This document shows positions 1 through 64,000 of a DNA stretch of 64,000 nt, in pieces. The stretch spans positions 1,181,001-1,245,000 of the forward strand of contig NZ_CP080025.1 of the NCBI RefSeq assembly GCF_020463795.1, given 5' to 3'. How positions within the stretch are numbered: position 1 is the first letter of the stretch; every line of letters begins with the position of its first letter. Made by a program: the position numbers and the translations under genes. This DNA is from Echinicola marina. GTDB lineage: Bacteria; Bacteroidota; Bacteroidia; Cytophagales; Cyclobacteriaceae. A model generated the notes under the pieces. That model did not search any database. It worked only from the letters and a program-made list of their open reading frames with translations, and was not told where the DNA came from.

Positions 1-33
1 TTCCGGGAGATTATTGATAGGGTTGAATATTAA
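1..33 (+). CDS. C-terminal end of an upstream gene (partial)
   Basis: The first 33 bases read as ten codons, FREIIDRVEY, followed by TAA. The frame runs off the left edge. The next gene starts 33 bases after the stop, a spacing that fits co-transcription. Nothing can be said about function from ten residues, and it could be a chance open frame. Confidence 0.35.
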   Translation, partial: FREIIDRVEY

Positions 34-66
34 AATTTAAAGAAGATCCGCATACCTGCATACACT

Positions 67-1875
67 ATGGATAATCAATTGGAAATTGGCAACGTAAGTA
101 ATGTTGTCGCAGAATATTTAAAAGAACGACCGGTCGGAGCAATTTTGATCAATGGCAAATGGGGAAGTGGAAAAACCCATTTTTGGAAAAATCACCTCTC
201 AGATTTGGTGAAGAAAAATAAATTGATCCCTGTATATGTTTCCCTGAACGGTATCAATTCGATAAAAGACCTGGAGCAACAGACTATTATTGCCTTTGTG
301 GATTGCCTGCCGGGAAAATTTTTAAAGAAATTGTTTAATCCCATTTTGAATAGTCTGGATGTTGCCTCTGAAAAGTATATTGGCCGAAGCTTGGGAGAAG
401 TCATTAAAGGGCTAGGATTACACCATATGCCTATGGAAAAATGTGTAATCTGCTTTGATGATCTGGAACGGTGTAAACTGCCCATCGCAGAATCCCTGGG
501 CTTTATTAATCGCTTTTTGGAACACCAATATCTAAAAACCATTATAATGGCCGATGAGTCGGAAATACCTCAAACGGAGGTAGAAGAATACAACAAGAAG
601 AAAGAAAAGGTAATTTCCAGGGTGTTGGGATTTGAAGTGGATATACCTGAAATAATTACTATCCTTTCTCAAACAAGAAAAGGCCACACCCCTTCTGAAA
701 AACTACTTAACGAGCATAAAAACTTTATCACGGATTTTTTGCAGGAATACCAGGAAAAAAACTTAAGGGTATTGATGTTCTGGACCTATATTCTCGATAG
801 AATAGCCCCGGAAGTACTTTCCATACAGGAAAAAGACTACCAACAGGAAATCTTGCTGTTTGCCGCTTTAATTGTATTTGAGTTTAAAAACGGTGGGTTA
901 AAGGACTTTAAAGAAACAAGGGGCTTGGATAAAATCAGCTTTGAATATGGCTTTCGAAAACAGGCCTATGATAAAAGTAATGGGGGGGAACAGGAGAAAA
1001 AAGACTATAGTTTTGAATTTTACGAAAAATATATTCATCAAAACGCCAGGTGGTATCACTTCTATCCGTCTATTTTTAAGTTTATCCTGACGGGGTACTT
1101 TGATAAAGAAGATCTTATAAAAGAAATTAAAGGAAGAATTCCCCCGAAAAAGAAGCCCCATGAAATAGGGTTTGAAAAGTTACTGCGTTTTCAATTCAGG
1201 GATCTGGATGACAAGGAATTTCAAAAATGGGTTAAGGTACTTTGGGAAAATGCTTTAAAAGGAAAATACACGATTTATCAATATCCCCAAATCACGCTGT
1301 TTTTCCATTTTTTTAGTGATAATGGACTGGTGGGCCATTCTGAAGAAGAGATAAAAATAGGTCTAATAAAAGGGTTGGAATTGGCAGCTGATCATTCCAA
1401 AACTAATGACTACTTGTTGGAAAATCTTTTGCACTTCACCAATGAGGATACGCGAGTAGAGGAAATGAAAAAGGAGGTAGAAAAAATGCACAATAAGATT
1501 TTTGGAAATGAAATGGTAGAGAAATCAAAGACATGGGGAAATAAACTTTTAAATATGGATGAAAACGAGCTCAACACTTATTTTGAGAAATACCGATTCG
1601 ATCCTTTTATTTTTCGCTTCACCAACCCCACAGAATTTGGAGAAGCTATACTCAAAGCATCGGGGAGTACCATAAGGGTCTTGCGTCAGCTTATGAAAAA
1701 AAGATATTCCCCGGGTGCCATAAAAGACTTCTTGTCGGAAGAACAATCATTTTTGACCGAGTTGAAGGATTTTCTAAAAGTTTCAATGGACAAAGAGATC
1801 AAACCCTTGAGAAAATTTAATCTGAATGAATTGATAGAAGAGTTGGATCACGGTATTGCAAAATTGGGAGATTAA
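67..1875 (+). CDS. KAP-like P-loop NTPase
   Basis: A 602-residue cytoplasmic P-loop ATPase. Walker A is GKWGSGKT at residues 30-37 and Walker B is CVICFDDLER at 126-135, with the DD-LER arrangement and the following I-x-R-F-L-E segment seen in KAP/STAND-like NTPases. A sensor-like strand TIIMADESEI follows about 25 residues later. The remaining ~400 residues are charged and helical, with no membrane segment and no nuclease motif I recognise. It is the first complete gene of an element that ends in a serine recombinase at a tRNA gene. KAP NTPases often occur in phage-defence islands, so a defence role is plausible inference. Composition is AT-rich compared with the DUF932 gene that follows. 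NTPase fold is well supported; function is unknown. Confidence 0.75.
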   Translation: MDNQLEIGNVSNVVAEYLKERPVGAILINGKWGSGKTHFWKNHLSDLVKKNKLIPVYVSLNGINSIKDLEQQTIIAFVDCLPGKFLKKLFNPILNSLDVASEKYIGRSLGEVIKGLGLHHMPMEKCVICFDDLERCKLPIAESLGFINRFLEHQYLKTIIMADESEIPQTEVEEYNKKKEKVISRVLGFEVDIPEIITILSQTRKGHTPSEKLLNEHKNFITDFLQEYQEKNLRVLMFWTYILDRIAPEVLSIQEKDYQQEILLFAALIVFEFKNGGLKDFKETRGLDKISFEYGFRKQAYDKSNGGEQEKKDYSFEFYEKYIHQNARWYHFYPSIFKFILTGYFDKEDLIKEIKGRIPPKKKPHEIGFEKLLRFQFRDLDDKEFQKWVKVLWENALKGKYTIYQYPQITLFFHFFSDNGLVGHSEEEIKIGLIKGLELAADHSKTNDYLLENLLHFTNEDTRVEEMKKEVEKMHNKIFGNEMVEKSKTWGNKLLNMDENELNTYFEKYRFDPFIFRFTNPTEFGEAILKASGSTIRVLRQLMKKRYSPGAIKDFLSEEQSFLTELKDFLKVSMDKEIKPLRKFNLNELIEELDHGIAKLGD

Positions 1876-2278
1876 GAGGGCAGCCCCTACGGGTCAGGCT
1901 ATCCGCTATATCCCCGGATCTCCGGGGGATGCCGCTGCTATCCTTGCTGCAGGATTGTCTTCTTCCTTAAGGGGGCAAAATTCCATCGGTAAAGCGAATA
2001 CCTTTCATCCAATTTTTTTCAAAAAACCGGCAAAAAGCGCAGCGAAGATAGGGGCGGCACTGCTGGATTGCTGCAAATGGGGGCAAAAGGGACGGCATAA
2101 ACACCTTCCTGCCCGCATGGCCCTCATTTATTCCGTTTCCTTTGGCCCATGATCCCGCCCCTTTTATCGTGCTTTCTTTTTGCCGGTTTTCTTTTGAAAA
2201 AATGTGTTTTGCAGCAGTTTTTTCTTTGAGCAGGCAGAGAGAAATGAATTCAAGTTTAACCCTTAAAATGTAAAAATC
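1876..2278. other. 403-bp intergenic region with repeats
   Basis: No convincing gene. A frame open across 1856-2152 has no protein-like features. The region starts with a short GC-rich hairpin (TCCCCGGA at 1911-1918 against TCCGGGG at 1921-1927) next to CGGGTCAGGCTATCCGC, which looks like a REP-type extragenic repeat. It then holds copy 1 of a leader repeat shared with the radC-like gene, and a run GAATTCAAGTTTAAC shortly before the DUF932 start that is also echoed at radC. Confidence 0.5.
2092..2141 (+). repeat. Shared leader repeat, copy 1
   Basis: ACGGCATAAACAC at 2092-2104 and CATTTATTCCGTTTCCT at 2125-2141 are both identical to segments at 3574-3586 and 3608-3624. The outer parts ACGGCATAAA and TTTATTCCGT are near inverted repeats of each other (9 of 10), so each copy can fold as a stem with a GC-rich loop. 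It lies 138 bases before the DUF932 start codon. Confidence 0.65.
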
Positions 2279-3343
2279 ATGGGACACAACATTCATTTCA
2301 ACGAAAGCACAGGACGCCACAGCTTTTTCTCCGTGAAGAAGCCCGCATGGCACAAGCTCGGACAGGTGGTGGAAGATTACCCCACCAGTAAAGAGGCCAT
2401 CCAATTTGCCGGGCTGGATTATAAGGTGATCAAAACACCCTTATTTACCACCACCTCCCAAATGGCTGTGGGAGAAGAGGGTCTGAATCATCAGGACCTT
2501 TCATTGCCCGTTCATTCCCACTTTGCCACCATGCGGGAAGATAACCATACCGTATTGGGTGTAGTGGGCAAAGATTACAAGGTGGTACAGAATGCCGATG
2601 CCTTCGCCTTTTTCGATGCCATCGTCAAGGAAGGCAAAGGGATAAAATATGAAACCGCCGGAGCCCTCGGGAATGGGGAGCGGATCTTTATCACCGCCAA
2701 ACTGCCCGGCAATATCAGGGTAGGAAAGGACGACCTTATCGACCAGTACATCTTTTTGACCACCTCCCACGATGGAACGGGCAGCATCACGGCTGCCTTT
2801 ACGCCCGTGCGGATCGTTTGTCAAAACACGCTGAATGCGGCCATGGGCAAACTGTCCCGGGTGGTCAGGATTCGGCACACTTCCGGGGCGAAAGAACGAC
2901 TGGCGCAGGCACACAAGCTCATGGGTATCGTAACCCAATCAGCACAGGCCATGCAGCAAACCTTTGACCGGTGGGCTAAAGTGAAAATCACCGACAGACA
3001 GGTAAAACGCCTCATTCAACAGGCATTGGCACCCAATAAGGAAACACTGGGCAAGTTGCACAGGGGTGAGGTAGAAGACCTTTCAACAAACTTTAAAAAT
3101 CAATGTGAAGACGCTTTTGCCTATGCCCTTATGAGCGAAGCTCAACAAATGCCAACTACTAAGGGAACCGTGTTTGGGGCTTACAACGCCGTCACCGGGT
3201 ATTTTCAAAATGTGCGGTCCTTTAAATCGGAGGAGGATAAAACCAAATCCATTCTACTGGGCGGTACCGCACAGATCAAAGGACAACGGGCATTTAACCT
3301 GTGCGGGGAGTTCGTAAAACATGGGGAGGAAGCGTTAAACTGA
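2279..3343 (+). CDS. DUF932 domain protein (plasmid/phage-like)
   Basis: A 354-residue soluble protein of the DUF932 family, also known as the phage/plasmid-like protein family TIGR03299. The N-terminus (GHNIHFNESTGRHSFFSVK, then PAWHKLG) and the central YIFLTTSHDGTGSITAAFTP and VRIVCQNTLNAAM segments are hallmarks of the family. Its biochemical role is not established; members sit on plasmids, phages and conjugative elements. Start ATG at 2279 follows the AAAATGTAAAAATC leader. The gene is visibly more GC-rich than the KAP-like gene before it, suggesting different origins within one element. It shares a duplicated leader with the radC-like gene 350 bases downstream. Confidence 0.85.
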   Translation: MGHNIHFNESTGRHSFFSVKKPAWHKLGQVVEDYPTSKEAIQFAGLDYKVIKTPLFTTTSQMAVGEEGLNHQDLSLPVHSHFATMREDNHTVLGVVGKDYKVVQNADAFAFFDAIVKEGKGIKYETAGALGNGERIFITAKLPGNIRVGKDDLIDQYIFLTTSHDGTGSITAAFTPVRIVCQNTLNAAMGKLSRVVRIRHTSGAKERLAQAHKLMGIVTQSAQAMQQTFDRWAKVKITDRQVKRLIQQALAPNKETLGKLHRGEVEDLSTNFKNQCEDAFAYALMSEAQQMPTTKGTVFGAYNAVTGYFQNVRSFKSEEDKTKSILLGGTAQIKGQRAFNLCGEFVKHGEEALN

Positions 3344-3691
3344 AGCCCGGCCGGGGCGTAACCTGCCCCGGCTTTTCTTCTCTTTTAATGAAGATGACCT
3401 TCTATTTTAATCTCAGGAAAGAAGCAAAGAAAAGACTCATTTTTTGATCGGGAAAAAGCGATGTCAAATAAAAGAACGCGATCCTCAATAAGGCTAAAGG
3501 GCATCCTTTCCAATCTCATCATCAATTACGGTACAAAGTTAGGCCCGTTTGCTCGGAGGCGGCACATGAGACTACGGCATAAACACTTGCCCGGCGGCTC
3601 CGCCCTGCATTTATTCCGTTTCCTCATGGCCTTACTCGCAAAGGGCCTGTGGCGGCACCATAATTCATGTTTAACTTAAATCAAGAAGATT
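3344..3691. other. 348-bp intergenic region with leader repeat copy 2
   Basis: A GC-rich segment GCCCGGCCGGGGCGTAACC right after the DUF932 stop, with CCCCGG following, could form a terminator hairpin around 3345-3372. The rest carries leader repeat copy 2. A 72-codon frame at 3461-3679 spans the repeat and has no protein-like character, so it was not called. Confidence 0.45.
3574..3624 (+). repeat. Shared leader repeat, copy 2
   Basis: Second copy of the DUF932 leader repeat, 68 bases before the radC-like start. The two blocks of 13 and 17 identical bases flank a variable middle that here is itself a hairpin (GGCGG-CT-CCGCC). A second shared stretch, AATTCATGTTTAACTTAAA, precedes the start codon, matching AATTCAAGTTTAACCCTTA before the DUF932 gene. 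Confidence 0.65.
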
Positions 3692-4153
3692 ATGGAAACG
3701 TCAAAAAATCAATGGAAAGCCGCCGAAGTCAAACTGACCTACCGCAATAAGGTCAAAGCCAGTGAACGGTCTAAAATAGGATCGAGTAAAGATGCCTATA
3801 AGCTCCTGTTGAAAAACTGGGATAAAGACCAAATTGAATTTGTGGAAGAGTTTAAAGTGATCCTGTTGAATTCCGCTAACCAGGTCCTGGGAATATTTAA
3901 TGCGAGCGTTGGTGGAAGAAGCGGGACAATGGCCGATCCAAGGGTGATCTTTGCCGTGGCCCTGAAAACAGCTGCAAACGCCATAATTTTAGCGCATAAT
4001 CACCCCAGTGGTTCCCTGAAGAAAAGCAAACCGGATAAAAGCCTGACCGATAAGCTGGCTGCAGCCGGAAGTTTTTTGGATATATCCGTACTGGACCACC
4101 TGATCATAACCCGGGAAGGATATTATTCCTTTGCCGATAACGGGGAGCTGTAA
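3692..4153 (+). CDS. RadC-like JAB domain protein
   Basis: A 153-residue RadC-family protein of the JAB/MPN metalloprotease fold. The metal-site motif reads HNHPSG at residues 102-107 followed by D115, and the upstream catalytic-type Glu is at 52-53 in VEEFKVILL. Only the C-terminal domain of classical RadC is present; the N-terminal helix-hairpin-helix part is absent, as is usual for the copies carried on Bacteroidetes mobile elements. Such proteins are named for DNA repair but that role is not established. It lies between the DUF932 gene and the recombinase on the same strand and shares a leader with the former. Confidence 0.85.
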   Translation: METSKNQWKAAEVKLTYRNKVKASERSKIGSSKDAYKLLLKNWDKDQIEFVEEFKVILLNSANQVLGIFNASVGGRSGTMADPRVIFAVALKTAANAIILAHNHPSGSLKKSKPDKSLTDKLAAAGSFLDISVLDHLIITREGYYSFADNGEL

Positions 4154-4258
4154 AGCCCCCTTTTTTATGCTGAGCTTGGCATATACCTTCGGGTGGCAGT
4201 GTGAATAAATCGCAGAGGATAATGGCATTTTGAAGCCTCATTCAAAACAATAGCCGTC

Positions 4259-4426
4259 ATGAACAGGTCTGTAACACCCGAAAAACTACAAAAAGTATTG
4301 CAAGAAAATGGCCATAAAATCAACTTAGACGAATCAAAGAAAACTTTGGATTTTATGTATAAAATTACTAAATTAGTTGTTTATCAGATATTTAAAGTAG
4401 ATGAAGATCGCAGACCTTTATATTAG
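4259..4426 (+). CDS. Small ORF overlapping the recombinase start
   Basis: A 55-codon frame from ATG at 4259 to TAG at 4424-4426. The product begins MNRSVTPEKLQKVLQENGHKI and continues with an LDESKKTLDFMYKITKLVV segment, a helical amphipathic pattern. Its last 26 bases overlap the recombinase start at 4401 in another frame, so the two may be translationally coupled. I recall short proteins with a TPEK...G..I...E...LDF.YK pattern near Bacteroidetes mobile genes, but cannot verify that here. Function unknown. Confidence 0.6.
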   Translation: MNRSVTPEKLQKVLQENGHKINLDESKKTLDFMYKITKLVVYQIFKVDEDRRPLY

Positions 4427-5963
4427 GGTAAGTACAGATGAACAGGCCGACAAAGGATACTCCCAAAGGTACCAGGAAGAGGTGTTGCGGAAGTATTGCG
4501 AATTTCAAAATATTCAGGTGGGACGTGTCATCTTTGAAGACTATTCAGCCCGGACGTTTGATCGTCCCGAGTGGCAAAAGCTTCTTGCCCAAATTAGAAA
4601 ACGGCGCACCAGTACCAACATGATCCTCTTTACCAAGTGGGACCGCTTTAGCCGGAATACCGGCGATGCTTACCTGATGATTTCTACACTTACCAAACTG
4701 GGGATCGACATCCAGGCCATCGAACAGCCCCTCGACCTGAGCATACCGGAACAAAAAATGATGCTGGCCTTTTATCTGGCTGCCCCGGAAGTTGAGAATG
4801 ACCGACGGGCGCTCAACACCTTACAGGGAATGCGGCGGGCAAAAAAGGAAGGGCGATATATGGGGACAGCACCAATTGGATATATCAATACCCGGGATGA
4901 ATATGGCAATAAGATCATTGCTCAAAAAGAACCCCAGGCGTCCCTGGTGAAATGGGCCTTTGAAAAAATAGCCGAAGATCAGCTGGCCGCTGACCAGATC
5001 CGTAAGCTGGTCAACAAAAAAGGACTGTCCATCAGCAGGGGACAATTCTGGTATATGATCAGAAATCCAATCTATTACGGAAAGATCAAAATAAAGGCAT
5101 TCAAAGAGGAAGAAGAGCACCTGGTGGAAGGTAAGCACGAAGGTATAATTTCTGAAGTCTTGTTCAATGATGTGCAAGACGTCCTGGAAGGACGAAAACG
5201 CAAAAAACGCAAACGGACTGTAAAGGTCATTTCCCACGAGAAGTTCCCCCTCCGGGGATTTCTGGTTTGCCATAAATGCGGCAGACCTCTCACCGGAAGT
5301 GCCTCCAAAAGCTCGAAGGGCGGGTATTATCATTACTACCATTGCTTGTCTTCCTGTGGCGTAAGGTTCCGAACGGAAGTCGCAAATAAAGCAGTAAGGA
5401 AAGAACTATTCAAATATAAAGCCCAGGAAAATATACTCGATATCTATAAAGACTGTATTCGGGATGTTTACTGTGAATTAACTTCCAGTAGTCATAAAAC
5501 CAAAAAACAGTATATAGAGGAGATTGAAAGACTCGAGAAGATGATATCCAAGGCCAGGAACCTGCTTATCGAAGGAAGTATGGAAGCCGATGACTTTGCC
5601 GCAGTAAAGAGAGAGTCACAGGAAAAGATCAAAAAGCTGGAAAATAAGCTGACAACCCTCAATGAACAAAAGTCGAACCATTTACCCAAGTTAAAACAGA
5701 CCTTACAGTCTGTATGTCAGTTAGTTAACATATATGATACTTTGGAGGTAAAAGAGAAGAGACAGGTAGTGGGTTCGATATTTCCCCAAAAACTGGTGTT
5801 TGACGGCCAAAAATGTCGAACCCCGTATGTTAACCAGATTGCCCTTTATATCTACACTGTAAATCAGTCAGTTACAAAAAATAAAAACCGAAAAAAAATT
5901 GATTTTTCTCGGTTTTTCAATGAAGTAGCCTCGCTAGGAATCGAACCTAGATCTAAAGTTTAG
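4401..5963 (+). CDS. Large serine recombinase (site-specific integrase)
   Basis: A 520-residue large serine recombinase that would cut and rejoin DNA at att sites. The resolvase domain holds the nucleophile S11 in YIRVSTDEQ and the DRFSRN motif at 81-86. The Recombinase domain spans about 155-275, and a zinc ribbon uses C290, C293, C315 and C319. A coiled coil covers roughly 370-425. The last ~20 codons are suspect: they read through the hairpin at 5883-5917 and into the antisense of a tRNA-Arg gene, giving the tail SLGIEPRSKV that is typical of translated tRNA. The stop TAG lies in the tRNA anticodon arm. This places the right junction of the element at the tRNA. Confidence 0.93.
   Translation: MKIADLYIRVSTDEQADKGYSQRYQEEVLRKYCEFQNIQVGRVIFEDYSARTFDRPEWQKLLAQIRKRRTSTNMILFTKWDRFSRNTGDAYLMISTLTKLGIDIQAIEQPLDLSIPEQKMMLAFYLAAPEVENDRRALNTLQGMRRAKKEGRYMGTAPIGYINTRDEYGNKIIAQKEPQASLVKWAFEKIAEDQLAADQIRKLVNKKGLSISRGQFWYMIRNPIYYGKIKIKAFKEEEEHLVEGKHEGIISEVLFNDVQDVLEGRKRKKRKRTVKVISHEKFPLRGFLVCHKCGRPLTGSASKSSKGGYYHYYHCLSSCGVRFRTEVANKAVRKELFKYKAQENILDIYKDCIRDVYCELTSSSHKTKKQYIEEIERLEKMISKARNLLIEGSMEADDFAAVKRESQEKIKKLENKLTTLNEQKSNHLPKLKQTLQSVCQLVNIYDTLEVKEKRQVVGSIFPQKLVFDGQKCRTPYVNQIALYIYTVNQSVTKNKNRKKIDFSRFFNEVASLGIEPRSKV
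5883..5917 (-). terminator. Terminator downstream of tRNA-Arg
   Basis: AAAAACCG at 5883-5890 pairs with CGGTTTTT at 5910-5917. On the minus strand this hairpin begins nine bases after the 3' end of the tRNA and ends in a U run, as expected for an intrinsic terminator. It lies inside the 3' end of the recombinase frame and could also stop that transcript. Confidence 0.6.
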
Positions 5964-5997
5964 GAAACTTCTATTCTATCCATTGAACTACGAGGCC
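5926..5997 (-). tRNA. tRNA-Arg (anticodon CCU)
   Basis: The reverse complement folds as a 72-nt cloverleaf: acceptor GGCCTCG with CGAGGCT (one G-U pair), D stem GTTC/GAAT, anticodon stem GAAGT/ACTTT around loop TTCCTAA, and T arm CTAGG-TTCGATT-CCTAG with discriminator A. The anticodon is CCU, reading AGG. No encoded CCA. The 3' half overlaps the recombinase ORF, and a broken copy of the 5' half lies 280 bases upstream on the same strand. Confidence 0.93.
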
Positions 5998-5999
5998 AT
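5964..5999 (-). repeat. Direct repeat covering tRNA-Arg 5' half
   Basis: These 36 bases (tRNA 5' half plus two upstream bases) recur at 6257-6264 and 6285-6312, split there by a 20-bp insertion. Identity stops after tRNA position 34, between the first two anticodon bases. The recombinase stop codon abuts the repeat at 5961-5963. The repeat may be an att-type site or the scar of the GIY-YIG unit insertion. Confidence 0.7.
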
Positions 6000-6006
6000 A
6001 TAGATA

Positions 6007-6239
6007 TTACAAATTTTTTAATTTTTCTTTGCCAATTCCAGACTTCCAGTATTTCTCCCTTTCTCTTGCAATCACTCTGGATTCTGCTGCTTCTTTATAA
6101 ATTAACTTCCAGGGCACATACCCTTTTGTTGATTTCGTTCTACCTGCATTATGCTCCCTCAATCTCCTTCCAAGATCTCCTGTAAAGCCAATTAAACCCT
6201 TCCATCGACCAAGCTTTTAATTGCATAAACTGTATACAT
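6007..6239 (-). pseudogene. GIY-YIG nuclease family protein, frameshifted
   Basis: The minus strand encodes a small GIY-YIG nuclease: MYTVYAIKSLVDGRV, then after a frameshift IGFTGDLGRRLREHNAGR, TKGYVPWKLIYKEAA and ESRVIAREREKYWKSG to a TAA at 6007-6009. The VYAI and IGFTG strands, the Arg-rich helix and the ERE-x-YWKS helix with its metal-binding Glu are all present, about 78 residues, the usual size for the YhbQ-like family. One base is missing near 6191-6197 (GTT-TA-ATT where GTT-TAT-ATT is expected), which breaks the YIG motif. The unit sits exactly between the intact tRNA-Arg and the broken tRNA copy. Catalytic activity would need the frame restored. Confidence 0.8.
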
Positions 6240-6256
6240 AAATTATCACAGTCTTT

Positions 6257-6310
6257 GAAACTTCCCTGCCTACCGGCAGGCAGGTATTCTATCCATTGAA
6301 CTACGAGGCC
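6257..6310 (-). pseudogene. Truncated tRNA-Arg copy with palindrome insertion
   Basis: Bases 6285-6310 match tRNA-Arg positions 1-26 and 6257-6264 match positions 27-34, after which similarity ends inside the anticodon. A 20-bp palindrome at 6265-6284 separates the two parts at the junction of the D and anticodon arms. It cannot make a tRNA. Its upstream DNA may hold the ancestral tRNA promoter. Confidence 0.8.
6265..6284. repeat. 20-bp palindrome inserted in tRNA copy
   Basis: CCTGCCTACCGGCAGGCAGG is a near-perfect palindrome (one mismatch pair). Removing it restores the exact tRNA sequence of the neighbouring intact gene, so it is a clean insertion without an obvious target duplication. 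No second copy was found by eye in the window. Confidence 0.75.
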
Positions 6311-6444
6311 ATTTTACAATACGTTTGCAGCTTTGTATAGATGAATTTTCCACCAAAGCAATAAATCAAGGAGAAAGCTCCCTTTTATTTCGAGCCGCAA
6401 TTTAAAACATATTTTTTCTATTCCGCAAATATTCCTAGCCTAAC

Positions 6445-6476
6445 TTGTTCTTTTCAAGATAAATCCGCTATCTTTG
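6445..6476 (+). promoter_or_regulatory. Promoter of rpsP operon
   Basis: TTG at 6445-6447 and TATCTTTG at 6469-6476 with a 21-base spacer match the Bacteroidetes housekeeping promoter pattern. It lies 55 bases before the rpsP start at 6531, giving a leader of about 45-50 bases. Confidence 0.7.
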
Positions 6477-6530
6477 CATTCCAAATTTACGATGGACGGG
6501 ATCCATCAATTAACTAAATATCAATATACT

Positions 6531-7088
6531 ATGGCAGTAAAAATCAGATTAGCACGTAGAGGTAGAAAAAGAATGGCCATCTACGATGTAGTTGTAGCTG
6601 ATGCAAGAGCTCCACGTGATGGACGCTTTATCGAAAAAATCGGATCTTATAACCCGAACACTGACCCTGCTTCTATCAACATCAACAATGAGCGCGCTCT
6701 ACAATGGTTGTTGAATGGTGCACAACCTACAGACACCGTAAAAGCTATGCTTTCTTACAGAGGTGTATTATTGAAAAAACACCTTCAGATTGGTGTTTTG
6801 AAAGGTGCTATTTCCCAAGAAGAAGCTGACAAGAAATTTGACGCTTGGAAAGAGCAAAAAGAATCAGCTATCACTGGCAAAATGGACCAATTGGCTAAAG
6901 CAAAAGCTGATGCGCGTCAAAAAGCCCTTGATGCTGAAACAGCTAAAAACACAGCTCGTCTAGAGGCGATCAAGAAAAGAGAAGAAGAAGCTAAAGCAGC
7001 TGCTGCAGCGGAAGAAGCTGAAGCTTCTGAAGAGGCTCCTGCTGAAGGAGATGCTTCTGAATCTAGCGAAGAAGAAACTCAAGGTTAA
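6531..7088 (+). CDS. rpsP: 30S ribosomal protein S16
   Basis: Ribosomal protein S16, a small-subunit assembly protein, 185 residues from ATG at 6531. The start is set by the family N-terminus [12 protein letters not shown]; an in-frame ATG at 6474 lies inside the promoter and is rejected. Residues 1-80 are the canonical S16 fold ([25 protein letters not shown]). The remaining ~100 residues are a charged helical extension that ends in an Ala/Glu/Ser-rich acidic tail; most bacterial S16 proteins stop near 80-90 residues, while Bacteroidetes commonly carry such a tail. First gene of rpsP-rimM-trmD. Confidence 0.97.
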
Positions 7089-7102
7089 TTAGGCATTTCT
7101 CC

Positions 7103-7633
7103 ATGAACAAAGAAAACTGTTTCCAAATCGGTTACATTGCGAAAGTTCATGGACTCCAAGGAGAAGTAACGGCAGTCCTTGATGTAGATTATCCTGAAGA
7201 TTACGAAGACATCGAACATGTCTTTTTGGATAAAAACAACAGATTGGCACCATACTTCTTAGAGCATTTTGTCTCTCAGCCAAACGGCAGAGTCTTAGCT
7301 AAATTTGAAGGCTACGACGACAAAAATGCTGCAGAAACCCTTGTGGGTTCTGTACTCTACCTTCCGCTCAAAGACCTACCAAAGCTTAATGATGATCAAT
7401 ATTATTATCACGAACTGGTAGGATTTGAAATAGAAGATGAGACCCGAGGAGTAATCGGAAATGTGCAAGTTATATATGACCTTCAAACCCAGTATTTGAT
7501 CGGGTTAGACTACCAAGGGAAAGAAGTACTGATTCCCATTCAGGATGATGTCATTCTCAAGGTAGACAAGGCAGCAAAAAAAGTTTTCTGCCGTTTGCCG
7601 GAAGGCTTACTTGAAATATATTTGGAGGATTAG
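7103..7633 (+). CDS. rimM: Ribosome maturation factor RimM
   Basis: RimM, which binds S19 and helps mature the 16S rRNA 3' domain. It has 176 residues, the usual length. The N-terminal RimM domain includes IGYIAKVHGLQGEVTA and the C-terminal PRC-barrel includes YYYHELVGFEI and VLIPIQDDVILKVD. It starts 14 bases after rpsP and ends three bases before trmD, the common operon order. Confidence 0.95.
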   Translation: MNKENCFQIGYIAKVHGLQGEVTAVLDVDYPEDYEDIEHVFLDKNNRLAPYFLEHFVSQPNGRVLAKFEGYDDKNAAETLVGSVLYLPLKDLPKLNDDQYYYHELVGFEIEDETRGVIGNVQVIYDLQTQYLIGLDYQGKEVLIPIQDDVILKVDKAAKKVFCRLPEGLLEIYLED

Positions 7634-7636
7634 TCC

Positions 7637-8326
7637 ATGCAGATCGATATTATCACAGTGGTCCCTGGGCTTTTAGAAGGTCCTTTTTCCCATTCTATCT
7701 TAAAAAGAGCGGAAGAAAAGGGACTGGCAAAAGTCAATGTCCACAACCTTAGGGATTATGCCACTGATAAACATAAACAGGTTGATGATTATGCTTTTGG
7801 CGGTGGTGCCGGAATGGTGATGATGGTAGAACCAGTGGCCAAGTGCATAGAAACACTCAAAAGCCAAACAGACTACGATGAAATCATCTATATGACCCCT
7901 GACGGTGAAACACTTGATCAGCAAATGGCCAACTCCCTATCCTTGAAAGGAAACCTTTTGATCCTCTGCGGTCATTATAAGGGGGTGGATGAAAGGATCA
8001 GACAAAAATACATCACCAAAGAAATTAGTGTTGGAGATTTTGTCCTTTCAGGAGGAGAACTAGCTGCTGCAATAGTAGCAGATGCTGTGATCCGCCTGAT
8101 CCCTGGAGTACTCAATGATGAGACCTCTGCCCTTTCAGATTCATTTCAGGATGGACTGCTAGCCCCACCGATCTACACCAGACCAGCAGAATATGATGGT
8201 ATGAAAGTACCTGAGATTCTTCTCTCTGGACATAATGAAAAGATCGCTAACTGGAGGTTTGAAGAATCGGTTCGCCGTACTAAAGAAAGAAGGCCTGACT
8301 TACTGAAAGGTACAGACTTCGAATAA
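7637..8326 (+). CDS. trmD: tRNA (guanine-N1)-methyltransferase TrmD
   Basis: TrmD makes m1G37 in tRNAs using SAM through a trefoil-knot SPOUT domain. The 229-residue protein shows the N-terminal [15 protein letters not shown], the glycine-rich [16 protein letters not shown] loop, the knot [14 protein letters not shown] and the [13 protein letters not shown] segment with the catalytic Asp, then [14 protein letters not shown]. Full length. Third gene of the rpsP operon. Confidence 0.97.
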
Positions 8327-8355
8327 GGCGATTAACGTAAATAATTGATAATTAA

Positions 8356-8385
8356 TTGAATAAAAAAGATAATTGCATACCTTTG
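8356..8385 (+). promoter_or_regulatory. Promoter of rplS
   Basis: TTG at 8356-8358 and TACCTTTG at 8378-8385, spacer 19 bases, fit the Bacteroidetes promoter pattern. It gives rplS its own transcription start about 30 bases before its ATG, separate from the trmD operon. Confidence 0.7.
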
Positions 8386-8422
8386 CAATTCGAATTTGCG
8401 ATAAGCACATAAATATAAAGAT

Positions 8423-8788
8423 ATGAGCGAACTACTTAAAATTGTAGAAGAGGAATACAAAGACGTAAGAGCTAAGTTCCCTTCTTTCAAGGCAGGAGAT
8501 ACGATCAACGTTCACGTTAGAATTAAAGAGGGTAACAAAGAGCGTATCCAGCAGTTCCAAGGTACCGTAATTCAGAGAAAGAATGTAAACTCCAACGGTG
8601 AAACTTTCACTGTAAGAAAAATCTCTAGCGGTATCGGTGTTGAAAGAATCTTCCCTATCCTAGGTCCAAGCATCGAAAAAATCGAACTATTGAGATCTGG
8701 TAAAGTAAGAAGAGCTAGACTTTACTACCTAAGAGGTCGTCAAGGAAAGGCTGCAAGAGTAAAAGAAAAAATCCACGTGAAGAAATAA
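8423..8788 (+). CDS. rplS: 50S ribosomal protein L19
   Basis: Ribosomal protein L19, at the 30S-50S interface. The 121 residues carry the family signatures [46 protein letters not shown] and [20 protein letters not shown]. Follows trmD after 96 bases, with its own promoter and a strong terminator. Confidence 0.98.
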
Positions 8789-8805
8789 TCCTTCATTTGA
8801 ATAAC

Positions 8806-8833
8806 AAAAGGGATCCATACAGGGATCCCTTTT
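8806..8833 (+). terminator. rplS terminator
   Basis: AAAAGGGATCC at 8806-8816 pairs with GGATCCCTTTT at 8823-8833 over a six-base loop, followed by more T. It ends the rplS transcript and, read the other way, could serve the convergent gene that stops at 8838. Confidence 0.85.
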
Positions 8834-8837
8834 TGTT

Positions 8838-9410
8838 TTAACGCTCACTTTTAGACTCTCCGCTCAATTCAAACTCCCTAAGCACCGTCCAGCGGTAATC
8901 CTTCTTTTTAAGCAGTGCGACCTTCTTGACCTGCATTTCTCCATAAAAACCTTTCTCTTTAATCCACCCCCAACATTCATCAAAAAACCTGTCCTTTAGA
9001 TCACTATACACCAAAGTCATATGCGGTGTATAAGCCTTATCACTCAATTCTTCATTCAATTTTAAATCCCTCCTGCAAAACCGCTTAAGTTCTTCCTGCA
9101 AAACAGGCAATTCAGGCCCATGACTCACCCTGGCATACATGATCCTCCTCCCAAACCTACCTATGCCCTTAAATACAATTGGAAATGACTGATAGCCGCT
9201 AAAAAAGCCAGAAAGCAGCATCGACAACTTCTCCTCTTTTCGCTCATTCCAAACAAAAGGCATTTTCAAAGTCACATGGGCTGGAGACTTTAAGGCATGT
9301 TTGGCATTATACATTTCCTTGACCTTTTCTTTAATCTGTACCGCCTCTTCCTGAATCCCTTCATCAGGAACTAGGGCAAGGAAATATTTCTGCATTGATT
9401 TAGCCATCAC
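8838..9410 (-). CDS. 2H phosphoesterase, 2'-5' RNA ligase family
   Basis: A 190-residue member of the 2H phosphoesterase superfamily (LigT/ThpR-like), which acts on 2',3'-cyclic phosphates or 2'-5' bonds. Both catalytic H-x-T motifs are present: HVTL at residues 45-48 and HMTL at 130-133, about 85 residues apart as in the family. The actual substrate is not predictable. A second ATG five codons in (MQKYFLALVP) is an equally good start. Convergent with rplS. Confidence 0.8.
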   Translation of the reverse strand: MMAKSMQKYFLALVPDEGIQEEAVQIKEKVKEMYNAKHALKSPAHVTLKMPFVWNERKEEKLSMLLSGFFSGYQSFPIVFKGIGRFGRRIMYARVSHGPELPVLQEELKRFCRRDLKLNEELSDKAYTPHMTLVYSDLKDRFFDECWGWIKEKGFYGEMQVKKVALLKKKDYRWTVLREFELSGESKSER

Positions 9411-9582
9411 ATAAGCAATTTATTAGTGTTCATATTGGCAACTACACCTAATCAATGATTAAAATCATCTTTCAAATTTAACATTTAATCCGCTCAGAAT
9501 ATTAATCCTTACAATTATCCCCAATTGCTTTCTAAGCTGAATTCTATCTATTAAATTGTTACAAATCCATTAATCCTTACTC

Positions 9583-10497
9583 ATGGAAAAACGAAATACC
9601 GCTTTAATAGGCTTGGATCTTACCCAGATGGACCAAGTTATACTTGAAAACACCCATAAAGTCATTCAACTTTTAAATCTGGAAAAAATCTATTTTATGC
9701 ATATAGCGGAAGACTTAGCACTTCCCGAAGATATCGCTAGCACTTATCCTAATTTATTGGCTCCAATCGATGAGAGCATAGAGAAAGAGATCCTGAACAA
9801 AGTCAAATCCTTAAATTTACCTACTGAGGTAAAAATAGAAGTGACCGCAGAAGAAGGCCATCCCATAGAAAAATTACTGAGGTGGTCCAAAATCAAAAAT
9901 ATTGATTATATCATAATGGGTCGCAAAAAGGAACTCAAGGGAAGTGGAGCATTACCCAAAAGAATAGCGCAAAAGGCCCCTAATTCCGTACTATTCCTTA
10001 CCGAAGACATGTCAGACAATGAATTCAAAAAGTTCATCGTTCCCATTGATTTCTCGAAGCATACCGAGGTAGTACTTGAGAAGGTGGAAAAATTCATCAA
10101 ATCAAATAACAATGCCGCAATCCAGTACTTGCACGTTTATGAAGTGCCCATTGGCTATCACAAAACTGGTAAGACATATGAGGAATTTGCCGAGATAATG
10201 CTCAAAAATGCCCAAAAGGAATTTAATGCAATGGTGGAAAAACATAAAATAGAAAAGCATCCATGCGATTTTATTTTAAAAGGGAATCAGTCCAGTGCTG
10301 ACCATATTATGGACGCTGCATTAAGGCATGAAGCAGACATGGTGGTAATTGGCAGTAGAGGGAGAAGTGACTCGGCTGCAATTTTACTCGGCAGTGTAAC
10401 GGAAAAACTGGTCCATATCAATTATAAGATCCCCATGCTGGTAATCAAAAAGAAAGGTGAAAACATGAGCTTTATCGAGGCACTACTGAATATCTAA
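9583..10497 (+). CDS. Universal stress protein, tandem UspA domains
   Basis: A 304-residue cytoplasmic protein with two UspA-like domains, about 1-145 and 147-295. The second holds the ATP-binding-type motif VVIGSRGRSDSAAILLGSVT; the first has a degenerate version, IIMGRKKELKGSGALPKRIA. Such proteins respond to stress by unclear means. The gene stands alone; its stop overlaps that of the converging methyltransferase within the four bases 10494-10497. Confidence 0.88.
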   Translation: MEKRNTALIGLDLTQMDQVILENTHKVIQLLNLEKIYFMHIAEDLALPEDIASTYPNLLAPIDESIEKEILNKVKSLNLPTEVKIEVTAEEGHPIEKLLRWSKIKNIDYIIMGRKKELKGSGALPKRIAQKAPNSVLFLTEDMSDNEFKKFIVPIDFSKHTEVVLEKVEKFIKSNNNAAIQYLHVYEVPIGYHKTGKTYEEFAEIMLKNAQKEFNAMVEKHKIEKHPCDFILKGNQSSADHIMDAALRHEADMVVIGSRGRSDSAAILLGSVTEKLVHINYKIPMLVIKKKGENMSFIEALLNI

Positions 10498-11425
10498 GCC
10501 TTTACAAAATAAAAACAGGCCTGATCTCCTTGTCCCTCTTTGTTTAACTGGAGGGATATTTTTTTATACTCATCCAATTGCCCTTTTGAAAAAAGTTTAT
10601 CCAATTTAGCCTTATGATACGAAATACCCTTTTTACTTAATTCACTACCCCAAAATTGAAAAGGAGTACTATCAAATACAGTTTTTCTCAAAATAAATCC
10701 AGCGCTTTCTGCCAGATCCCTTACTGATGATTCACTATGGAGATAAATATGTCTTGGCGCATCCAATTGAACCCAATCTGCACCAAACTTTCTCCAAGCC
10801 TCCTTATCGGCCAAAGGAATTCTTATTAGCAGTTGACCTCCTGAATTCAACAATTCAAAAGCCTTATCAAGCACCTTCTCAGGATCCTCCATATGTTCAA
10901 AGGAATGATGCATCATAAGACAATCAAACTTTTCATCGATATCGAAAATTGATTTTTTCAGTAATCTTAATTGGCTATTTATCCGCTTACTGTTTGCAAT
11001 AAATGGATCAATTCCTATTAAGGAAGTGTACCCTGACATAGACCATTCATATAACAGTTGTCCATTACCACAACCAATATCTCCAATTTTACTATTAAAA
11101 GGAAGATTAAGCTCTTCAAGCCAATCTCCATAATGATAATGTTTAAGAAAGTTTAGTTTTGTCCATTTAAACAATGTTCCCCTAATGGTCTTAAAATCTT
11201 CTTAATGCTATTCGAATAGTTAATTTCACCCAATGAATAATAATTATCAGGATAATATCTAGCTAAATCTTCTGGAATAGTAACAATCTGAATTGATTTA
11301 CACCTACCACATTCTACGTAATCAAAAATTTCCTGACAGCCAAACATCATCTCCTTCACAGGAAATATTGTATTGCCATCCTTATTTCCACAAAGCCTGC
11401 AGGTAGCCTCTTTAACTTCTGCCAT
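10494..11425 (-). pseudogene. SAM methyltransferase split by a frameshift
   Basis: Two overlapping frames make one class I SAM-dependent methyltransferase. The N-terminal part (start ATG 11423-11425) has a zinc-knuckle-like pattern, CRLCG then CGRCKS, and the FPVKEMMFG segment common in polysaccharide-cluster methyltransferases. The C-terminal part, listed by its frame from a TTG at 11174, holds the SAM motif IGDIGCGNG and an HSFEHMEDPE motif IV region. The frames join if one A is added in the TTTTAAGACC run near 11191-11196. It starts two bases after the priming sugar transferase stop. Real inactivation and a sequencing slip are both possible. Confidence 0.75.
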
Positions 11426-11426
11426 A

Positions 11427-12797
11427 CTAATAGACATCCTCTCTGTTAAAGCCAAGCTCACGAATAGTCTTAAAAACGATTTCAAGGTCCATCCAAAGTG
11501 TCCAATTTTGGATATAAAAATAATCCAGACGAACCCTCGATCTAATTTGGTATGGCTTAATAATTTCTCCTCTATACCCTTTTACTTGCGCAAGACCTGT
11601 TATCCCCGGCTTTATCTTATGACGGGCATTATACTTTTCTATTTGAGTACGGAAATTTTCATTCATTGGAACAGTATGTGGCCTTGGACCTACTATCGAC
11701 ATATCGCCAATAAGCACATTCAGGAATTGGGGCATTTCGTCCAATGATGAACTTCTTAAGAAAGTGCCTATTCGAGTAATCCTTGGGTCATTCTTAACAG
11801 CCTGATGAGTATCTGCATAATCATTAGGGGTCATCGACCTAAATTTCAAACATTTAAAAACCCTATTATTCTCCCCATTTCTTTTCTGTATAAAGAAGAT
11901 GGGACCTTTAGACTCCAGTTTTATCAACAAACCTACTAAAGGAATCATCCAACTAAGGATAAAAACGGTTACAAATAATGAAAAAAGAATATCAAAAGCT
12001 CTTTTGCTTACCCTATTCAAGGCACTGTCCAACGGTATAGCATTGATATTGATGACAAAAAAATCACCATACTTGGAAAAAGAGAGTTTCTTTTCCAACT
12101 GTAGATTCCCCCCAGGAATTACCTTGACCTTTATATAATGTTCATCAGCATAGTTGATGATCTTTTTCATAGTGGACATCTCTAGTTTTTCATTGATATA
12201 AATCAAATCCAAATCCATTTCTTTTACATCCCTGAAAAAATCAGCCAAGCTACCCCTAGTTTCCATACAAGAGCTTATATCGTCATAATAGCCCAGAAAA
12301 TTGATACCAAAATCTTTTCTATGCTGAAATACTTTCGCCAGTTTGTAACTTGTACCTCCCTTTCCTATAATCACCGCATTTCTATAGTTCCCACCCCTGG
12401 AACGATACTGCTTAAGTACTATATGAACTGAAACCCTGTAAACACTCAAAAGAGACAGCATTGCACCTGCATTAACAAGCAGAAACAGCCTGCTCAAATG
12501 ATAAGCCTGAAAAGCAATCCATAACACGGAAATTATCGAAAAAAACCACAATAAAGAGCCAAATAATTTCTGTAATGTAAAAATATAATCTGTGGTCCTC
12601 CCTACTTTATAGTCTTTTCTATATATAATCAATAACAACCAAATCAATATATAAACACCATAAAGTCCGGTATTCATATTATCTACAAAAACGTAACTTG
12701 AAACGACCAAGTGAGTCAATATCAATGATAACACCACCACTAATCCATCACCCAAAACAAATAACCAAGGGAAATATTTGTAAAACCGTCTTGCCAT
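11427..12797 (-). CDS. Undecaprenyl-phosphate sugar phosphotransferase
   Basis: A 456-residue polyisoprenyl-phosphate hexose-1-phosphate transferase of the WcaJ/WbaP type, which primes exopolysaccharide repeat-unit synthesis on the inner membrane. The N-terminal 120 residues hold four membrane segments; a CoA-binding-like Rossmann section follows (AVIIGKGGTSYKLAKVF). The C-terminal catalytic domain starts at KRAFDILFSLF, has one more membrane helix, and shows FIQKRNGENNRVFKCLKFRSM-type and SSLDEMPQFLNVLIGDMS then VGPRP motifs. Full length. The linked methyltransferase follows; the main locus lies 5 kb away at 17.7-35.7 kb. Confidence 0.92.
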   Translation of the reverse strand: MARRFYKYFPWLFVLGDGLVVVLSLILTHLVVSSYVFVDNMNTGLYGVYILIWLLLIIYRKDYKVGRTTDYIFTLQKLFGSLLWFFSIISVLWIAFQAYHLSRLFLLVNAGAMLSLLSVYRVSVHIVLKQYRSRGGNYRNAVIIGKGGTSYKLAKVFQHRKDFGINFLGYYDDISSCMETRGSLADFFRDVKEMDLDLIYINEKLEMSTMKKIINYADEHYIKVKVIPGGNLQLEKKLSFSKYGDFFVININAIPLDSALNRVSKRAFDILFSLFVTVFILSWMIPLVGLLIKLESKGPIFFIQKRNGENNRVFKCLKFRSMTPNDYADTHQAVKNDPRITRIGTFLRSSSLDEMPQFLNVLIGDMSIVGPRPHTVPMNENFRTQIEKYNARHKIKPGITGLAQVKGYRGEIIKPYQIRSRVRLDYFYIQNWTLWMDLEIVFKTIRELGFNREDVY

Positions 12798-13003
12798 AAA
12801 AATTTTTCCTACTTATAAATTCCGCAAGGCTAAAGCAATTTAAATACCATTTCTTCTCGTTGTAAAAAATTGCCTATGCTCTTTATTGATCAAATAGTCT
12901 TATTTTTCATTAAAGTCTTGTAAAATTATAAAAAAATCTTTTTTAATCAGCATTAAATATCTGTTAAAATAATTTTACATTGTCAGCTTAACATCCCACA
13001 AAC

Positions 13004-13675
13004 ATGATAACCAAAATAAAATCCTTACTTGCATCCTCAAATCACCCTGAATCCTTAGGAATGAAATTTCGTAAAGCAAGGTTTGAATTATTTAATCAGC
13101 TTTTTTGGGACACTTTTAAGAATTACGAGAAAATAAAAATATTGGATTTAGGAGGCACAGAAAACTTTTGGAAAGACCAAAAAATCCTCCAATCGGGAAA
13201 TGTTGATGTCATTATCCTCAATTTGTCCAAGGAACCCGTTTCGACTCCCCATATCCAAAGCATGGCTGGTGATGCGACCAACTTGTCTGAATTTGAAGAT
13301 AATTCTATCGATTTGGTCTTTTCTAACTCTGTAATAGAACATCTTTATACTTGGGACAACCAAGTTTTAATGGCCAAAGAAATAAGACGAGTTGGAAAGA
13401 AACATTTTGTGCAAACACCCAATAAGTATTTCTTTTTGGAACCTCATTATGCCCTCCCTTATTTTCAATTCTACCCAAAATCCTTGGGCTTTGTCATTCT
13501 CACCAAAACCAAATTAAGTCGCTTTAAAAAGTGGGACTCAAAACAAGCACAACAATACATAGATGAAATCAGACTAATTTCTGAAAATGAGATGAGACAA
13601 TTGTTTCCTACCAGTACTATTCATCACGAAAAGTTCATTGGACTAAATAAATCCTTTTACGCCCATAATCTATAA
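13004..13675 (+). CDS. Class I SAM methyltransferase
   Basis: A 223-residue Rossmann methyltransferase. Motif I is degenerate, ILDLGGTENFW in place of D-x-G-x-G-x-G; DATNLSEFEDNSIDLVFSNSVIEHL provides the motif II-IV region with the acidic residue and the E-H after strand 4. The C-terminus is rich in aromatic residues. Divergent from the priming transferase and 206 bases from it, so a polysaccharide link is possible but not shown. Substrate unknown. Confidence 0.75.
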   Translation: MITKIKSLLASSNHPESLGMKFRKARFELFNQLFWDTFKNYEKIKILDLGGTENFWKDQKILQSGNVDVIILNLSKEPVSTPHIQSMAGDATNLSEFEDNSIDLVFSNSVIEHLYTWDNQVLMAKEIRRVGKKHFVQTPNKYFFLEPHYALPYFQFYPKSLGFVILTKTKLSRFKKWDSKQAQQYIDEIRLISENEMRQLFPTSTIHHEKFIGLNKSFYAHNL

Positions 13676-13785
13676 ATCCCCTTTCAGCTAAAGCCTTATA
13701 AATCTGAAGTCTTTTTTAATTAACCACTCAACAAAAAAGGGGGAAGTTTTCAGTAAAATAAGAACGAATTCTGATCTTTTTCCGT

Positions 13786-13793
13786 TAATTTTG
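13786..13793 (+). promoter_or_regulatory. Candidate feoA promoter -7 element
   Basis: TAATTTTG fits TAnnTTTG. No clear TTG is seen 19-21 bases upstream, so a regulated or weak promoter is possible. It lies 33 bases before the feoA ATG. Confidence 0.45.
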
Positions 13794-13800
13794 CAACAAT

Positions 13801-13815
13801 TTAGATTTAATCTAA
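13801..13815. promoter_or_regulatory. Palindromic candidate operator before feoA
   Basis: TTAGATT-T-AATCTAA is a perfect odd-length palindrome. It begins seven bases after the -7 element, at or just past the expected transcription start, and 11 bases before the feoA start codon. Its form resembles DtxR/MntR-type iron-box half sites (TTAG...CTAA), and its position suits repression of ferrous iron uptake. The regulator is inferred, not identified. Confidence 0.5.
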
Positions 13816-13825
13816 TTTCATCAAT

Positions 13826-14053
13826 ATGAGTACGGCGGATAAAATAGAGCAAGGAAAAATGGCTGTGATCGATAGTATCACCCCTAGTGAATTGACCTTA
13901 CATTTAATGGAAATGGGGTTTTTACCAGGAAAACGTATTTCCCTTTTACAAAAAGCACCTCTTAAGGACCCTTTGGCTTTCAAATTGGAAAACACAGTCA
14001 TTGCCCTTAGAAAATCCGAGGCAAGCCTTATCAATGTGAAATTAGAAAATTGA
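13826..14053 (+). CDS. feoA: Ferrous iron transport protein A
   Basis: FeoA, a 75-residue SH3-like cytoplasmic partner of the FeoB transporter. Recognisable segments are TPSELTLHLMEMGFLPGKRISLLQKAP and the end VIALRKSEASLINV. It is six bases upstream of feoB, the normal operon order. Confidence 0.9.
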   Translation: MSTADKIEQGKMAVIDSITPSELTLHLMEMGFLPGKRISLLQKAPLKDPLAFKLENTVIALRKSEASLINVKLEN

Positions 14054-14059
14054 TCTTTT

Positions 14060-16201
14060 ATGCCTGAAGTACTAACACCCGCCCCCTCTACCCAGCAATC
14101 GACCTTTACGGTTGCACTTATAGGAAACCCAAATGTGGGCAAGACCACCATTTTCAATAGGCTAACCGGACTACGTCAAAAAGTCGGCAATTACCCTGGT
14201 GTGACCGTAGACAAGCGATTTGCTCATATAAAACTTGGTCAAAGAGAGGCCACCATTTTGGATCTCCCAGGAACTTACAGCATTTATCCCAATTCAGAGG
14301 ATGAAGTAATTGTCCATAGGGTCTTGAATGGCTTGGATAAAGAGAACAAACCTGACTTTGTCCTGGCAGTAGTGGACATGTCCAGTATGGAAAGAGGGCT
14401 CTTCTTGGTTACCCAAATCATGGATCTCGGCCTGCCTATGGCGGTCGTTCTCAACATGGAAGATGCGGCAGAGGAACAAGGTATAAAAGTGAAAACACAT
14501 GCCCTTTATCAGGCTTTAGGAGTTCCTATCATCCAGTCAAATGCCAGAAGCAATAAGGGGATCAAGGGTATTTCTGACTTGATTGAACAAAAGATGTTTG
14601 AAAAACCCAGCCCTTTTTTAAACATCCAAGAGCTATTACCAAAAGAGCTTTCTTTAGCTATTCAAGAGAAATTCCAACTGGACAACACTTACCAAGCCTA
14701 TCAGCTGATTCGTTTCCATGAAAATGAACCACTCTTGGATGAAACACAGAGAGAATGGTTGACAAACCAATTAGAGTTATCTGGATTTGATATCAAAAAG
14801 ACTCAGCTAGAAGAAACCCAGCAGCGCTACAAAGGTATTCAGTCCATTCTGGAAACCGCTTTGCAGAAAACTGACTTGGGAAGAAAACGATTAACAGATA
14901 AACTTGACAGTATATTCCTACACAAAATAGGAGGTTACGCCATTTTTACAGGAATCCTATTAGTCATATTTCAAGCAGTATTTGCCTGGTCAGCAGTCCC
15001 CATGGATTTGATTGATGGCTTTTTTGCTTCACTCAGCGCTGCCGTTGCCAAACTTCTTCCTGCCGGGGTATTGACCGACCTGATTACGGAAGGAATTATT
15101 CCAGGAATTGGTGGAGTGGTCATATTTATACCACAAATCGCACTGCTATTTGCCTTCTTGGGCATTTTAGAAGACACCGGATATATGTCCAGGGTAGTTT
15201 TTCTGATGGACAGGATCATGCGTCCTTTTGGTCTGAACGGAAAAAGCGTGGTGCCTTTGATATCTGGCATCGCCTGTGCCATCCCAGGAATCATGGCCAC
15301 CAGAAATATCGGCAACTGGAAAGATCGTCTGATTACCATTATGGTTACGCCATTGATGAGTTGCTCTGCAAGACTACCTGTTTATGTTATTCTGATAGGA
15401 ATTGCAGTGCCAGAATCATATATAGGCCCATTTAATATGCAGGCCCTTGCCTTATTGGGCATGTATTTATTGGGAATTGTGGCTGTACTCTTTACTTCAT
15501 GGATTCTAAAACTCATTCTGAACTTTAAAGAGAAAAGCTATTTAATGGTAGAAATGCCTTTATATAGACTGCCAAGATGGAAGGATGTGCTGATTACAAT
15601 GTATTCCAAATCCAAGACTTTTGTCTTTGCCGCCGGAAAAGTTATTTTGACCATTTCGGTCATACTTTGGGTACTTGCCTCCTATGGCCCCTCTAGTGCA
15701 CGGGAAGAAGCCATTGCAAATATTGAGGTACCTGCAAACACTGCTCCCCAAGAAGTTCAAGATGATTACCAAAGTCAATTGGCATCGGCAGAATTGGAAT
15801 CCTCGTATATAGGAATAATGGGCAAGTTCATAGAACCTACCATTAAACCATTGGGTTATGATTGGAAAATTGGAATAGCCCTAATCACTTCATTTGCAGC
15901 AAGAGAGGTATTTGTCTCTACCATTGCCACCCTATATAGCGTAGGAACTGATGTGGAAGATGAATTGACCATACAGCAAAAATTGGAATCAGAAGTCAAT
16001 CCTCAAACGGGTGAGAAAGTATTTAACTTGGCCACTGCCTTTTCCCTTATCGTATTCTATGCCTTTGCCATGCAATGTATGAGTACCTTGGCAGTAGTTT
16101 ATAGAGAAACAAAAGGCTGGAAATGGCCTATTATCCAGACAGTTTATATGACTGCACTGGCTTATGTATCTGCTTGGGCTGTTTACCAATTTCTGAGTTG
16201 A
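14060..16201 (+). CDS. feoB: Ferrous iron transporter B
   Basis: FeoB, the inner-membrane Fe(II) transporter with an N-terminal GTPase domain. The 713 residues include G1 GNPNVGKTTIFN (about 21-32), G3 DLPGTYSIYP, and NMED in the G4 position. The Gate-containing membrane half has SGIACAIPGIMATR and TPLMSCSARLPVY, both with the conserved Cys residues of the family, and ITSFAAREVFVSTIATLY near the end. About eight to ten membrane segments. Between feoA and a small Cys-rich partner on one transcript. Confidence 0.97.
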   Translation: MPEVLTPAPSTQQSTFTVALIGNPNVGKTTIFNRLTGLRQKVGNYPGVTVDKRFAHIKLGQREATILDLPGTYSIYPNSEDEVIVHRVLNGLDKENKPDFVLAVVDMSSMERGLFLVTQIMDLGLPMAVVLNMEDAAEEQGIKVKTHALYQALGVPIIQSNARSNKGIKGISDLIEQKMFEKPSPFLNIQELLPKELSLAIQEKFQLDNTYQAYQLIRFHENEPLLDETQREWLTNQLELSGFDIKKTQLEETQQRYKGIQSILETALQKTDLGRKRLTDKLDSIFLHKIGGYAIFTGILLVIFQAVFAWSAVPMDLIDGFFASLSAAVAKLLPAGVLTDLITEGIIPGIGGVVIFIPQIALLFAFLGILEDTGYMSRVVFLMDRIMRPFGLNGKSVVPLISGIACAIPGIMATRNIGNWKDRLITIMVTPLMSCSARLPVYVILIGIAVPESYIGPFNMQALALLGMYLLGIVAVLFTSWILKLILNFKEKSYLMVEMPLYRLPRWKDVLITMYSKSKTFVFAAGKVILTISVILWVLASYGPSSAREEAIANIEVPANTAPQEVQDDYQSQLASAELESSYIGIMGKFIEPTIKPLGYDWKIGIALITSFAAREVFVSTIATLYSVGTDVEDELTIQQKLESEVNPQTGEKVFNLATAFSLIVFYAFAMQCMSTLAVVYRETKGWKWPIIQTVYMTALAYVSAWAVYQFLS

Positions 16202-16277
16202 TCATAAAGAAAAAGTTGTGGATTAATAAATTTCTGGCTTTAGGCAATTAGCCTTCAGCCGTAAACAGCAGAAAAAA

Positions 16278-16421
16278 ATGTGGCAGGAAATTATCGTATT
16301 TGCATTGTTTATTGGTATCATTGGCTGGAAAATTTATCAATATGCCATACCAAAAAAATCTAATGCCTTAGACTGTGGCTGTGGGAAATGTGATGTAATC
16401 AAGGGAGAGTTAAAGAGTTAG
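16278..16421 (+). CDS. FeoB-associated Cys-rich membrane protein
   Basis: A 47-codon gene. The product has one N-terminal membrane helix (MWQEIIVFALFIGIIGWKIY) followed by a short cytoplasmic tail with the cluster CGCGKC. This matches the family of FeoB-associated Cys-rich membrane proteins that act in place of FeoC in many Bacteroidetes; the cysteines may bind iron or an Fe-S cluster. It is 76 bases after feoB, so the operon is feoA-feoB-this gene. Confidence 0.85.
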   Translation: MWQEIIVFALFIGIIGWKIYQYAIPKKSNALDCGCGKCDVIKGELKS

Positions 16422-16474
16422 AAGAAACTTCTCTCCTTGATTTTCTATTAATTAAGAAGCCATTTACTATCACA

Positions 16475-17243
16475 TTATTTGACCAATTCTATATTATAGC
16501 TTCCATTTTCCTCAATAACTTTATAATAGGAAAAATTAAGGTTAATAATTTCTGAGTATTTCAGTATTAAAATGTGTCCAGGAATTTCATAATATTTATG
16601 GTCAAAACTAGCTTGAGTTTTATCATCTTTCAAATACCTTCGATGAACCTCCTTTAGGCTAATAGTCTCTAAACCTCCATCCTTCGACAATTCATAGTCA
16701 ACCAGAATACCATCATAAATGATAGATCCCTCTTCTATTTTTACAACTGCATCTACATAAACAATTTCTATCCTCTCAACAGTATCAACCTCCAAATCAA
16801 ATGCTGACCTAGGAAAATCGAAAAACTCCCCTTTTAAAATATAATGCCATGAATTTTGAAATCTTAATTGCTTAAACTTTCTATCCCATTTTCTTACCCT
16901 AACTAATTTTTGAAAATAATGTCCACTGGCAGCTGCCATTAAGAGCATTGAAAAGTTATAGAAAAAAACCTTGACCGCATGCTGTTCTATATTTTCAATT
17001 GAGCTGGGGTTTGGTGAGTTTGATAAAAGATTCGTAAGAATATTCAAATCAACATAAAACCCAAATTCTTTTACCCCAAAATACCATGCTGAATGAAATA
17101 TTAAACTCGGCAGAAACAAATACTTCGAAAAAATTTTGCTTGAAATTCTCCTTAGAAAACTCCTCAGAATAATAGAATCTTCTAAAAATGATCCCTGGTA
17201 AAAGAAGTATAAAAAGTACAAAAGTTGAAAGGGCTAAATTCAT
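16475..17243 (-). pseudogene. Frameshifted membrane protein, DUF6338-like
   Basis: Two frames form one ~256-residue protein. The first (start at 17243) gives MNLALSTFVLFILLLPGIIF, a membrane helix, then RRFYYSEEFSKENFKQNF; the second resumes with LPSLIFHSAWYFGVKEFG and a further membrane segment near residue 105, then a soluble C-terminus rich in beta strands. They join if two bases are restored in GTTTCTGCCG at about 17111-17115. The N-terminal layout resembles DUF6338 proteins, a family of unknown function; this is from memory. A 62-codon frame lies 20 bases upstream. Decay or a sequence error cannot be separated. Confidence 0.6.
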
Positions 17244-17263
17244 TTAAAACATTAAATGTATAA

Positions 17264-17452
17264 CTACTTTTTCAGGAGAGTTTCAGATTGCTGGCTTAAT
17301 GTAAATGGTTCACTCTTATTATGCCTTTTTGCCCGAATTGCTCTAGCCAATTTTGAGGCATCTGCTGGATTGCTTAGCATTACCTTTACCCTCTTACTTG
17401 TTAAAGGAGAGTCAGAATGCTTTACGGAAATATTTCTTTTGGACCATGACAT
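17264..17452 (-). CDS. Small basic hypothetical protein
   Basis: A 62-residue lysine- and arginine-rich frame (PLTSKRVKVMLSNPADASKL, AIRAKRHN) upstream of the DUF6338-like gene with a 20-base gap, so probably one operon. No signal peptide or membrane helix. The opposite strand is also open here, so coding status is uncertain; the hydrophilic, non-repetitive content favours this strand. Confidence 0.4.
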   Translation of the reverse strand: MSWSKRNISVKHSDSPLTSKRVKVMLSNPADASKLARAIRAKRHNKSEPFTLSQQSETLLKK

Positions 17453-17694
17453 AACTTAAATATAATAGTTCTAAATGTATTCCCAAGTAATCTATTTAAT
17501 TTATCTGATTATCCGCTATAATGCCAATAATCTTAAATCCTTTTCCCAAGTGGTCGGAATATGAAATCTAAAAACTAAAGTAATTTACATTAGTCAAAAC
17601 AATTATTTCAATTCACTTTTAACCTTTCCTGATGCAATTTCGGATATTAAGATTAAATCTATTACCCTCTAATCAAAACTACGTAAAGTAACGG

Positions 17695-18837
17695 CTAATG
17701 TTTTAATCTGAATTTACCCTTTTTGTAAACCAAGTCCTGAAATACTGCAATATATTGATCAGTTACATGATCCCAATTGTATTTTTTGGTTAATCCCTGC
17801 TGAGAATTTTCCCTTAATTTTTTCATCATTTCAGGATTGGCCTCTGCGCTTTCCACAATTTTTCCTACATCAGTTTTATCCTTCTCGAAATACCAGCCAA
17901 ATTTTCCATTCTGGAGCATTTCCTGATTAAACCTAGTATCTAGGGCAAGAATTGCGCAACCATAACCTAGGGCCTTTAACATTGCTGGATTGGTTCCACC
18001 ATATTCATGTCCATGAAAATAGCCATAACAGTTTTGATACAAGGCTGCCAACTCATGTGGATCTTTCACATACCCCGTGAAAAGCAAACGCTCATCTGGA
18101 ATATCCTTTAGCCTTTCTGCATAGCTGTCCTGATAAGGAACATCTCCCACTACGACTAATCTTCTTCTAGTATTGGATCGGATAAAACCTTCAATGATCA
18201 AATCTGCATTATTATCAGGCACCAGTCTTCCTACAATCAGGTAGTAATCCTCTTTCTCCAAATTCCATTTTTCAATTAATTTTGAATCTGCTTTTAAGCC
18301 TGGATTGGAACCATAAGCTATCACCTTAGAGGAAGCCTGAAAAAGCTCCTCATAGACCTTTTGCATTTCATCAGAATCATTGATGATCTGATCATAGAAT
18401 TTGGTAGCCATTTTTGAAGCCCAGTAAAAATACTTGGCTCCTAAACCCTTCCATTTGGGACGAAGCCACTCAAGACCATCCACATTGATGGCGGTAGGTT
18501 TTCTGAATAGTTTTGAGATCAAGCCAAATGGCCCGTTTCCACTATTCACCACAAAAATCACATCAGCACTCGAAAAGCAGGCGTGGATCATGGAGAAAAA
18601 GGAATGGGTCAATTGGGTAAAGGACTTGGACTCAATGGCCGGCATATAGACCAAATCTATGCCATTGACCTGCTTCGGTCTCTCCTTAAACAAAGAACGA
18701 TGACAGTAAACCGTTACTTTTACGCCCTTTTTCACCAAACGTTCTCCTAACTCCTTGACCATGGTATCATAGCCCCCATAAACATAGGGATATCCTTTGG
18801 CACCAAAAATGGCTACTCTAAGAGGTTTATTACTCAT
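17695..18837 (-). CDS. Glycosyltransferase family 4, DUF1972 type
   Basis: A 380-residue GT-B glycosyltransferase. The start is placed at 18837 because the protein fold begins there (RVAIFGAKGYPYVYGGYDTM, the DUF1972 N-terminal pattern); 43 further upstream codons are not protein-like. The C-terminal nucleotide-sugar domain includes YLIVGRLVPDNNADLIIEGF and the E-x7-E-like EYGGTNPAMLKALGYGCAIL. It adds a sugar during repeat-unit synthesis; donor and acceptor unknown. Last gene of the minus-strand polysaccharide locus. Confidence 0.88.
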   Translation of the reverse strand: MSNKPLRVAIFGAKGYPYVYGGYDTMVKELGERLVKKGVKVTVYCHRSLFKERPKQVNGIDLVYMPAIESKSFTQLTHSFFSMIHACFSSADVIFVVNSGNGPFGLISKLFRKPTAINVDGLEWLRPKWKGLGAKYFYWASKMATKFYDQIINDSDEMQKVYEELFQASSKVIAYGSNPGLKADSKLIEKWNLEKEDYYLIVGRLVPDNNADLIIEGFIRSNTRRRLVVVGDVPYQDSYAERLKDIPDERLLFTGYVKDPHELAALYQNCYGYFHGHEYGGTNPAMLKALGYGCAILALDTRFNQEMLQNGKFGWYFEKDKTDVGKIVESAEANPEMMKKLRENSQQGLTKKYNWDHVTDQYIAVFQDLVYKKGKFRLKH

Positions 18838-19000
18838 GTATGATCGTTGTTGAATTGTTGGACTGAAAACCTGATAAACTGGGATTTGAGATTCGTGTAA
18901 TAGGAACTTTCCGTGAAGATCACTTGATCTTTGAGGTCTCCTCGCTGGTCGAAAGGCCAAATGCAAAGTAACCTCCTTCTCAGCAATAAAGATTTGGGAT

Positions 19001-19095
19001 TGTTTAACTGCTCAGGCTGCTTATTTCTTAGCTTGTAACTAATGACCCCGGTTTAGTCATACGAAATCATCCGCTAAGCAAATAGCAGTTAAACA
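19001..19095. repeat. 95-bp imperfect inverted repeat
   Basis: TGTTTAACTGCT at 19001-19012 is the exact inverse of AGCAGTTAAACA at 19084-19095. Inside, ATTTCTTAGC pairs with GCTAAGCAAAT, and ATGAC with GTCAT at the centre, leaving one bulge. The whole can fold as a long hairpin between two glycosyltransferase genes. It could be a small mobile repeat or a transcript-processing or termination structure. Confidence 0.6.
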
Positions 19096-19118
19096 GCTTT
19101 TAGCTTACCATTTATTAT

Positions 19119-20309
19119 TCAAGACTTCCTGCCCAGTACACCCTCAAACACTTTCCCCATATTTTGAATATAAGCTTCAATAGAAAAATCCTTGATCACC
19201 CTTTGTTGACCAGCATTTCCCATAGTGATTCTTAAGTTTTCATCTTCGATTAATTGCTCAAAGGCTGTTGCCGCTTTAGGAGCATTGTCCCAAGGCACCA
19301 AATAACCGGTTTCACTATCCAATACCATTTCCATTGCCCCACCATGATTGGTGGCCACCACTGGCTTTCCAGCAGCCATGGCTTCCAATACAGTGGTTGG
19401 CAAGGGATCTGGAAGAATGGAAGGAAGCATAAAGATATCCAAGCCACTCATGATATTTGGAATATCTATGCGGTAACCCAAATCCGTTACCTTACCTTCG
19501 AGTCCATTTACTTTGATTTTGGATTTTATTTCATCGTATAGATATTCATATCCCGTAAAGGCATCTCCCACCATCACAAAATGAATATGATCATATTTAT
19601 CAGCAAGCTGCTTTGCCACATCCAAAAAGTAGGTCTGTCCTTTCCAAAAATGTACCCTAGCAATCATTCCAATCAAAATGGTGTCTTGGGAAATACCTAT
19701 TTCAGCTTTAAGATCAGAATGAATTTCCTTGAAAGGCTGGTAGTCAATACCATTGTAAACCAATTTCAGCTTATTTTCTTGAACATTAGGCTTCATATTT
19801 TCCAAAACAGGGCCCGAAACTCCAATGATTAAATCACCAGTATAATTAATAAAATAATGGAGCATGTACTTAAACCATTTAGGATTTTCAATGATTTCAC
19901 GTATATGCCATACGTGTTTTACTCCAGACACCCTACTGATAATACCTCCAATAACATTAGCGTTGGAGTTAGTGTAAATAAGCTTAATGTTTTCCTCCTT
20001 AATCAACTTAAGAAGCTTACGTCCAGCTCTAATGAGTTGTGCGGTCAATGCAACTAAACCTGAAGGGGAAAGGTTTTTCCTTCTTAGAACTCCATGATCC
20101 AGTATAATTACTGTCACGTTTAATTGTTCGATTAAATCTTTTAAAGGTCCCTCGTAAGGCAAAACTACTATGGGCTGCATTCCTGCTTCCATAGCCGCCA
20201 TCGTAGATCTGACAAGACTTTTACTTGCCCCGTATAAATCGGCAGCACTGTGAATTATTAATATTTTATGCAAAGCTTTGTTATTGATTTTTGGCGGTGC
20301 CACTTCCAA
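19119..20309 (-). CDS. Glycosyltransferase family 4
   Basis: A 396-residue GT-B retaining glycosyltransferase. The N-terminal domain starts with ILIIHSAADLYGASKSLV, and the C-terminal domain holds IGMIARVHFWKGQTYFLDV, then the EX7E-type DPLPTTVLEAMAAGKPVVAT and GGAMEMV. The ATG at 20309 overlaps the end of the oxygenase gene by 29 bases; a TTG at codon 16 (LHKILIIHS) is a possible later start. Cytoplasmic face of the inner membrane by family knowledge. Confidence 0.9.
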   Translation of the reverse strand: MEVAPPKINNKALHKILIIHSAADLYGASKSLVRSTMAAMEAGMQPIVVLPYEGPLKDLIEQLNVTVIILDHGVLRRKNLSPSGLVALTAQLIRAGRKLLKLIKEENIKLIYTNSNANVIGGIISRVSGVKHVWHIREIIENPKWFKYMLHYFINYTGDLIIGVSGPVLENMKPNVQENKLKLVYNGIDYQPFKEIHSDLKAEIGISQDTILIGMIARVHFWKGQTYFLDVAKQLADKYDHIHFVMVGDAFTGYEYLYDEIKSKIKVNGLEGKVTDLGYRIDIPNIMSGLDIFMLPSILPDPLPTTVLEAMAAGKPVVATNHGGAMEMVLDSETGYLVPWDNAPKAATAFEQLIEDENLRITMGNAGQQRVIKDFSIEAYIQNMGKVFEGVLGRKS

Positions 20310-21057
20310 AAAGTTTATTTTTTATCTGCACGAGGGCATTGTAATTTTGAGCAAATAGCTTTTTGAAATAGGAGCTATCTTCTTTGGGAAACCAATCAGT
20401 TGTTCTTGGTTTTTCTATAAACATCTTGTGTTCTTGGTAAGCATAGGTAGCGATGGACGTTCGGTATTTTCCATCGGGAAAATTGGTCATATCGTAACCA
20501 TGCAGGGTATAAGGTCCACACTGTTGAATGATCAACCGATTAAAAGGCACACCCAATTCCTTCTCCTCATCGGTCCTAAGGTCTCGGATTTTGAGCCCTC
20601 CTTTGTATTCCGGCTTCCAGTCTTTATTGAGGTAAAGAAGCAGGTTTAATTCCCGGTACCAATTTTTGTGGATAGGATGGTAGTTAAAGTCCAAGTGCAT
20701 GTCCAAAAAGCTGTTCTTTTTACCCTGATGGAGTCCTCCTCCGTGATTTTTGGGATCGACAAACACCTCTTTTGCCGTAATAAAAGATAAAATCTTATTA
20801 AACCTTTCGGAACTTAGATCCTCATATAAGGCTCTCAACTCGGGGCATATTTCCTTATAATTGGACTTCTCAAACTTATTATTTGCAAAAACATAGTCCC
20901 TACTTTTATTGTCCAGTTCTGGAATGGCTTGATAAGCGGCTTCCAACTGGGCTTTGTCACAAAAATCATCTATGACCAGATGTGGATAGGGATGGGCTGC
21001 CAAATAGCTGACCCTTAGTCCCTCTAAGTTATTCTCCAGTTGCTCAAAATTGATCAT
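20281..21057 (-). CDS. 2OG-Fe(II) oxygenase family protein
   Basis: A 258-residue double-stranded beta-helix oxygenase of the prolyl-4-hydroxylase-like family. The iron triad is visible as H121-x-D123 in DMHLDFNYH and H186 in TLHGY, with R199 (KYRTSIATYAY) as the 2-oxoglutarate anchor. The substrate is unknown; its place between an acyltransferase and a glycosyltransferase suggests hydroxylation of a sugar, lipid or protein linked to the polysaccharide. Length is normal for the family. Confidence 0.82.
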   Translation of the reverse strand: MINFEQLENNLEGLRVSYLAAHPYPHLVIDDFCDKAQLEAAYQAIPELDNKSRDYVFANNKFEKSNYKEICPELRALYEDLSSERFNKILSFITAKEVFVDPKNHGGGLHQGKKNSFLDMHLDFNYHPIHKNWYRELNLLLYLNKDWKPEYKGGLKIRDLRTDEEKELGVPFNRLIIQQCGPYTLHGYDMTNFPDGKYRTSIATYAYQEHKMFIEKPRTTDWFPKEDSSYFKKLFAQNYNALVQIKNKLFGSGTAKNQ

Positions 21058-21074
21058 TTTTCTTTTCGTTTGCT

Positions 21075-21806
21075 TTAGACTTGGCTGGTTGATGTTGGAT
21101 TTATTTTCCGACTTTTGATGATGCGGGCAGGGTTTCCACCTACAATAGAGTAAGGCGGTACGTCTTTGGTCACCACACTTCCGGCAGCTACCACTGACCC
21201 TTTGCCCACCGTCACTCCGGCCAAAATTATGGAATTACTGGCAATCCAGCAATCATCTTCTATCTTGGCAAAGGACCTGGTCACCCCCTGTTCCATCATC
21301 GGGCTTTCGGTGTCGTCAAAATTATGATTTTCGGAATAAATGCTTACCCTGGGTGACATCATCACGTTATCACCAATTTCAATATATCCAGAACAGCCGA
21401 TATATGCATAATGGCCTATACTGGAGTTATTCCCTACTTTTAGTCCGATACCAGGTTCTCCCCCATAGAGGTTGGTAGGACGGATAATGGCATAGTTACC
21501 TACTGTAACTTTATCTCCAAATATGATGCCTTTTTGGGAAAGACAATTGATCTCGCAGTTATCCTGAGCGATAAAATTCTTGCCAACGGAAAGGTATCGG
21601 GCTTGACGGATGGTAACTCGCTTTCCGATCAGCAACATTCCTTTGGAAGACCTGAACCACATTCTGCGGAAACTCCCACGGACAAACCACACAGTCATGC
21701 GCAGCAATACGGCTAAGGTGGAAAGGCTGTCCCAGTCTCTATTAAACCGGTCAGATAAGTCCAGTCCGGTTATTTTTGTAATGGATTGCTGGATAAAATT
21801 TGCCAT
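21075..21806 (-). CDS. Hexapeptide-repeat acyltransferase
   Basis: A 243-residue left-handed beta-helix acyltransferase. Hexapeptide turns run from about residue 80 to 225 (VTVGNYAIIRP, NSSIGHYAYIGCSGYIEIGD), and the family's catalytic His lies in SENHNFDD. The C-terminus SIILAGVTVGKGSVVAAGSVVT is classic. Likely O- or N-acetylates a sugar of the repeat unit. The first ~55 residues are an atypical helical extension. Confidence 0.88.
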   Translation of the reverse strand: MANFIQQSITKITGLDLSDRFNRDWDSLSTLAVLLRMTVWFVRGSFRRMWFRSSKGMLLIGKRVTIRQARYLSVGKNFIAQDNCEINCLSQKGIIFGDKVTVGNYAIIRPTNLYGGEPGIGLKVGNNSSIGHYAYIGCSGYIEIGDNVMMSPRVSIYSENHNFDDTESPMMEQGVTRSFAKIEDDCWIASNSIILAGVTVGKGSVVAAGSVVTKDVPPYSIVGGNPARIIKSRKINPTSTSQV

Positions 21807-22074
21807 CTGAAATACGTTGAATGGTTGTGGTGGAGAAAATAATATTCTACTATTTATATTGAGACTGAAAATAACTATATAGTATCAAGTCTTAAGACAA
21901 TTTCTTAATTGTAACGCTTTTCCCCTGAGGTTTCATGGAAATTCTGTCATTCTATATGCTACCTGATGAAGCGAACATTATCTACTATTTATTCAATTTA
22001 AGTGCGAAAAACTTCGGTTGAAAGCCTGGTAACAGATGTAAGTAACTGTTCCTCATTCTATCAAAGGGACAACG

Positions 22075-23220
22075 CTACAGCATCCTTAAAAAACACTCCT
22101 CCAAATCATCTAAAAACCGCTGGCCTCCAAATCGGATAAGTCGTTTATTCCCTTTTTCGATCAGTGATTTCCTTAGCGGAACGTCTTCCACCACGCGCCC
22201 CATCACCTCTGCAAAAGCCTCCATCGTGTGATCTTTAGGGTAGATCACTGCATCCCCCCCCACCTCCATCAGGGCACCCTGCTGGGAGATAATCACAGGT
22301 AGCTGGTAAGAAAATGCCTCTAGCACGGGCATCCCAAATCCTTCATTCAAAGATGGGAAAATATAGACAAAGGCGTGCTGATAATAGCTTTCCAATACTT
22401 CCCTGCTTACAAAACCCGGAAAAACCACTTGATCCCCTAACCCTAACTGATCCACTTCCTGAATGACATTGTCATAGTCATCCAATTCCTTCCTGGGCCC
22501 CCGCTGCCCTACCAATACTAGCTTTATATCCGTCTTGTCGGTTTCTTTTAGGAAATGTCCATACGCCCTGACCAATGTTACCAGGTTCTTTCGCTTTTCC
22601 ATGACCCCGACATGGAGGAAGTAAGGAGATGAAAGCGGTCTTTCGGATGTAAGGGTCGGTTTGGCGACCACATTGGTAGCGGGATAGACCACGTGGACTG
22701 GCAGTCTAGGGATACCTAGGTATTTTTGAAGCTGTTTTTTGGAGTATTCGGTAATGGTCACCGCTTGGGCATTTCTATGAAGGGAAAAATCAAGCAATGC
22801 CAAGAAGTACCTGCGCCAGTAGGAATTATAGTGGTCAGGATTTTCCCAAAAAGCCGCATCGTGAATAACAGATACTTTCACTCCCCTAGACCAAAGAGGC
22901 GAAAGTATATCGGGCGAAAATACCAGATCACTTCTGTGCCAATGCGTCAAAATCGGCAGCACAACTGCTTTTCGCAAAAAATAGAGTAGCTGATACAGCA
23001 GGTTTTTCCATTTGGGGGTTTTGCCTTTAAAGAAGGTACTTGATTTTATGGAAGCATAAGAGGGACTTATTATGTACTCAAACTGTGGATCCACAGCACT
23101 TTGCACACTCTCGATCAGCGCCTCAGTATATGTTCGGATTCCTGTCTGTGCAACATGGAGGTAATAGATGTCAACAAGGATTCTTTTTTTCCTATCCTTT
23201 GATTTTAAACTTCTTTTCAA
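22075..23220 (-). CDS. Glycosyltransferase family 4
   Basis: A 381-residue GT-B glycosyltransferase. N-terminal start RILVDIYYLHVAQTGIRTY, central VSVIHDAAFWENPDHY, and the donor-site region FLHVGVMEKRKNLVTLVRAY and EGFGMPVLEAFSYQLPVI resemble mannosyltransferase-like members. It contains a run of Gly codons at 22254-22262 but no frameshift. Upstream 228 bases (23221-23449) hold nothing I can support. Confidence 0.88.
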   Translation of the reverse strand: MKRSLKSKDRKKRILVDIYYLHVAQTGIRTYTEALIESVQSAVDPQFEYIISPSYASIKSSTFFKGKTPKWKNLLYQLLYFLRKAVVLPILTHWHRSDLVFSPDILSPLWSRGVKVSVIHDAAFWENPDHYNSYWRRYFLALLDFSLHRNAQAVTITEYSKKQLQKYLGIPRLPVHVVYPATNVVAKPTLTSERPLSSPYFLHVGVMEKRKNLVTLVRAYGHFLKETDKTDIKLVLVGQRGPRKELDDYDNVIQEVDQLGLGDQVVFPGFVSREVLESYYQHAFVYIFPSLNEGFGMPVLEAFSYQLPVIISQQGALMEVGGDAVIYPKDHTMEAFAEVMGRVVEDVPLRKSLIEKGNKRLIRFGGQRFLDDLEECFLRML

Positions 23221-23449
23221 CTTGTGTCTGTTTATCCATCTTGACCATCTATAGTACTTGAATCTAAATAGGCGATTAGTTACTGAATAACCCTAATTTA
23301 ATCACCTTTGTCTGTCTTAAGTCAAGTTCTCTATGGACAAGTCTAATGGAAACCTTTATCAAATGAGACGATTTTTGCGAGAAATCTTATCAACTTCTCT
23401 TGGCAAGATCCACGCTGGATCACCTTTCTGATTGTACAATTGGTACCAT

Positions 23450-25261
23450 TTATGATCTGGAATCGTATTCTTTATACCACAGCGCCAAAACATACAGTCT
23501 CCACACAAGATGTGAATAATCATACTTTCCATCTAAAAGTAAATTCATTTTATTTTTAAATTTCGCAACATTCAAATTAGGTATCTTTTTTAAAAAATCA
23601 TCATTTAATTTCTCTACGACATCTTGTCTTAACTCGCTTGTCAGCCATTTATCCATGGGGACTATAAATCCTCTTTTAGGTTGATCAAACACTTCTTCCG
23701 GTATATAGTTAGACAATATATCTCTAATGATTTTCTTTCTTATTTTTCCATCATACCTATATTTCACCGGCAAAGTTCTCGCAAATTCTACAATACGATA
23801 ATCTAAAAAAGGACTTCTCACTTCCAGAGAAAATGCCATACTTGCCCTGTCCACTTTTACATTACTATCATTTTCTAACCATAGTTTTATATTCAAATCT
23901 GCCATTCTTTGAATAGAACTTTTTGCCCATACTTTGTAGCCGTTATAATATTTTTCCCAAAGAAATTTTCTTTCTTTCTGTAAGGAATCATTCCTCATAA
24001 AGAGATTCCATGAAAAATCATCAGAACTTTTTGCTCCTAACATTCCCTTAATGGTTTCGGGTCTTCTTTTAAACAACCTATGCCATGGAAATCTGCCTAA
24101 TATTTTTCTGACAAATAATGGTATGATCTTAATTTGGTTGAATTTATATAATAAATCAAAATGTGTGTATCCTAAAAAACTTTCATCCCCTCCATCTCCT
24201 GAAAGTGCCACGGTTGCATATCGCTTCGTTTCGGAACTTAACAATAAAGAAGGTAATGCTGAATTATCCGAAAAAGGTTCGTCATAAGCCTTTATCAAGG
24301 TCGGAAGCATATTTAAAACATCTTCTACTCTACATATGGAATTTCTATGATCAGAACCAATTATTTCAGCAAATTGTTGGGCAATCTTACTTTCATCGTA
24401 TTTAGGATCTTCAAATCCAATGGTAAAAGTATTAATAGGCTTTTCTGATAATTTAGAGGCAATTGCAGCAACCAATGATGAATCTATTCCCCCGGATAAA
24501 AACACTCCAAGAGGGACATCTGACTGCATTCGAATTTTTATCGCATCTTTGAGAAGTTCATGAAGCTCTTCCTTTGCCTGCTCATAAGAAATGTCTCGTG
24601 TTTCTATTGATTTAAGGTCCCAATATTTTGAAATAGTTTTTGTTTTCTTTTTCAGATCAATAATCATATAATTTCCCGGAGAAAGCTTATAGGTGTTTTC
24701 TAAAATAGAATATGGACTTGGAACGTACCCATAATCTAAATATATGCTAATGGCTTCTTCTGAAATTTTGGCCTTCTTTTCTATTAAAGGGCTCAATTGG
24801 CTACATATTTCAAAAACACCATTTTCCCAATAGTAATAAAATGGCTTAACGCCCAATCTGTCTCTAGCACAAAAAATTTCTTCCCTTTCAATGTCATAAA
24901 TTGCAAAAGCAAACATCCCATTCAACTTGTCTAATAAATCTTTCCCCCAAACGGAGTATCCTTTTATCAGTACCTCTGTATCGCTTGATGTTTCAAATGA
25001 AAATCCTAATGTAATCAACTCATCACGAATAGATTTGAAATTATAAATTTCACCATTGTAGGTTATATAATAATTTTTGAAATTATATGGTTGGTTCGAT
25101 CTTACATTCAGGTCAATAATAGAAAGACGAAGATGTCCTAAAGAAATATTATTGATTTTTTCTATCCCTAAATTATCTGGACCTCTAAAATTAATTTTTT
25201 CTAACTTATCCCTAATTTTTTCTTTTTCATAGGGAATATTAGTCATATAAATTCCACACAT
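23450..25261 (-). CDS. asnB: Asparagine synthase (glutamine-hydrolysing) family
   Basis: A 603-residue AsnB-type amidotransferase. The start is set at 25261 because the N-terminal Cys2 must follow Met (MCGIYMTN); eight codons upstream are excluded. Glutaminase residues NGEIYN and SSDTEV and the synthetase PPi loop LSGGIDSS are intact. In polysaccharide clusters these enzymes often amidate uronic acids or other carboxylates rather than make asparagine; that role here is inference. The gene is AT-rich compared with flanking glycosyltransferases. Confidence 0.9.
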   Translation of the reverse strand: MCGIYMTNIPYEKEKIRDKLEKINFRGPDNLGIEKINNISLGHLRLSIIDLNVRSNQPYNFKNYYITYNGEIYNFKSIRDELITLGFSFETSSDTEVLIKGYSVWGKDLLDKLNGMFAFAIYDIEREEIFCARDRLGVKPFYYYWENGVFEICSQLSPLIEKKAKISEEAISIYLDYGYVPSPYSILENTYKLSPGNYMIIDLKKKTKTISKYWDLKSIETRDISYEQAKEELHELLKDAIKIRMQSDVPLGVFLSGGIDSSLVAAIASKLSEKPINTFTIGFEDPKYDESKIAQQFAEIIGSDHRNSICRVEDVLNMLPTLIKAYDEPFSDNSALPSLLLSSETKRYATVALSGDGGDESFLGYTHFDLLYKFNQIKIIPLFVRKILGRFPWHRLFKRRPETIKGMLGAKSSDDFSWNLFMRNDSLQKERKFLWEKYYNGYKVWAKSSIQRMADLNIKLWLENDSNVKVDRASMAFSLEVRSPFLDYRIVEFARTLPVKYRYDGKIRKKIIRDILSNYIPEEVFDQPKRGFIVPMDKWLTSELRQDVVEKLNDDFLKKIPNLNVAKFKNKMNLLLDGKYDYSHLVWRLYVLALWYKEYDSRS

Positions 25262-25350
25262 AAAATTACATGTTATTCTCTTCAATAACGACTAACTTCC
25301 TTCCGATCCAAACTGACCTTTCATTAGCCCTTATCCTCTAAACTAATCGC

Positions 25351-25531
25351 CATTTAACCCGAAATATGCATTAGCTTATCTATTACGGACTGAAAATACT
25401 TTAAAATCAGTCGCTTTGCTGCTGTTTTCGACTTCACCATAGCGGTGCTATGCCTCAGTCTCCAAACAGTCTGATTTTCTTGCATTTTCAGCCCTCACTA
25501 CGATTGCTAATGCATAATCCGGGTTTAAATG
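25351..25531. repeat. 181-bp inverted-repeat (MITE-like) element
   Basis: The ends CATTTAACCCG...ATGCATTAGC (25351-25375) and GCTAATGCAT...CGGGTTTAAATG (25506-25531) are inverted repeats with one extra base. Pairing continues inward (CTGAAAAT and AAAATCAG against CTGATTTT and ATTTTCAG, CTGTTTT against AAACAG) to a central ATAGC-GGT-GCTAT, so almost the whole element is one long imperfect hairpin. No ORF inside. It separates asnB from the polymerase gene. Confidence 0.75.
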
Positions 25532-25572
25532 ATTAATAATACAAAGTTTTACTTTGTTGTTTGGTATATTGA

Positions 25573-26973
25573 CTATTGACTTGTCAGTACGGGTAGATTA
25601 CCATCGGATATACATTTGCCATAAGTTTTTACACTCAGTCCCACCATCCACCAACTCACCCAAGACACGAACGCAAATAGCTCAGCATTGGCTGTAAAAA
25701 GCGGTAAAAGTAGTCCTACCTTTACCGTAGCCGCTACAAAGGCAATTCGTGCTAAATGAATATTATCTGTTTTTCTAAATGCTCGTACGGATACCCATAT
25801 TCCAACAACCAGAATAGCTATGTACAGTAACATTCCCAACACGCCTAATTGAACCCCAAATATCAAATACTGGTTTTCCCCGCCAATTCTTAAGTCATCT
25901 GTAACGCCTGTAGCATTTCCACTTGTGGCCAGTCCTGATCCAAATGGGGCGATAACCATTTGGTTAAAGGCCTCTATCCACGCAAGAAGGTGTCCTACAC
26001 TAGAGGCATTTTCAAACGTAATAGTATCCAATACAAAATAGTAAAACTCATCTGAAGCGTAACCTATCACATAAATTACAAAAATGACAAAAAGCCCTAT
26101 CCCAAACTTAATAAGATTGTAAAGCCTGAAAATAACAGCTATAAAACACAGCATGATAAAGAAGGAAGCGAAAGAAGATCTGGAAGCTGTGAACATCAAA
26201 CTTCCCATCGCACATAGCATCACTAAAATAAAAAACCATGATTGTTCTCTCTTTGAGGTGAGAAATCCAATAAGAGCCACTGAAAATCCTAATAAACAAG
26301 AACTGGCCAAATCCAATGGATCTGAGAAAAATGATGCCAAGCGCATCCCCGTCGTTTGAGTCTCAAATGTCCAAGTAAGCCCATAATTTCCAGAAGGTTC
26401 AACATTATTGATGGCCTGATTATAAAGAGCATAGCCACTAATGTTTTGGAAATGGATATGGGCGACTTTTTCGAAAATATTCAGTCCAAAGGCCAAAATA
26501 AATATGCCCATTAACATCACAAATACCGAACGGTATTCCCGGTCAGCAAGCGAGGTATTTCTCCCGAGGAAAAACATAAGGCCCATAATCAGGACATTTT
26601 TGAAGTATTTGGCTTTTGTAATGAAATCAGCTTCACCTACAGGCAAAATCAAAAACAGAAAACATAAACCGTAAAAGCTCAAAAACAACTTGTCGATCAA
26701 TTGGATCCTGAATCTATACTCGAAGACGTTTCGCTGGTAAAGAACATAAGATCCCAATGTGAGCAACAGCACTGCTTCCTTCAAATATTGAAATAAATTG
26801 ACAAGAAAGACAGATCCAGTTGCCTGATAGACGATGCTTAATATAGATATATAAAAGGGCAAATAAAGTATGAAAAAGAAAATAGCCCACTCCCATTTCC
26901 CTTTAAAAACAATCCTATCAATCGTAATTGACATTAAAGGAACGACATATAATATGACCGCTAAAAAAAGCAC
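25573..26973 (-). CDS. O-antigen polymerase/ligase-like membrane protein
   Basis: A 466-residue inner-membrane protein with about ten to twelve hydrophobic segments and one long periplasmic loop (about 155-215 and 325-375). The layout and the segment FGSGLATSGNATGV before GGENQYLIFGVQLGVLGMLLY resemble Wzy polymerases and O-antigen ligases, which join polysaccharide repeat units. Sequence conservation in this family is low, so the call rests on topology and on neighbours (Wzx, Wzz, Wza, glycosyltransferases). Confidence 0.8.
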   Translation of the reverse strand: MLFLAVILYVVPLMSITIDRIVFKGKWEWAIFFFILYLPFYISILSIVYQATGSVFLVNLFQYLKEAVLLLTLGSYVLYQRNVFEYRFRIQLIDKLFLSFYGLCFLFLILPVGEADFITKAKYFKNVLIMGLMFFLGRNTSLADREYRSVFVMLMGIFILAFGLNIFEKVAHIHFQNISGYALYNQAINNVEPSGNYGLTWTFETQTTGMRLASFFSDPLDLASSCLLGFSVALIGFLTSKREQSWFFILVMLCAMGSLMFTASRSSFASFFIMLCFIAVIFRLYNLIKFGIGLFVIFVIYVIGYASDEFYYFVLDTITFENASSVGHLLAWIEAFNQMVIAPFGSGLATSGNATGVTDDLRIGGENQYLIFGVQLGVLGMLLYIAILVVGIWVSVRAFRKTDNIHLARIAFVAATVKVGLLLPLFTANAELFAFVSWVSWWMVGLSVKTYGKCISDGNLPVLTSQ

Positions 26974-27005
26974 TTAATTAATTATTATTCTCAAACGGGA
27001 TTATA

Positions 27006-27310
27006 TTAATTCTTTGACATAAAGTACGTTGTAAACCCTCGTCTATATCTATATTCCTTTACCAATTCATCATCAGAAAACACTCGCTCATTTGACTTTC
27101 TGCCTATAAGGTAAATCCATGATGCTCCCTCCAAAGTACTTTGCCTGCACTTTGTAAAGTAATCAAAGTACTTCATCCAGAACAAAGCATAGGTTCTAAT
27201 TAACCTAAGGAAAATCCGAACATAAAAAATATTTAAAAAACCCATAAAAAATACACCAAAGCCCAAGCAAATACAGTCCCAGCTTCTAAGGAATTCCCTA
27301 TTGCTATTTC
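27006..27310 (-). pseudogene. Possible methyltransferase C-terminal fragment
   Basis: An open frame ending at 27006 lacks an ATG at its start and runs back to an in-frame TGA near 27310. The product (LFWMKYFDYFTKC, then TLEGASWIYLIGRKSNE and DDELVKEYR) reads like the C-terminus of a class I methyltransferase of the kind found in sugar clusters, with no SAM motif left. The 190 bases beyond are open in another frame without a start. Best explained as a gene remnant; confidence is low. Confidence 0.35.
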
Positions 27311-27503
27311 TTCAAATCTCCAAATTATGAAGAATAGGCTTTTCTCTTTACTGACCAGAATAGGAATAGATTCACTATGGGATATTTTTCCCGCTTTCAG
27401 AAACCAAATATTGCCCAGTTAACATCAGCTTCCCAGCTGTTTGGGGCACCTGATCAAATCCATCCAAGCATTCCGACTAATATTTCCTATAGACATCAAT
27501 GAC

Positions 27504-28496
27504 CTATTTCTTCCAGAAAGAATACATTCCCTCATCCAACTCATACTTTTCCCATGTAAAACGATCTCTATGGGGTTGTTTTTGTGCCCAGTCCCACATT
27601 CTAGATAAGCCATCTTTCAAGGGAATATGATCACTATAATTTAAAAGATCCTGAGATTTTTTATAGGTTGCAAATGCAAATTTCACTTCATGTCTGGCCT
27701 CAAAATGCTTTATGGAGTGCCCTCCTACCACCTCAGCCAAGGTTTCTGCAGCTTCTTTTAGAGAATATTCCTTCGTTCCTCCTAAGTTGATAATCTGTTT
27801 TGATGTTTCAGTTGAGCTAGCTGCAATCCACAAGGGCTGTAGAATGTCATCAATATATGAAAAAGCCCTTTTTTGTTCTCCGGTGCCAAAAAGCGAAAAC
27901 GGTTCATTATTCAACTTCTGATACATCCAAATTCCCAAAACGTTTCTATATCGGTCCCATATATTTTGGTTGATTCCATATACATTATGGGGCCGGATAA
28001 TACACCAATCCAATCCATGTTGCTCTCCTGCCACCTTTATATCCATTTCGCAGGCATATTTTGCAATACCGTATGGATCTATAGGAGCTGGCTGGTCATC
28101 CTCATCAAAAGGAGGATTCCCTACTCCATAAGTGGCCATACTTGAGGTAAATACCAGCCTACCCACATTGTATTTGATACAATTGTTGATAATATTGGCA
28201 GTTGCAATTAAATTATTCTGATAGTTAAATTTACGAATAAAGGGACTCAAGCCTTCGGCCGCATAGGCGGCAAAATGATAAACATATTCTATTTCATTTT
28301 CGGAAAAAATACTTTCCAAGTCGTCCGTAGCTAAGTCAAGTTGGTGAAAATCAACTTTTGGATTGACATTAGAGAGATATCCTCCCATTAAATTATCAAT
28401 TCCTATTACTTTGTACTCAGTTTTATGCTCAATTAGCCAATCAGCTAGTCTTGACCCCAACAATCCAGCGACACCTGTAATTACAATAGATTTCAT
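27504..28496 (-). CDS. NAD-dependent epimerase/dehydratase
   Basis: A 330-residue extended short-chain dehydrogenase of the UDP-glucose 4-epimerase type. NAD site GVAGLLGSRLADWL at residues 8-21, catalytic YGIAK (Y-x3-K) and a preceding SSMATYG segment are present. Likely makes or interconverts a nucleotide sugar for the locus; the substrate cannot be told. It starts three bases after the family-2 glycosyltransferase frame ends, so the two are coupled. Confidence 0.9.
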   Translation of the reverse strand: MKSIVITGVAGLLGSRLADWLIEHKTEYKVIGIDNLMGGYLSNVNPKVDFHQLDLATDDLESIFSENEIEYVYHFAAYAAEGLSPFIRKFNYQNNLIATANIINNCIKYNVGRLVFTSSMATYGVGNPPFDEDDQPAPIDPYGIAKYACEMDIKVAGEQHGLDWCIIRPHNVYGINQNIWDRYRNVLGIWMYQKLNNEPFSLFGTGEQKRAFSYIDDILQPLWIAASSTETSKQIINLGGTKEYSLKEAAETLAEVVGGHSIKHFEARHEVKFAFATYKKSQDLLNYSDHIPLKDGLSRMWDWAQKQPHRDRFTWEKYELDEGMYSFWKK

Positions 28497-28499
28497 TTG

Positions 28500-29423
28500 T
28501 TATATACCTTTTAAAAAGAGGCCTTCCTTAAGCCCTCGAAACATAAATTTGATTTTTATAAACCTTCCCCTCACTAGAAAATAAGCAAAATATCCTGCAT
28601 ACTTGAACAAACTATAAAGACCTACCGGAACTGAATAATACCACGGTATATATTTCCTCAAAAACCAAATATGGTTTCTTGCATTTAAATAATGGACAAT
28701 AGGGTTTAAATACCCTTCTTTACCCTTTTCTTTCTTCTTATGGGACATGCCTGCTTCATGATAAACAATAGAAGAAGGTTCTATGTACAGTTTATAACCC
28801 AACTCCCTGATTTTAAATGACCAATCCACATCCTCATAATAGATAAACAGCTTATCTGTCAACCCCCCAATTTTCTCAATAATCTCTGACCGCACAAGAA
28901 AACAACAACCTGTGATCCAATCTACTTCTTTGTATTGATCATATTTTGCCTTATTGGGTTCATCCTTTCCTATCGTTTGAGTTAACCCCAAAAAAGGGTG
29001 AAAACGTCCCCCAGCATTCCATATTCGCTCTTTCTGATTTAGAAAATAAAATTTAGGCTGAATGGCACCAATTTCTTTATCAGCTTTCATTCTTTCCATC
29101 ATTAAGCTCAAAAAATCAGGCAAAACTTCCGTATCATTATTTAAGAGCATCAGGTACTCAAAGCCATTTTCCAGTGCAAAATTAATCCCAGTATTGTTTC
29201 CACCAGTAAACCCGAGATTTTTTTCATTCCTTAGCAGTACTATTTCCTCAAATTTACTTTCTAGCCTATCCCCTGATTTATCAGATGATGCATTATCCAC
29301 CACTATAATTTTATAATTACCATAGGAGACTTTCCTAAGTGATATAAGACAATTCCTTGTGTGGGTATAGCTATTCCAATTAACCAGAATAATGGCTACC
29401 GAAGGCTCTCCTGTAAAATTCAT
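28500..29423 (-). CDS. Glycosyltransferase family 2
   Basis: A ~307-residue GT-A inverting glycosyltransferase, rhamnosyltransferase-like. VAIILVNWNSYTHTRNCL at the N-terminus, the DXD-type LLNNDTEVLPDFL, WITGCCFLVRSEI and the YYEDVDWSFKIRELGYKL motif define it. Start at 29423 (MNFTGEPSV) fits the family; a longer frame from 29471 is possible. Either overlaps the flippase gene by at least 44 bases. Ends with a basic amphipathic tail near the membrane. Confidence 0.9.
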   Translation of the reverse strand: MNFTGEPSVAIILVNWNSYTHTRNCLISLRKVSYGNYKIIVVDNASSDKSGDRLESKFEEIVLLRNEKNLGFTGGNNTGINFALENGFEYLMLLNNDTEVLPDFLSLMMERMKADKEIGAIQPKFYFLNQKERIWNAGGRFHPFLGLTQTIGKDEPNKAKYDQYKEVDWITGCCFLVRSEIIEKIGGLTDKLFIYYEDVDWSFKIRELGYKLYIEPSSIVYHEAGMSHKKKEKGKEGYLNPIVHYLNARNHIWFLRKYIPWYYSVPVGLYSLFKYAGYFAYFLVRGRFIKIKFMFRGLKEGLFLKGI

Positions 29424-30696
29424 TAAAAATATCCGGTTTCTTTTTATGTATGAGTACTGAACAAACGGCAAATATAACCAATTCGGTTGATAACAAGGAA
29501 TATGCCAATCCTATTCCATTAAATAAATATGAAAGAACTGATGCTGTTATTATCATATAAAAACAGAATATCCAAGAGGAATTGAACAGGATCTTTTTTT
29601 GATCCATAACCAAAATCAACACCATATTGGCGATATTAATGGTGCCAAAAAGCGGTACAAAAGCCAATATCCTCAGGAACGCAATAGATTCTTGCATTTG
29701 ACTCTTCGCAAGCACTTTAACGATAACAGGAGCCATCACATAAGTGGAAATGGTAATCAATATTGCCAAAAAAAGAGCTGTCCTATAAATTTTTTTAAGA
29801 AAGCGATAAAATGATTCCCTATCATTCTGATAGAGTTTACTTGCATTAGGAAATACGGCCTGGATGATTATGGTGGGAAACATCCGTAAAACCATGCTGA
29901 CCCTTTCTGCCAAACTATACATCCCCAAGACGGGAGCTGAAGCAAAAAAACTTAAAATCACAATACCTCCATTGGTTGAAATATGAGATGTCAAGGCTGA
30001 TAGGAAGAGATAAATATTATTGCGATATGACCTGAATATCCTTCCCAAGCTTGGATGATAAAGCCTTATCCCAAGCTCGATATGGACATAGGCAAGTAAA
30101 AAAAAATTAATCAATAGTGCCGATCCTCCAAAAAAGAAATTCACCCATTTAGCATCTTCAGGGGCTTGAACGAACAGTACAATTCCTAGTAGATAAAGAA
30201 GTTTACTGAAAACATTGGCCACAGAAACCAACTTCATCTTTTCCAAACCCTGAAAAAACCAGACCGGCAAGGTGGCCTCCGAAAAAAGCATCAGCAACGA
30301 ATAAATCAAAATGACCTGATATTCCGGAAACAGATCAAAGCCCAATATAGCTACAGCCAAACATAGCGTGGCCACAGTGGCTAACAACAACTTGCTAAAG
30401 ATCACATTGGATAAAATATCCGACAAAGCCTGCTGGTCTTTTTGGTTGAGGGCTACTTCTCGAGGACCACTCAAATTATATCCAAAACCTACAAAAACAT
30501 TGGCTATTAATATTACAGAAATGGCCAAACTCACCAAACCAAATTGATCTACCCCAATGGACTGGATCAACAGTGGCATGACCATCAATGAAATAAGGAT
30601 ATTGGAAGATTGGATGAACAATAAAAAAATAAAGTTCTGAATAGACTTGTGCCTTATCAGTTGAGAAAAACTAAGGGATGTAAACCGCTCTAGCAT
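29380..30696 (-). CDS. Polysaccharide flippase (Wzx-like)
   Basis: A 438-residue MATE/MOP-type transporter with about 12 to 14 membrane helices. The opening NFIFLLFIQSSNILISLMVM and QFGLVSLAISV, and the central SLAERVSMVLRMFPTIIIQAVFP, match Wzx-like oligosaccharide flippases. It would move lipid-linked repeat units to the periplasm for the polymerase at 25.6-27.0 kb. Ten bases downstream of the Wzz-like gene. Confidence 0.9.
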   Translation of the reverse strand: MLERFTSLSFSQLIRHKSIQNFIFLLFIQSSNILISLMVMPLLIQSIGVDQFGLVSLAISVILIANVFVGFGYNLSGPREVALNQKDQQALSDILSNVIFSKLLLATVATLCLAVAILGFDLFPEYQVILIYSLLMLFSEATLPVWFFQGLEKMKLVSVANVFSKLLYLLGIVLFVQAPEDAKWVNFFFGGSALLINFFLLAYVHIELGIRLYHPSLGRIFRSYRNNIYLFLSALTSHISTNGGIVILSFFASAPVLGMYSLAERVSMVLRMFPTIIIQAVFPNASKLYQNDRESFYRFLKKIYRTALFLAILITISTYVMAPVIVKVLAKSQMQESIAFLRILAFVPLFGTINIANMVLILVMDQKKILFNSSWIFCFYMIITASVLSYLFNGIGLAYSLLSTELVIFAVCSVLIHKKKPDIFNEFYRRAFGSHYSG

Positions 30697-30706
30697 GAAT
30701 TCCTAC

Positions 30707-31786
30707 TTAGTCCTTTGATTCCTTAATATTGGCCTGATAGAGCCTAGAAATATAGAGGTATAGAAGGGCTATAAAAAATGCAACTATACCTCCTAGGAAT
30801 ATCCCTATGTACCATTTAAGTTTTGTTTCTGTAAGTGGAAATCTCGGTTTATCAATAATCTGAATTAATGGAGAACTATTTCTATGATTGATCTTGGCAA
30901 TCTCGAGGTTTTTTACAATTTCTGTATAGGCACTACTAGCCACTTGTACGTCCACCTGCTTGCTTTTTTCCTCAACGCTAGCTCGCTGCATAAGCGGATT
31001 GGGATTAGGACGGTCATCCCTCATCCCTGCTAATTCCAATAGCCCCTCATCCAGGACACGCCTAAGACTGTCTGCCTGATTTTGGAGAATGGCCACATTT
31101 TCAGCTGTCTTTTTGGTTTTGGTTTCAAAATAAAACTCATTGACATTCTCCACCAGTTTGTCATTATAGGCTTTGGCAAACAGCTCATCTTTTGAAGTCT
31201 GGGTTACCTTAATGATGCTCAGCTTCCTGTCTGGCTTGGACACATTAAGTTCCTGCTCCCTGATGATCTTGGCGATGGCCTTCATCACACTATCCTGCTG
31301 AACAGTAAAATGCTCCCTGTCCACCGTAAAATCCAATTGCTCAAAATCCACCTTATCCGCCCATTTATGATCCAACTCGTGAAACCTAATGTATCGCTCT
31401 ACCAACGGCTGTCCATCGATGTCCCCAGCAGGGGTGAGCAAGGTCTTGATCAACATATGATCTGATCGGTAAAGCTCCATGATATTATCCCCTTGGAACA
31501 AGCCACTACTTGAACCTAAAGAACCTAAATTTATCCCGGCCAAACTGGCCAAACCAGATAATCCTCCCATTCCTCCACCATCAGACTCCTCTAATACAAA
31601 AGTGGTCTCGGCCGTGTATTTTGGTTTCTTTAGCCAAGAAGCCAAAAGACCAAGTATACCACCAATCACCAAAGCTATCAATAAAAACCTTCCTTTGCTT
31701 TTAAAGAATTTCAACCAATCCCTGCCTCTCTGAACCAGTTCTCCAAAAGTAATTTTGTCGTCAATAATATGTTGCTGGTCTGCCAT
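30707..31786 (-). CDS. Wzz-type polysaccharide co-polymerase
   Basis: A 359-residue chain-length determinant protein. Membrane helices lie at about residues 34-52 (GRFLLIALVIGGILGLLASW) and 328-350 (YIGIFLGGIVAFFIALLYLY), enclosing a periplasmic coiled-coil-rich domain, with the proline-containing IDKPRFPLTETK just before the second helix. There is no C-terminal tyrosine kinase domain, so it is of the kinase-free type. Sits between Wzx and Wza. Confidence 0.9.
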   Translation of the reverse strand: MADQQHIIDDKITFGELVQRGRDWLKFFKSKGRFLLIALVIGGILGLLASWLKKPKYTAETTFVLEESDGGGMGGLSGLASLAGINLGSLGSSSGLFQGDNIMELYRSDHMLIKTLLTPAGDIDGQPLVERYIRFHELDHKWADKVDFEQLDFTVDREHFTVQQDSVMKAIAKIIREQELNVSKPDRKLSIIKVTQTSKDELFAKAYNDKLVENVNEFYFETKTKKTAENVAILQNQADSLRRVLDEGLLELAGMRDDRPNPNPLMQRASVEEKSKQVDVQVASSAYTEIVKNLEIAKINHRNSSPLIQIIDKPRFPLTETKLKWYIGIFLGGIVAFFIALLYLYISRLYQANIKESKD

Positions 31787-31797
31787 TAGTTTACTTA

Positions 31798-34413
31798 TTA
31801 TTGATTTATTTGAGTGATCACCAATACCAAAGTCGCTAAACCGGATGTCAAGCCAATAATTTCTCCCAGTCGAATTGGCGCCCGTGGCCCTTTAGAAGGA
31901 ACGATCACCTCAGACCCTGGCTCTACCTTTGGAAAGGATTTCATAAACAAAAAGCTTTTTGTTCTAGCCACTTCTCCATTAGCATATACCACATAGGTTC
32001 TCTTCTTTTTAGCCCGGGTTTCGAAGCCACCTGCTCGATCAATATAATATTTCATGCTCCGGTTGTTTTCATACCGCACTGTGGTCGGATAGATCACATC
32101 TCCCCGCATCCTCACCGTTTGGAGTTGCTTTGGAACGCTAATAATGTCCCCTTCCTCCAAAATAAGATCATACTTTGAGCCCGGATTTTCCATGATAGCG
32201 ACCAAATCAATGGCAATAGCTTCTGTCTCTTTGATCTTGATGGCTGTCTGAGGCCCTTCTACCTGACTGATATCTTTTAAGGTTTCTTCTTTTGTTTTGA
32301 TGATCAAATCACGCTTTGAATTCTGTTGATTGTCTTTTCCGGTTTCCTGTTCCAGTCTTTGTTTTTGGTTGGATTGCGCCTCTGAAGGGTCGGTAGCTTC
32401 CGCATCTAACCTTTCAAGAAGCTTTTCCATATTTTTTACTTTCCTAAGTCTTTCTGACTCGGTATTATAGAATTCAGTTCTTCGGATTAATGTGGCTCCC
32501 TTTGGATAAGCAAAGCGGGTCAAACCTCCAGCTCGTTCTATAACATCAGAAATTCTTTCCTCAGCCCCACGAAGTGCAAATTCACCAGGTGCATTGACCT
32601 GTCCATCCACCATAACTACTTTTTCTAAGGCAAAATTGGGCTTCCTTCTTACAATCACATTATCAAAAGGCTTCAACACAGTTGAATTAGCATTAATACT
32701 TAGGTCTTGATTCACATTGGCAGAAATCAATTCAGCAATTTCACCCTCATTCTCACCCTGTAATCTACGGGCGATCTCCAGATCGTCCAAAGACGCCGCT
32801 TCATTAAAGCCACCAGCACTAATGATCAAATCCTCCACTGTCATACCTTCAGAAAAAGGATAAATCCCCGGGTTCCTTACCTCTCCGGAAACTTTCAAAT
32901 AATACTCATCTTTCAAGTCATAAATGGAAGCTATCTTGACGATATCATCAGGTTCAAGCTGAAAATCAGCTGATCCGCTGGTGACCTGATTCAGGTCCAC
33001 TTGGATGACCGAGGTACTGAGGTCATCGGCTGTCCTGATAATGCTGGCCCGTTTCAAATAAGCCTCTCCTTTTAGCCCTTCGGCCTGATCAATCAACTTT
33101 GATAGGCTCAGGCCATCTGTTAAGGCATAATTCCCCGGTCGATATACTGCTCCTTTTATTTGAACGCGATTTTTATACCGATCGAGGACATCACCTACTT
33201 TATATTGATCTCCTCCTTTTACTGTAAAAATATCATATTGTCCAGCAAATACATCCGAAACGGCTTTTTCCTTATCGGTGTAACGCGTCACACTTACTCT
33301 CTCCGTATAAGCATTATCGGTAAAACCTCCAGCATACCTCAAAATATCACCAAGGGTTTCTCCTGCTTTCGCTTCGAAAATCAAGGGACGCTTTACCGCA
33401 CCTTCTAATTTCACCCTGGACTCATAGGGTTCTACCAAAATCACATCTTGGTCTTGTAGCTGAAATCCCATATTGGCCTTTCCATCCACCAAAAAATCAT
33501 AGGCATCAATAACCGCAATTTGTTTATTATTCCTGATCAGCTTGATATTTCTCATGGTGCCATTAATATTGGGACCTCCAGCTGCATAAAGGGCATTAAA
33601 AACCGTACTGAAAGCACTCAGGTTAAAAGTCCCTGGCAACCTTAGTTCTCCTACCAAATGAACTTTTATGCTCCTGATATTGCCCAATGAAACCTGAACA
33701 AAGGTACTTGGGCTTTCACCTTGCATTTCCGAATAATATTGGGACAACCGATTTTTAATCACCTTGCTGGCGGCATCTACAGACAAACCTGCCACACTTA
33801 TTGGCCCAACATTATCCAATATCAAACTGCCTTCTGGAGTGATGATGGCTTCATAATACTGTTCTGAAGCCCCATATACATCCACATAAAGTAAATCTCC
33901 TGGTCCCAAAACATAACTTTTTGGTGTCGCCTGATTTAGGCTGGGCTCAAAAGTCAATTTCCTTTCTTTTTGATAAAATAAATCCAGTCCAAAATAGGGC
34001 TGAATTTCTTCTAGCTCTTCTATTTCCTCTTGATTGCTTAGGACCCCTTGCAAGATTTCATTTAAGTCCATCTGTCGCCTAGGTTCCCTACTGGCAGTAC
34101 TTGAACTGGACTTCATAGTGGTGCTCGGCCCATCAAGTTTCTCCACTCTCTTGGCCAGCTTCTCTAATTCCATGGTGGACATTCCCCTGGCTTTGGCCAT
34201 TTGCAAAAGCTCCGCTTGACTGATCCCTGCATCAGCTGCCTTTTTTACCATTTCCCTGATTTGGTCATCCGAAAGTTCATCCACCTTAATATTGGCTATA
34301 TCTGAAACAGACTGGGCTTGGAGCATTGATTCACTGGCAAAAAGCAGGGCCAGTGCCATCATCAAGCCCAGAGGAATTGACTTTAAAAGTTTTATCATCT
34401 TATCTATTCTCAT
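31798..34413 (-). CDS. Polysaccharide export protein with SLBB repeats (Wza-like)
   Basis: An 871-residue outer-membrane/periplasmic export protein. The start at 34413 gives a good signal peptide (LLKSIPLGLMMALALLFASE, cleavage near LQAQS); 17 upstream codons are excluded. A helical acidic stretch follows, then the poly-export domain (YVLGPGDLLYVDVYGASE) and about six SLBB repeats (VKLEGAVKRPLIFE, VQIKGAVYRPGNYAL, LKVSGEVRNPGIYPF, VMVDGQVNAPGEFAL, VRMRGDVIYPTTVRY), ending in a C-terminal hydrophobic helix. More than twice the length of enterobacterial Wza; the long form is common in Bacteroidetes. Confidence 0.92.
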   Translation of the reverse strand: MRIDKMIKLLKSIPLGLMMALALLFASESMLQAQSVSDIANIKVDELSDDQIREMVKKAADAGISQAELLQMAKARGMSTMELEKLAKRVEKLDGPSTTMKSSSSTASREPRRQMDLNEILQGVLSNQEEIEELEEIQPYFGLDLFYQKERKLTFEPSLNQATPKSYVLGPGDLLYVDVYGASEQYYEAIITPEGSLILDNVGPISVAGLSVDAASKVIKNRLSQYYSEMQGESPSTFVQVSLGNIRSIKVHLVGELRLPGTFNLSAFSTVFNALYAAGGPNINGTMRNIKLIRNNKQIAVIDAYDFLVDGKANMGFQLQDQDVILVEPYESRVKLEGAVKRPLIFEAKAGETLGDILRYAGGFTDNAYTERVSVTRYTDKEKAVSDVFAGQYDIFTVKGGDQYKVGDVLDRYKNRVQIKGAVYRPGNYALTDGLSLSKLIDQAEGLKGEAYLKRASIIRTADDLSTSVIQVDLNQVTSGSADFQLEPDDIVKIASIYDLKDEYYLKVSGEVRNPGIYPFSEGMTVEDLIISAGGFNEAASLDDLEIARRLQGENEGEIAELISANVNQDLSINANSTVLKPFDNVIVRRKPNFALEKVVMVDGQVNAPGEFALRGAEERISDVIERAGGLTRFAYPKGATLIRRTEFYNTESERLRKVKNMEKLLERLDAEATDPSEAQSNQKQRLEQETGKDNQQNSKRDLIIKTKEETLKDISQVEGPQTAIKIKETEAIAIDLVAIMENPGSKYDLILEEGDIISVPKQLQTVRMRGDVIYPTTVRYENNRSMKYYIDRAGGFETRAKKKRTYVVYANGEVARTKSFLFMKSFPKVEPGSEVIVPSKGPRAPIRLGEIIGLTSGLATLVLVITQINQ

Positions 34414-34734
34414 GTTTACTTTAAGTTTACTGTGCTCAAAACACAGCTTCGCCACCTCACTCACAGTTGAGTGCTATCCATAGTTTTCAAAAGCTTTTAT
34501 GCAGAATACTGAAAACCATCGTAAAGATAATTATTCCGAACGATTGAGCCCTATTCTTAAGAAGTAATTAGGCCATTACTATCCTGACAAATGAATCCAC
34601 ATCGGCCATAATATCTGCTACTGGCCATAAGGAAGCAATCTAGGAATATTATGAAGTGGATTTCGCTATCAACTATTATGCTCATTAATTAAACAAATCC
34701 TAAAAAATCAATTTTTACAAAAATACCCCCCCTA
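34414..34734. other. 321-bp intergenic region upstream of wza-like gene
   Basis: AT-rich DNA between two minus-strand genes; it must hold the start of the wza-wzz-wzx transcript. A TATCTTTA box occurs on the minus strand near 34525, but no TTG lies at the right distance, so I do not call a promoter. No ORF or clear repeat. Confidence 0.4.
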
Positions 34735-35745
34735 CTATTCTGAGCAATTCTTACAAATTTCTATTTGACTTCTATCCTGAAGAAGCTGTTGCCTAAATCC
34801 CTTATAGCGGGCGTTCTTCCATACTTGGCTTAGACTTTCTCGTATTAAATTCCCCATGACATGGCTGGCATCCTTATCAAAACAACAAGGAACAATGTCC
34901 CCATCCCAAGTCACTACAGCTCCTTGCCACATTCTCCAGCATTTGTTCTTAATCTCCTTCTTGAGCTTCCACTTGCCGTTTTTGAGTGGAAGATACCTGG
35001 AAAACTTGAGTGCTGATGGGATCAATTCAGAACCATTTTCATAATCATAAATTTGTGCTGTTTTCAGCTGTAGCTCATCCACTTCTAGTTCTTTGGCCAA
35101 TTGCCGTATCTGGGGAATCTCATGTTCATTTTTTCCGGTTACCAAAAACTGAAAAATCACCTGTGGATAACTTGATTGTTGCGCTTTTCTTTCTTGGATC
35201 AATAGTTCAATACCCGACTTGACCCTGGACAGGTCACCTCCTATCCTGTATCGCTCATACACAGATTGTGTAGCTCCATCTACAGAAACAATCAGCTGCT
35301 TTAATCCAGAACGGACCACTTTAGCCACCGTTTTTTCATTTAAATAATGGGCATTGGTGGAAGTGGCCGTAAATATCTTTTTCCTATCAGCATAAGTCAC
35401 CAAATCCAAAAAATCAGGATGAAGAAAAGGTTCTCCCTGAAAATACAAATGCAAATAGCTTAGGTGGCTAGCTGACTCCTGAATGATTTTATGATAAGCA
35501 GTTTTTTCCAACATACCCCTTGGCCTGGTAAAACTCCTCAAGCCTGAAGGACATTCCGGACAGCGAAGATTACATCCTGTAGTGGGCTCTATGGACATAG
35601 CTGTTGGCAAACCTTTAATCTTCGGACTTCTGGTGATCTTTGACCAATAAAATGACACATAAAGTAAACAAATATTGGTCAGCTTTGCCCATGTTAGATA
35701 GCCCAAATAAGCCTTGCCCAATTTCCATTTACTTTTCCAGTTCAT
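34735..35745 (-). CDS. Radical SAM/SPASM domain protein
   Basis: A 336-residue radical SAM enzyme. The cluster motif is C58-x3-C62-x2-C65 in TGCNLRCPECPSG. A C-terminal SPASM region binds further Fe-S clusters: CWRMWQGAVVTWDGDIVPCCFD, then CKNC near the end. SPASM proteins modify peptides or cofactors; some sit in polysaccharide clusters without known function. No precursor peptide gene was seen next to it. The intergenic distance to the FAS1 gene is 66 bases. Confidence 0.88.
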   Translation of the reverse strand: MNWKSKWKLGKAYLGYLTWAKLTNICLLYVSFYWSKITRSPKIKGLPTAMSIEPTTGCNLRCPECPSGLRSFTRPRGMLEKTAYHKIIQESASHLSYLHLYFQGEPFLHPDFLDLVTYADRKKIFTATSTNAHYLNEKTVAKVVRSGLKQLIVSVDGATQSVYERYRIGGDLSRVKSGIELLIQERKAQQSSYPQVIFQFLVTGKNEHEIPQIRQLAKELEVDELQLKTAQIYDYENGSELIPSALKFSRYLPLKNGKWKLKKEIKNKCWRMWQGAVVTWDGDIVPCCFDKDASHVMGNLIRESLSQVWKNARYKGFRQQLLQDRSQIEICKNCSE

Positions 35746-35811
35746 CTAACTCCTAAATTTTCCATTATACCATAAAAATAAACAGTGTATTTCATCATTT
35801 AAAAAACATGG

Positions 35812-37170
35812 TTAATTCTCCTCTGGATCCAAAACCACTGATACCCCATGAAACACCCCATTCAATGCATGTTTATTTATATAATCACTGACCAAAGCCG
35901 CTTGATTTACCCTAGGGCCTTCAGCGCTCAATTCCAACTCATGGCCCTCAAGCCAGGTAAACAACCGGTCTCCATCCCTAAAGTCCTGGGTAAATACCCT
36001 TCCCAAAGCCACATGGTACTGCAAGGTAGTTTTTAAAAGTGTCTCATCTATTTGATAATAACCTGACACACCTAATTCTTGGTACCAAGCATTGAAGGCC
36101 TGATTATTGGGTGCAAAAATAGTAAGTGGGCCAATATCCTCTCCCTCAAGATCATTAATAAGCCCTGAATAGATCATGGCGGCCTCAAACTCTGAATAAT
36201 CTGCGGAAGTACTACTCTCTGATAGTAAAAACAAAAGTGACTTATTAGGTGCGGTATAAACCATATCAAGGCGATTGATCAATCCGTTTCCGGCATTGAT
36301 ATCCCTATTCATAATGGCCGCCTGGCCATTTATCCATAATCCATCTTCTAAGTCCCTGCCAAAATACATCAAAGCTCCTTCAATTGTCTCCAAAGGACCT
36401 GGAACCAAATCAGTCGATTCCACCTTCCCCTCCAAAACAAACAGAGACATAAAGTCCTTCAAATTAGTAGAAGACAGCCAGTCTTCTTGCGAAACACCCT
36501 GTTTTTCAAAATAAGTCGCAAAAGCTTCATCACTTGGAATGAATACGGTATATTGCCCTTCTCCAGACAACAGTTCATCAAAGCCAGTTTTCCTAAGTCC
36601 CTCCACAAAAACAGTAAATCCCAAACTTTTGGAAACCTCCATTATATTCAAAGTCACTGGTTCCAAAACTTGCCCCAGGCCATGGATTGCACCATTTGAG
36701 GTAGTAATATCCTTGACCAATATCTTCACTTCAGAATTCACCATCAACTGCCCCTCTTCTTCTGAAACAAACCAAAAATATCCTGGAAGTATCGTCTCCT
36801 GTATCTTATTCAATAGCGAATCGCTGCTCTTTGATGCTTCGGCCAAATGATAACGAACAATTTGCTCCCACTCTTCTGATGTCCTGTCATCTACAGATTG
36901 AATCCCGATCTCTTCAAATGCTTTATTCGTAGGTGCCAACAAAGTAAACTCCCTGTCGCCATCCAGCTCCTCTTTCATACCTGTCTGTTCCAATACTTCC
37001 GACAATATTCGAAAGTTAGGGTCTTGGTTTATAAATTCGGTAATGGTAAATTGTTTAAAATCTGGCGGAATAGTTTGCTCCTCCCGACAGCCCAACAATA
37101 AGCCTATGGCCATTGTAAATAAAAACAGGCCATATGATACACTTAAATGTTTGGGCTTTCCAAAATGCAT
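35812..37170 (-). CDS. Lipoprotein with three FAS1 (fasciclin) domains
   Basis: A 452-residue exported lipoprotein. The signal ends in the lipobox LLLGC at about residue 28. Three fasciclin repeats follow, about 40-165, 178-300 and 310-450, recognised by FTLLAPTNKAFEEIG, YTVFIPSDEAFATYF and LTIFAPNNQAFNAWY and by the HALNGVFHGV-type ends. FAS1 domains mediate adhesion between cells or to matrix. Divergent from gldB. Confidence 0.9.
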   Translation of the reverse strand: MHFGKPKHLSVSYGLFLFTMAIGLLLGCREEQTIPPDFKQFTITEFINQDPNFRILSEVLEQTGMKEELDGDREFTLLAPTNKAFEEIGIQSVDDRTSEEWEQIVRYHLAEASKSSDSLLNKIQETILPGYFWFVSEEEGQLMVNSEVKILVKDITTSNGAIHGLGQVLEPVTLNIMEVSKSLGFTVFVEGLRKTGFDELLSGEGQYTVFIPSDEAFATYFEKQGVSQEDWLSSTNLKDFMSLFVLEGKVESTDLVPGPLETIEGALMYFGRDLEDGLWINGQAAIMNRDINAGNGLINRLDMVYTAPNKSLLFLLSESSTSADYSEFEAAMIYSGLINDLEGEDIGPLTIFAPNNQAFNAWYQELGVSGYYQIDETLLKTTLQYHVALGRVFTQDFRDGDRLFTWLEGHELELSAEGPRVNQAALVSDYINKHALNGVFHGVSVVLDPEEN

Positions 37171-37235
37171 AGCTGAGTGATTTATTAAACAGAATTTTTG
37201 TAAAACTACAAATACCGTGCTTAAGTTTACCTTTA

Positions 37236-37243
37236 CAAATATA
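37236..37243 (-). promoter_or_regulatory. Candidate promoter of FAS1 lipoprotein gene
   Basis: On the minus strand the bases read TATATTTG, matching TAnnTTTG, 66 bases before the FAS1 start. No TTG is seen at the upstream position, so confidence is limited. Confidence 0.4.
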
Positions 37244-37298
37244 GCGCTATTAAAAAAAATCCCGACCTTTTATTCAAATACCAGAAAATATCCCTCCC

Positions 37299-38297
37299 AT
37301 GAAAAAAAATCCTCTGCTATTTCTTGCTTTACTAATTGTCCTATTCTCTTGCAAAAAGGAAAGTCAAAATTGCGAAATTTCCGAGGAAGTTCAAGCTGTT
37401 CAGGTAGACCTAAAAATAGAGCGATTAGAGGACCTGCTTTTTGAAGCCAAGGGTCAAGGAGACATCTCCTATTTTTTGGAATCCCATCCTGATTTCTCTG
37501 CCAAATACTTACAAGAAGACCTGTACCCAAGCAAAGAGGCACTGATTTCCACCCTTATCGAAATCCCCAATGACACCTTAATGCAAGAACTTTATGAGGA
37601 AGTAACGGCAGAATTCCCCAGTATCAGACAGGTAGAACAAGACTTGGAAACTGCCTTCAAACATATCAAATACTTTTATCCATCCTTCAAAGTTCCCAAA
37701 GTCTACACCTTTGTCAGTGGCTTTACTTCCGACATTTACCTGGATGAAGATATGCTGGTGATAGGATTAGATTACTTCTTGCCCAATGACCATCGGTTTC
37801 AACCGCCAGAAATGCCTGAATATATTGCCAAAAGATATGATAAGGATCACCTTGTTCCCATGATCATCACCGCCATTTCTTCTGTATTCAATGAAACAGA
37901 TCTGCAAGACAACACCCTCTTGGCAGAAATGATCTATTATGGAAAGGCCTACCATTTTACCAAATCCATGCTTCCATGTACACCAGAAAAATTTATTATT
38001 GGCTATACTCCTGCAGAACTGGCAGCTTGCTATTCCAATGAAGATTTTATTTGGACACACTTAATAGAAGAAGAGGCAATATATGAAACCAACCCTTTCA
38101 ATATCAGAAAATACACTGGGGAAGCCCCTGCTACCGATGTGATCAGTCCTGACGCTCCCGGAAGGGTCGGACGGTGGGTAGGCTGGAATATAGTCGATGC
38201 CTATAGTGAAAAAAATAATATTGGTCTTAAAGACTTAATGACTGAAAAGGACGCTAAGAAAATCTTTATGCAATCAGCATATAAACCTCGTCAATAG
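37299..38297 (+). CDS. gldB: Gliding motility lipoprotein GldB
   Basis: A 332-residue lipoprotein with signal and lipobox ending at C18 (LLIVLFSC). The region from DLKIERLEDLLFEA, through FLESHPDFSAKYL, to VYTFVSGFTSDIYL and LDYFLPNDHRFQPPEMPEYIAKR matches GldB, an essential part of Bacteroidetes gliding. Its 3' end overlaps the convergent glycosyltransferase by 32 bases. A GldB homologue does not by itself prove motility. Confidence 0.85.
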   Translation: MKKNPLLFLALLIVLFSCKKESQNCEISEEVQAVQVDLKIERLEDLLFEAKGQGDISYFLESHPDFSAKYLQEDLYPSKEALISTLIEIPNDTLMQELYEEVTAEFPSIRQVEQDLETAFKHIKYFYPSFKVPKVYTFVSGFTSDIYLDEDMLVIGLDYFLPNDHRFQPPEMPEYIAKRYDKDHLVPMIITAISSVFNETDLQDNTLLAEMIYYGKAYHFTKSMLPCTPEKFIIGYTPAELAACYSNEDFIWTHLIEEEAIYETNPFNIRKYTGEAPATDVISPDAPGRVGRWVGWNIVDAYSEKNNIGLKDLMTEKDAKKIFMQSAYKPRQ

Positions 38298-39495
38298 TGG
38301 GTAAAGGGTATTTCTTGGGATCAAGTGTAAATAGAAGTCTGCTGAGGGCTTTCTCTTTCGAAAAGTGTAACACAGCCAGATCACTTGCCCTGTGTTTCAT
38401 TCCTTTGAGCCGCTTCCTGTCTGCATCCAAAGCTTCCATTTTTGCGATTCCCAAATCCATTTTTTGGGAATCGTACACTACCCCTATCTTATTTCGCTTG
38501 ACCAAATTATAAACCCATCCCTTATGATTCACCATAATAGCATTTCCCATGGCTATGGCATCAAAAAACTTATTGGGGCTGTTAGTTTTAAGCACCGGAA
38601 GATGGTCAAAGGAAATAAAGGACACATCCGTAACCGATAGTAATTTTCTTACGGCCACCTTGTCCCCAAAGGGTAAAAACTTAAGATTGTTCAGCTTTTT
38701 CTCCTTTGCTATGATCTTAAGCGCTGCCAATCTTTTTCCTTTACCCATTATGGCAAATTGCCAATTTTTATTTCTTAGTTGTGCCTCTTCAGCAAAATCC
38801 AACAATTCACCCACCGCATTGACATCCCCAATAGCTCCCGTGTAAGCAAAACTCAAAGCTTCCTTTTTCCAGTCCAATTCCTTAAGATATTCCTCATCTT
38901 TTTGGAAACTGGGCTTAAAAAACTTCACATCCGAAAAATTGGGGATCAAACTAATATCACCAGCAGGAACAATGTTTTCAATATAATTTCTTATACCGGG
39001 AGAAAGGGCAACAATCTTTAAAGCATGCTGGTAAATCCGCTTCTCCAGTTTATACAAAGCCTTTTTCAATACGGGATTTTTCACCGCTCCTACCTGAACA
39101 GGTGCCTCCGGCCAAAGGTCCCTAACCTCAAAAATATAAGGTAATGCCAGCCTGCGCTTTGCCCACAAACCAATCAGTCCAGTGGTCAAAGGAGTTGAGG
39201 TAATGTACAGCAAATCTGGTCTATTTAGCTTTTTCAACAACTGCTTGGCCAACCTCACAAAGCTAAAAAAGGCCACTGAGCGTTTAGCAAAGCCAAAGGT
39301 ATTGTCATAGGCTACCGGAAGATAATGGACCTTGATCCCTTCCACCATTTTGAAATCATATTCTCCCGATGAATGGGCTGTGATCATTTCTACTTCCACA
39401 CCAGTCTCCACAAGTCCTTTGGCAAGATGGTATGATCTTACTGCGCCACCTTCTTCGGGAGTTACGAAATACTGGTGAATATAAATGATTCTCAT
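38266..39495 (-). CDS. Glycosyltransferase family 4 (WbuB-like)
   Basis: A 409-residue GT-B glycosyltransferase. The start RIIYIHQYFVTPEEGGAVRSYHLAKGL and LPYIFEVRDLWPEAPVQVGAV are typical of WbuB-like fucosaminyl- or N-acetylsugar transferases; FAYTGAIGDVNAVGELLDFA forms the donor domain. Its ATG overlaps the stop of the asnB-like gene by four bases (ATGA), so the two are translationally coupled and form a small second sugar-modification locus. Confidence 0.88.
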   Translation of the reverse strand: MRIIYIHQYFVTPEEGGAVRSYHLAKGLVETGVEVEMITAHSSGEYDFKMVEGIKVHYLPVAYDNTFGFAKRSVAFFSFVRLAKQLLKKLNRPDLLYITSTPLTTGLIGLWAKRRLALPYIFEVRDLWPEAPVQVGAVKNPVLKKALYKLEKRIYQHALKIVALSPGIRNYIENIVPAGDISLIPNFSDVKFFKPSFQKDEEYLKELDWKKEALSFAYTGAIGDVNAVGELLDFAEEAQLRNKNWQFAIMGKGKRLAALKIIAKEKKLNNLKFLPFGDKVAVRKLLSVTDVSFISFDHLPVLKTNSPNKFFDAIAMGNAIMVNHKGWVYNLVKRNKIGVVYDSQKMDLGIAKMEALDADRKRLKGMKHRASDLAVLHFSKEKALSRLLFTLDPKKYPLPTIDEVYMLIA

Positions 39496-41285
39496 TTTAT
39501 TTTTTTCCTATACCAACCTGCAAGCACAAAAAGGTTCCAGATTTGAAGGAAGCTATCATTAATGTATAAACTTGGCTGCTTAGCTAAGTTAAGCATTTCC
39601 TCAGGAAAGTTTCGCCCTTCCTTAACCTCAAATTCCCTGATTTCCTTAAAAACTTTCTCGCGAAAACCTTCATGGGACTTCAGCCATTCTTTTATGGGCA
39701 AGCCTAATCCTAACTTTTTCCTTACGGCCAATTCCTTAAGCCCTGCATCCTCAAGAAGCCCTTTGATCCATTCCTTATTGCTCAATTGGAGATGCACTTC
39801 TTCATCAAGGGATAAACTCAAATCCACTAGCCCCTTATCCAAATAAGGGGCCCTTCCTTCAATCCCATGACACATCAATGCATTATCATGAATCTTTAAG
39901 ATATCATTGACCAAATAATATTGCCTATCCCAGGTAAGTGCTGCCTTATAGGGGGGCAAATCCTCTGGATAATATTTTAAGAATGCTGCGATATGTTTTT
40001 TAGGTATCCTTTGCAAAGAACTAAAATTCAAAAAAGTCACATCATCTGATGCATCCACTGCATGGGCCATCTTACGACCCTTCCTGCCCAAAAGAGGCAA
40101 AACCTTTCCCATCTTTGCTACTTTAAGCATTGTCGCTTTATTTTTAAGGAAATACCTAAATGCAGCATGTCTGCTGTATCCGCTGAACAGCTCATCGGCC
40201 CCAGCTCCGCTGACCAAGATCTTCACATACTTTTTAGCTTCCTTGGCTATCATCCAGCTGATGAAACTGGCACTATCACCGATTGGCTGATCCAGATCCC
40301 CCAAATAATTTCCCCAGTTTTCCAAAACTAAATCTGGGGTAATCACCACTTCATGATGGGCAGCATTGTATTTTTTCGCCACCTTTTTTGCATATTTTGG
40401 ATCAGGATAGGCCCTTAAGTACCGGTCTTCAAATGTAAGCGTAAAAGTATGCAGTGGAATTCCAGTTTCCTCCACCCAGGTATGGAGCAGCAAACTGCTA
40501 TCTGCCCCCCCGCTCAACAATACGCCTACAGGGACATCTGCCTGAAAATGCCTTAAAACTGCCTCGGTCAACAAATTCTTAAACTGGCCCTTATCGGCTA
40601 CTCCTATTTTTTTTACCTTTTCCTTTCGTTTATAGGAGGATAAAATTTTGCCCTCAAAATCCAATTTTAGCATCTCACCAGGCTCAAGTTGCTTCACGGA
40701 TTCATAAAAACTCTTACCCGGAAAAGCATGCCTGGAATAAAAATAAGGTAAATACTGTTCTACATCGATACTGCATTCTATCAAACCTGAGGAAACCAGG
40801 GCCCCAGCTTCTGAAGAAAAGAGCCATTGGCTTCCATGGTGATAATAATAAAGTGGCTTTTTTCCATAACTATCCCGAGCAACAATTATTTGCTCCCTCC
40901 GGCTATCCACAAAAACCAAGGCAAACATCCCCTCAAGATCTCCTAGTCCCTGCTCCCCTTTTTGCATCAACCAGCGCAGCAATACCTCACTGTCCGACCT
41001 GCTTTCAAAAGTAGCTCCTGATTGAAGCAAGTGATTCCTGAGCTCTTCAGCATTATAAAGTGCGCCATTCCATACCAAAAAATACTGGTCAGCAATACTG
41101 ATAGGTTGATTGGCCCAATCGCCAAGATCAACGGTTTTTAATCTATTACCTGCAATAAACAACTGCTCATTAATAGACTTCCAGGAGGATTGATCAGGAC
41201 CACGGTGCCGTGTGGACTCCATCATTAACCGTATGGCTTCCTGACCTCTAAGAGGAAAATTTAGCGCTAGATTAATTCCGCACAT
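39492..41285 (-). CDS. asnB: Asparagine synthase (glutamine-hydrolysing) family, second copy
   Basis: A 597-residue amidotransferase with N-terminal MCGINLAL (Cys2), glutaminase motifs HRGPDQS, NGALYN and SDSEV, and the synthetase loop LSGGADSS, then SGAGADELFSGY. It differs clearly from the copy at 23.5-25.3 kb and is coupled to a glycosyltransferase, supporting a role in amidating a sugar or peptide carboxylate. It starts four bases before the nth stop. Confidence 0.9.
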   Translation of the reverse strand: MCGINLALNFPLRGQEAIRLMMESTRHRGPDQSSWKSINEQLFIAGNRLKTVDLGDWANQPISIADQYFLVWNGALYNAEELRNHLLQSGATFESRSDSEVLLRWLMQKGEQGLGDLEGMFALVFVDSRREQIIVARDSYGKKPLYYYHHGSQWLFSSEAGALVSSGLIECSIDVEQYLPYFYSRHAFPGKSFYESVKQLEPGEMLKLDFEGKILSSYKRKEKVKKIGVADKGQFKNLLTEAVLRHFQADVPVGVLLSGGADSSLLLHTWVEETGIPLHTFTLTFEDRYLRAYPDPKYAKKVAKKYNAAHHEVVITPDLVLENWGNYLGDLDQPIGDSASFISWMIAKEAKKYVKILVSGAGADELFSGYSRHAAFRYFLKNKATMLKVAKMGKVLPLLGRKGRKMAHAVDASDDVTFLNFSSLQRIPKKHIAAFLKYYPEDLPPYKAALTWDRQYYLVNDILKIHDNALMCHGIEGRAPYLDKGLVDLSLSLDEEVHLQLSNKEWIKGLLEDAGLKELAVRKKLGLGLPIKEWLKSHEGFREKVFKEIREFEVKEGRNFPEEMLNLAKQPSLYINDSFLQIWNLFVLAGWYRKKIK

Positions 41286-41288
41286 TAG

Positions 41289-41975
41289 CTATTTCTTGGT
41301 CCCAGACAGCAATTCTTTTTCCATTTCCATTTTGGCCTTGTTCTTTTCGTAATACCTACAGAAATGGGTAATATCGCACGCTTCACATTTAGGTTTCCTT
41401 GCCAAACACACATAACGGCCATGCAAGATCAACCAATGATGGGCAATATGAATATGTTCTTTTGGAATATGCTTGATCAATTGCTTTTCTACTTCCAAGG
41501 GAGTTTTGGCATTTTGGGGCACCAAGCCCAATCTTTTGGAAACCCTAAAAACATGGGTATCCACTGCCATATTGGGTTGATTCCAAACAACGGAAGTGAT
41601 TACATTGGCGGTCTTCCTTCCTACCCCTGGAAGTTTCACCAACTCTTTTACAGTTGAAGGAATTTCGCTGTTGAAATCTTCCACCAGCATTTTGCCCAAA
41701 CCCAGCAAATGCTTGGTTTTATTGTTCGGGTAGGATACAGACTTGATATAAGGAAATAATTCATCGAAAGTGGAAGAAGCCAAGTGCTCAGGAGTCGGGA
41801 AATCTCTAAAAAGCGCCGGTGTCACCATATTGATACGTTTATCAGTACACTGCGCACTAAGCACCACCGCTATCAAAAGCTGGAAGGGAGTTTCATATTC
41901 CAACTCCGTCTCCGCCACTGGCATATGGGTAGAAAAATGGTCCGTAAATGCCTTATATCGCTCTTTCTTCAACAT
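41289..41975 (-). CDS. nth: Endonuclease III
   Basis: A 228-residue DNA glycosylase/AP lyase for oxidised pyrimidines. Helix-hairpin-helix LPGVGRKTANVI with the catalytic Lys, the catalytic Asp in VDTHVFRVSKRLG, and the 4Fe-4S ligands C-x6-C-x2-C-x5-C in CLARKPKCEACDITHFC are all present. Length is slightly longer than E. coli Nth. Probably the first gene of the nth-asnB-glycosyltransferase transcript. Confidence 0.96.
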   Translation of the reverse strand: MLKKERYKAFTDHFSTHMPVAETELEYETPFQLLIAVVLSAQCTDKRINMVTPALFRDFPTPEHLASSTFDELFPYIKSVSYPNNKTKHLLGLGKMLVEDFNSEIPSTVKELVKLPGVGRKTANVITSVVWNQPNMAVDTHVFRVSKRLGLVPQNAKTPLEVEKQLIKHIPKEHIHIAHHWLILHGRYVCLARKPKCEACDITHFCRYYEKNKAKMEMEKELLSGTKK

Positions 41976-42045
41976 ATTTTTATCTCCTTTATCCCTCCAA
42001 ATATAATAGAAATCTAGGCCATTAAAGAATCTCCTTCCCAGAAAA

Positions 42046-42077
42046 AAGCCCTCTGGATAAGTTTATCCAGAGGGCTT
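42046..42077. terminator. Strong hairpin terminator
   Basis: AAGCCCTCTGGATAA (42046-42060) pairs perfectly with TTATCCAGAGGGCTT (42063-42077) over a two-base loop. It lies downstream of the sigma-factor operon (ending at 42097, minus strand), with A-rich flank giving U residues on that strand. Confidence 0.85.
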
Positions 42078-42096
42078 CTACCGATATTTCTTACTG

Positions 42097-42342
42097 TCAA
42101 ACCTTTTGGAGTCCAGAAGTCCTGGCCTTTTCTTTAATGGAAGCCACCACCTTATCGGATGGCTCCAGTACCAAACCATTGATCTGGTCAACGGTACTCA
42201 AAAAGCCTAGATAATCTTGCATGAGATCATCATCTTCACGCAAAAGCTGCTCAAATGCTATACTTTCTTCTTCACTCATTTCCTGATAGACATACCTTAT
42301 CAGCTGATCATTTGGGGTAAAATATATTGTCATAGGCAACAT
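42097..42342 (-). CDS. Small protein downstream of ECF sigma factor
   Basis: An 81-residue acidic, helical protein that overlaps the sigma factor stop by 35 bases. The segment QEMSEEESIAFEQLLREDDDL resembles the N-terminal part of anti-sigma factors (a dimerisation-like helix pair), but there is no membrane helix and no zinc motif. Alternative start at 42333 (MTIYFTPND). The tight pairing suggests it modulates the sigma factor; this is inference. Confidence 0.7.
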   Translation of the reverse strand: MLPMTIYFTPNDQLIRYVYQEMSEEESIAFEQLLREDDDLMQDYLGFLSTVDQINGLVLEPSDKVVASIKEKARTSGLQKV

Positions 42343-42910
42343 TTATTTGTTTTAGTTTCTTCCTAATATTGATCAATGCATACCTCATCCTCCCAAGAGC
42401 GGTATTAATGCTCACTCCTGTTTGGTCGGCAATTTCCTGAAAACTCAAGTCCATATAATGCCTCATGATCAAGACTTGTTTCTGTGCTTCAGGCAACTCG
42501 TTGATTAAATCCCTTACCAATTCATGGGTCTCATCTTTGACCTTCTGGTCTTCGACATTATCCTCGGCAAATTTTAATGTATTGAATAAACTGGAACCAT
42601 CTTCCATTACAATGGAAGGATACCGCTTCATCTTTCTGAAATAGTCTATCGCTAAATTATGCGCGATGCGCATCAGCCACGGCTGAAATTTCCCCTCTTC
42701 GTTATACCTGTCTGAGTTTAGGGTCTGGATTACTTTTACAAAAACATCCTGTAACAAATCCTCCGCTAATCCTTGATCCTTTACTATCATATAAATCGTG
42801 GTAAAAACGCGCGATTTATATTTATCTACCAACATTTCGAAAGCTGCTTCGCTTCCATTTCTATACTGAGCGATTAACTCACTGTCTTTAGGTCCTAACC
42901 TTTTACTCAT
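42308..42910 (-). CDS. RNA polymerase sigma factor, ECF type
   Basis: A 200-residue ECF sigma factor. Region 2 reads VFTTIYMIVKDQGLAEDLLQDVFVKV and WLMRIAHNLAIDYFRK; region 4 reads LPEAQKQVLIMRHYMDLSFQEIADQTG and SINTALGRMRYALINIRK. Long spacer between them. Upstream there is a perfect small palindrome ACGTT-TAAAT-AACGT at 42919-42933, 9 bases from the start. Target genes unknown. Confidence 0.92.
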   Translation of the reverse strand: MSKRLGPKDSELIAQYRNGSEAAFEMLVDKYKSRVFTTIYMIVKDQGLAEDLLQDVFVKVIQTLNSDRYNEEGKFQPWLMRIAHNLAIDYFRKMKRYPSIVMEDGSSLFNTLKFAEDNVEDQKVKDETHELVRDLINELPEAQKQVLIMRHYMDLSFQEIADQTGVSINTALGRMRYALINIRKKLKQINVAYDNIFYPK

Positions 42911-43307
42911 AAATTCTGACGTTTAAATAACGTAGAGGTTTATTTCATATTGCGGATTTTAGGTGGGAAACTTGAAATTATTATTATCAAATGTATCAAA
43001 ATGAAAAACACAAAGCAATGAAATAAATGATTTTTTTATGTTGTCAAAACTCAAATAGCCACCCGTTTCAAAATATTCATCTGAATAAGTTAAGAAATGC
43101 AAAACTTTCAATGGATAAATATTTCTTAAAGTTGGTGAATTTCCCTAGAAATATCAATGCTTGACACCTGAATTGCCATTATCATTACCATAAGTGATCA
43201 GAATAAGCCAGTTCTATCAATATTTTCGAGACAACTACCTAACTGGCTCATTTCTTGATAAGTATATTTTTAAAATCAATAATTTTTCATCTAACCACTT
43301 TGTAATT
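42911..43307. other. 397-bp divergent intergenic region
   Basis: Lies between the sigma gene (minus) and the SIMPL-like lipoprotein gene (plus). It carries the palindrome at 42919-42933 and otherwise AT-rich DNA. The frame open upstream of 43308 is treated as non-coding because the lipoprotein signal starts there. Confidence 0.4.
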
Positions 43308-43925
43308 ATGAAAATCATCTTCATCAACACCCTCCTGTTCATCATCACCTGCACCTCAATATTTTCCTGCACTACCGAAGTAATCCAACAACATCAAACC
43401 ATTGAGGTCATAGGTGCTGCTGAAGTCAATTTTGATGCTACAAAAGCTTGTTTGAACATCAATTATAATGGTTCCAAAGAAGGCCAAGAAAGCCTGGAAA
43501 AGCTGATGTCTGGAAAGCAAATGGAAAACTTTCAAGTCAAAAAAATAAACGAGAGCTATTACAAATCCAATAACACCAAAGGTGTGGATTTTGAATACGG
43601 AATAAGTTATCGCCTAATACTCAACAAAGCAACAGATAGGGACTTAATCAGTAGCCTACTCCGGGAAAATAATATTGGTGCCAACCTAAGCAGCGGAGGA
43701 TATTTTATCAATATCGCTGAAATCCAATCCAAAAATGAACTAGGATTCAACCAGGCAATCGAAAATGCAAAATCAAGAATCGAGAAACATGCCAGTGCAA
43801 TGGAGAAAAATTATGAAATACTATCCATAGAAGAGATCGATGATTTTCAGCAGTTACCCATTGACGGTATCATTTACAATACCAGCCTCATCAAAAAGGT
43901 TAAAGTTAAGGCCCTATTAAATTGA
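43308..43925 (+). CDS. SIMPL-domain-like lipoprotein
   Basis: A 205-residue secreted lipoprotein. The start at 43308 gives the signal MKIIFINTLLFIITCTSIF with lipobox SIFSC; 38 upstream codons are rejected. The mature part begins TIEVIGAAEVNFDATKACL and ends with FNQAIENAKSRIEKHASAM, the pattern of SIMPL (DUF541) domains, which are periplasmic or surface proteins of unclear function. Stands alone, before uvrA. Confidence 0.65.
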   Translation: MKIIFINTLLFIITCTSIFSCTTEVIQQHQTIEVIGAAEVNFDATKACLNINYNGSKEGQESLEKLMSGKQMENFQVKKINESYYKSNNTKGVDFEYGISYRLILNKATDRDLISSLLRENNIGANLSSGGYFINIAEIQSKNELGFNQAIENAKSRIEKHASAMEKNYEILSIEEIDDFQQLPIDGIIYNTSLIKKVKVKALLN

Positions 43926-44006
43926 AATAAAGTATATGAAATGCATTAAGGAACTTTTCATCTTAATTCAACTTTAAACAAATTACCATTTCACCTGTTC
44001 ACTTGG

Positions 44007-44014
44007 TATCTTTG
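44007..44014 (+). promoter_or_regulatory. Candidate uvrA promoter close to the start codon
   Basis: TATCTTTG matches TAnnTTTG and ends only six bases before the uvrA ATG at 44021. If used, transcription would begin at or within a base or two of the start codon. No TTG is found 19-21 bases upstream. Confidence 0.4.
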
Positions 44015-44020
44015 TAAACT

Positions 44021-46840
44021 ATGAATGAGACTACTGCTTTGAATAAGACTTCCATAGAAGATCTTGACCCCAAAGAATATATAATTATTAAGAATGCTAA
44101 GGTTAACAACCTTAAAAGTTTAAGTGTGGCTATTCCCAGAAATAAATTGGTGGTAGTCACAGGCCTTTCTGGATCTGGAAAATCCTCCTTGGCATTTGAT
44201 ACCCTATTTGCTGAAGGCCAAAGAATGTATGTGGAAAGTCTTAGTTCCTATGCTAGACAATTTTTAGGCAGGATGGAAAAACCAGATGTGGAATACATCA
44301 AAGGAGTTTCTCCGGCCATTGCCATACAGCAAAAAGTCACCACCAAAAACCCTCGCTCCACAGTAGGAACTACCACGGAAATCTATGATTACCTGAAATT
44401 ATTATTCAGCCGAATTGGCAAAACCTTTTCCCCTATCAGCGGAGAGGAAGTCAAGCACAATACGGTAACTGATGTGGTGGACTATATTCACAGCTTTGAG
44501 GAAGGAGATAAGGTGATGATCAGCTGTCCACTTCAGATCAGCGAGGGGAGAAGCATCAAGAAAGAGTTGGAAGTACTATTACAAAAGGGGTTTACCAGAA
44601 TCTTGATAGATGGAGATGCTCATTTTGTGGAAGACCTTTTAGAAGAAGATAAAACTCCCAATGGCCAGATTGAAATTCTCATCGACCGGGCCATGATCCA
44701 AAAAGAAGACGAGGATAACCAATTCAGGATAGCAGATAGCGTTCAGACAGCGTTCTTTGAAGGTCATGGTGAATGTATTGTGGTAGTCCCTCATAAAACA
44801 AAGAAAAAATTCAGTGATAAATTTGAAATGGACGGCATGTCATTCGAATTACCCACAGTCAATTTCTTTAGCTTTAACAACCCTTATGGCGCCTGCAAAA
44901 AGTGCGAGGGATTCGGTTCTGTACTTGGCATAGACCCGGACTTGGTCATTCCTGACAAATCCCTTTCCATCTATGAGGGAGCCATTGCACCATGGAGAGG
45001 AGAAACCACTAAAAAATGGGCAGAACCCCTGATCAAAAATGGAATCCAATTCGACTTCCCCATCCACAGGCCTTATGAGGAATTAGACAAAGAGCATAAA
45101 GCACTTCTGTGGAAAGGGAACAGTTATTTCAAAGGCCTTGATGCATTTTTCGAACACCTGCAAAGCAAAACACATAAAATCCAATATAGGGTAATGCTGT
45201 CCAGGTTTAGAGGACGCACGACCTGCCCTGACTGTAAAGGCACTAGGCTCAGAAAGGATGCATCCTATGTAAAAATCAACGATCATTCTATCACTGATAT
45301 CGTTTTAATGCCTATAGAAAAAGCATTGGACTTTTTCCAAAACCTCCAATTAAGTGATTCTGAGACAAAAACCGCCAACAGGCTTTTGAAAGAGATCTTG
45401 AACCGACTGGAGTATATTGACAAAGTCGGATTGGGTTACCTCACCTTAAACCGACTCACTTCCACCTTATCTGGGGGCGAATACCAAAGAATCAAATTGG
45501 CCACATCCCTCGGAAGTGCCTTAGTGGGATCCATGTATATATTGGATGAACCTAGTATAGGTTTGCACCCTAGAGATACTGATCGACTCATCTCTGTACT
45601 AAAATCCTTGAGGGACTTGGGCAATACCGTCATCGTAGTGGAGCATGAAGAAAAAATCATGAAAGCAGCTGATGAAATCATCGACATTGGCCCAGATGCA
45701 GGTGTTAATGGTGGAGAATTGGTATTCCAAGGCGACTTACAGGAATTATTGGTCCATGGAAAGACTTACACAGCCAAATACCTCAAGGGAGAAGAAAAAA
45801 TCAATATCAAAACTGGCAACAGAAAGTGGAAGGATAAAATCGTCATCAATGGCGCCAGAGAAAACAACTTAAAAAACATCAATGTATCCATCCCACTAAA
45901 CACCCTTACCTGTATCACAGGGGTCAGCGGCTCAGGAAAATCCACCTTGATCAAAAAAGTCCTTTATCCTGCACTGGGAAAGACTTTGGGAACAGTCATC
46001 GATGAAACAGGAAAATTTGATAAACTAAGTGGCGACTATAAATCCATTGGCCAAGTGGAATTTGTGGACCAAAATCCAATTGGAAAATCCTCTCGCTCCA
46101 ATCCTGTCACCTATGTCAAAGCATATGATGCCATAAGAAGCCTCTTTGCCGAAATGGGCATCTCCAAACAGCGCGGCTATAAACCTGCTTTTTTTAGCTT
46201 CAATGTAGATGGCGGCAGATGTGAAGCCTGCCAGGGAGAAGGAACCCAAAAGATCGAAATGCAGTTTATGGCAGATATCTTCCTGACCTGCGAATCCTGT
46301 AAGGGCAAGCGTTTCAAAAATGAAATACTGGATGTCACCTATAAGGACAAGAACATTGCCGATGTCCTGGATATGACCATTGACGAGGCAATGACTTTCT
46401 TCGAAGGGAAAAACGCCATTATCAACAGACTCCAACCTCTTCAAGAAGTAGGATTGGGCTATATTGGCCTTGGACAGTCCTCTAACACCCTTAGTGGTGG
46501 AGAAGCACAGCGGGTAAAATTGGCCTCATTCCTTGGAAAAAGCCAAGGTAAGAGCAAAGATCATATCCTTTTTATCTTTGATGAACCTACTACAGGGCTC
46601 CACTTCCATGATATCAAAAAGTTGCTCCATTCCATCAATGCCCTGATCGAAGAAGGCCACTCAGTAATCATCATCGAACATAATACCGAAGTGATTAAAT
46701 CTGCAGACTGGGTGATCGACCTGGGACCAGAAGGTGGTAAAAGAGGTGGACATATCACTTTTGAGGGAACCCCTGAGGTACTCAAAGAATTGAAAGACAA
46801 CTACACCGCCAAATACCTTAGGGAATCCTTTATGGATTGA
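44021..46840 (+). CDS. uvrA: Excinuclease ABC subunit A
   Basis: UvrA, the damage-recognition ATPase of nucleotide excision repair, 939 residues. Two ABC modules with Walker A GLSGSGKSSLAFDTLFAEGQ and GVSGSGKSTLIKKVL, signatures LSGGEYQRIKLA and LSGGEAQRVKLA, and the second zinc module CEACQGEG...CESCKGKR are intact. In the first zinc module the usual leading CPxCG is replaced by EMDGM (44825-44839), leaving only CKKC; CPDCKG occurs later. This looks like the Bacteroidetes UvrA paralogue class, so a second uvrA may exist elsewhere. Confidence 0.95.
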   Translation: MNETTALNKTSIEDLDPKEYIIIKNAKVNNLKSLSVAIPRNKLVVVTGLSGSGKSSLAFDTLFAEGQRMYVESLSSYARQFLGRMEKPDVEYIKGVSPAIAIQQKVTTKNPRSTVGTTTEIYDYLKLLFSRIGKTFSPISGEEVKHNTVTDVVDYIHSFEEGDKVMISCPLQISEGRSIKKELEVLLQKGFTRILIDGDAHFVEDLLEEDKTPNGQIEILIDRAMIQKEDEDNQFRIADSVQTAFFEGHGECIVVVPHKTKKKFSDKFEMDGMSFELPTVNFFSFNNPYGACKKCEGFGSVLGIDPDLVIPDKSLSIYEGAIAPWRGETTKKWAEPLIKNGIQFDFPIHRPYEELDKEHKALLWKGNSYFKGLDAFFEHLQSKTHKIQYRVMLSRFRGRTTCPDCKGTRLRKDASYVKINDHSITDIVLMPIEKALDFFQNLQLSDSETKTANRLLKEILNRLEYIDKVGLGYLTLNRLTSTLSGGEYQRIKLATSLGSALVGSMYILDEPSIGLHPRDTDRLISVLKSLRDLGNTVIVVEHEEKIMKAADEIIDIGPDAGVNGGELVFQGDLQELLVHGKTYTAKYLKGEEKINIKTGNRKWKDKIVINGARENNLKNINVSIPLNTLTCITGVSGSGKSTLIKKVLYPALGKTLGTVIDETGKFDKLSGDYKSIGQVEFVDQNPIGKSSRSNPVTYVKAYDAIRSLFAEMGISKQRGYKPAFFSFNVDGGRCEACQGEGTQKIEMQFMADIFLTCESCKGKRFKNEILDVTYKDKNIADVLDMTIDEAMTFFEGKNAIINRLQPLQEVGLGYIGLGQSSNTLSGGEAQRVKLASFLGKSQGKSKDHILFIFDEPTTGLHFHDIKKLLHSINALIEEGHSVIIIEHNTEVIKSADWVIDLGPEGGKRGGHITFEGTPEVLKELKDNYTAKYLRESFMD

Positions 46841-46862
46841 ATTTCCATCCTAGCTCCAAAAA

Positions 46863-46896
46863 CCAATGCCCATAGAAACTTTTCTATGGGCATTGG
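46863..46896 (+). terminator. uvrA terminator hairpin
   Basis: CCAATGCCCATAGAA (46863-46877) pairs with TTCTATGGGCATTGG (46882-46896), a 15-bp perfect stem with a four-base loop, 23 bases after the uvrA stop. The following T tract is weak. Confidence 0.75.
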
Positions 46897-46946
46897 AGTT
46901 ATTATAGCTATTCATTACAATCAAAACCGCATTCTTTACAAGAAAA

Positions 46947-47993
46947 ATGAGAAATATTTTCTATCTCCTATTTTTAAGCATTATCGCCAGTACACTTATC
47001 AGCTCATGCCAATCACCTAAAGCCCATGAAATCACCACTCCTTTGGGCTGGGAAATAGTCGATACCCCAACCAAAAGCTCAATCAGGGGTTTATGCCCAC
47101 TTACTGAAGACATTGCTTGGGCGACCGGATCCAATGGCCTATGGATGCTGACTGTTGACGGCGGCAAAACATGGGAACATGGTGTAATAGACGGACTTGA
47201 CACGGTGGATTTCAGGGATATTGAAGCATTTAATGCAAAGACAGCCATTGCAATATCCGCAGGACAACCTGCAGTCATCTACAGAACCAGCAATGCTGGG
47301 AAAACTTGGAAGAAAACTTATGAAGGTCCAAAAGAAGCTTTCTTGGACGGCTTATCCTTTGATGACGACAAGAAAGGCTTTGTTTATGGCGACCCAGTAA
47401 ATGGTAAACTAATGGTACTGCAAACCTTTAATGGCGGAAAGTCCTGGATAACGCTAAGTACCACCCCTGAACTAGCAAAAGGTGAAGCCGGCTTTGCCGC
47501 AAGCGGTTCAGGAATCCTAACGGACAATGATAAAATCTGGATTGCCTCTGGAGGAACCAAAAGCCAAGTTTATTATTCAGAAAATGCAGGTGTAGACTGG
47601 ACAAACTTCCCAGTTCCTATCATACAGGGAGAAGCTTCGCAAGGAATATTTTCCATGTCCTTCATCAAAGAAGGGACCTTAGTAGCCGTTGGAGGAGATT
47701 ACAAAAAACCAGACGATCGCAATAAAAACATTGCACTATCAATAGACCATGGTAAAACTTGGAAATCACCTACCGGGAAGGGACCATCTGGCTACCGTTC
47801 CGGAGTAGCTTATTTCCCAAAAGAAGGATGGTTGATCGCAGTAGGCACCAATGGAAGTGATTACTCCACCGACGGCGGAAATAACTGGGCCAAATTTTCT
47901 GACCAAGGACCCCATGCCGTTAAACTTTCAAAAAATGAAGGAACTATATGGATATCTGGAGCTGATGGAATGATAGGAAAAATAAAATACTAG
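46947..47993 (+). CDS. Ycf48-like beta-propeller lipoprotein
   Basis: A 348-residue secreted lipoprotein (lipobox LISSC near residue 21). Repeated motifs TVDGGKTWEHG, TSNAGKTWKKT, TFNGGKSWITL, SENAGVDWTNF, SIDHGKTWKSP and STDGGNNWAKF are BNR/sialidase-type repeats arranged as a seven-blade Ycf48/YCF48-like propeller. Related proteins are often annotated as oxidoreductases without evidence. Probably a surface or periplasmic binding protein. Confidence 0.82.
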   Translation: MRNIFYLLFLSIIASTLISSCQSPKAHEITTPLGWEIVDTPTKSSIRGLCPLTEDIAWATGSNGLWMLTVDGGKTWEHGVIDGLDTVDFRDIEAFNAKTAIAISAGQPAVIYRTSNAGKTWKKTYEGPKEAFLDGLSFDDDKKGFVYGDPVNGKLMVLQTFNGGKSWITLSTTPELAKGEAGFAASGSGILTDNDKIWIASGGTKSQVYYSENAGVDWTNFPVPIIQGEASQGIFSMSFIKEGTLVAVGGDYKKPDDRNKNIALSIDHGKTWKSPTGKGPSGYRSGVAYFPKEGWLIAVGTNGSDYSTDGGNNWAKFSDQGPHAVKLSKNEGTIWISGADGMIGKIKY

Positions 47994-48141
47994 GCTATTT
48001 TTTCTCTCCCGGAACATTAAAATAGGTTCAATTACTGTTGAGTACAGCAGTTTTTTTATTATATTAGGTAGCTTAAGGCATGAAACAGTATCCTAATCCT
48101 CTAGGAGTCTACAGTAAACGAAAAGACCTAAATAACCCAAA

Positions 48142-48876
48142 ATGTTCGAGATCATTCCATCTATCTATATCATAAATGGGAAGTGTATCCGCTTGAAAAG
48201 AGGAGACTTTACCACGGAGAAGGTTATTTCTCATAATCCACTTGAAATTGCTCAGAAATTTGAGAATAGTGGGCTGGAAAGATTGCACTTGGTTGATCTA
48301 GATGGGGCCAGAAGAGGAGAACCAAAAAATTACCACATACTTAATATCATAGCTGGATATACGAACCTAAAAATTGACTATACTGGTGGCTTATATACAG
48401 ATGGGGATGTAATCAAGGTTTTTGAAAATGGAGCAAAAACCATCACCGCCTCTACTGCTGCAGTAAAAAGCCCTGAAAAATTTGCCCAATGGCTGATGTC
48501 ATACGGAAGGGAAAAAATCAATATGGCTGCTGATACTGACCCAAAAGACTATAAAATCAAAATCGCTGGATGGCAAAAAAACACTAATATTGACCTTTTC
48601 GATCAGGTACAATATTTTTATGACAGGGGACTTAAATACCTCAAATGTTCTGATATCACCCGAGATGGTGTCTTGGAAGGACCAAACTTAAGCTTATATG
48701 AGGAAATGGTAAAAAGATTCCCTGATCTTCATGTAGTCGCTAGCGGTGGAGTCCGAAATATAGCCGACCTCAGAAGATTAAGAGACCTTGGTCTTCGTGG
48801 TGCCGTAATCGGTTCTGCATTTTATGAAGGAAAAATCAAGCTTGAAGACCTAAAAGAGTTTGTTATTACCGTCTAA
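48142..48876 (+). CDS. HisA-like TIM-barrel protein lacking the catalytic Asp
   Basis: A 244-residue (beta-alpha)8 barrel clearly related to HisA (ProFAR isomerase). The N-terminus is IIPSIYIINGKCIRLKRGD where HisA has PAIDI; Tyr9 replaces the catalytic general-base Asp. The first phosphate loop is also changed (DYTGGLYTDGD in place of the GGGI pattern), while AADTD (second catalytic Asp), SDITRDGVLEGPN and the second phosphate loop ASGGVRNIADL remain. No other his gene is near. It is likely a paralogue with a different or lost activity, not the histidine enzyme. Confidence 0.8.
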   Translation: MFEIIPSIYIINGKCIRLKRGDFTTEKVISHNPLEIAQKFENSGLERLHLVDLDGARRGEPKNYHILNIIAGYTNLKIDYTGGLYTDGDVIKVFENGAKTITASTAAVKSPEKFAQWLMSYGREKINMAADTDPKDYKIKIAGWQKNTNIDLFDQVQYFYDRGLKYLKCSDITRDGVLEGPNLSLYEEMVKRFPDLHVVASGGVRNIADLRRLRDLGLRGAVIGSAFYEGKIKLEDLKEFVITV

Positions 48877-48904
48877 CCATCCAATTTCCATTACCTACAA
48901 AAAA

Positions 48905-48931
48905 ATAAGGAGACAAAATTTGCCTCCTTAT
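48905..48931. terminator. Hairpin after HisA-like gene
   Basis: ATAAGGAG (48905-48912) pairs with CTCCTTAT (48924-48931), and the inner bases can extend the stem. It sits between convergent genes and may serve both. Confidence 0.6.
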
Positions 48932-48972
48932 CTTGGGTTATTGTTAATTGTAAAACTAATTGGGTTCAAATT

Positions 48973-49332
48973 TTAATCCTCCTTAAACCTATCCATAATA
49001 TATATGAACAAATTAAAAGACAATGTGGACATTTCTTCCTGATCTACCTCTTTTTCACCTGAGGCTTTATATATGGGGTTTTCTTTCACTTCTTTTACCG
49101 AAGAAGACTTGGCCTTATTCGAAATGGAAACCCTTTCAGGCTTATACTCTTCAGAAGAAAAATTTTCTACACTTTCTACCGAATTTAGCGATTCATCACT
49201 TGACCTACCAGGTCTTCTGTCACAATCCCTAAGTTCTTGAGCACCAACCTCCACATTATATAGAGCAGCAACAGCTATACCTGCTATTACAGACTTATAC
49301 GATTGTGGTAGAATTTGGCTTATATTAAACAT
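48973..49332 (-). CDS. Hypothetical protein, Ser/Glu-rich
   Basis: A 119-residue protein. The N-terminus SVIAGIAVAALYNVEVGAQ could be a weak signal peptide ending at GAQ-E; the middle (SSDESLNSVESVENFSSEEY) is Ser/Glu-rich and probably disordered. No family recognised. Convergent with the HisA-like gene and divergent from csaA. Confidence 0.5.
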   Translation of the reverse strand: MFNISQILPQSYKSVIAGIAVAALYNVEVGAQELRDCDRRPGRSSDESLNSVESVENFSSEEYKPERVSISNKAKSSSVKEVKENPIYKASGEKEVDQEEMSTLSFNLFIYIMDRFKED

Positions 49333-49410
49333 TATAAAATTTTCTTTTAATAATTTTTATCTTGCCCTTAATTGGTTTAAGATTTTCAAATATACAAATT
49401 ATTCAAAAAG

Positions 49411-49746
49411 ATGCAAACGATTCAGTTTTCTGATTTCCAAAAGGTTGATATAAGAATTGGCACCATTACAAAAGCAGAAGTTTTCCAAGAAGCAAAAAGA
49501 CCCGCCTACAAGCTGATGGTGGACCTGGGAGAGCTTGGAATCAAAAAATCCTCTGCACAAATTACAGAAAATTATAATCCTGAAAGCTTAGTTGGGAAGC
49601 AAGTCATATGTATTTGCAATTTCCCTCCAAAGCAAATAGCCAATATCATGTCTGAAGTACTGGTGACAGGGTTTCATGATGAAAACGGATATATAACCTT
49701 GGCCACCTCCGATTTAAATGTTCCAAACGGAGCAAAGCTCTATTAA
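49411..49746 (+). CDS. csaA: tRNA-binding protein CsaA
   Basis: A 111-residue OB-fold tRNA-binding protein. [40 protein letters not shown] and [11 protein letters not shown] match CsaA, a dimeric protein that binds tRNA and was also described as an export-related chaperone. Length is typical. Followed after 50 bases by murF-alr on the same strand. Confidence 0.9.
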
Positions 49747-49796
49747 CTTTAAGATAGGTTTTTCTAAATATTTGGCATCTTCAATCATCAAACAAA

Positions 49797-52259
49797 ATGA
49801 TCAAAGCTATAACAGCTCAAACGCTTCCCTCTATTATTAATGGTCAATTTATCCAAGAAAAAAACGACTTGACCATCAAGGAGGTATTGACAGATTCTAG
49901 AAAGATCATTAGTGGCAAAGAAACTGTCTTTGTGGCCTTGAAAGGCTTCAAGGTAAACGGACAAGACTATCTTGAAGATGCCTATAGGCTAGGAGTACGC
50001 AATTTTGTCGTTCAAGAAAAAACAAGCTTCTCCAAACTAGAACATGCCAATATCCTTTTGGTCCCCAATACCGCCGAAGCCCTGCAGGCACTGGCCCAGT
50101 ATAATCGCGTGCAATTCTCTAGGCCAGTGATCGGAATTACTGGAAGCAATGGCAAAACCATTGTTAAGGAATGGCTGGGACAGCTGCTATCCCAAAAATT
50201 CCATGTGGCCAAAAGCCCCAAAAGCTATAACAGCCAAATTGGCGTACCTCTATCTATTTTTATGATTGAGCAGCAACATCAAGCTGCAATCCTGGAAGCG
50301 GGTATTTCCAGGCCAGGTGAAATGAGCAAACTGGAAAAAATGATCAAACCAAGTATGGGCATTTTCACAAATATTGGCACTGCCCATGCGGAGGGTTTTC
50401 AGAACCAAAGAGAAAAATTAAAGGAAAAGTTATTGCTTTTCAAAGATGCTCAGTATATCATTTACCGAAAGGACCAAAAAACAGTTCACAATGCTATGCT
50501 TGAACACTTTGACATGGACAGACTCATATCATGGTCCGAAATACCTGGAGCAGACTATACACTTTCGACGAAAAGAAATCATTCCACTAGTAAGATCACG
50601 TTGATCAAGCCTGACATGGGCCTGTATACCTTTGAAACTAGTTTTACTGATGAGGCCTCGTTGGAGAACCTGCGCCATGCCATAGTTGCAGGTCTTGTAT
50701 TAGGCATGACAGAAAAAGACATTCAAGCATGCCTGCCCCAACTGAACACTGTGGAAATGAGGCTTACGCTAAAATCCGGACTTCATCAATGTTTATTGAT
50801 AGATGATACTTATAATAATGATTTGGCCGGATTGGATATTGCTTTGGAGTTTTTACAAAATCAAAGGCCAAAAAAAAGAAAAATACTGATCCTATCAGAC
50901 CTATTACAGGCCGGAAAGTCAGCAAGTGTTTACAAAAAAGTCAGGGAGCTAATCCAACACAATAAGCTGGACCTCCTTATTGCTGTCGGTAAGGAAATAA
51001 AAGAACTAGAGCACAATCCCCCATGTGAAAGCCTGTTTTTTGGGAACACCGCAGAATTACTTTCTGCTTTACCCAGTATAGCATTCAACAATGACCTCAT
51101 CCTTATCAAAGGAGCCCGGGCATTTGCTTTTGAACAGGTAGTAAACGCCCTACAGGCCAAGCTTCATGGAACTGTCCTGGAAATTAACCTGAATGCCTTG
51201 AGAAGGAACTTTACATTCTATAAGGAACAGATCAAACCGGCCACTAAAATAATGGTCATGGTGAAAGCTTTTGCCTATGGTGGTGGAGCCACTGAAATCG
51301 CCCATCATTTGGAACAACTCAAAGCAGACTATTTAGCAGTAGCCTATACGGACGAAGGTGTTTCTCTAAAAGAAGACAAAATCAAATTACCGATAATGGT
51401 CCTCAATCCTGCCCCAGAATCATTTGGCAATCTGATTAAGTACAATCTGGAACCCGTTGTATATAGCCTTTCTTTCTTTGAACAACTGGGAAGATTCTGC
51501 CAAAACCAGTCTGCTGTTTTAAACATCCACTTGGACTTGGACACTGGCATGCACCGTTTAGGTTTTGACCAAGAAGACCTCGAAACATTAAAAGATCTGA
51601 TCAGCGCATATCCAGAGTTGAGAATCGCAAGCCTTTACACCCATCTTGTAGGTGCGGACGAAAGTATCCATGAAGATTTTTCACTGGAACAAATTCACCG
51701 TTTCAAACTTATGGGAGAGGCACTAAAAGAAGACTTAGGCTATAAACCAATGATGCATGCACTCAACTCAGCAGGTATACTTCGCTACCCGACTCATCAA
51801 TTTGATATGGTACGGTTGGGAATAGGGCTATATGGTGTGGAAGTAAATGGTCTGCATGAAACAGCCTTACAGCCTGTAAGCATTCTAAAAACTACCATCT
51901 CGCAAATAAAACACCTCAAAAAGGGTCAAACTGTGGGCTATAGCAGAAAAGGTTTGATGCAAAGAGATGGTAAAATTGCCACCATAGCCATTGGCTATGC
52001 AGATGGTTATGACCGTCGGTTTAGCAATGGTGTAGGCAAGGTCATGATCAATGGACAAATGGCTCCGATAATAGGCAATATCTGTATGGACATGTCTATG
52101 GTAGATATCACGGATATTGATGCAGCAGAGGGGGATGAAGTCATTATTTATGGAAATGGCCTATCTCTAAAAGAACAAGCAAATGCCATAGGCACCATCC
52201 CCTATGAACTACTTACCAATATAAGTGACCGGGTCAAACGCACCTATTTTCTCGACTAG
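49797..52259 (+). CDS. Bifunctional MurF / alanine racemase
   Basis: An 820-residue fusion. The first ~455 residues form UDP-MurNAc-tripeptide:D-Ala-D-Ala ligase, with the ATP site GITGSNGKTIVKEWL and SYNSQIGVPLSIF, then EAGISRPGEM. The last ~365 are PLP-dependent alanine racemase, starting at EINLNALRRNF with the PLP Lys in VMVKAFAYGGG, and later AIGYADGYDRRF and GNICMDMSMVDIT. It supplies D-Ala and uses D-Ala-D-Ala in peptidoglycan synthesis. This fusion is known across Bacteroidetes. Its stop and that of convergent wecB share the palindrome CTAG at 52256-52259. Confidence 0.95.
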   Translation: MIKAITAQTLPSIINGQFIQEKNDLTIKEVLTDSRKIISGKETVFVALKGFKVNGQDYLEDAYRLGVRNFVVQEKTSFSKLEHANILLVPNTAEALQALAQYNRVQFSRPVIGITGSNGKTIVKEWLGQLLSQKFHVAKSPKSYNSQIGVPLSIFMIEQQHQAAILEAGISRPGEMSKLEKMIKPSMGIFTNIGTAHAEGFQNQREKLKEKLLLFKDAQYIIYRKDQKTVHNAMLEHFDMDRLISWSEIPGADYTLSTKRNHSTSKITLIKPDMGLYTFETSFTDEASLENLRHAIVAGLVLGMTEKDIQACLPQLNTVEMRLTLKSGLHQCLLIDDTYNNDLAGLDIALEFLQNQRPKKRKILILSDLLQAGKSASVYKKVRELIQHNKLDLLIAVGKEIKELEHNPPCESLFFGNTAELLSALPSIAFNNDLILIKGARAFAFEQVVNALQAKLHGTVLEINLNALRRNFTFYKEQIKPATKIMVMVKAFAYGGGATEIAHHLEQLKADYLAVAYTDEGVSLKEDKIKLPIMVLNPAPESFGNLIKYNLEPVVYSLSFFEQLGRFCQNQSAVLNIHLDLDTGMHRLGFDQEDLETLKDLISAYPELRIASLYTHLVGADESIHEDFSLEQIHRFKLMGEALKEDLGYKPMMHALNSAGILRYPTHQFDMVRLGIGLYGVEVNGLHETALQPVSILKTTISQIKHLKKGQTVGYSRKGLMQRDGKIATIAIGYADGYDRRFSNGVGKVMINGQMAPIIGNICMDMSMVDITDIDAAEGDEVIIYGNGLSLKEQANAIGTIPYELLTNISDRVKRTYFLD

Positions 52260-53350
52260 CCATAGATTTCCTGGAGTTTTTCCACGATTCTTACAGCTGT
52301 CTTACCATCCCAAAGCGGGATTCCTTGATATTCCTTCCAAGCACCTGTCTTCAATCTATCTAAATAAGGCTGAAGATTGGAAGGATCTGTTCCCACCAGT
52401 TCATTGGTGCCCAATGCTATTGTCTCAGGTCTTTCGGTATTGTCCCTTAGAGTCAAACAAGGCACATTCATTACAGAAGCTTCCTCTGTGATCCCTCCAG
52501 AATCAGTAATAACAGCTTTGGCATTTTTGACAAGATAGTTAAACTCCAGATAGGAAAGCGGATCCGCGTAATGAAGCCTTTCATGCTTTATCCCCAATTT
52601 TTGAAGCACTTTAGCCGTTCTTGGATGGACAGGAAATATGATCGGATAGTCTCCTGCTCCAGCAATTAATGCTTCCATCATCGCTTTCAGTTTACCCTCC
52701 TCATCCACATTTGCAGGCCTGTGCATGGTCAAGACAAAATAAGACTTGGGAGCTAAATTCCTTAAATATGCTTCAGAAGGCGGTGTTAACTGATCCATTT
52801 TATGTAGTAATGTATCTATCATCGTATTACCCACAAAATGGATCCTATCCTCCCCCACTCCTGATTTTTGTAGGTTTTCATTTGCCAATTCAGAAGTGGT
52901 GAAAAAATGATCAGTAATACTATCTGTTACAATCCTATTGATCTCCTCTGGCATGCTCATATCTCCAGACCTAATCCCTCCTTCAACATGTACTACCGGT
53001 ATGAGAAGCTTTTTTGAAGTAATGGAGCAGGCCAAAGTAGAGGTTACATCTCCTACCACCAAAACCACATCCGGTCGGTTTGCCCCCAATTCCTTTTCAA
53101 ATCCAATCATAATTGCTGCAGTCTGCTCTGCTTGCGAACCGCCTCCTGCACCTAAATTGGAATCTGGATTAGGAATCTCCAATTGCTCAAAAAAATCTCC
53201 AGACATTTTACGGTCATAATGCTGTCCGGTATGGACAAGCCTATAGTCTATGGGCTCTCCCGCTTCCTTTCTATGTCGTATAGCATGGATTATAGGAGCA
53301 ACTTTCATAAAATTTGGCCTTGCCCCAGCCACTAAGGTTATATTCAGCAT
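52256..53350 (-). CDS. wecB: UDP-N-acetylglucosamine 2-epimerase (non-hydrolysing)
   Basis: A 364-residue WecB/MnaA enzyme that interconverts UDP-GlcNAc and UDP-ManNAc for polysaccharide synthesis. The fold and site segments are VAGARPNFMKVAPII, VHTGQHYDRKMSGDFFEQL, VVGDVTSTLACS, HVEGGIRSGDMSMPEEINR, HRPANVD and VITDSGGITEEA. Full length. Alone between murF-alr and the Wzi pair, but functionally linked to the capsule genes. Confidence 0.95.
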   Translation of the reverse strand: MLNITLVAGARPNFMKVAPIIHAIRHRKEAGEPIDYRLVHTGQHYDRKMSGDFFEQLEIPNPDSNLGAGGGSQAEQTAAIMIGFEKELGANRPDVVLVVGDVTSTLACSITSKKLLIPVVHVEGGIRSGDMSMPEEINRIVTDSITDHFFTTSELANENLQKSGVGEDRIHFVGNTMIDTLLHKMDQLTPPSEAYLRNLAPKSYFVLTMHRPANVDEEGKLKAMMEALIAGAGDYPIIFPVHPRTAKVLQKLGIKHERLHYADPLSYLEFNYLVKNAKAVITDSGGITEEASVMNVPCLTLRDNTERPETIALGTNELVGTDPSNLQPYLDRLKTGAWKEYQGIPLWDGKTAVRIVEKLQEIYG

Positions 53351-53596
53351 GATAATATTTCAGAATTTATTTGCACACAAGGCAATGCTTGATGTTATGA
53401 AAGCGAATATACACATTCTTTGCCTTCACTAAAAAACGAACATTATATCAATCTTCTCCTCTCCATAGATTGAGCAAAACCTTAATTTCCTTTATTTTAT
53501 CTTATATTTGTGGCACTACTAAATACCAAAATATAATTTTAACTATATCAGGTATTTATTAAGTATATAAGTTTAAAAAACCATCTAAATTACCAC

Positions 53597-54265
53597 ATGC
53601 AACAAGCTTGTTTAAAGTCCAGGTATTTACTTTTTGGGCTACTCCTCCTATCATTCTTCCTGAACTCCTGCCAGGAAGATCAGTTAATTGGGGAGGTATT
53701 GGTTTACGACAATGATTTCTCAGAAGTAGGAAGTTTAACAAATATTGAAAATGGACGAATACACGTTTTCGAAAATGATAGTATTCTTGGAAACTATAAC
53801 AACGAAGAGACCATCATAAAACTAGGCAATTTACCAGGGCACAATACTGTTCGTGTCGTAATTGAACTTATGATTCATGATAGCTGGGATGGTAATTCAG
53901 GAGGAGTTGGTGGCCCTGATTATTGGTACCTTAATGTGGACGGAAAACAAATTTTAAACACAACATTTTCTAATACTCCTTGTGTTTCTACCTATTGCCT
54001 ATATCAGTCCTATCCTGATCAATATGGTAGACACTACGATCCTAAAACGGGGGCTATTGACACAGACCTTCCTGGTCTGTGTCAATACAAAGACACCCCT
54101 GGCTGGACCTCAAAATATAGAATCAGCAAATTAATCAGCCATGTAGGTCCAAGTCTTTCTATTATTTGTGGGGACCAGCTTGTACAGGACAATGTCCCTT
54201 CACATATCTGCGATGAAAGTTGGTCAATTTCTAAAATTGAAGTAAGTACTCTTTCAATCAAATAA
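53597..54265 (+). CDS. Hypothetical lipoprotein paired with Wzi-like gene
   Basis: A 222-residue secreted lipoprotein with signal and lipobox FFLNSC at about residue 25. The mature part is rich in beta strands, with VVIELMIHDSWDGN, DYWYLNVDGKQIL, and several Cys (CVSTYC, CQY, CG, C) that could form disulfides. I recognise no family. It ends one base before the Wzi-like ORF, so the two are one operon and may act together in capsule handling. Confidence 0.75.
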   Translation: MQQACLKSRYLLFGLLLLSFFLNSCQEDQLIGEVLVYDNDFSEVGSLTNIENGRIHVFENDSILGNYNNEETIIKLGNLPGHNTVRVVIELMIHDSWDGNSGGVGGPDYWYLNVDGKQILNTTFSNTPCVSTYCLYQSYPDQYGRHYDPKTGAIDTDLPGLCQYKDTPGWTSKYRISKLISHVGPSLSIICGDQLVQDNVPSHICDESWSISKIEVSTLSIK

Positions 54266-54266
54266 T

Positions 54267-55982
54267 ATGTTCGCTTTTTCGAAAACCATATTGTATACAA
54301 ATATTAAGGCTATCATTTTATTCATATTGATAGCTAACCCTTTGCTCATATTTGCCCAGACGGCCAATCTCAATGTTCCATTTCTGGAAGATTACCTGAG
54401 AAGACAGCAATTAATGGGAAGCTTTGATGAGAACTACTCATTCAGTGTGCGGCCTATAAAACCGGAGATTGATGATTTAAAAGGTGGCTCCAATAATTCA
54501 AGCAACCTTAATAATAGCCTTTACGGCTTTAATGATCATCAGCTCTTTGCTAATGGTAAAGGATTGATCAAAGCATTGCCGGTACTCATTAAAAGTCAAT
54601 ACAATTCTAATTATTCCTTTGGCGCTAACAATGGTTCATTGATTCCAAACAAAGGGCTCCAAATGCTACTAAGTGCTGGAGTATATGCAGAATATGGAGG
54701 CCTTAGTATCCAATTCCAACCAGAGCTCATTACAGCCCAGAACCTTGATTTTCAAGGATTCCCTATTGAACATTGGGGCAGCACTTGGAGAGTATATTAT
54801 GAATGGCTTAACACTGCAGACATCCCTGAACGGTTTGGGACAGCAAGTTATACCAAATTATTTTTGGGACAATCAAATATCAAATACACCTATAAAGGAT
54901 TTTCTGTTGGCATTTCCTCAGAAAACCTTTGGTGGGGCCCCAGTAAGCGAAATGCCTTACTCATGAGTAATAATGCCACCGGGTTCTTACATGCCTCTAT
55001 CAAAACTGAAAAACCAATCCCCACCCAAATTGGATATTTTGAGGGGCAAATACTTTCTGGAAAACTAGAAAATTCAGGGTATTTACCTCCCGAATCAGGT
55101 TATATCAATCAGCAAACCCCATTATATATCCCCAAAAGAGACGAGGACTGGAGATATCTCTCTGGAATTATCATCTCCTATCAACCAAAATGGGTACCTG
55201 GTCTATCAGTAGGATATAGCAGTGTTTCTCAAATGTATCACAATGACATGGGAAGCTTTGATGATTACTTACCAATTTTCAATGGGGAAAAAGGCCCTAA
55301 AAATATTGTTAATCTAGATAGAGATAGGAGAAATCAATTAAGCTCAGGCTTTTTCCGCTGGATGAGCCATGGTGGCCTATTTGAATTTTATGGCGAATAT
55401 GGGTCCAATGGAAATAGCAGCCAGTTTAGAAACTTTCTGGTAAATCCAGATCTGAACCGAGCCTTTACCTTTGGTTTCACTAATTTGATTCCCCTAAAAC
55501 AGGAGGGGGCCTATTTTCAAATCAGCTCGGAAATGACACAAACCGGGCAAACAGTCCGAGATGCCATCATAGCCCATAATAGCTGGTACACACATCCTTA
55601 TGTAAAACATGGTTATACAAATCGTGGAGAAGTAATGGGGGCAGGATATGGGCCAGGTAGTAATGTCATCTTCCTGGACTTTAGCTGGGTTAAAGACTAT
55701 AATAAAATAGGTTTCCAAATGGAGCGTGTTGTCTATAATAACGACTTTTATTACAAGCGCTTTGAAGAAATCAAAGATTGGAGAAGGAAATACATAGACT
55801 TGGTGCCATCATTATTGGCTGACTGGAAAATAGACAATTTTATCCTTTCCAGTAAATTCCAATATGTCAACACCCTAAATTATAAATGGTACTTGGAAAA
55901 CAACCCTAATCAATACTTTGTGGCTGGGCTGGACAAAACAAACTTTGTGGCTCACCTAAGCTTAACTTATGTTTTCGACTGA
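54267..55982 (+). CDS. Capsule assembly protein, Wzi family
   Basis: A 571-residue outer-membrane beta-barrel protein with an N-terminal signal (AIILFILIANPLLIFAQ). The segment YGGLSIQFQPELI, the signature SSENLWWGPSKRNALLMSNN then ATGF, and the repeated amphipathic strands with alternating aromatic residues match Wzi, which anchors capsule at the surface. Larger than E. coli Wzi (about 470). Operon partner of the upstream lipoprotein. Confidence 0.88.
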   Translation: MFAFSKTILYTNIKAIILFILIANPLLIFAQTANLNVPFLEDYLRRQQLMGSFDENYSFSVRPIKPEIDDLKGGSNNSSNLNNSLYGFNDHQLFANGKGLIKALPVLIKSQYNSNYSFGANNGSLIPNKGLQMLLSAGVYAEYGGLSIQFQPELITAQNLDFQGFPIEHWGSTWRVYYEWLNTADIPERFGTASYTKLFLGQSNIKYTYKGFSVGISSENLWWGPSKRNALLMSNNATGFLHASIKTEKPIPTQIGYFEGQILSGKLENSGYLPPESGYINQQTPLYIPKRDEDWRYLSGIIISYQPKWVPGLSVGYSSVSQMYHNDMGSFDDYLPIFNGEKGPKNIVNLDRDRRNQLSSGFFRWMSHGGLFEFYGEYGSNGNSSQFRNFLVNPDLNRAFTFGFTNLIPLKQEGAYFQISSEMTQTGQTVRDAIIAHNSWYTHPYVKHGYTNRGEVMGAGYGPGSNVIFLDFSWVKDYNKIGFQMERVVYNNDFYYKRFEEIKDWRRKYIDLVPSLLADWKIDNFILSSKFQYVNTLNYKWYLENNPNQYFVAGLDKTNFVAHLSLTYVFD

Positions 55983-56001
55983 TACAATCTGAAAAAAATG
56001 C

Positions 56002-56033
56002 AAAAGACAGGACGATGAATCATCCTGTCTTTT
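56002..56033. terminator. Bidirectional terminator
   Basis: AAAAGACAGGA (56002-56012) pairs with TCCTGTCTTTT (56023-56033), flanked by A and T runs on the two sides. It ends both the Wzi gene (plus) and the Omp85-family gene (minus). Confidence 0.85.
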
Positions 56034-56059
56034 TTACTTTTAGCTCCAATCAAACGTCA

Positions 56060-57214
56060 TCAAATCACTTCATTTAATCCAAAATAAAAGGCCGTTTGGT
56101 CGCCAAAAGCAAAATCAATCCTAATATTTATTCCTTCATCATTCATTCTATAACGGACACCAAATCCAGCTCCATAGTGGAAACGGTCAAATGCATATTG
56201 GGCAACCTTGTTCGCTACTTGTCCCGTATTACCAAAAAGCACCAGTCCTAAGTTACCATATACAGGTAACCTTAACTCTGCCTGATATACCATGGCCATT
56301 TTTTCCCTATACCTGCCGTCAAAATAGCCCCTCATCCGCTTGCTTCCTCCAATTAAGGACATCTGTTGAAAAGGTGCTTCTCCGTCAATAAAACTCCACC
56401 AAGCTTGCATAGCCAGTATTTTGTTTTCCCATACTGGCATATACTTTCTTAGATCTAATTCATAGCGGTTATAAGTGAACTTACTTCCCAAAAAAGGCTG
56501 AAAAGTCATCCAGGTAAATTGATGGTAAGCACCTCCCTTGGGCTGAAAAATATCATCTCTAGAATCATAATTCAACTTCAAGCCCATACCAGAAACCCGA
56601 GGATCATCTGATCCCAGTACTTCTCCGCTTTCCAGCATCCCGTTTTCCTGCTTTTCATATATATTGTCTGTCCGAAATTCCAGCCTGGGCCCGACATAAA
56701 CTTTCGGCATGATTCTGCGCATATAGTTCAAGTGGAAATAGGCATATTTGGTGGCATAATCTTCCTGATGATCTATCGACATATCATTTCCTATACCATA
56801 AAACTTAAAGGGATAATCCGTCAGTTCTAATCTTGCATTGATATAATCTTTGTTATAATTTTTCCATAAATCCAAGTCCAATTCCAAAATGGCCTGTTGC
56901 TTCAATGTATAGATAAAAGTAATGGGCATCGAAGAAGGTCTTAACCCTTGCTCTTCCATTTTCTTCGACTTAAAAACTTTTATCGCACCTGCCCCAATCC
57001 CTAGGCTAGTCTCAGGAGAATAAGTCACTGCGGGAATAAAAGACCATGTATCAGTACTCAGCCTGTTTAGCACATGGTCTACTGTATTAAAAAATTTACT
57101 TTCTCTCTTCTCCGTTGAAAAGGAACTTGAATCATTTTGTGCTTGGACATCTATCACTCCTGTCACCATCAAAAAGCACCCAACGACAAATAACCTGTTT
57201 AATAAAATCGACAT
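56060..57214 (-). CDS. Omp85/BamA-family outer membrane protein
   Basis: A 384-residue protein with signal peptide (LLNRLFVVGCFLMVTGVIDVQAQ), start set at 57214 for that reason. The rest is a 16-strand-type surface-antigen barrel: GLKLNYDSRDDIFQPKGGAY, the LIGGSKRMRGYFDGRYREKMA segment that contains the Omp85 (V/I)RG(Y/F) motif, and AGFGVRYRMNDEGINIRIDF near the end. There are no POTRA repeats, so it is a barrel-only relative rather than BamA. It follows crtW by 91 bases; a link to pigment genes is not implied. Confidence 0.85.
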   Translation of the reverse strand: MSILLNRLFVVGCFLMVTGVIDVQAQNDSSSFSTEKRESKFFNTVDHVLNRLSTDTWSFIPAVTYSPETSLGIGAGAIKVFKSKKMEEQGLRPSSMPITFIYTLKQQAILELDLDLWKNYNKDYINARLELTDYPFKFYGIGNDMSIDHQEDYATKYAYFHLNYMRRIMPKVYVGPRLEFRTDNIYEKQENGMLESGEVLGSDDPRVSGMGLKLNYDSRDDIFQPKGGAYHQFTWMTFQPFLGSKFTYNRYELDLRKYMPVWENKILAMQAWWSFIDGEAPFQQMSLIGGSKRMRGYFDGRYREKMAMVYQAELRLPVYGNLGLVLFGNTGQVANKVAQYAFDRFHYGAGFGVRYRMNDEGINIRIDFAFGDQTAFYFGLNEVI

Positions 57215-57305
57215 CTGAAGAAAAACTTTAAATAATATATCTTCCAAAAATAACTCAAAATGTGGGAAGATGACTTTTGCCACCTCAAATAATCATATTG
57301 GTTAC

Positions 57306-58001
57306 TTATTTCATTCTCCATAGTCTCCACCAAGGTGTACCCGGTGAATCATGATGTTCGTAATGATATCCAAAAAAATAACAGGATAAAAACGCCCATA
57401 AATGGTTTTTAGGCAATGTTCCAGACCTATGTTTATTATAATGCTCTCCCCTGTGAGGCAAATAAGTCCCAAAATAAAACAACTGAAAAGTGGAAAAAAT
57501 AGCCGGCAGCATCCAATAAAGAACTAAATTTTCTACAGGAAAATAGACCTTCAACAACTGAAAAGCTACTCCCATCAGAACCAATTGACTAATGCTCAGA
57601 TACGTTTTGATAAAACTCCAATACCACTTCCAAAACTGCTGAGAAGAATGGTAATCTGGATCCTCTTCTGTGGCCACAAAACGATGATGTTCATGGTGTT
57701 TGGGAAACAGCCTAAAATAAAAATTAAATGAAAACAAAATGGCAGCCAGCCAGCCTATCGCATCATTGATTTTTCTGTCTGCAGCTACGCTCCCATGCAT
57801 CGCATCGTGAGCGGTGATAAAAAGGCCAGTATAGAGATGCATTTGAATTAAAACGGCCAGATAAGTAAACGGATTTTGATAATCAAGCTGCCAGTTTAAC
57901 AACAAATAAATAGACACAGTCCAACTGATAATGATAACTAAGGCAATCAAAATACCATAAGAGCCTACTACTGGACGATTTGATGAAACGGACTTGGACA
58001 T
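57306..58001 (-). CDS. crtW: Beta-carotene ketolase CrtW-like
   Basis: A 231-residue membrane di-iron oxygenase of the fatty acid desaturase family. Four hydrophobic segments and the His boxes HDAMHG, HHEHHRF and YHYEHHDSPGTPWWRL match CrtW, which adds the 4-keto group to carotenoid rings. Final gene of the carotenoid operon, 37 bases after ispH. With CrtZ it could give astaxanthin-type or, with extra enzymes not in this window, flexixanthin-type pigments. Confidence 0.9.
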   Translation of the reverse strand: MSKSVSSNRPVVGSYGILIALVIIISWTVSIYLLLNWQLDYQNPFTYLAVLIQMHLYTGLFITAHDAMHGSVAADRKINDAIGWLAAILFSFNFYFRLFPKHHEHHRFVATEEDPDYHSSQQFWKWYWSFIKTYLSISQLVLMGVAFQLLKVYFPVENLVLYWMLPAIFSTFQLFYFGTYLPHRGEHYNKHRSGTLPKNHLWAFLSCYFFGYHYEHHDSPGTPWWRLWRMK

Positions 58002-58038
58002 ATCACTAAGGTACTCTACTGTCTACAAAAAAGGAAAC

Positions 58039-58884
58039 TCAATAACGAAGTAAAGTATTCCTCACATCTTCCATCAACCACATCGGGGTAGAAGTAGCTC
58101 CACATACACCCACAGCATCCCCCTTGGAAAACCAATTCTTTTCAATTTGATCAGGATGCGACACAAAATGGGTATTGGGATTTTTCTGCCGACATACCTC
58201 ATACAGGGCCTTGCCATTACTGGATTTGCTTCCGCTCACAAACACGATTTTATCATAGGATGCTGCAAATATCCTCAACTCCTTGTCCCTATTGGATACC
58301 TGCCTGCAAATAGTATCATTGGTTTGCACTGTAATCCCTCTATCCATTAGAATCCGGTTTATCTCATAAAATTTATCAGTATTCTTTGTGGTCTGACTAA
58401 AGAGAGTAATGCGCTCAGGCATATTTTCCAAATCCAACTCAGCAATATCCTGAAAAACAATGGCCTCATTGGCCGTTTGTCCAAGCAAGCCTTCCACCTC
58501 TGCATGGCCATGCTTACCATAAATATATATCTTGTCCTTTTTATCAAAAGAATTCTTTATGCGGTTTTGTAGCTTTAGCACAACAGGACAACTTGCATCC
58601 ACCAGGGTCAAATTGTTCTTAATGGCCAATTCATAAGTCGAAGGAGGCTCGCCGTGAGCTCGAATCAAGACTTTTTCACCTTCTAAATTTTTAAGTTGCC
58701 GATGATCAATAATCTTAAGCCCCTTATTGACCAAACGCTTTACCTCTTCGTCATTATGGACGATATCTCCTAGGCAATACAAATGCCCATCCTCATTAAG
58801 AATATCCTCTGCCATCTCGATGGCATATACCACACCGAAGCAAAAGCCCGAATTTGTATCAATATGAACCTTTAAATCCAACAT
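58039..58884 (-). CDS. ispH: 4-hydroxy-3-methylbut-2-enyl diphosphate reductase
   Basis: IspH, last step of the MEP pathway, making IPP and DMAPP through a 4Fe-4S cluster. Cluster Cys are C15 (SGFCFGV), C99 (DASCPVV) and C193 (DTICRQVSNR). Substrate residues appear in RAHGEPP, GKHGHAEVEG and CGATSTPMWL. Length 281 is normal. It lies inside the carotenoid operon, so precursor supply is probably co-regulated with pigment. Confidence 0.96.
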   Translation of the reverse strand: MLDLKVHIDTNSGFCFGVVYAIEMAEDILNEDGHLYCLGDIVHNDEEVKRLVNKGLKIIDHRQLKNLEGEKVLIRAHGEPPSTYELAIKNNLTLVDASCPVVLKLQNRIKNSFDKKDKIYIYGKHGHAEVEGLLGQTANEAIVFQDIAELDLENMPERITLFSQTTKNTDKFYEINRILMDRGITVQTNDTICRQVSNRDKELRIFAASYDKIVFVSGSKSSNGKALYEVCRQKNPNTHFVSHPDQIEKNWFSKGDAVGVCGATSTPMWLMEDVRNTLLRY

Positions 58885-58890
58885 ATCATA

Positions 58891-59598
58891 TTAACCAGCA
58901 GAGCTGGCGATTGTTTTACGGATCTTTATTTTTTCGTATATACTGATATTCATTAACATGAGCCCCATTGAATACACAAAGTCCTCAACAGGAATAGTAA
59001 AAATCCTCAAACTAAGGTTTTCAGCATTGTCATAAAAAACCACAGGTTCTGGCGTAAAAGCCCCTGTCAAGGCGCCATTGAAAAGTATAAAAGGGATAAG
59101 GTGAACCAAATAAAAAAGATAAAACCTACCTAAAATCCTTGTGCCAAAAATATAATAATGCAAAACCAGAACACTGGCTACAAATAGAAAATTAACACTG
59201 GTATACCATTTATCAATATTGAATAGACCAATATTCACCAAAATTGCAATTAAAGTAATTGTTAGAAACTTCGACTGATATACCAAATAGTCCTTTTTCA
59301 GATAATACTGCAGTATCTCGTATATAAAAATGGTAGAAAAAGGCACTATTAGGAAAAACAGACATTCCTCCAAAGGCAAACTCCCTAGGTATATACCGGT
59401 CAAATACCTGGGATTGAACCCCCAAACTCCCAAACCTGTAAACCATTCATCCCAGAGTAGGAACACGAAACTTGTAATTAAAATTGCAGGAAAAAGCGCA
59501 AACCACTTTTTGTAATAGCTCACTTTGGATTCAAAACTCCAAAGCAAAGGAAACAGCAAAGTGGCTATATCTAATATCAAATAGAGATAGTTTTCCAT
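58891..59598 (-). CDS. Lycopene cyclase, CrtYcd type
   Basis: A 235-residue, seven-helix membrane protein made of two lycopene cyclase domains in tandem. The first has WDEWFTGLGVWGFNPRYLTG then SLPLEECLFFLIVPF; the second has GAFTPEPVVFYDNA and IPVEDFVYSMGLMLMN. This heterodimer-derived type is fused in Bacteroidetes. It cyclises lycopene ends to beta rings. Overlaps nothing; seven bases before ispH and eight after crtB. Confidence 0.9.
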   Translation of the reverse strand: MENYLYLILDIATLLFPLLWSFESKVSYYKKWFALFPAILITSFVFLLWDEWFTGLGVWGFNPRYLTGIYLGSLPLEECLFFLIVPFSTIFIYEILQYYLKKDYLVYQSKFLTITLIAILVNIGLFNIDKWYTSVNFLFVASVLVLHYYIFGTRILGRFYLFYLVHLIPFILFNGALTGAFTPEPVVFYDNAENLSLRIFTIPVEDFVYSMGLMLMNISIYEKIKIRKTIASSAG

Positions 59599-59605
59599 AA
59601 AACGC

Positions 59606-60448
59606 TTATTCGAAACCTAATTTTGAACCAAAATAAATGCTCATCAGAAGAGATAGCTTTTTTATATTGGGAACCCTGACTCTATTTAGCGTAATGGTTT
59701 TGGGTTCTAACTTTTTGATTTTCCTGAATAAATTAAGATAGTACAAATAGGCAATCTTCACACCGATTTTGGCCCCCACCGGTAATCCTTTTATCCCTTC
59801 ATAAGCTTCCTCAAAATCCTTTTCTATATCCGCTTCAATCAGCTTTTTCATTGAACTATCAAAAGAACCATAATCAACCCCTGGAAAATACACTCTTCCA
59901 CGCTCCTCATAATCACTCTTGATATCCCTTAGGAAATTTACCTTTTGAAAAGCAGAACCTAATTTACAGGCGGGAGACCTCAACTCTTCATAAAGGGATC
60001 CATTTCCTTCACAAAATACTTTCAAACACATTAAACCAACTACCTCTGCTGAGCCGTAAATATATTCCTTGTACCTATCGTCACTATAAGTACTGAAATC
60101 CAAATCCATGGCCATACTGTTCAAAAAAGCATCTATCAGCTCCTTCTCTATACCATATTGATGTACAATCATCTGAAAGGCATGCAATATGGGGTTTAAG
60201 CTGATCTGTTGATCTATCGCCTCATAGGTATCTTTCCTGAATTCTTCCAAAAGATATTCTTTGTCTTTATGATGAAAAGTATCCACTATCTCATCTGCAA
60301 ACCTTACAAAACCGTAGATCCCATAAACAGGCATATGAAACTTTTTATCCATCACCCTAATCCCCAAACTAAAAGAGCTGCTATAACGACTGGTCACCAA
60401 CTTACTGCACTCCAATGTCGTGTCGTGATATAATTTTAATGCATCCAT
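59606..60448 (-). CDS. crtB: Phytoene synthase
   Basis: A 280-residue head-to-head prenyl synthase that joins two GGPP into phytoene. The two Asp-rich motifs are DEIVD in YGFVRFADEIVDTF and NFLRDIKSDYEERGRVYFP. The start at 60448 (MDALKLYHDTTLE) fits the family and lies four bases after the crtI stop; an earlier frame start is excluded. Confidence 0.95.
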   Translation of the reverse strand: MDALKLYHDTTLECSKLVTSRYSSSFSLGIRVMDKKFHMPVYGIYGFVRFADEIVDTFHHKDKEYLLEEFRKDTYEAIDQQISLNPILHAFQMIVHQYGIEKELIDAFLNSMAMDLDFSTYSDDRYKEYIYGSAEVVGLMCLKVFCEGNGSLYEELRSPACKLGSAFQKVNFLRDIKSDYEERGRVYFPGVDYGSFDSSMKKLIEADIEKDFEEAYEGIKGLPVGAKIGVKIAYLYYLNLFRKIKKLEPKTITLNRVRVPNIKKLSLLMSIYFGSKLGFE

Positions 60449-60452
60449 ACGT

Positions 60453-61958
60453 CTAATTTTGATGAGCTTTTGAAAAATGATTTTTGATAATCTCATGGGC
60501 CACTACCTGCCCGGATATGAGAGATGGAGGAACTCCAGGCCCAGGCACTGTAAGCTGTCCGGTATAATACAGGTTATTCAGTTTTTTGTTTTTTATTCTG
60601 GGCTTTAGCAAAGCAGTCTGTCCTAAGGTATTGGCCAGACCATAGGCGTTTCCTTTAAAAGCATTATAGTCTTGAATGAAATTACTCTGGGCGTAGGCTC
60701 TCTTATAGACCACATATTCCCGGATAGATTGATTGGTCAGCTTCTCCAGCCTCTCCATGATCAAGTGATAGTATTTCTCTTTATGCTCCTCTGTATCTTC
60801 CAATCCTGGGGCCAGAGGAATTAATACAAATAAATTTTCTTTCCCTTCAGGAGCTACGGATGGATCTGTAACCGATGGCACGCAAACATAAAACAATGGT
60901 TTTTCCGGCCAATCAGGATTTTCGTATATAGCCTTTGCGTGGGGCTCCAATGCCTCGTCAAAAAACAAATTATGATGATTCAATCCTGACAATTTTTTAT
61001 CTATGCCCAAATAAAAAATCAGGCTGGAAGGTGCCAAGACACGCTTGTCCCAATATTTTTCAGAATAATTGCGATATTTTGGTGGCAGAAATGTCGAATC
61101 CACATGATGATAATCGGCACCGGCAATAACGATATCTGCAGCGATGGTCTTTCCATTCTTTAAAAAAACTGAAGTTACGGTATTGTCCTCTACTTGAAAA
61201 TGGGAAACATCAGCATCGTACACGAATTCAACTCCTTTTTCTTCTGCAAGGGCAACCATACCCTTCACTATTTCATGCATACCTCCCATTGGATACCAAG
61301 TTCCCAAAACCAAATCTGCATAGTTCATCAGACTATACAAGGCTGGAATTTTTTCGGCTGTCTGCCCTAAAAACAAAACAGGGAACTCCATTAGTCTCAC
61401 CAGCTTTTCAGTTTTAAAAAACTTGGCAACATGCTTTTTCATGGAATGGAATATATCCAACTTTATCAAGTCATTAATTATTCCTGGCTGGGCAAATTCC
61501 CATATAGACTGACCAGGCTTATATACCCATTCTTGAATACCAACTTTGTATTTCTGCGCCGCTTGAGACAAAAACTCCTCTAACTTCCTGGCACTTCCTG
61601 ATTCTACCCGCTCAAAAAGGAGTTTTAAGTCTTCAAAATTAGCAGGAATGTTCAACTCATCATTTTCAGCATAGACCACCTTATACGAAGGATCCAGCCT
61701 TACCAATTTATAGTAATCGGATACTTTCTTTCCAAATTGGGAAAAATAGTTTTCAAATACATCGGGCATCCAATACCAACTTGGCCCCATATCAAAAGTA
61801 AAGCCTTCAGCCACAAACTTCCTCGCCCTTCCCCCCGGGCTATCATGTTTTTCAAGGAGCCTAACCCTATATCCCTGATTGGCCAGTCTGGTAGCAGCAG
61901 CTATCCCTGCAAAACCCGCACCTATGACCACTACCTGATCATTTGTCATCTTAGTCAA
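60453..61958 (-). CDS. crtI: Phytoene desaturase
   Basis: A 501-residue FAD-dependent CrtI that converts phytoene to lycopene. FAD-binding VVVIGAGFAGIAAATRLANQ with LLEKHDSPGGRA at the N-terminus and the C-terminal YYTGQLTVPGPGVPPSLISG are diagnostic. The first codons overlap the end of the sigma gene by eight bases. ATG at codon 4 is another start option. Confidence 0.96.
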   Translation of the reverse strand: MTKMTNDQVVVIGAGFAGIAAATRLANQGYRVRLLEKHDSPGGRARKFVAEGFTFDMGPSWYWMPDVFENYFSQFGKKVSDYYKLVRLDPSYKVVYAENDELNIPANFEDLKLLFERVESGSARKLEEFLSQAAQKYKVGIQEWVYKPGQSIWEFAQPGIINDLIKLDIFHSMKKHVAKFFKTEKLVRLMEFPVLFLGQTAEKIPALYSLMNYADLVLGTWYPMGGMHEIVKGMVALAEEKGVEFVYDADVSHFQVEDNTVTSVFLKNGKTIAADIVIAGADYHHVDSTFLPPKYRNYSEKYWDKRVLAPSSLIFYLGIDKKLSGLNHHNLFFDEALEPHAKAIYENPDWPEKPLFYVCVPSVTDPSVAPEGKENLFVLIPLAPGLEDTEEHKEKYYHLIMERLEKLTNQSIREYVVYKRAYAQSNFIQDYNAFKGNAYGLANTLGQTALLKPRIKNKKLNNLYYTGQLTVPGPGVPPSLISGQVVAHEIIKNHFSKAHQN

Positions 61959-62460
61959 GTTTATAAACCTTTAAATTCTCCTTTAGAATTTTTCTGGCGA
62001 TATGAATCCTGTTTTTAACTGTGCCTATGGGTAAACCTAACTGCTCAGCTATTTCCTGATATTTATAGCCATTGAAATACATCATAAAGGGCACTTTATA
62101 AACATCATCGAGGTTTTCTATACATGCATGTATATCTTCCAGCGCAAAACCACCTTGTGCCCTGTTCTCTATGCAAACATCTCCTGAATTAATATAGTGT
62201 AAATTATCAGTAGTATCTACAAAAGTCGCCCTTCTTAGCATTTTCTGATAATTGGTGATAAAGGTGTTTTTCATAATGGTATAAAGCCATGCTTTCAAAT
62301 TGGTACCATCCGAAAACTTATCCCTGTTCGTATATGCTTTCAGAACTGTGTCCTGCAACAAATCATTTGCATCATCCAAATCCTTGGTCAGCCTAAGAGC
62401 AAAAGGCTTCAATGTCTTGGAATATTGGTTAAGCGAGTAACTGAATTCTAAAGTTGTCAT
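61951..62460 (-). CDS. ECF sigma factor of the carotenoid operon
   Basis: A 169-residue ECF sigma factor. Region 2: FALRLTKDLDDANDLLQDTV and LKAWLYTIMKNTFITNYQK; region 4: VPFMMYFNGYKYQEIAEQLG, GTVKNRIHIARKIL. No anti-sigma gene next to it. It is the first gene of the crtI-crtB-cyclase-ispH-crtW transcript and starts next to a CarH/LitR-like regulator, the pairing seen in light-controlled pigment loci. Confidence 0.93.
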   Translation of the reverse strand: MTTLEFSYSLNQYSKTLKPFALRLTKDLDDANDLLQDTVLKAYTNRDKFSDGTNLKAWLYTIMKNTFITNYQKMLRRATFVDTTDNLHYINSGDVCIENRAQGGFALEDIHACIENLDDVYKVPFMMYFNGYKYQEIAEQLGLPIGTVKNRIHIARKILKENLKVYKLD

Positions 62461-62481
62461 GCCTTTGTATTTTTGTTTAAG

Positions 62482-62512
62482 TAAATATAATTATCATTAA
62501 ACAAATTACAAA
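62482..62512 (-). promoter_or_regulatory. Promoter of the sigma-crt operon
   Basis: On the minus strand TTTG (62509-62512) and TATATTTA (62482-62489) are 19 bases apart, close to the Bacteroidetes pattern with one mismatch (A for G at the last base). It lies 22 bases upstream of the sigma-factor start codon. Confidence 0.55.
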
Positions 62513-62546
62513 CTTTTGTTTATTATTTTTACATTTTTATTAAACA
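62490..62546. promoter_or_regulatory. Direct repeats over the crt promoter
   Basis: ATTATCATTAAACA (62490-62503) and ATTTTTATTAAACA (62533-62546) are direct repeats (12 of 14 identical) whose starts are 43 bases apart, about four helical turns. The first fills the spacer between the two promoter elements; further TTTGTTTA-like words lie between. Likely binding sites of the neighbouring MerR-family regulator. Confidence 0.5.
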
Positions 62547-62615
62547 TTTTGTTTCAAAAGACAAAAAAATAGCAGACTATTGCCTGCTAAATCATTTTTG
62601 AATATACCTTCCTTT

Positions 62616-63512
62616 TTACTTCTCCTGAGGGATATTGTTCAGTTCTTCTACAAAGACTTTTATATCTTCAATTTTTTCCATTATGGATATATTCTTTGGA
62701 AACTTAAACTCGGCTCTCAAAGCCTGATAACCAGATATAATAATCTTACTCTCGGAAAACTGCTTAGACAAAGCCTCTAAATAATCCTGTAAATTATGGA
62801 TATCAGGAGATGTCGTAATAACTGTGATCAAATAATCAGGCTGATGAAAACGGTATACTTCAGCAAGATCATCTTGTGGCGTGCTTTGCCCGAGGTAAAT
62901 CACCTTATGACCTTCTCTTTTGATCAGGTAACTTGCAAATAATAGTGAGATTTCATGTAACTCTCCTTCTGGCAAAAACAACATGAACTTCTTTCCTCCT
63001 CCCTGATATACATACCTGTCAATGGCTACAATTAATTTTTGCCTGATCAAATTGCTTATAAAATGTTCTTGGGCCGGTGTAATGGACCCCACCTGCCATA
63101 ATATACCAATCTTAGCCAAAAATGGATAAATAACTTTCAACATGGTTTCATCAAAACCAATACTCCTGTTATTCACCGACAATACCTTATCAAATCGCTC
63201 CTCATCTATCTCTATCATCGCTACTGTCAAGGCATAAATCTGATCCTCATGGGCCAAGACTCCCTCGGTTAGCTCCACCACCTTCAAACGAACTTCATCA
63301 GAAGTCATTTTAGCTATTTTAGATATTTTCAGGCCATTATTATTCAATAAAGCTACATTCAAAATAAGCTTTAAGTCATCATCATCATAATACCGAATAT
63401 TGGTCTCAGTACGCTTTGGGTGCAACAAATCATAACGCTGCTCCCAGATCCTCAGGGTATGTGCTTTTATCCCCGAAAGATGTTCCAGATCCTTAATAGA
63501 ATAACTACTCAT
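62616..63512 (-). CDS. MerR-family regulator with B12-binding domain (CarH/LitR-like)
   Basis: A 298-residue regulator. N-terminal MerR helix-turn-helix (YSIKDLEHLSGIKAHTLRIWEQRY, residues 4-27), a helical linker domain with the W-x9-EH motif (W139, E149, H150 in WQVGSITPAQEH) typical of CarH light sensors, then a Rossmann-like cobalamin domain with E184-L-H186 (family E/D-x-H-x-x-G; the Gly is Ser here) and VIYLG. It would bind adenosylcobalamin in the dark and repress pigment genes. Coupled to crtZ by a four-base overlap. Confidence 0.85.
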   Translation of the reverse strand: MSSYSIKDLEHLSGIKAHTLRIWEQRYDLLHPKRTETNIRYYDDDDLKLILNVALLNNNGLKISKIAKMTSDEVRLKVVELTEGVLAHEDQIYALTVAMIEIDEERFDKVLSVNNRSIGFDETMLKVIYPFLAKIGILWQVGSITPAQEHFISNLIRQKLIVAIDRYVYQGGGKKFMLFLPEGELHEISLLFASYLIKREGHKVIYLGQSTPQDDLAEVYRFHQPDYLITVITTSPDIHNLQDYLEALSKQFSESKIIISGYQALRAEFKFPKNISIMEKIEDIKVFVEELNNIPQEK

Positions 63513-63958
63513 TTCTTCCCTACTTTAAAATACTTTTTCGGAACAATAAACAAACCAAATGCTTCAGCCCCTCTTTTTTGATTGTTTGCATGGTGAGCCT
63601 GGTGCGCTTTGAAGATGCCAGCAAAAAAACCATTATCGGGTCTTTTAAACCACTTGTTCCTCCTATGAATCAACACATCATGCAACAGAAAATAACAAAA
63701 GCCATATACACTAATACCCACCCCTATCCAAAATCGATAGTCTAGGTATTCATAGCCTTTCCACATCAACAATATTGAAACCCCACCAAACAATATAGAA
63801 AATATATCATTCAGCTCTAAGGGGCCTTTACTGGGCTCATGGTGGGTTCGATGGATTTCCCACAAAATACCATGCATCAGGTATTTGTGTATAAACCAAC
63901 CGAAAAACTCCATCAACAAGAAGCCTATTACCACAAATAAAATTGCATTAACCATCAT
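63509..63958 (-). CDS. crtZ: Beta-carotene hydroxylase CrtZ-like
   Basis: A 149-residue membrane di-iron hydroxylase that adds 3-hydroxyls to beta rings. His boxes HKYLMH, HRTHH, HDVLIH and HQAHH and the ending EAFGLFIVPKKYF match CrtZ; about four membrane helices. Transcribed ahead of the regulator gene. A possible upstream gene ends at its start in a TAATG overlap. Confidence 0.9.
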   Translation of the reverse strand: MMVNAILFVVIGFLLMEFFGWFIHKYLMHGILWEIHRTHHEPSKGPLELNDIFSILFGGVSILLMWKGYEYLDYRFWIGVGISVYGFCYFLLHDVLIHRRNKWFKRPDNGFFAGIFKAHQAHHANNQKRGAEAFGLFIVPKKYFKVGKK

Positions 63959-64000
63959 TACAAGAATAACCAGTTTTGATTTGAAATGTTTACCGGACGA
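63958..64000 (-). CDS. End of a possible upstream gene (partial)
   Basis: On the minus strand an open frame enters from the right edge, reads RPVNISNQNWLFL and stops with a TAA at 63958-63960 that shares one base with the crtZ ATG (TAATG). This overlap is the usual sign of coupling, but 13 codons are too few to be sure. Confidence 0.3.
   Translation of the reverse strand, partial: RPVNISNQNWLFL

What the first reader, a model, noticed from the sequence alone, without database searches (positions are those of the whole stretch)
5964..6312. GIY-YIG unit bracketed by an intact tRNA-Arg and a broken copy of its 5' half
Seen: tRNA-Arg(CCU) is intact at 5926-5997; upstream on the same strand lies a small GIY-YIG nuclease frame, and beyond it a copy of the tRNA 5' half that stops after position 34, inside the anticodon. 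Known: GIY-YIG proteins include homing endonucleases, and tRNA-Arg(CCU) anticodon loops host group I introns in some Proteobacteria. Inference: a minimal mobile unit, only about 280 bp, may insert at the anticodon and rebuild the tRNA with its own 5' half, leaving the old half behind. That would be a compact tRNA-targeting homing element.
Basis: partly seen in the sequence, partly recalled or inferred. Interest (0 to 1): 0.72.

Follow-up and report, generated by a model that had tools for sequence, protein, structure and literature searches.

The report
Tiny nuclease elements nested in tRNAs
In many bacteria a roughly 300-letter DNA unit with a tiny cutting-enzyme gene sits between a working tRNA gene and a hairpin-broken partial copy of it; it looks like a minimal mobile element, and the copy in this genome has lost its enzyme.

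Summary
The arrangement recurs widely. Of 80 related GIY-YIG loci from a protein-based scan, 62 have a tRNA gene within 100 bp, always on the same strand (random probes in the same loci: 0.63%). Two mirror-image layouts occur: tRNA 5' fragment-GIY-intact tRNA, or intact tRNA-GIY-tRNA 3' fragment. Most displaced fragments carry clean hairpin inserts at loops or stem borders. At this site, 11 genomes of the genus include exact empty sites, single units and a tandem array. The proteins are under purifying selection and track the class of tRNA beside them. Best reading: a minimal, GIY-YIG-driven, tRNA-nesting mobile unit that leaves the tRNA intact. DNA cutting, mobility and the hairpins' role are inferred. 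Ten searches of a partial library found no description. Nearest in logic: phage SegB and fungal mitochondrial mobile ORFs.

The parts
5925..5997 (-). intact tRNA-Arg (anticodon CCT)
   Evidence: ARAGORN; Rfam RF00005; identical to the tRNA of empty-site relative G009
6007..6239 (-). GIY-YIG gene, frameshifted (pseudogene) in this genome; open in G001, G007 and G004
   Evidence: PF01541 37.9 bits with an internal TAA; frames; open relatives; G001 and G004 proteins scored
6257..6264 (-). tRNA nt 27-34 (GAAGTTTC) of the displaced copy, resuming after the palindrome
   Evidence: sequence; repeat D2
6265..6284 (.). 20-bp palindrome CCTGCCTACCGGCAGGCAGG between tRNA nt 26 and 27, no tRNA base lost
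   Evidence: the same junction in L056, L057 and L059
6285..6310 (-). displaced tRNA-Arg 5' copy, nt 1-26, on the rpsP side
   Evidence: 28-bp exact repeat (26 bases searched genome-wide); comparison with empty-site relatives

Best explanation
A minimal mobile unit of about 300-370 bp nests at tRNA genes. It consists of a bare GIY-YIG nuclease gene (about 80 aa) flanked on one side by the intact tRNA and on the other by a duplicated, displaced part of that tRNA. SHOWN (by sequence): two mirror-image layouts, same-strand adjacency, empty, single and tandem states at one locus, purifying selection on the nuclease, clean hairpin inserts at cloverleaf loops or stem borders in most displaced copies, and clustering of the proteins by tRNA class. 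INFERRED: the nuclease cuts the tRNA gene, or the cruciform it can form, in the D-arm/anticodon region (layout D) or T-loop region (layout U). Repair of the break copies the unit in beside the tRNA and duplicates the host's own tRNA half, so the tRNA keeps working. The flanking direct repeats then let the unit multiply in tandem or drop out cleanly. The hairpin inserts mark repaired break sites and/or make the displaced half uncuttable and non-functional. The window holds a dead copy.
For: Adjacency: 62 of 80 loci with a tRNA within 100 bp, all 63 such tRNAs on the GIY strand, against 72 of 11,489 random probes in the same loci. Second set (30 best loci of 148 Bacteroidota genomes, one from the own genome; may overlap the first set): 25 of 30 with a tRNA within 150 bp, all same strand, 21 of 30 with a significant displaced copy. 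Displaced copies: 59 of 68 loci beyond shuffles (29 D, 30 U), 45 of 59 with a hairpin insert, 68 of 68 inserts with no tRNA base lost, 53 of 55 hairpin inserts outside stems where 34.8 were expected. Empty, single and array states at the rpsP locus. Arrays: about 8 copies of 364 bp in G111, 3 in G189 (two sites) and G133. dN/dS 0.06-0.16 in the six unsaturated pairs between loci or genomes, pN/pS 0.15-0.18 in the three saturated pairs. Class II against class I tRNA host: 2 changes on the tree, shuffled mean 21.5. PF01541 54.7-64.6 bits in 5 proteins; Y4, Y15, G17, R25, H29, E61 in 75-76 of 76 proteins. Precedent: the free-standing GIY-YIG enzyme SegB cuts within tRNA genes, motif RAWTSGAAC, and drives tandem amplification (PMC13096335, passages); on the other strand that motif is T-loop-like, and 21 of 33 U inserts fall inside it or a looser form, 6.3 expected.
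Against: No cutting or movement has been shown. The intact tRNA is identical in the occupied and empty genomes compared, so a nuclease that cuts the tRNA gene should also cut its own host; no sequence-based immunity is visible. The protein is a bare catalytic domain with no obvious DNA-binding part. In this genus the pattern could be old vertical inheritance with repeated clean loss. The 3' flanks of the occupied/empty pairs G007/G008, G001/G009, G000/G009 and G004/G006 differ (88-90 of 175-180); only G004/G010 agree there. Nine of 68 loci lack a significant displaced copy, 14 of 59 displaced copies lack a passing hairpin insert, and 12 of 80 loci had no tRNA in range. The palindrome also lies away from tRNAs: 23 of 28 loci. 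The strict SegB motif is commoner in D tRNAs (24 of 36) than in U tRNAs (11 of 32), where the inserts hit it. The tree is weakly resolved (8 of 80 inner branches starred), shuffles do not allow for relatedness, and phylum labels also cluster (16 changes, shuffled 19.9).
Confidence: 0.6

Rival explanations
1. A host-serving or domesticated tRNA-dosage device: as with phage SegB, the nuclease breaks DNA at tRNA genes to promote tandem amplification or repair of tRNA loci, for example under attack by tRNA-cutting toxins or defences, and is kept because it helps the host.
For: Strong purifying selection, matches in 92 of 148 Bacteroidota genomes (includes some longer GIY proteins), tandem arrays, SegB precedent.
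Against: The arrays read (G004; G111) multiply the GIY gene and a broken tRNA part, not intact tRNAs. Patchy presence: at the rpsP locus 4 of 11 genomes of the genus have GIY-bearing units, 6 are empty and G005 looks like a remnant.
Confidence: 0.15
2. Ordinary unequal recombination and drift: a GIY gene once landed beside a tRNA, tandem duplication and deletion made the fragments, and dispersed palindromes hit the dispensable copies at random.
For: Palindromes of this type are dispersed in some genomes; direct repeats invite duplication.
Against: Two mirror layouts in many phyla; single GIY genes flanked by two tRNA parts; 0 tRNA bases lost in 68 of 68 inserts and 30 of 32 distinct classes outside stems where 19.3 were expected; GIY proteins cluster by tRNA class.
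Confidence: 0.12
3. The hairpins, not the nuclease, are the mobile agent: REP-like palindromes insert into exposed loops of tRNA genes (IS200-like single-strand chemistry), only dispensable copies survive, and GIY genes are passengers or hairpin resolvases.
For: Clean insertion without tRNA base loss at loops and several hairpins in some copies; 25 of 27 palindrome-bearing genomes have a GIY match against 67 of 121 others, Fisher p 1.6e-4, kinship ignored.
Against: In this genome the palindrome is rare: 3 places within 2 mismatches, and the tRNA-Val hairpin has one other match with 2-3 mismatches. Hairpin sequences differ between lineages while their places recur.
Confidence: 0.08
4. The broken copy is an attachment site of the adjacent serine-recombinase element (a conventional tRNA-targeting integrative element), and the GIY remnant is incidental.
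For: A large serine recombinase abuts the tRNA 3' side (4401-5963), also in G003, G004 and G010.
Against: G001 and G007 have the GIY unit without the recombinase in the stretch seen; G003 and G010 have the recombinase without the unit. The repeat has no third copy in the genome.
Confidence: 0.03

Closest known systems
SegB and other free-standing GIY-YIG homing endonucleases of T-even phages (PMC13096335; passages read)
   Same: Free-standing GIY-YIG nuclease often beside tRNA genes of many isotypes; SegB cuts within tRNA genes and drives tandem amplification by recombination
   Different: Here: cellular genomes, bare catalytic domain of about 80 aa, same-strand nesting with a displaced, usually hairpin-split tRNA part in two mirror layouts; one scan of viral contigs confirmed no relative
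Fungal mitochondrial mobile ORFs (Allomyces atp6; Glomus atp6, atp9, cox2, nad3; PMC3630166, passages read)
   Same: Endonuclease gene inserted in an essential gene with a duplicated gene end, so that the gene stays intact and the native end is displaced
   Different: Protein-coding targets; the Glomus atp6 ORF is LAGLIDADG; the duplicated ends there are divergent (63.5% identity in Glomus atp6), whereas here displaced and intact tRNA parts match; no hairpin-split end appears in the passages read
UPF0213 single-domain GIY-YIG proteins (1ywl, 1zg2) and SLX1
   Same: Best PDB sequence matches: 2.5e-7 and 1.9e-6 for UPF0213; SLX1 6.4e-4
   Different: Their gene neighbourhoods were not examined; compared by sequence only
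Group I introns with homing endonucleases in bacterial tRNA genes (PMC3984707, passages)
   Same: tRNA genes as targets; GIY-YIG among the enzyme families
   Different: No intron: the tRNA is uninterrupted and no Rfam group I match was found at 5800-6500

Membership tests
Homing endonuclease gene (free-standing GIY-YIG) | GIY-YIG catalytic domain with conserved active-site residues | tested here: met
   PF01541 54.7-64.6 bits in 5 proteins; Y4, Y15, G17, R25, H29, E61 in 75-76 of 76; that these are the GIY-YIG active-site residues is recalled. The window's own copy is frameshifted.
Homing endonuclease gene (free-standing GIY-YIG) | Present at a site that is empty in close relatives | tested here: met
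   G007 against G008: 211/216 of the 5' flank, identical tRNA; 3' flanks differ
Homing endonuclease gene (free-standing GIY-YIG) | Site-specific cleavage of the empty allele and copying into it | not testable with these tools
   needs biochemistry
Homing endonuclease gene (free-standing GIY-YIG) | Occupied allele resists cleavage | tested here: inconclusive
   By sequence only: the intact tRNA is identical in the occupied and empty genomes compared, so no sequence-based immunity is visible
Fungal-type mobile ORF | Endonuclease ORF plus duplicated target-gene end, with the native end displaced | tested here: met
   59 of 68 loci have a significant displaced copy
Fungal-type mobile ORF | Replacement end comes from a divergent donor | tested here: not met
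   Acceptor strands identical in 25 of 26 (D) and 25 of 28 (U)
Group I intron | Self-splicing intron interrupting the tRNA | tested here: not met
   Uninterrupted tRNA; no Rfam group I match in 5800-6500
tRNA-targeting integrative element | Integrase-bearing element bounded by att repeats | tested here: not met
   No integrase between the repeats; the neighbouring serine recombinase occurs independently of the unit
REP/RAYT palindrome system | Dispersed palindromes linked to a REP-associated Y1 transposase | tested here: inconclusive
   Palindrome in 27 of 148 genomes; 19 Y1_Tnp matches in G000, several with identical scores like IS copies; linkage to palindromes not examined

The most novel reading that the evidence does not exclude
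A categorically new, phylum-crossing class of minimal mobile element: a bare GIY-YIG domain that reads tRNA genes by shape (extruded cloverleaf or hairpin loops) rather than by a long DNA site. It duplicates the host's own tRNA half as its integration scar and fastens a hairpin into the displaced half, which silences that half and shields it from cutting, so it can nest at essential tRNAs in either polarity and stack in tandem without harming them.
Probability: 0.3. Interest if true: 0.92.

Novelty: new variant of a known kind. Interest (0 to 1): 0.8.

Why it matters
If right, a very small mobile unit has spread through Bacteroidota, Balneolota, Ignavibacteriota, candidate phyla and others beside and within one of the most conserved gene classes without breaking it. 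It would account for many GIY-YIG genes found beside tRNAs and for many broken tRNA copies, give a compact model for how selfish nucleases coexist with essential targets, and parallel in cells the phage SegB-tRNA link published in 2026. It also poses a testable puzzle: how an element whose target stays intact avoids cutting itself.

Tried and rejected
Rejected: att duplication by the neighbouring serine recombinase (no third copy of the repeat; unit and recombinase occur independently). Group I intron. Simple 'half copy' without insertion (one search showed the resumption after the palindrome). Phage vehicle: 37 pattern hits in viral contigs, 0 confirmed. Palindrome as private to the unit: 23 of 28 pattern loci have no tRNA in the locus, 27 of 28 no GIY. 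IS200-type transposase as the palindrome mover: genes counted, link not examined. Led nowhere: paper searches for the palindrome sequence and for GIY-YIG with tRNA terms in bacteria (one search listed 15 of 134). Searches (wrong frame; help text) gave nothing used. Structure prediction was not run.

Dropped or set by hand: the 12 of 80 loci with no same-strand tRNA in range are left out (several show hairpin-split tRNA pieces by eye, uncounted). Inserts over 60 nt are left out. In one search only displaced copies reaching the tRNA end were used (26 of 29 D, 28 of 30 U). The tree has 83 of the 86 proteins assembled (3 too short before a stop, among them L122 and L131); 17 of its tRNA labels were set by hand, and 4 rows had no label. 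The conservation count uses 76 of 80 proteins. The downstream 'tRNA' of L099, counted as both sides, is itself a hairpin-split copy.

Full report
1. The site. On the minus strand, reading away from rpsP, the window has: tRNA-Arg(CCT) nt 1-26 (6310-6285), a 20-bp palindrome (6284-6265), tRNA nt 27-34 (6264-6257), a GIY-YIG gene (6239-6007), and the intact tRNA-Arg (5997-5925). The repeat occurs only twice in the genome. The GIY-YIG gene is frameshifted here but open in G001, G007 and G004, where it codes for 77-81 aa; the G001 and G004 proteins match PF01541 over nearly their whole length.

2. Own genome. Of 10 PF01541 matches, the six small ones (L005, L006, L007, L010, L012, L013) belong to tRNA neighbourhoods: five have a tRNA gene in their 3-kb locus (L006 and L012 share one tRNA-Val site), and L013 has none but carries a copy of the tRNA-Leu tail about 1.9 kb from L005. 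The other four (L004, L008, L009, L011) have no tRNA in their loci. The tRNA-Val and tRNA-Met sites also show a displaced, hairpin-interrupted 3' part of the tRNA; directly behind the tRNA-Leu unit no significant displaced copy was found (L164).

3. Same locus in relatives. rpsP was sought in 59 genomes (58 matched); 30 loci were fetched, and in all 11 genomes of the window's genus tRNA-Arg(CCT) lies upstream of rpsP. The genus name Echinicola is inferred: the G001 protein is 100% identical to one of Echinicola salinicaeni (L056). GIY-bearing units: G000 (dead), G001, G007, and G004 with two complete units plus a leading fragment. Empty: G002, G003, G006, G008, G009, G010. G005 has a hairpin-split 5' fragment with no GIY between, and a GIY frame that ends early downstream of the tRNA. 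Best empty-site pair: G007 and G008, 5' flank 211/216 identical up to the tRNA, 328 bp extra between the copies, tRNA identical, 3' flanks different (89/180). For G004 against G010 the 3' flanks agree (141/151); for the other three pairs compared they do not. Outside the genus, G031 has the split fragment without a GIY gene seen.

4. Generality. A scan of the genome collection with an alignment of five GIY proteins confirmed 109 places and kept 80 loci in many phyla. ARAGORN finds a tRNA within 100 bp in 62 of 80 (34 downstream, 27 upstream, 1 both), and all 63 such tRNAs are on the GIY strand. Random probes in the same loci, away from the GIY gene: 72 of 11,489. In a second set, the 30 best loci from 148 Bacteroidota genomes (one from the own genome; overlap with the first set not checked), 25 have a tRNA within 150 bp, all same strand, and 21 a significant displaced copy. 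92 of the 148 genomes, in 62 of 83 genera, have a match; some of these are longer GIY proteins.

5. Two mirror layouts. D: 5' part of the tRNA - GIY - intact tRNA. U: intact tRNA - often a terminator-like stretch - GIY - 3' part of the tRNA. A displaced copy beyond shuffles was seen in 27 of 28 U loci in a first test (L119 not), and in 59 of 68 loci with a tRNA in range in a second (29 D, 30 U).

6. Hairpins. Fifty-three of the 59 displaced copies have a clean insert of 12-60 nt, and 45 a hairpin that beats shuffles; 14 have no passing hairpin. All 68 inserts lose no tRNA base. Typical D places are after nt 8, 14-16, 21, 23 and 26; U places cluster at the T-stem/T-loop border. The commonest sequence resembles CCTGYCTRCCGRCAGGYAGR, but several other lineages, candidate phyla among them, have different hairpins. 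The 20-mer is present in 27 of 148 Bacteroidota genomes, with no match of the reversed control in the rows listed; 23 of 28 such loci have no tRNA. 25 of these 27 genomes have a GIY match against 67 of 121 others (Fisher p 1.6e-4, kinship ignored).

7. Arrays. Thirteen of 80 loci hold two or more GIY genes: L076 has its second on the other strand, and L092, L103 and L126 have a tRNA between, so at most nine are simple tandems. G111 has about eight units of 364 bp (TRF 7.9 copies, 91% match); G189 has three at each of two sites (323 and 317 bp, 100%) and G133 three (345 bp, 97%). The G111 units that I read carry a hairpin-interrupted tRNA 3' part.

8. The protein. Nearest solved structures: UPF0213 (2.5e-7, 1.9e-6), SLX1 and the I-TevI catalytic domain. 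dN/dS: 0.06-0.16 in six unsaturated pairs between loci or genomes (one with dS 2.6), 0.38 between two G004 array copies, dS saturated in three pairs (pN/pS 0.15-0.18). On a weakly resolved tree of 83 proteins (8 of 80 inner branches starred), host tRNA class (Leu/Ser against others) changes 2 times (shuffled mean 21.5), isotype 17 (30.3), layout 16 (26.6) and phylum 16 (19.9); each was as low in 0 of 500 shuffles. One tRNA-Ala(GGC) clade spans metagenome-assembled genomes of three phyla; contamination cannot be excluded. One paper reports GIY-YIG genes among those passed from Patescibacteria to other bacteria (PMC12455944, one passage). No relative was confirmed in viral contigs.

9. Whose half is duplicated? 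The 7-nt acceptor strand of the displaced copy equals that of the adjacent intact tRNA in 25 of 26 D and 25 of 28 U loci, while only 25 of 104 (D) and 5 of 46 (U) pairs of loci with the same tRNA species share a strand. So the duplicated half is the host's own, or has been homogenised since; an imported divergent half, as in fungal mobile ORFs, is not seen.

10. Mechanism. The best model is a GIY-YIG nuclease that breaks tRNA genes, with repair copying the unit in beside the tRNA. SegB of phage T6 is the nearest worked example: purified SegB cuts within tRNA genes, its motif is RAWTSGAAC, and it drives recombination-dependent tandem amplification of a tRNA segment (PMC13096335, passages). On the other strand this motif is T-loop-like (my reading); 21 of 33 U inserts fall inside the motif or a looser form, 6.3 expected, in 20 of the 26 U loci with inserts. 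Against this, the strict motif is present in only 11 of 32 U tRNAs and in 24 of 36 D tRNAs, whose inserts lie elsewhere. Fungal mobile ORFs show the same insertion-with-duplication logic (PMC3630166, passages). Not explained: self-immunity, recognition by a bare domain, the origin of the hairpins, and whether they are break scars, shields or selected silencers.

11. Literature. Ten searches of the held library gave no paper whose listing describes this architecture in cells; one search was aimed at the fungal case, and one search listed only 15 of 134 papers. Most subscription papers are missing from that library, so prior description cannot be excluded.

Noticed in passing
window 4401-5963 (+): A large serine recombinase abuts the tRNA-Arg 3' side; its reading frame runs on into the tRNA gene on the other strand. 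Similar DNA borders the tRNA in G003, G004 and G010 but was not seen in the stretches of the other seven genomes of the genus, so it marks a separate mobile element at this tRNA's 3' side.
   Followed up: partly
L016 (G000:C1:407022-407041): Another palindrome in what looks by eye like a tRNA-Ser 5' fragment just upstream of a tRNA-Ser-like gene, no GIY gene noticed: a possible unit remnant.
   Followed up: no
L040 (G036), about 370-580 bp upstream of rpsP: By eye, a second tRNA-Arg-like copy (CCG type) behind tRNA-Arg(CCT), carrying several large hairpin inserts.
   Followed up: no
L071, L073, L082, L090 (downstream of GIY): The 20-nt insert CCTGTCTACCGACAGGTAGA can by eye form two alternative hairpins and recurs with identical letters beside different tRNAs and in different genomes.
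   Followed up: no
L115, L118, L127: Closely related tRNA-Ala(GGC) units in metagenome-assembled genomes labelled Thermodesulfobacteriota, Nitrospirota and Pseudomonadota: either cross-phylum transfer or binning error.
   Followed up: partly
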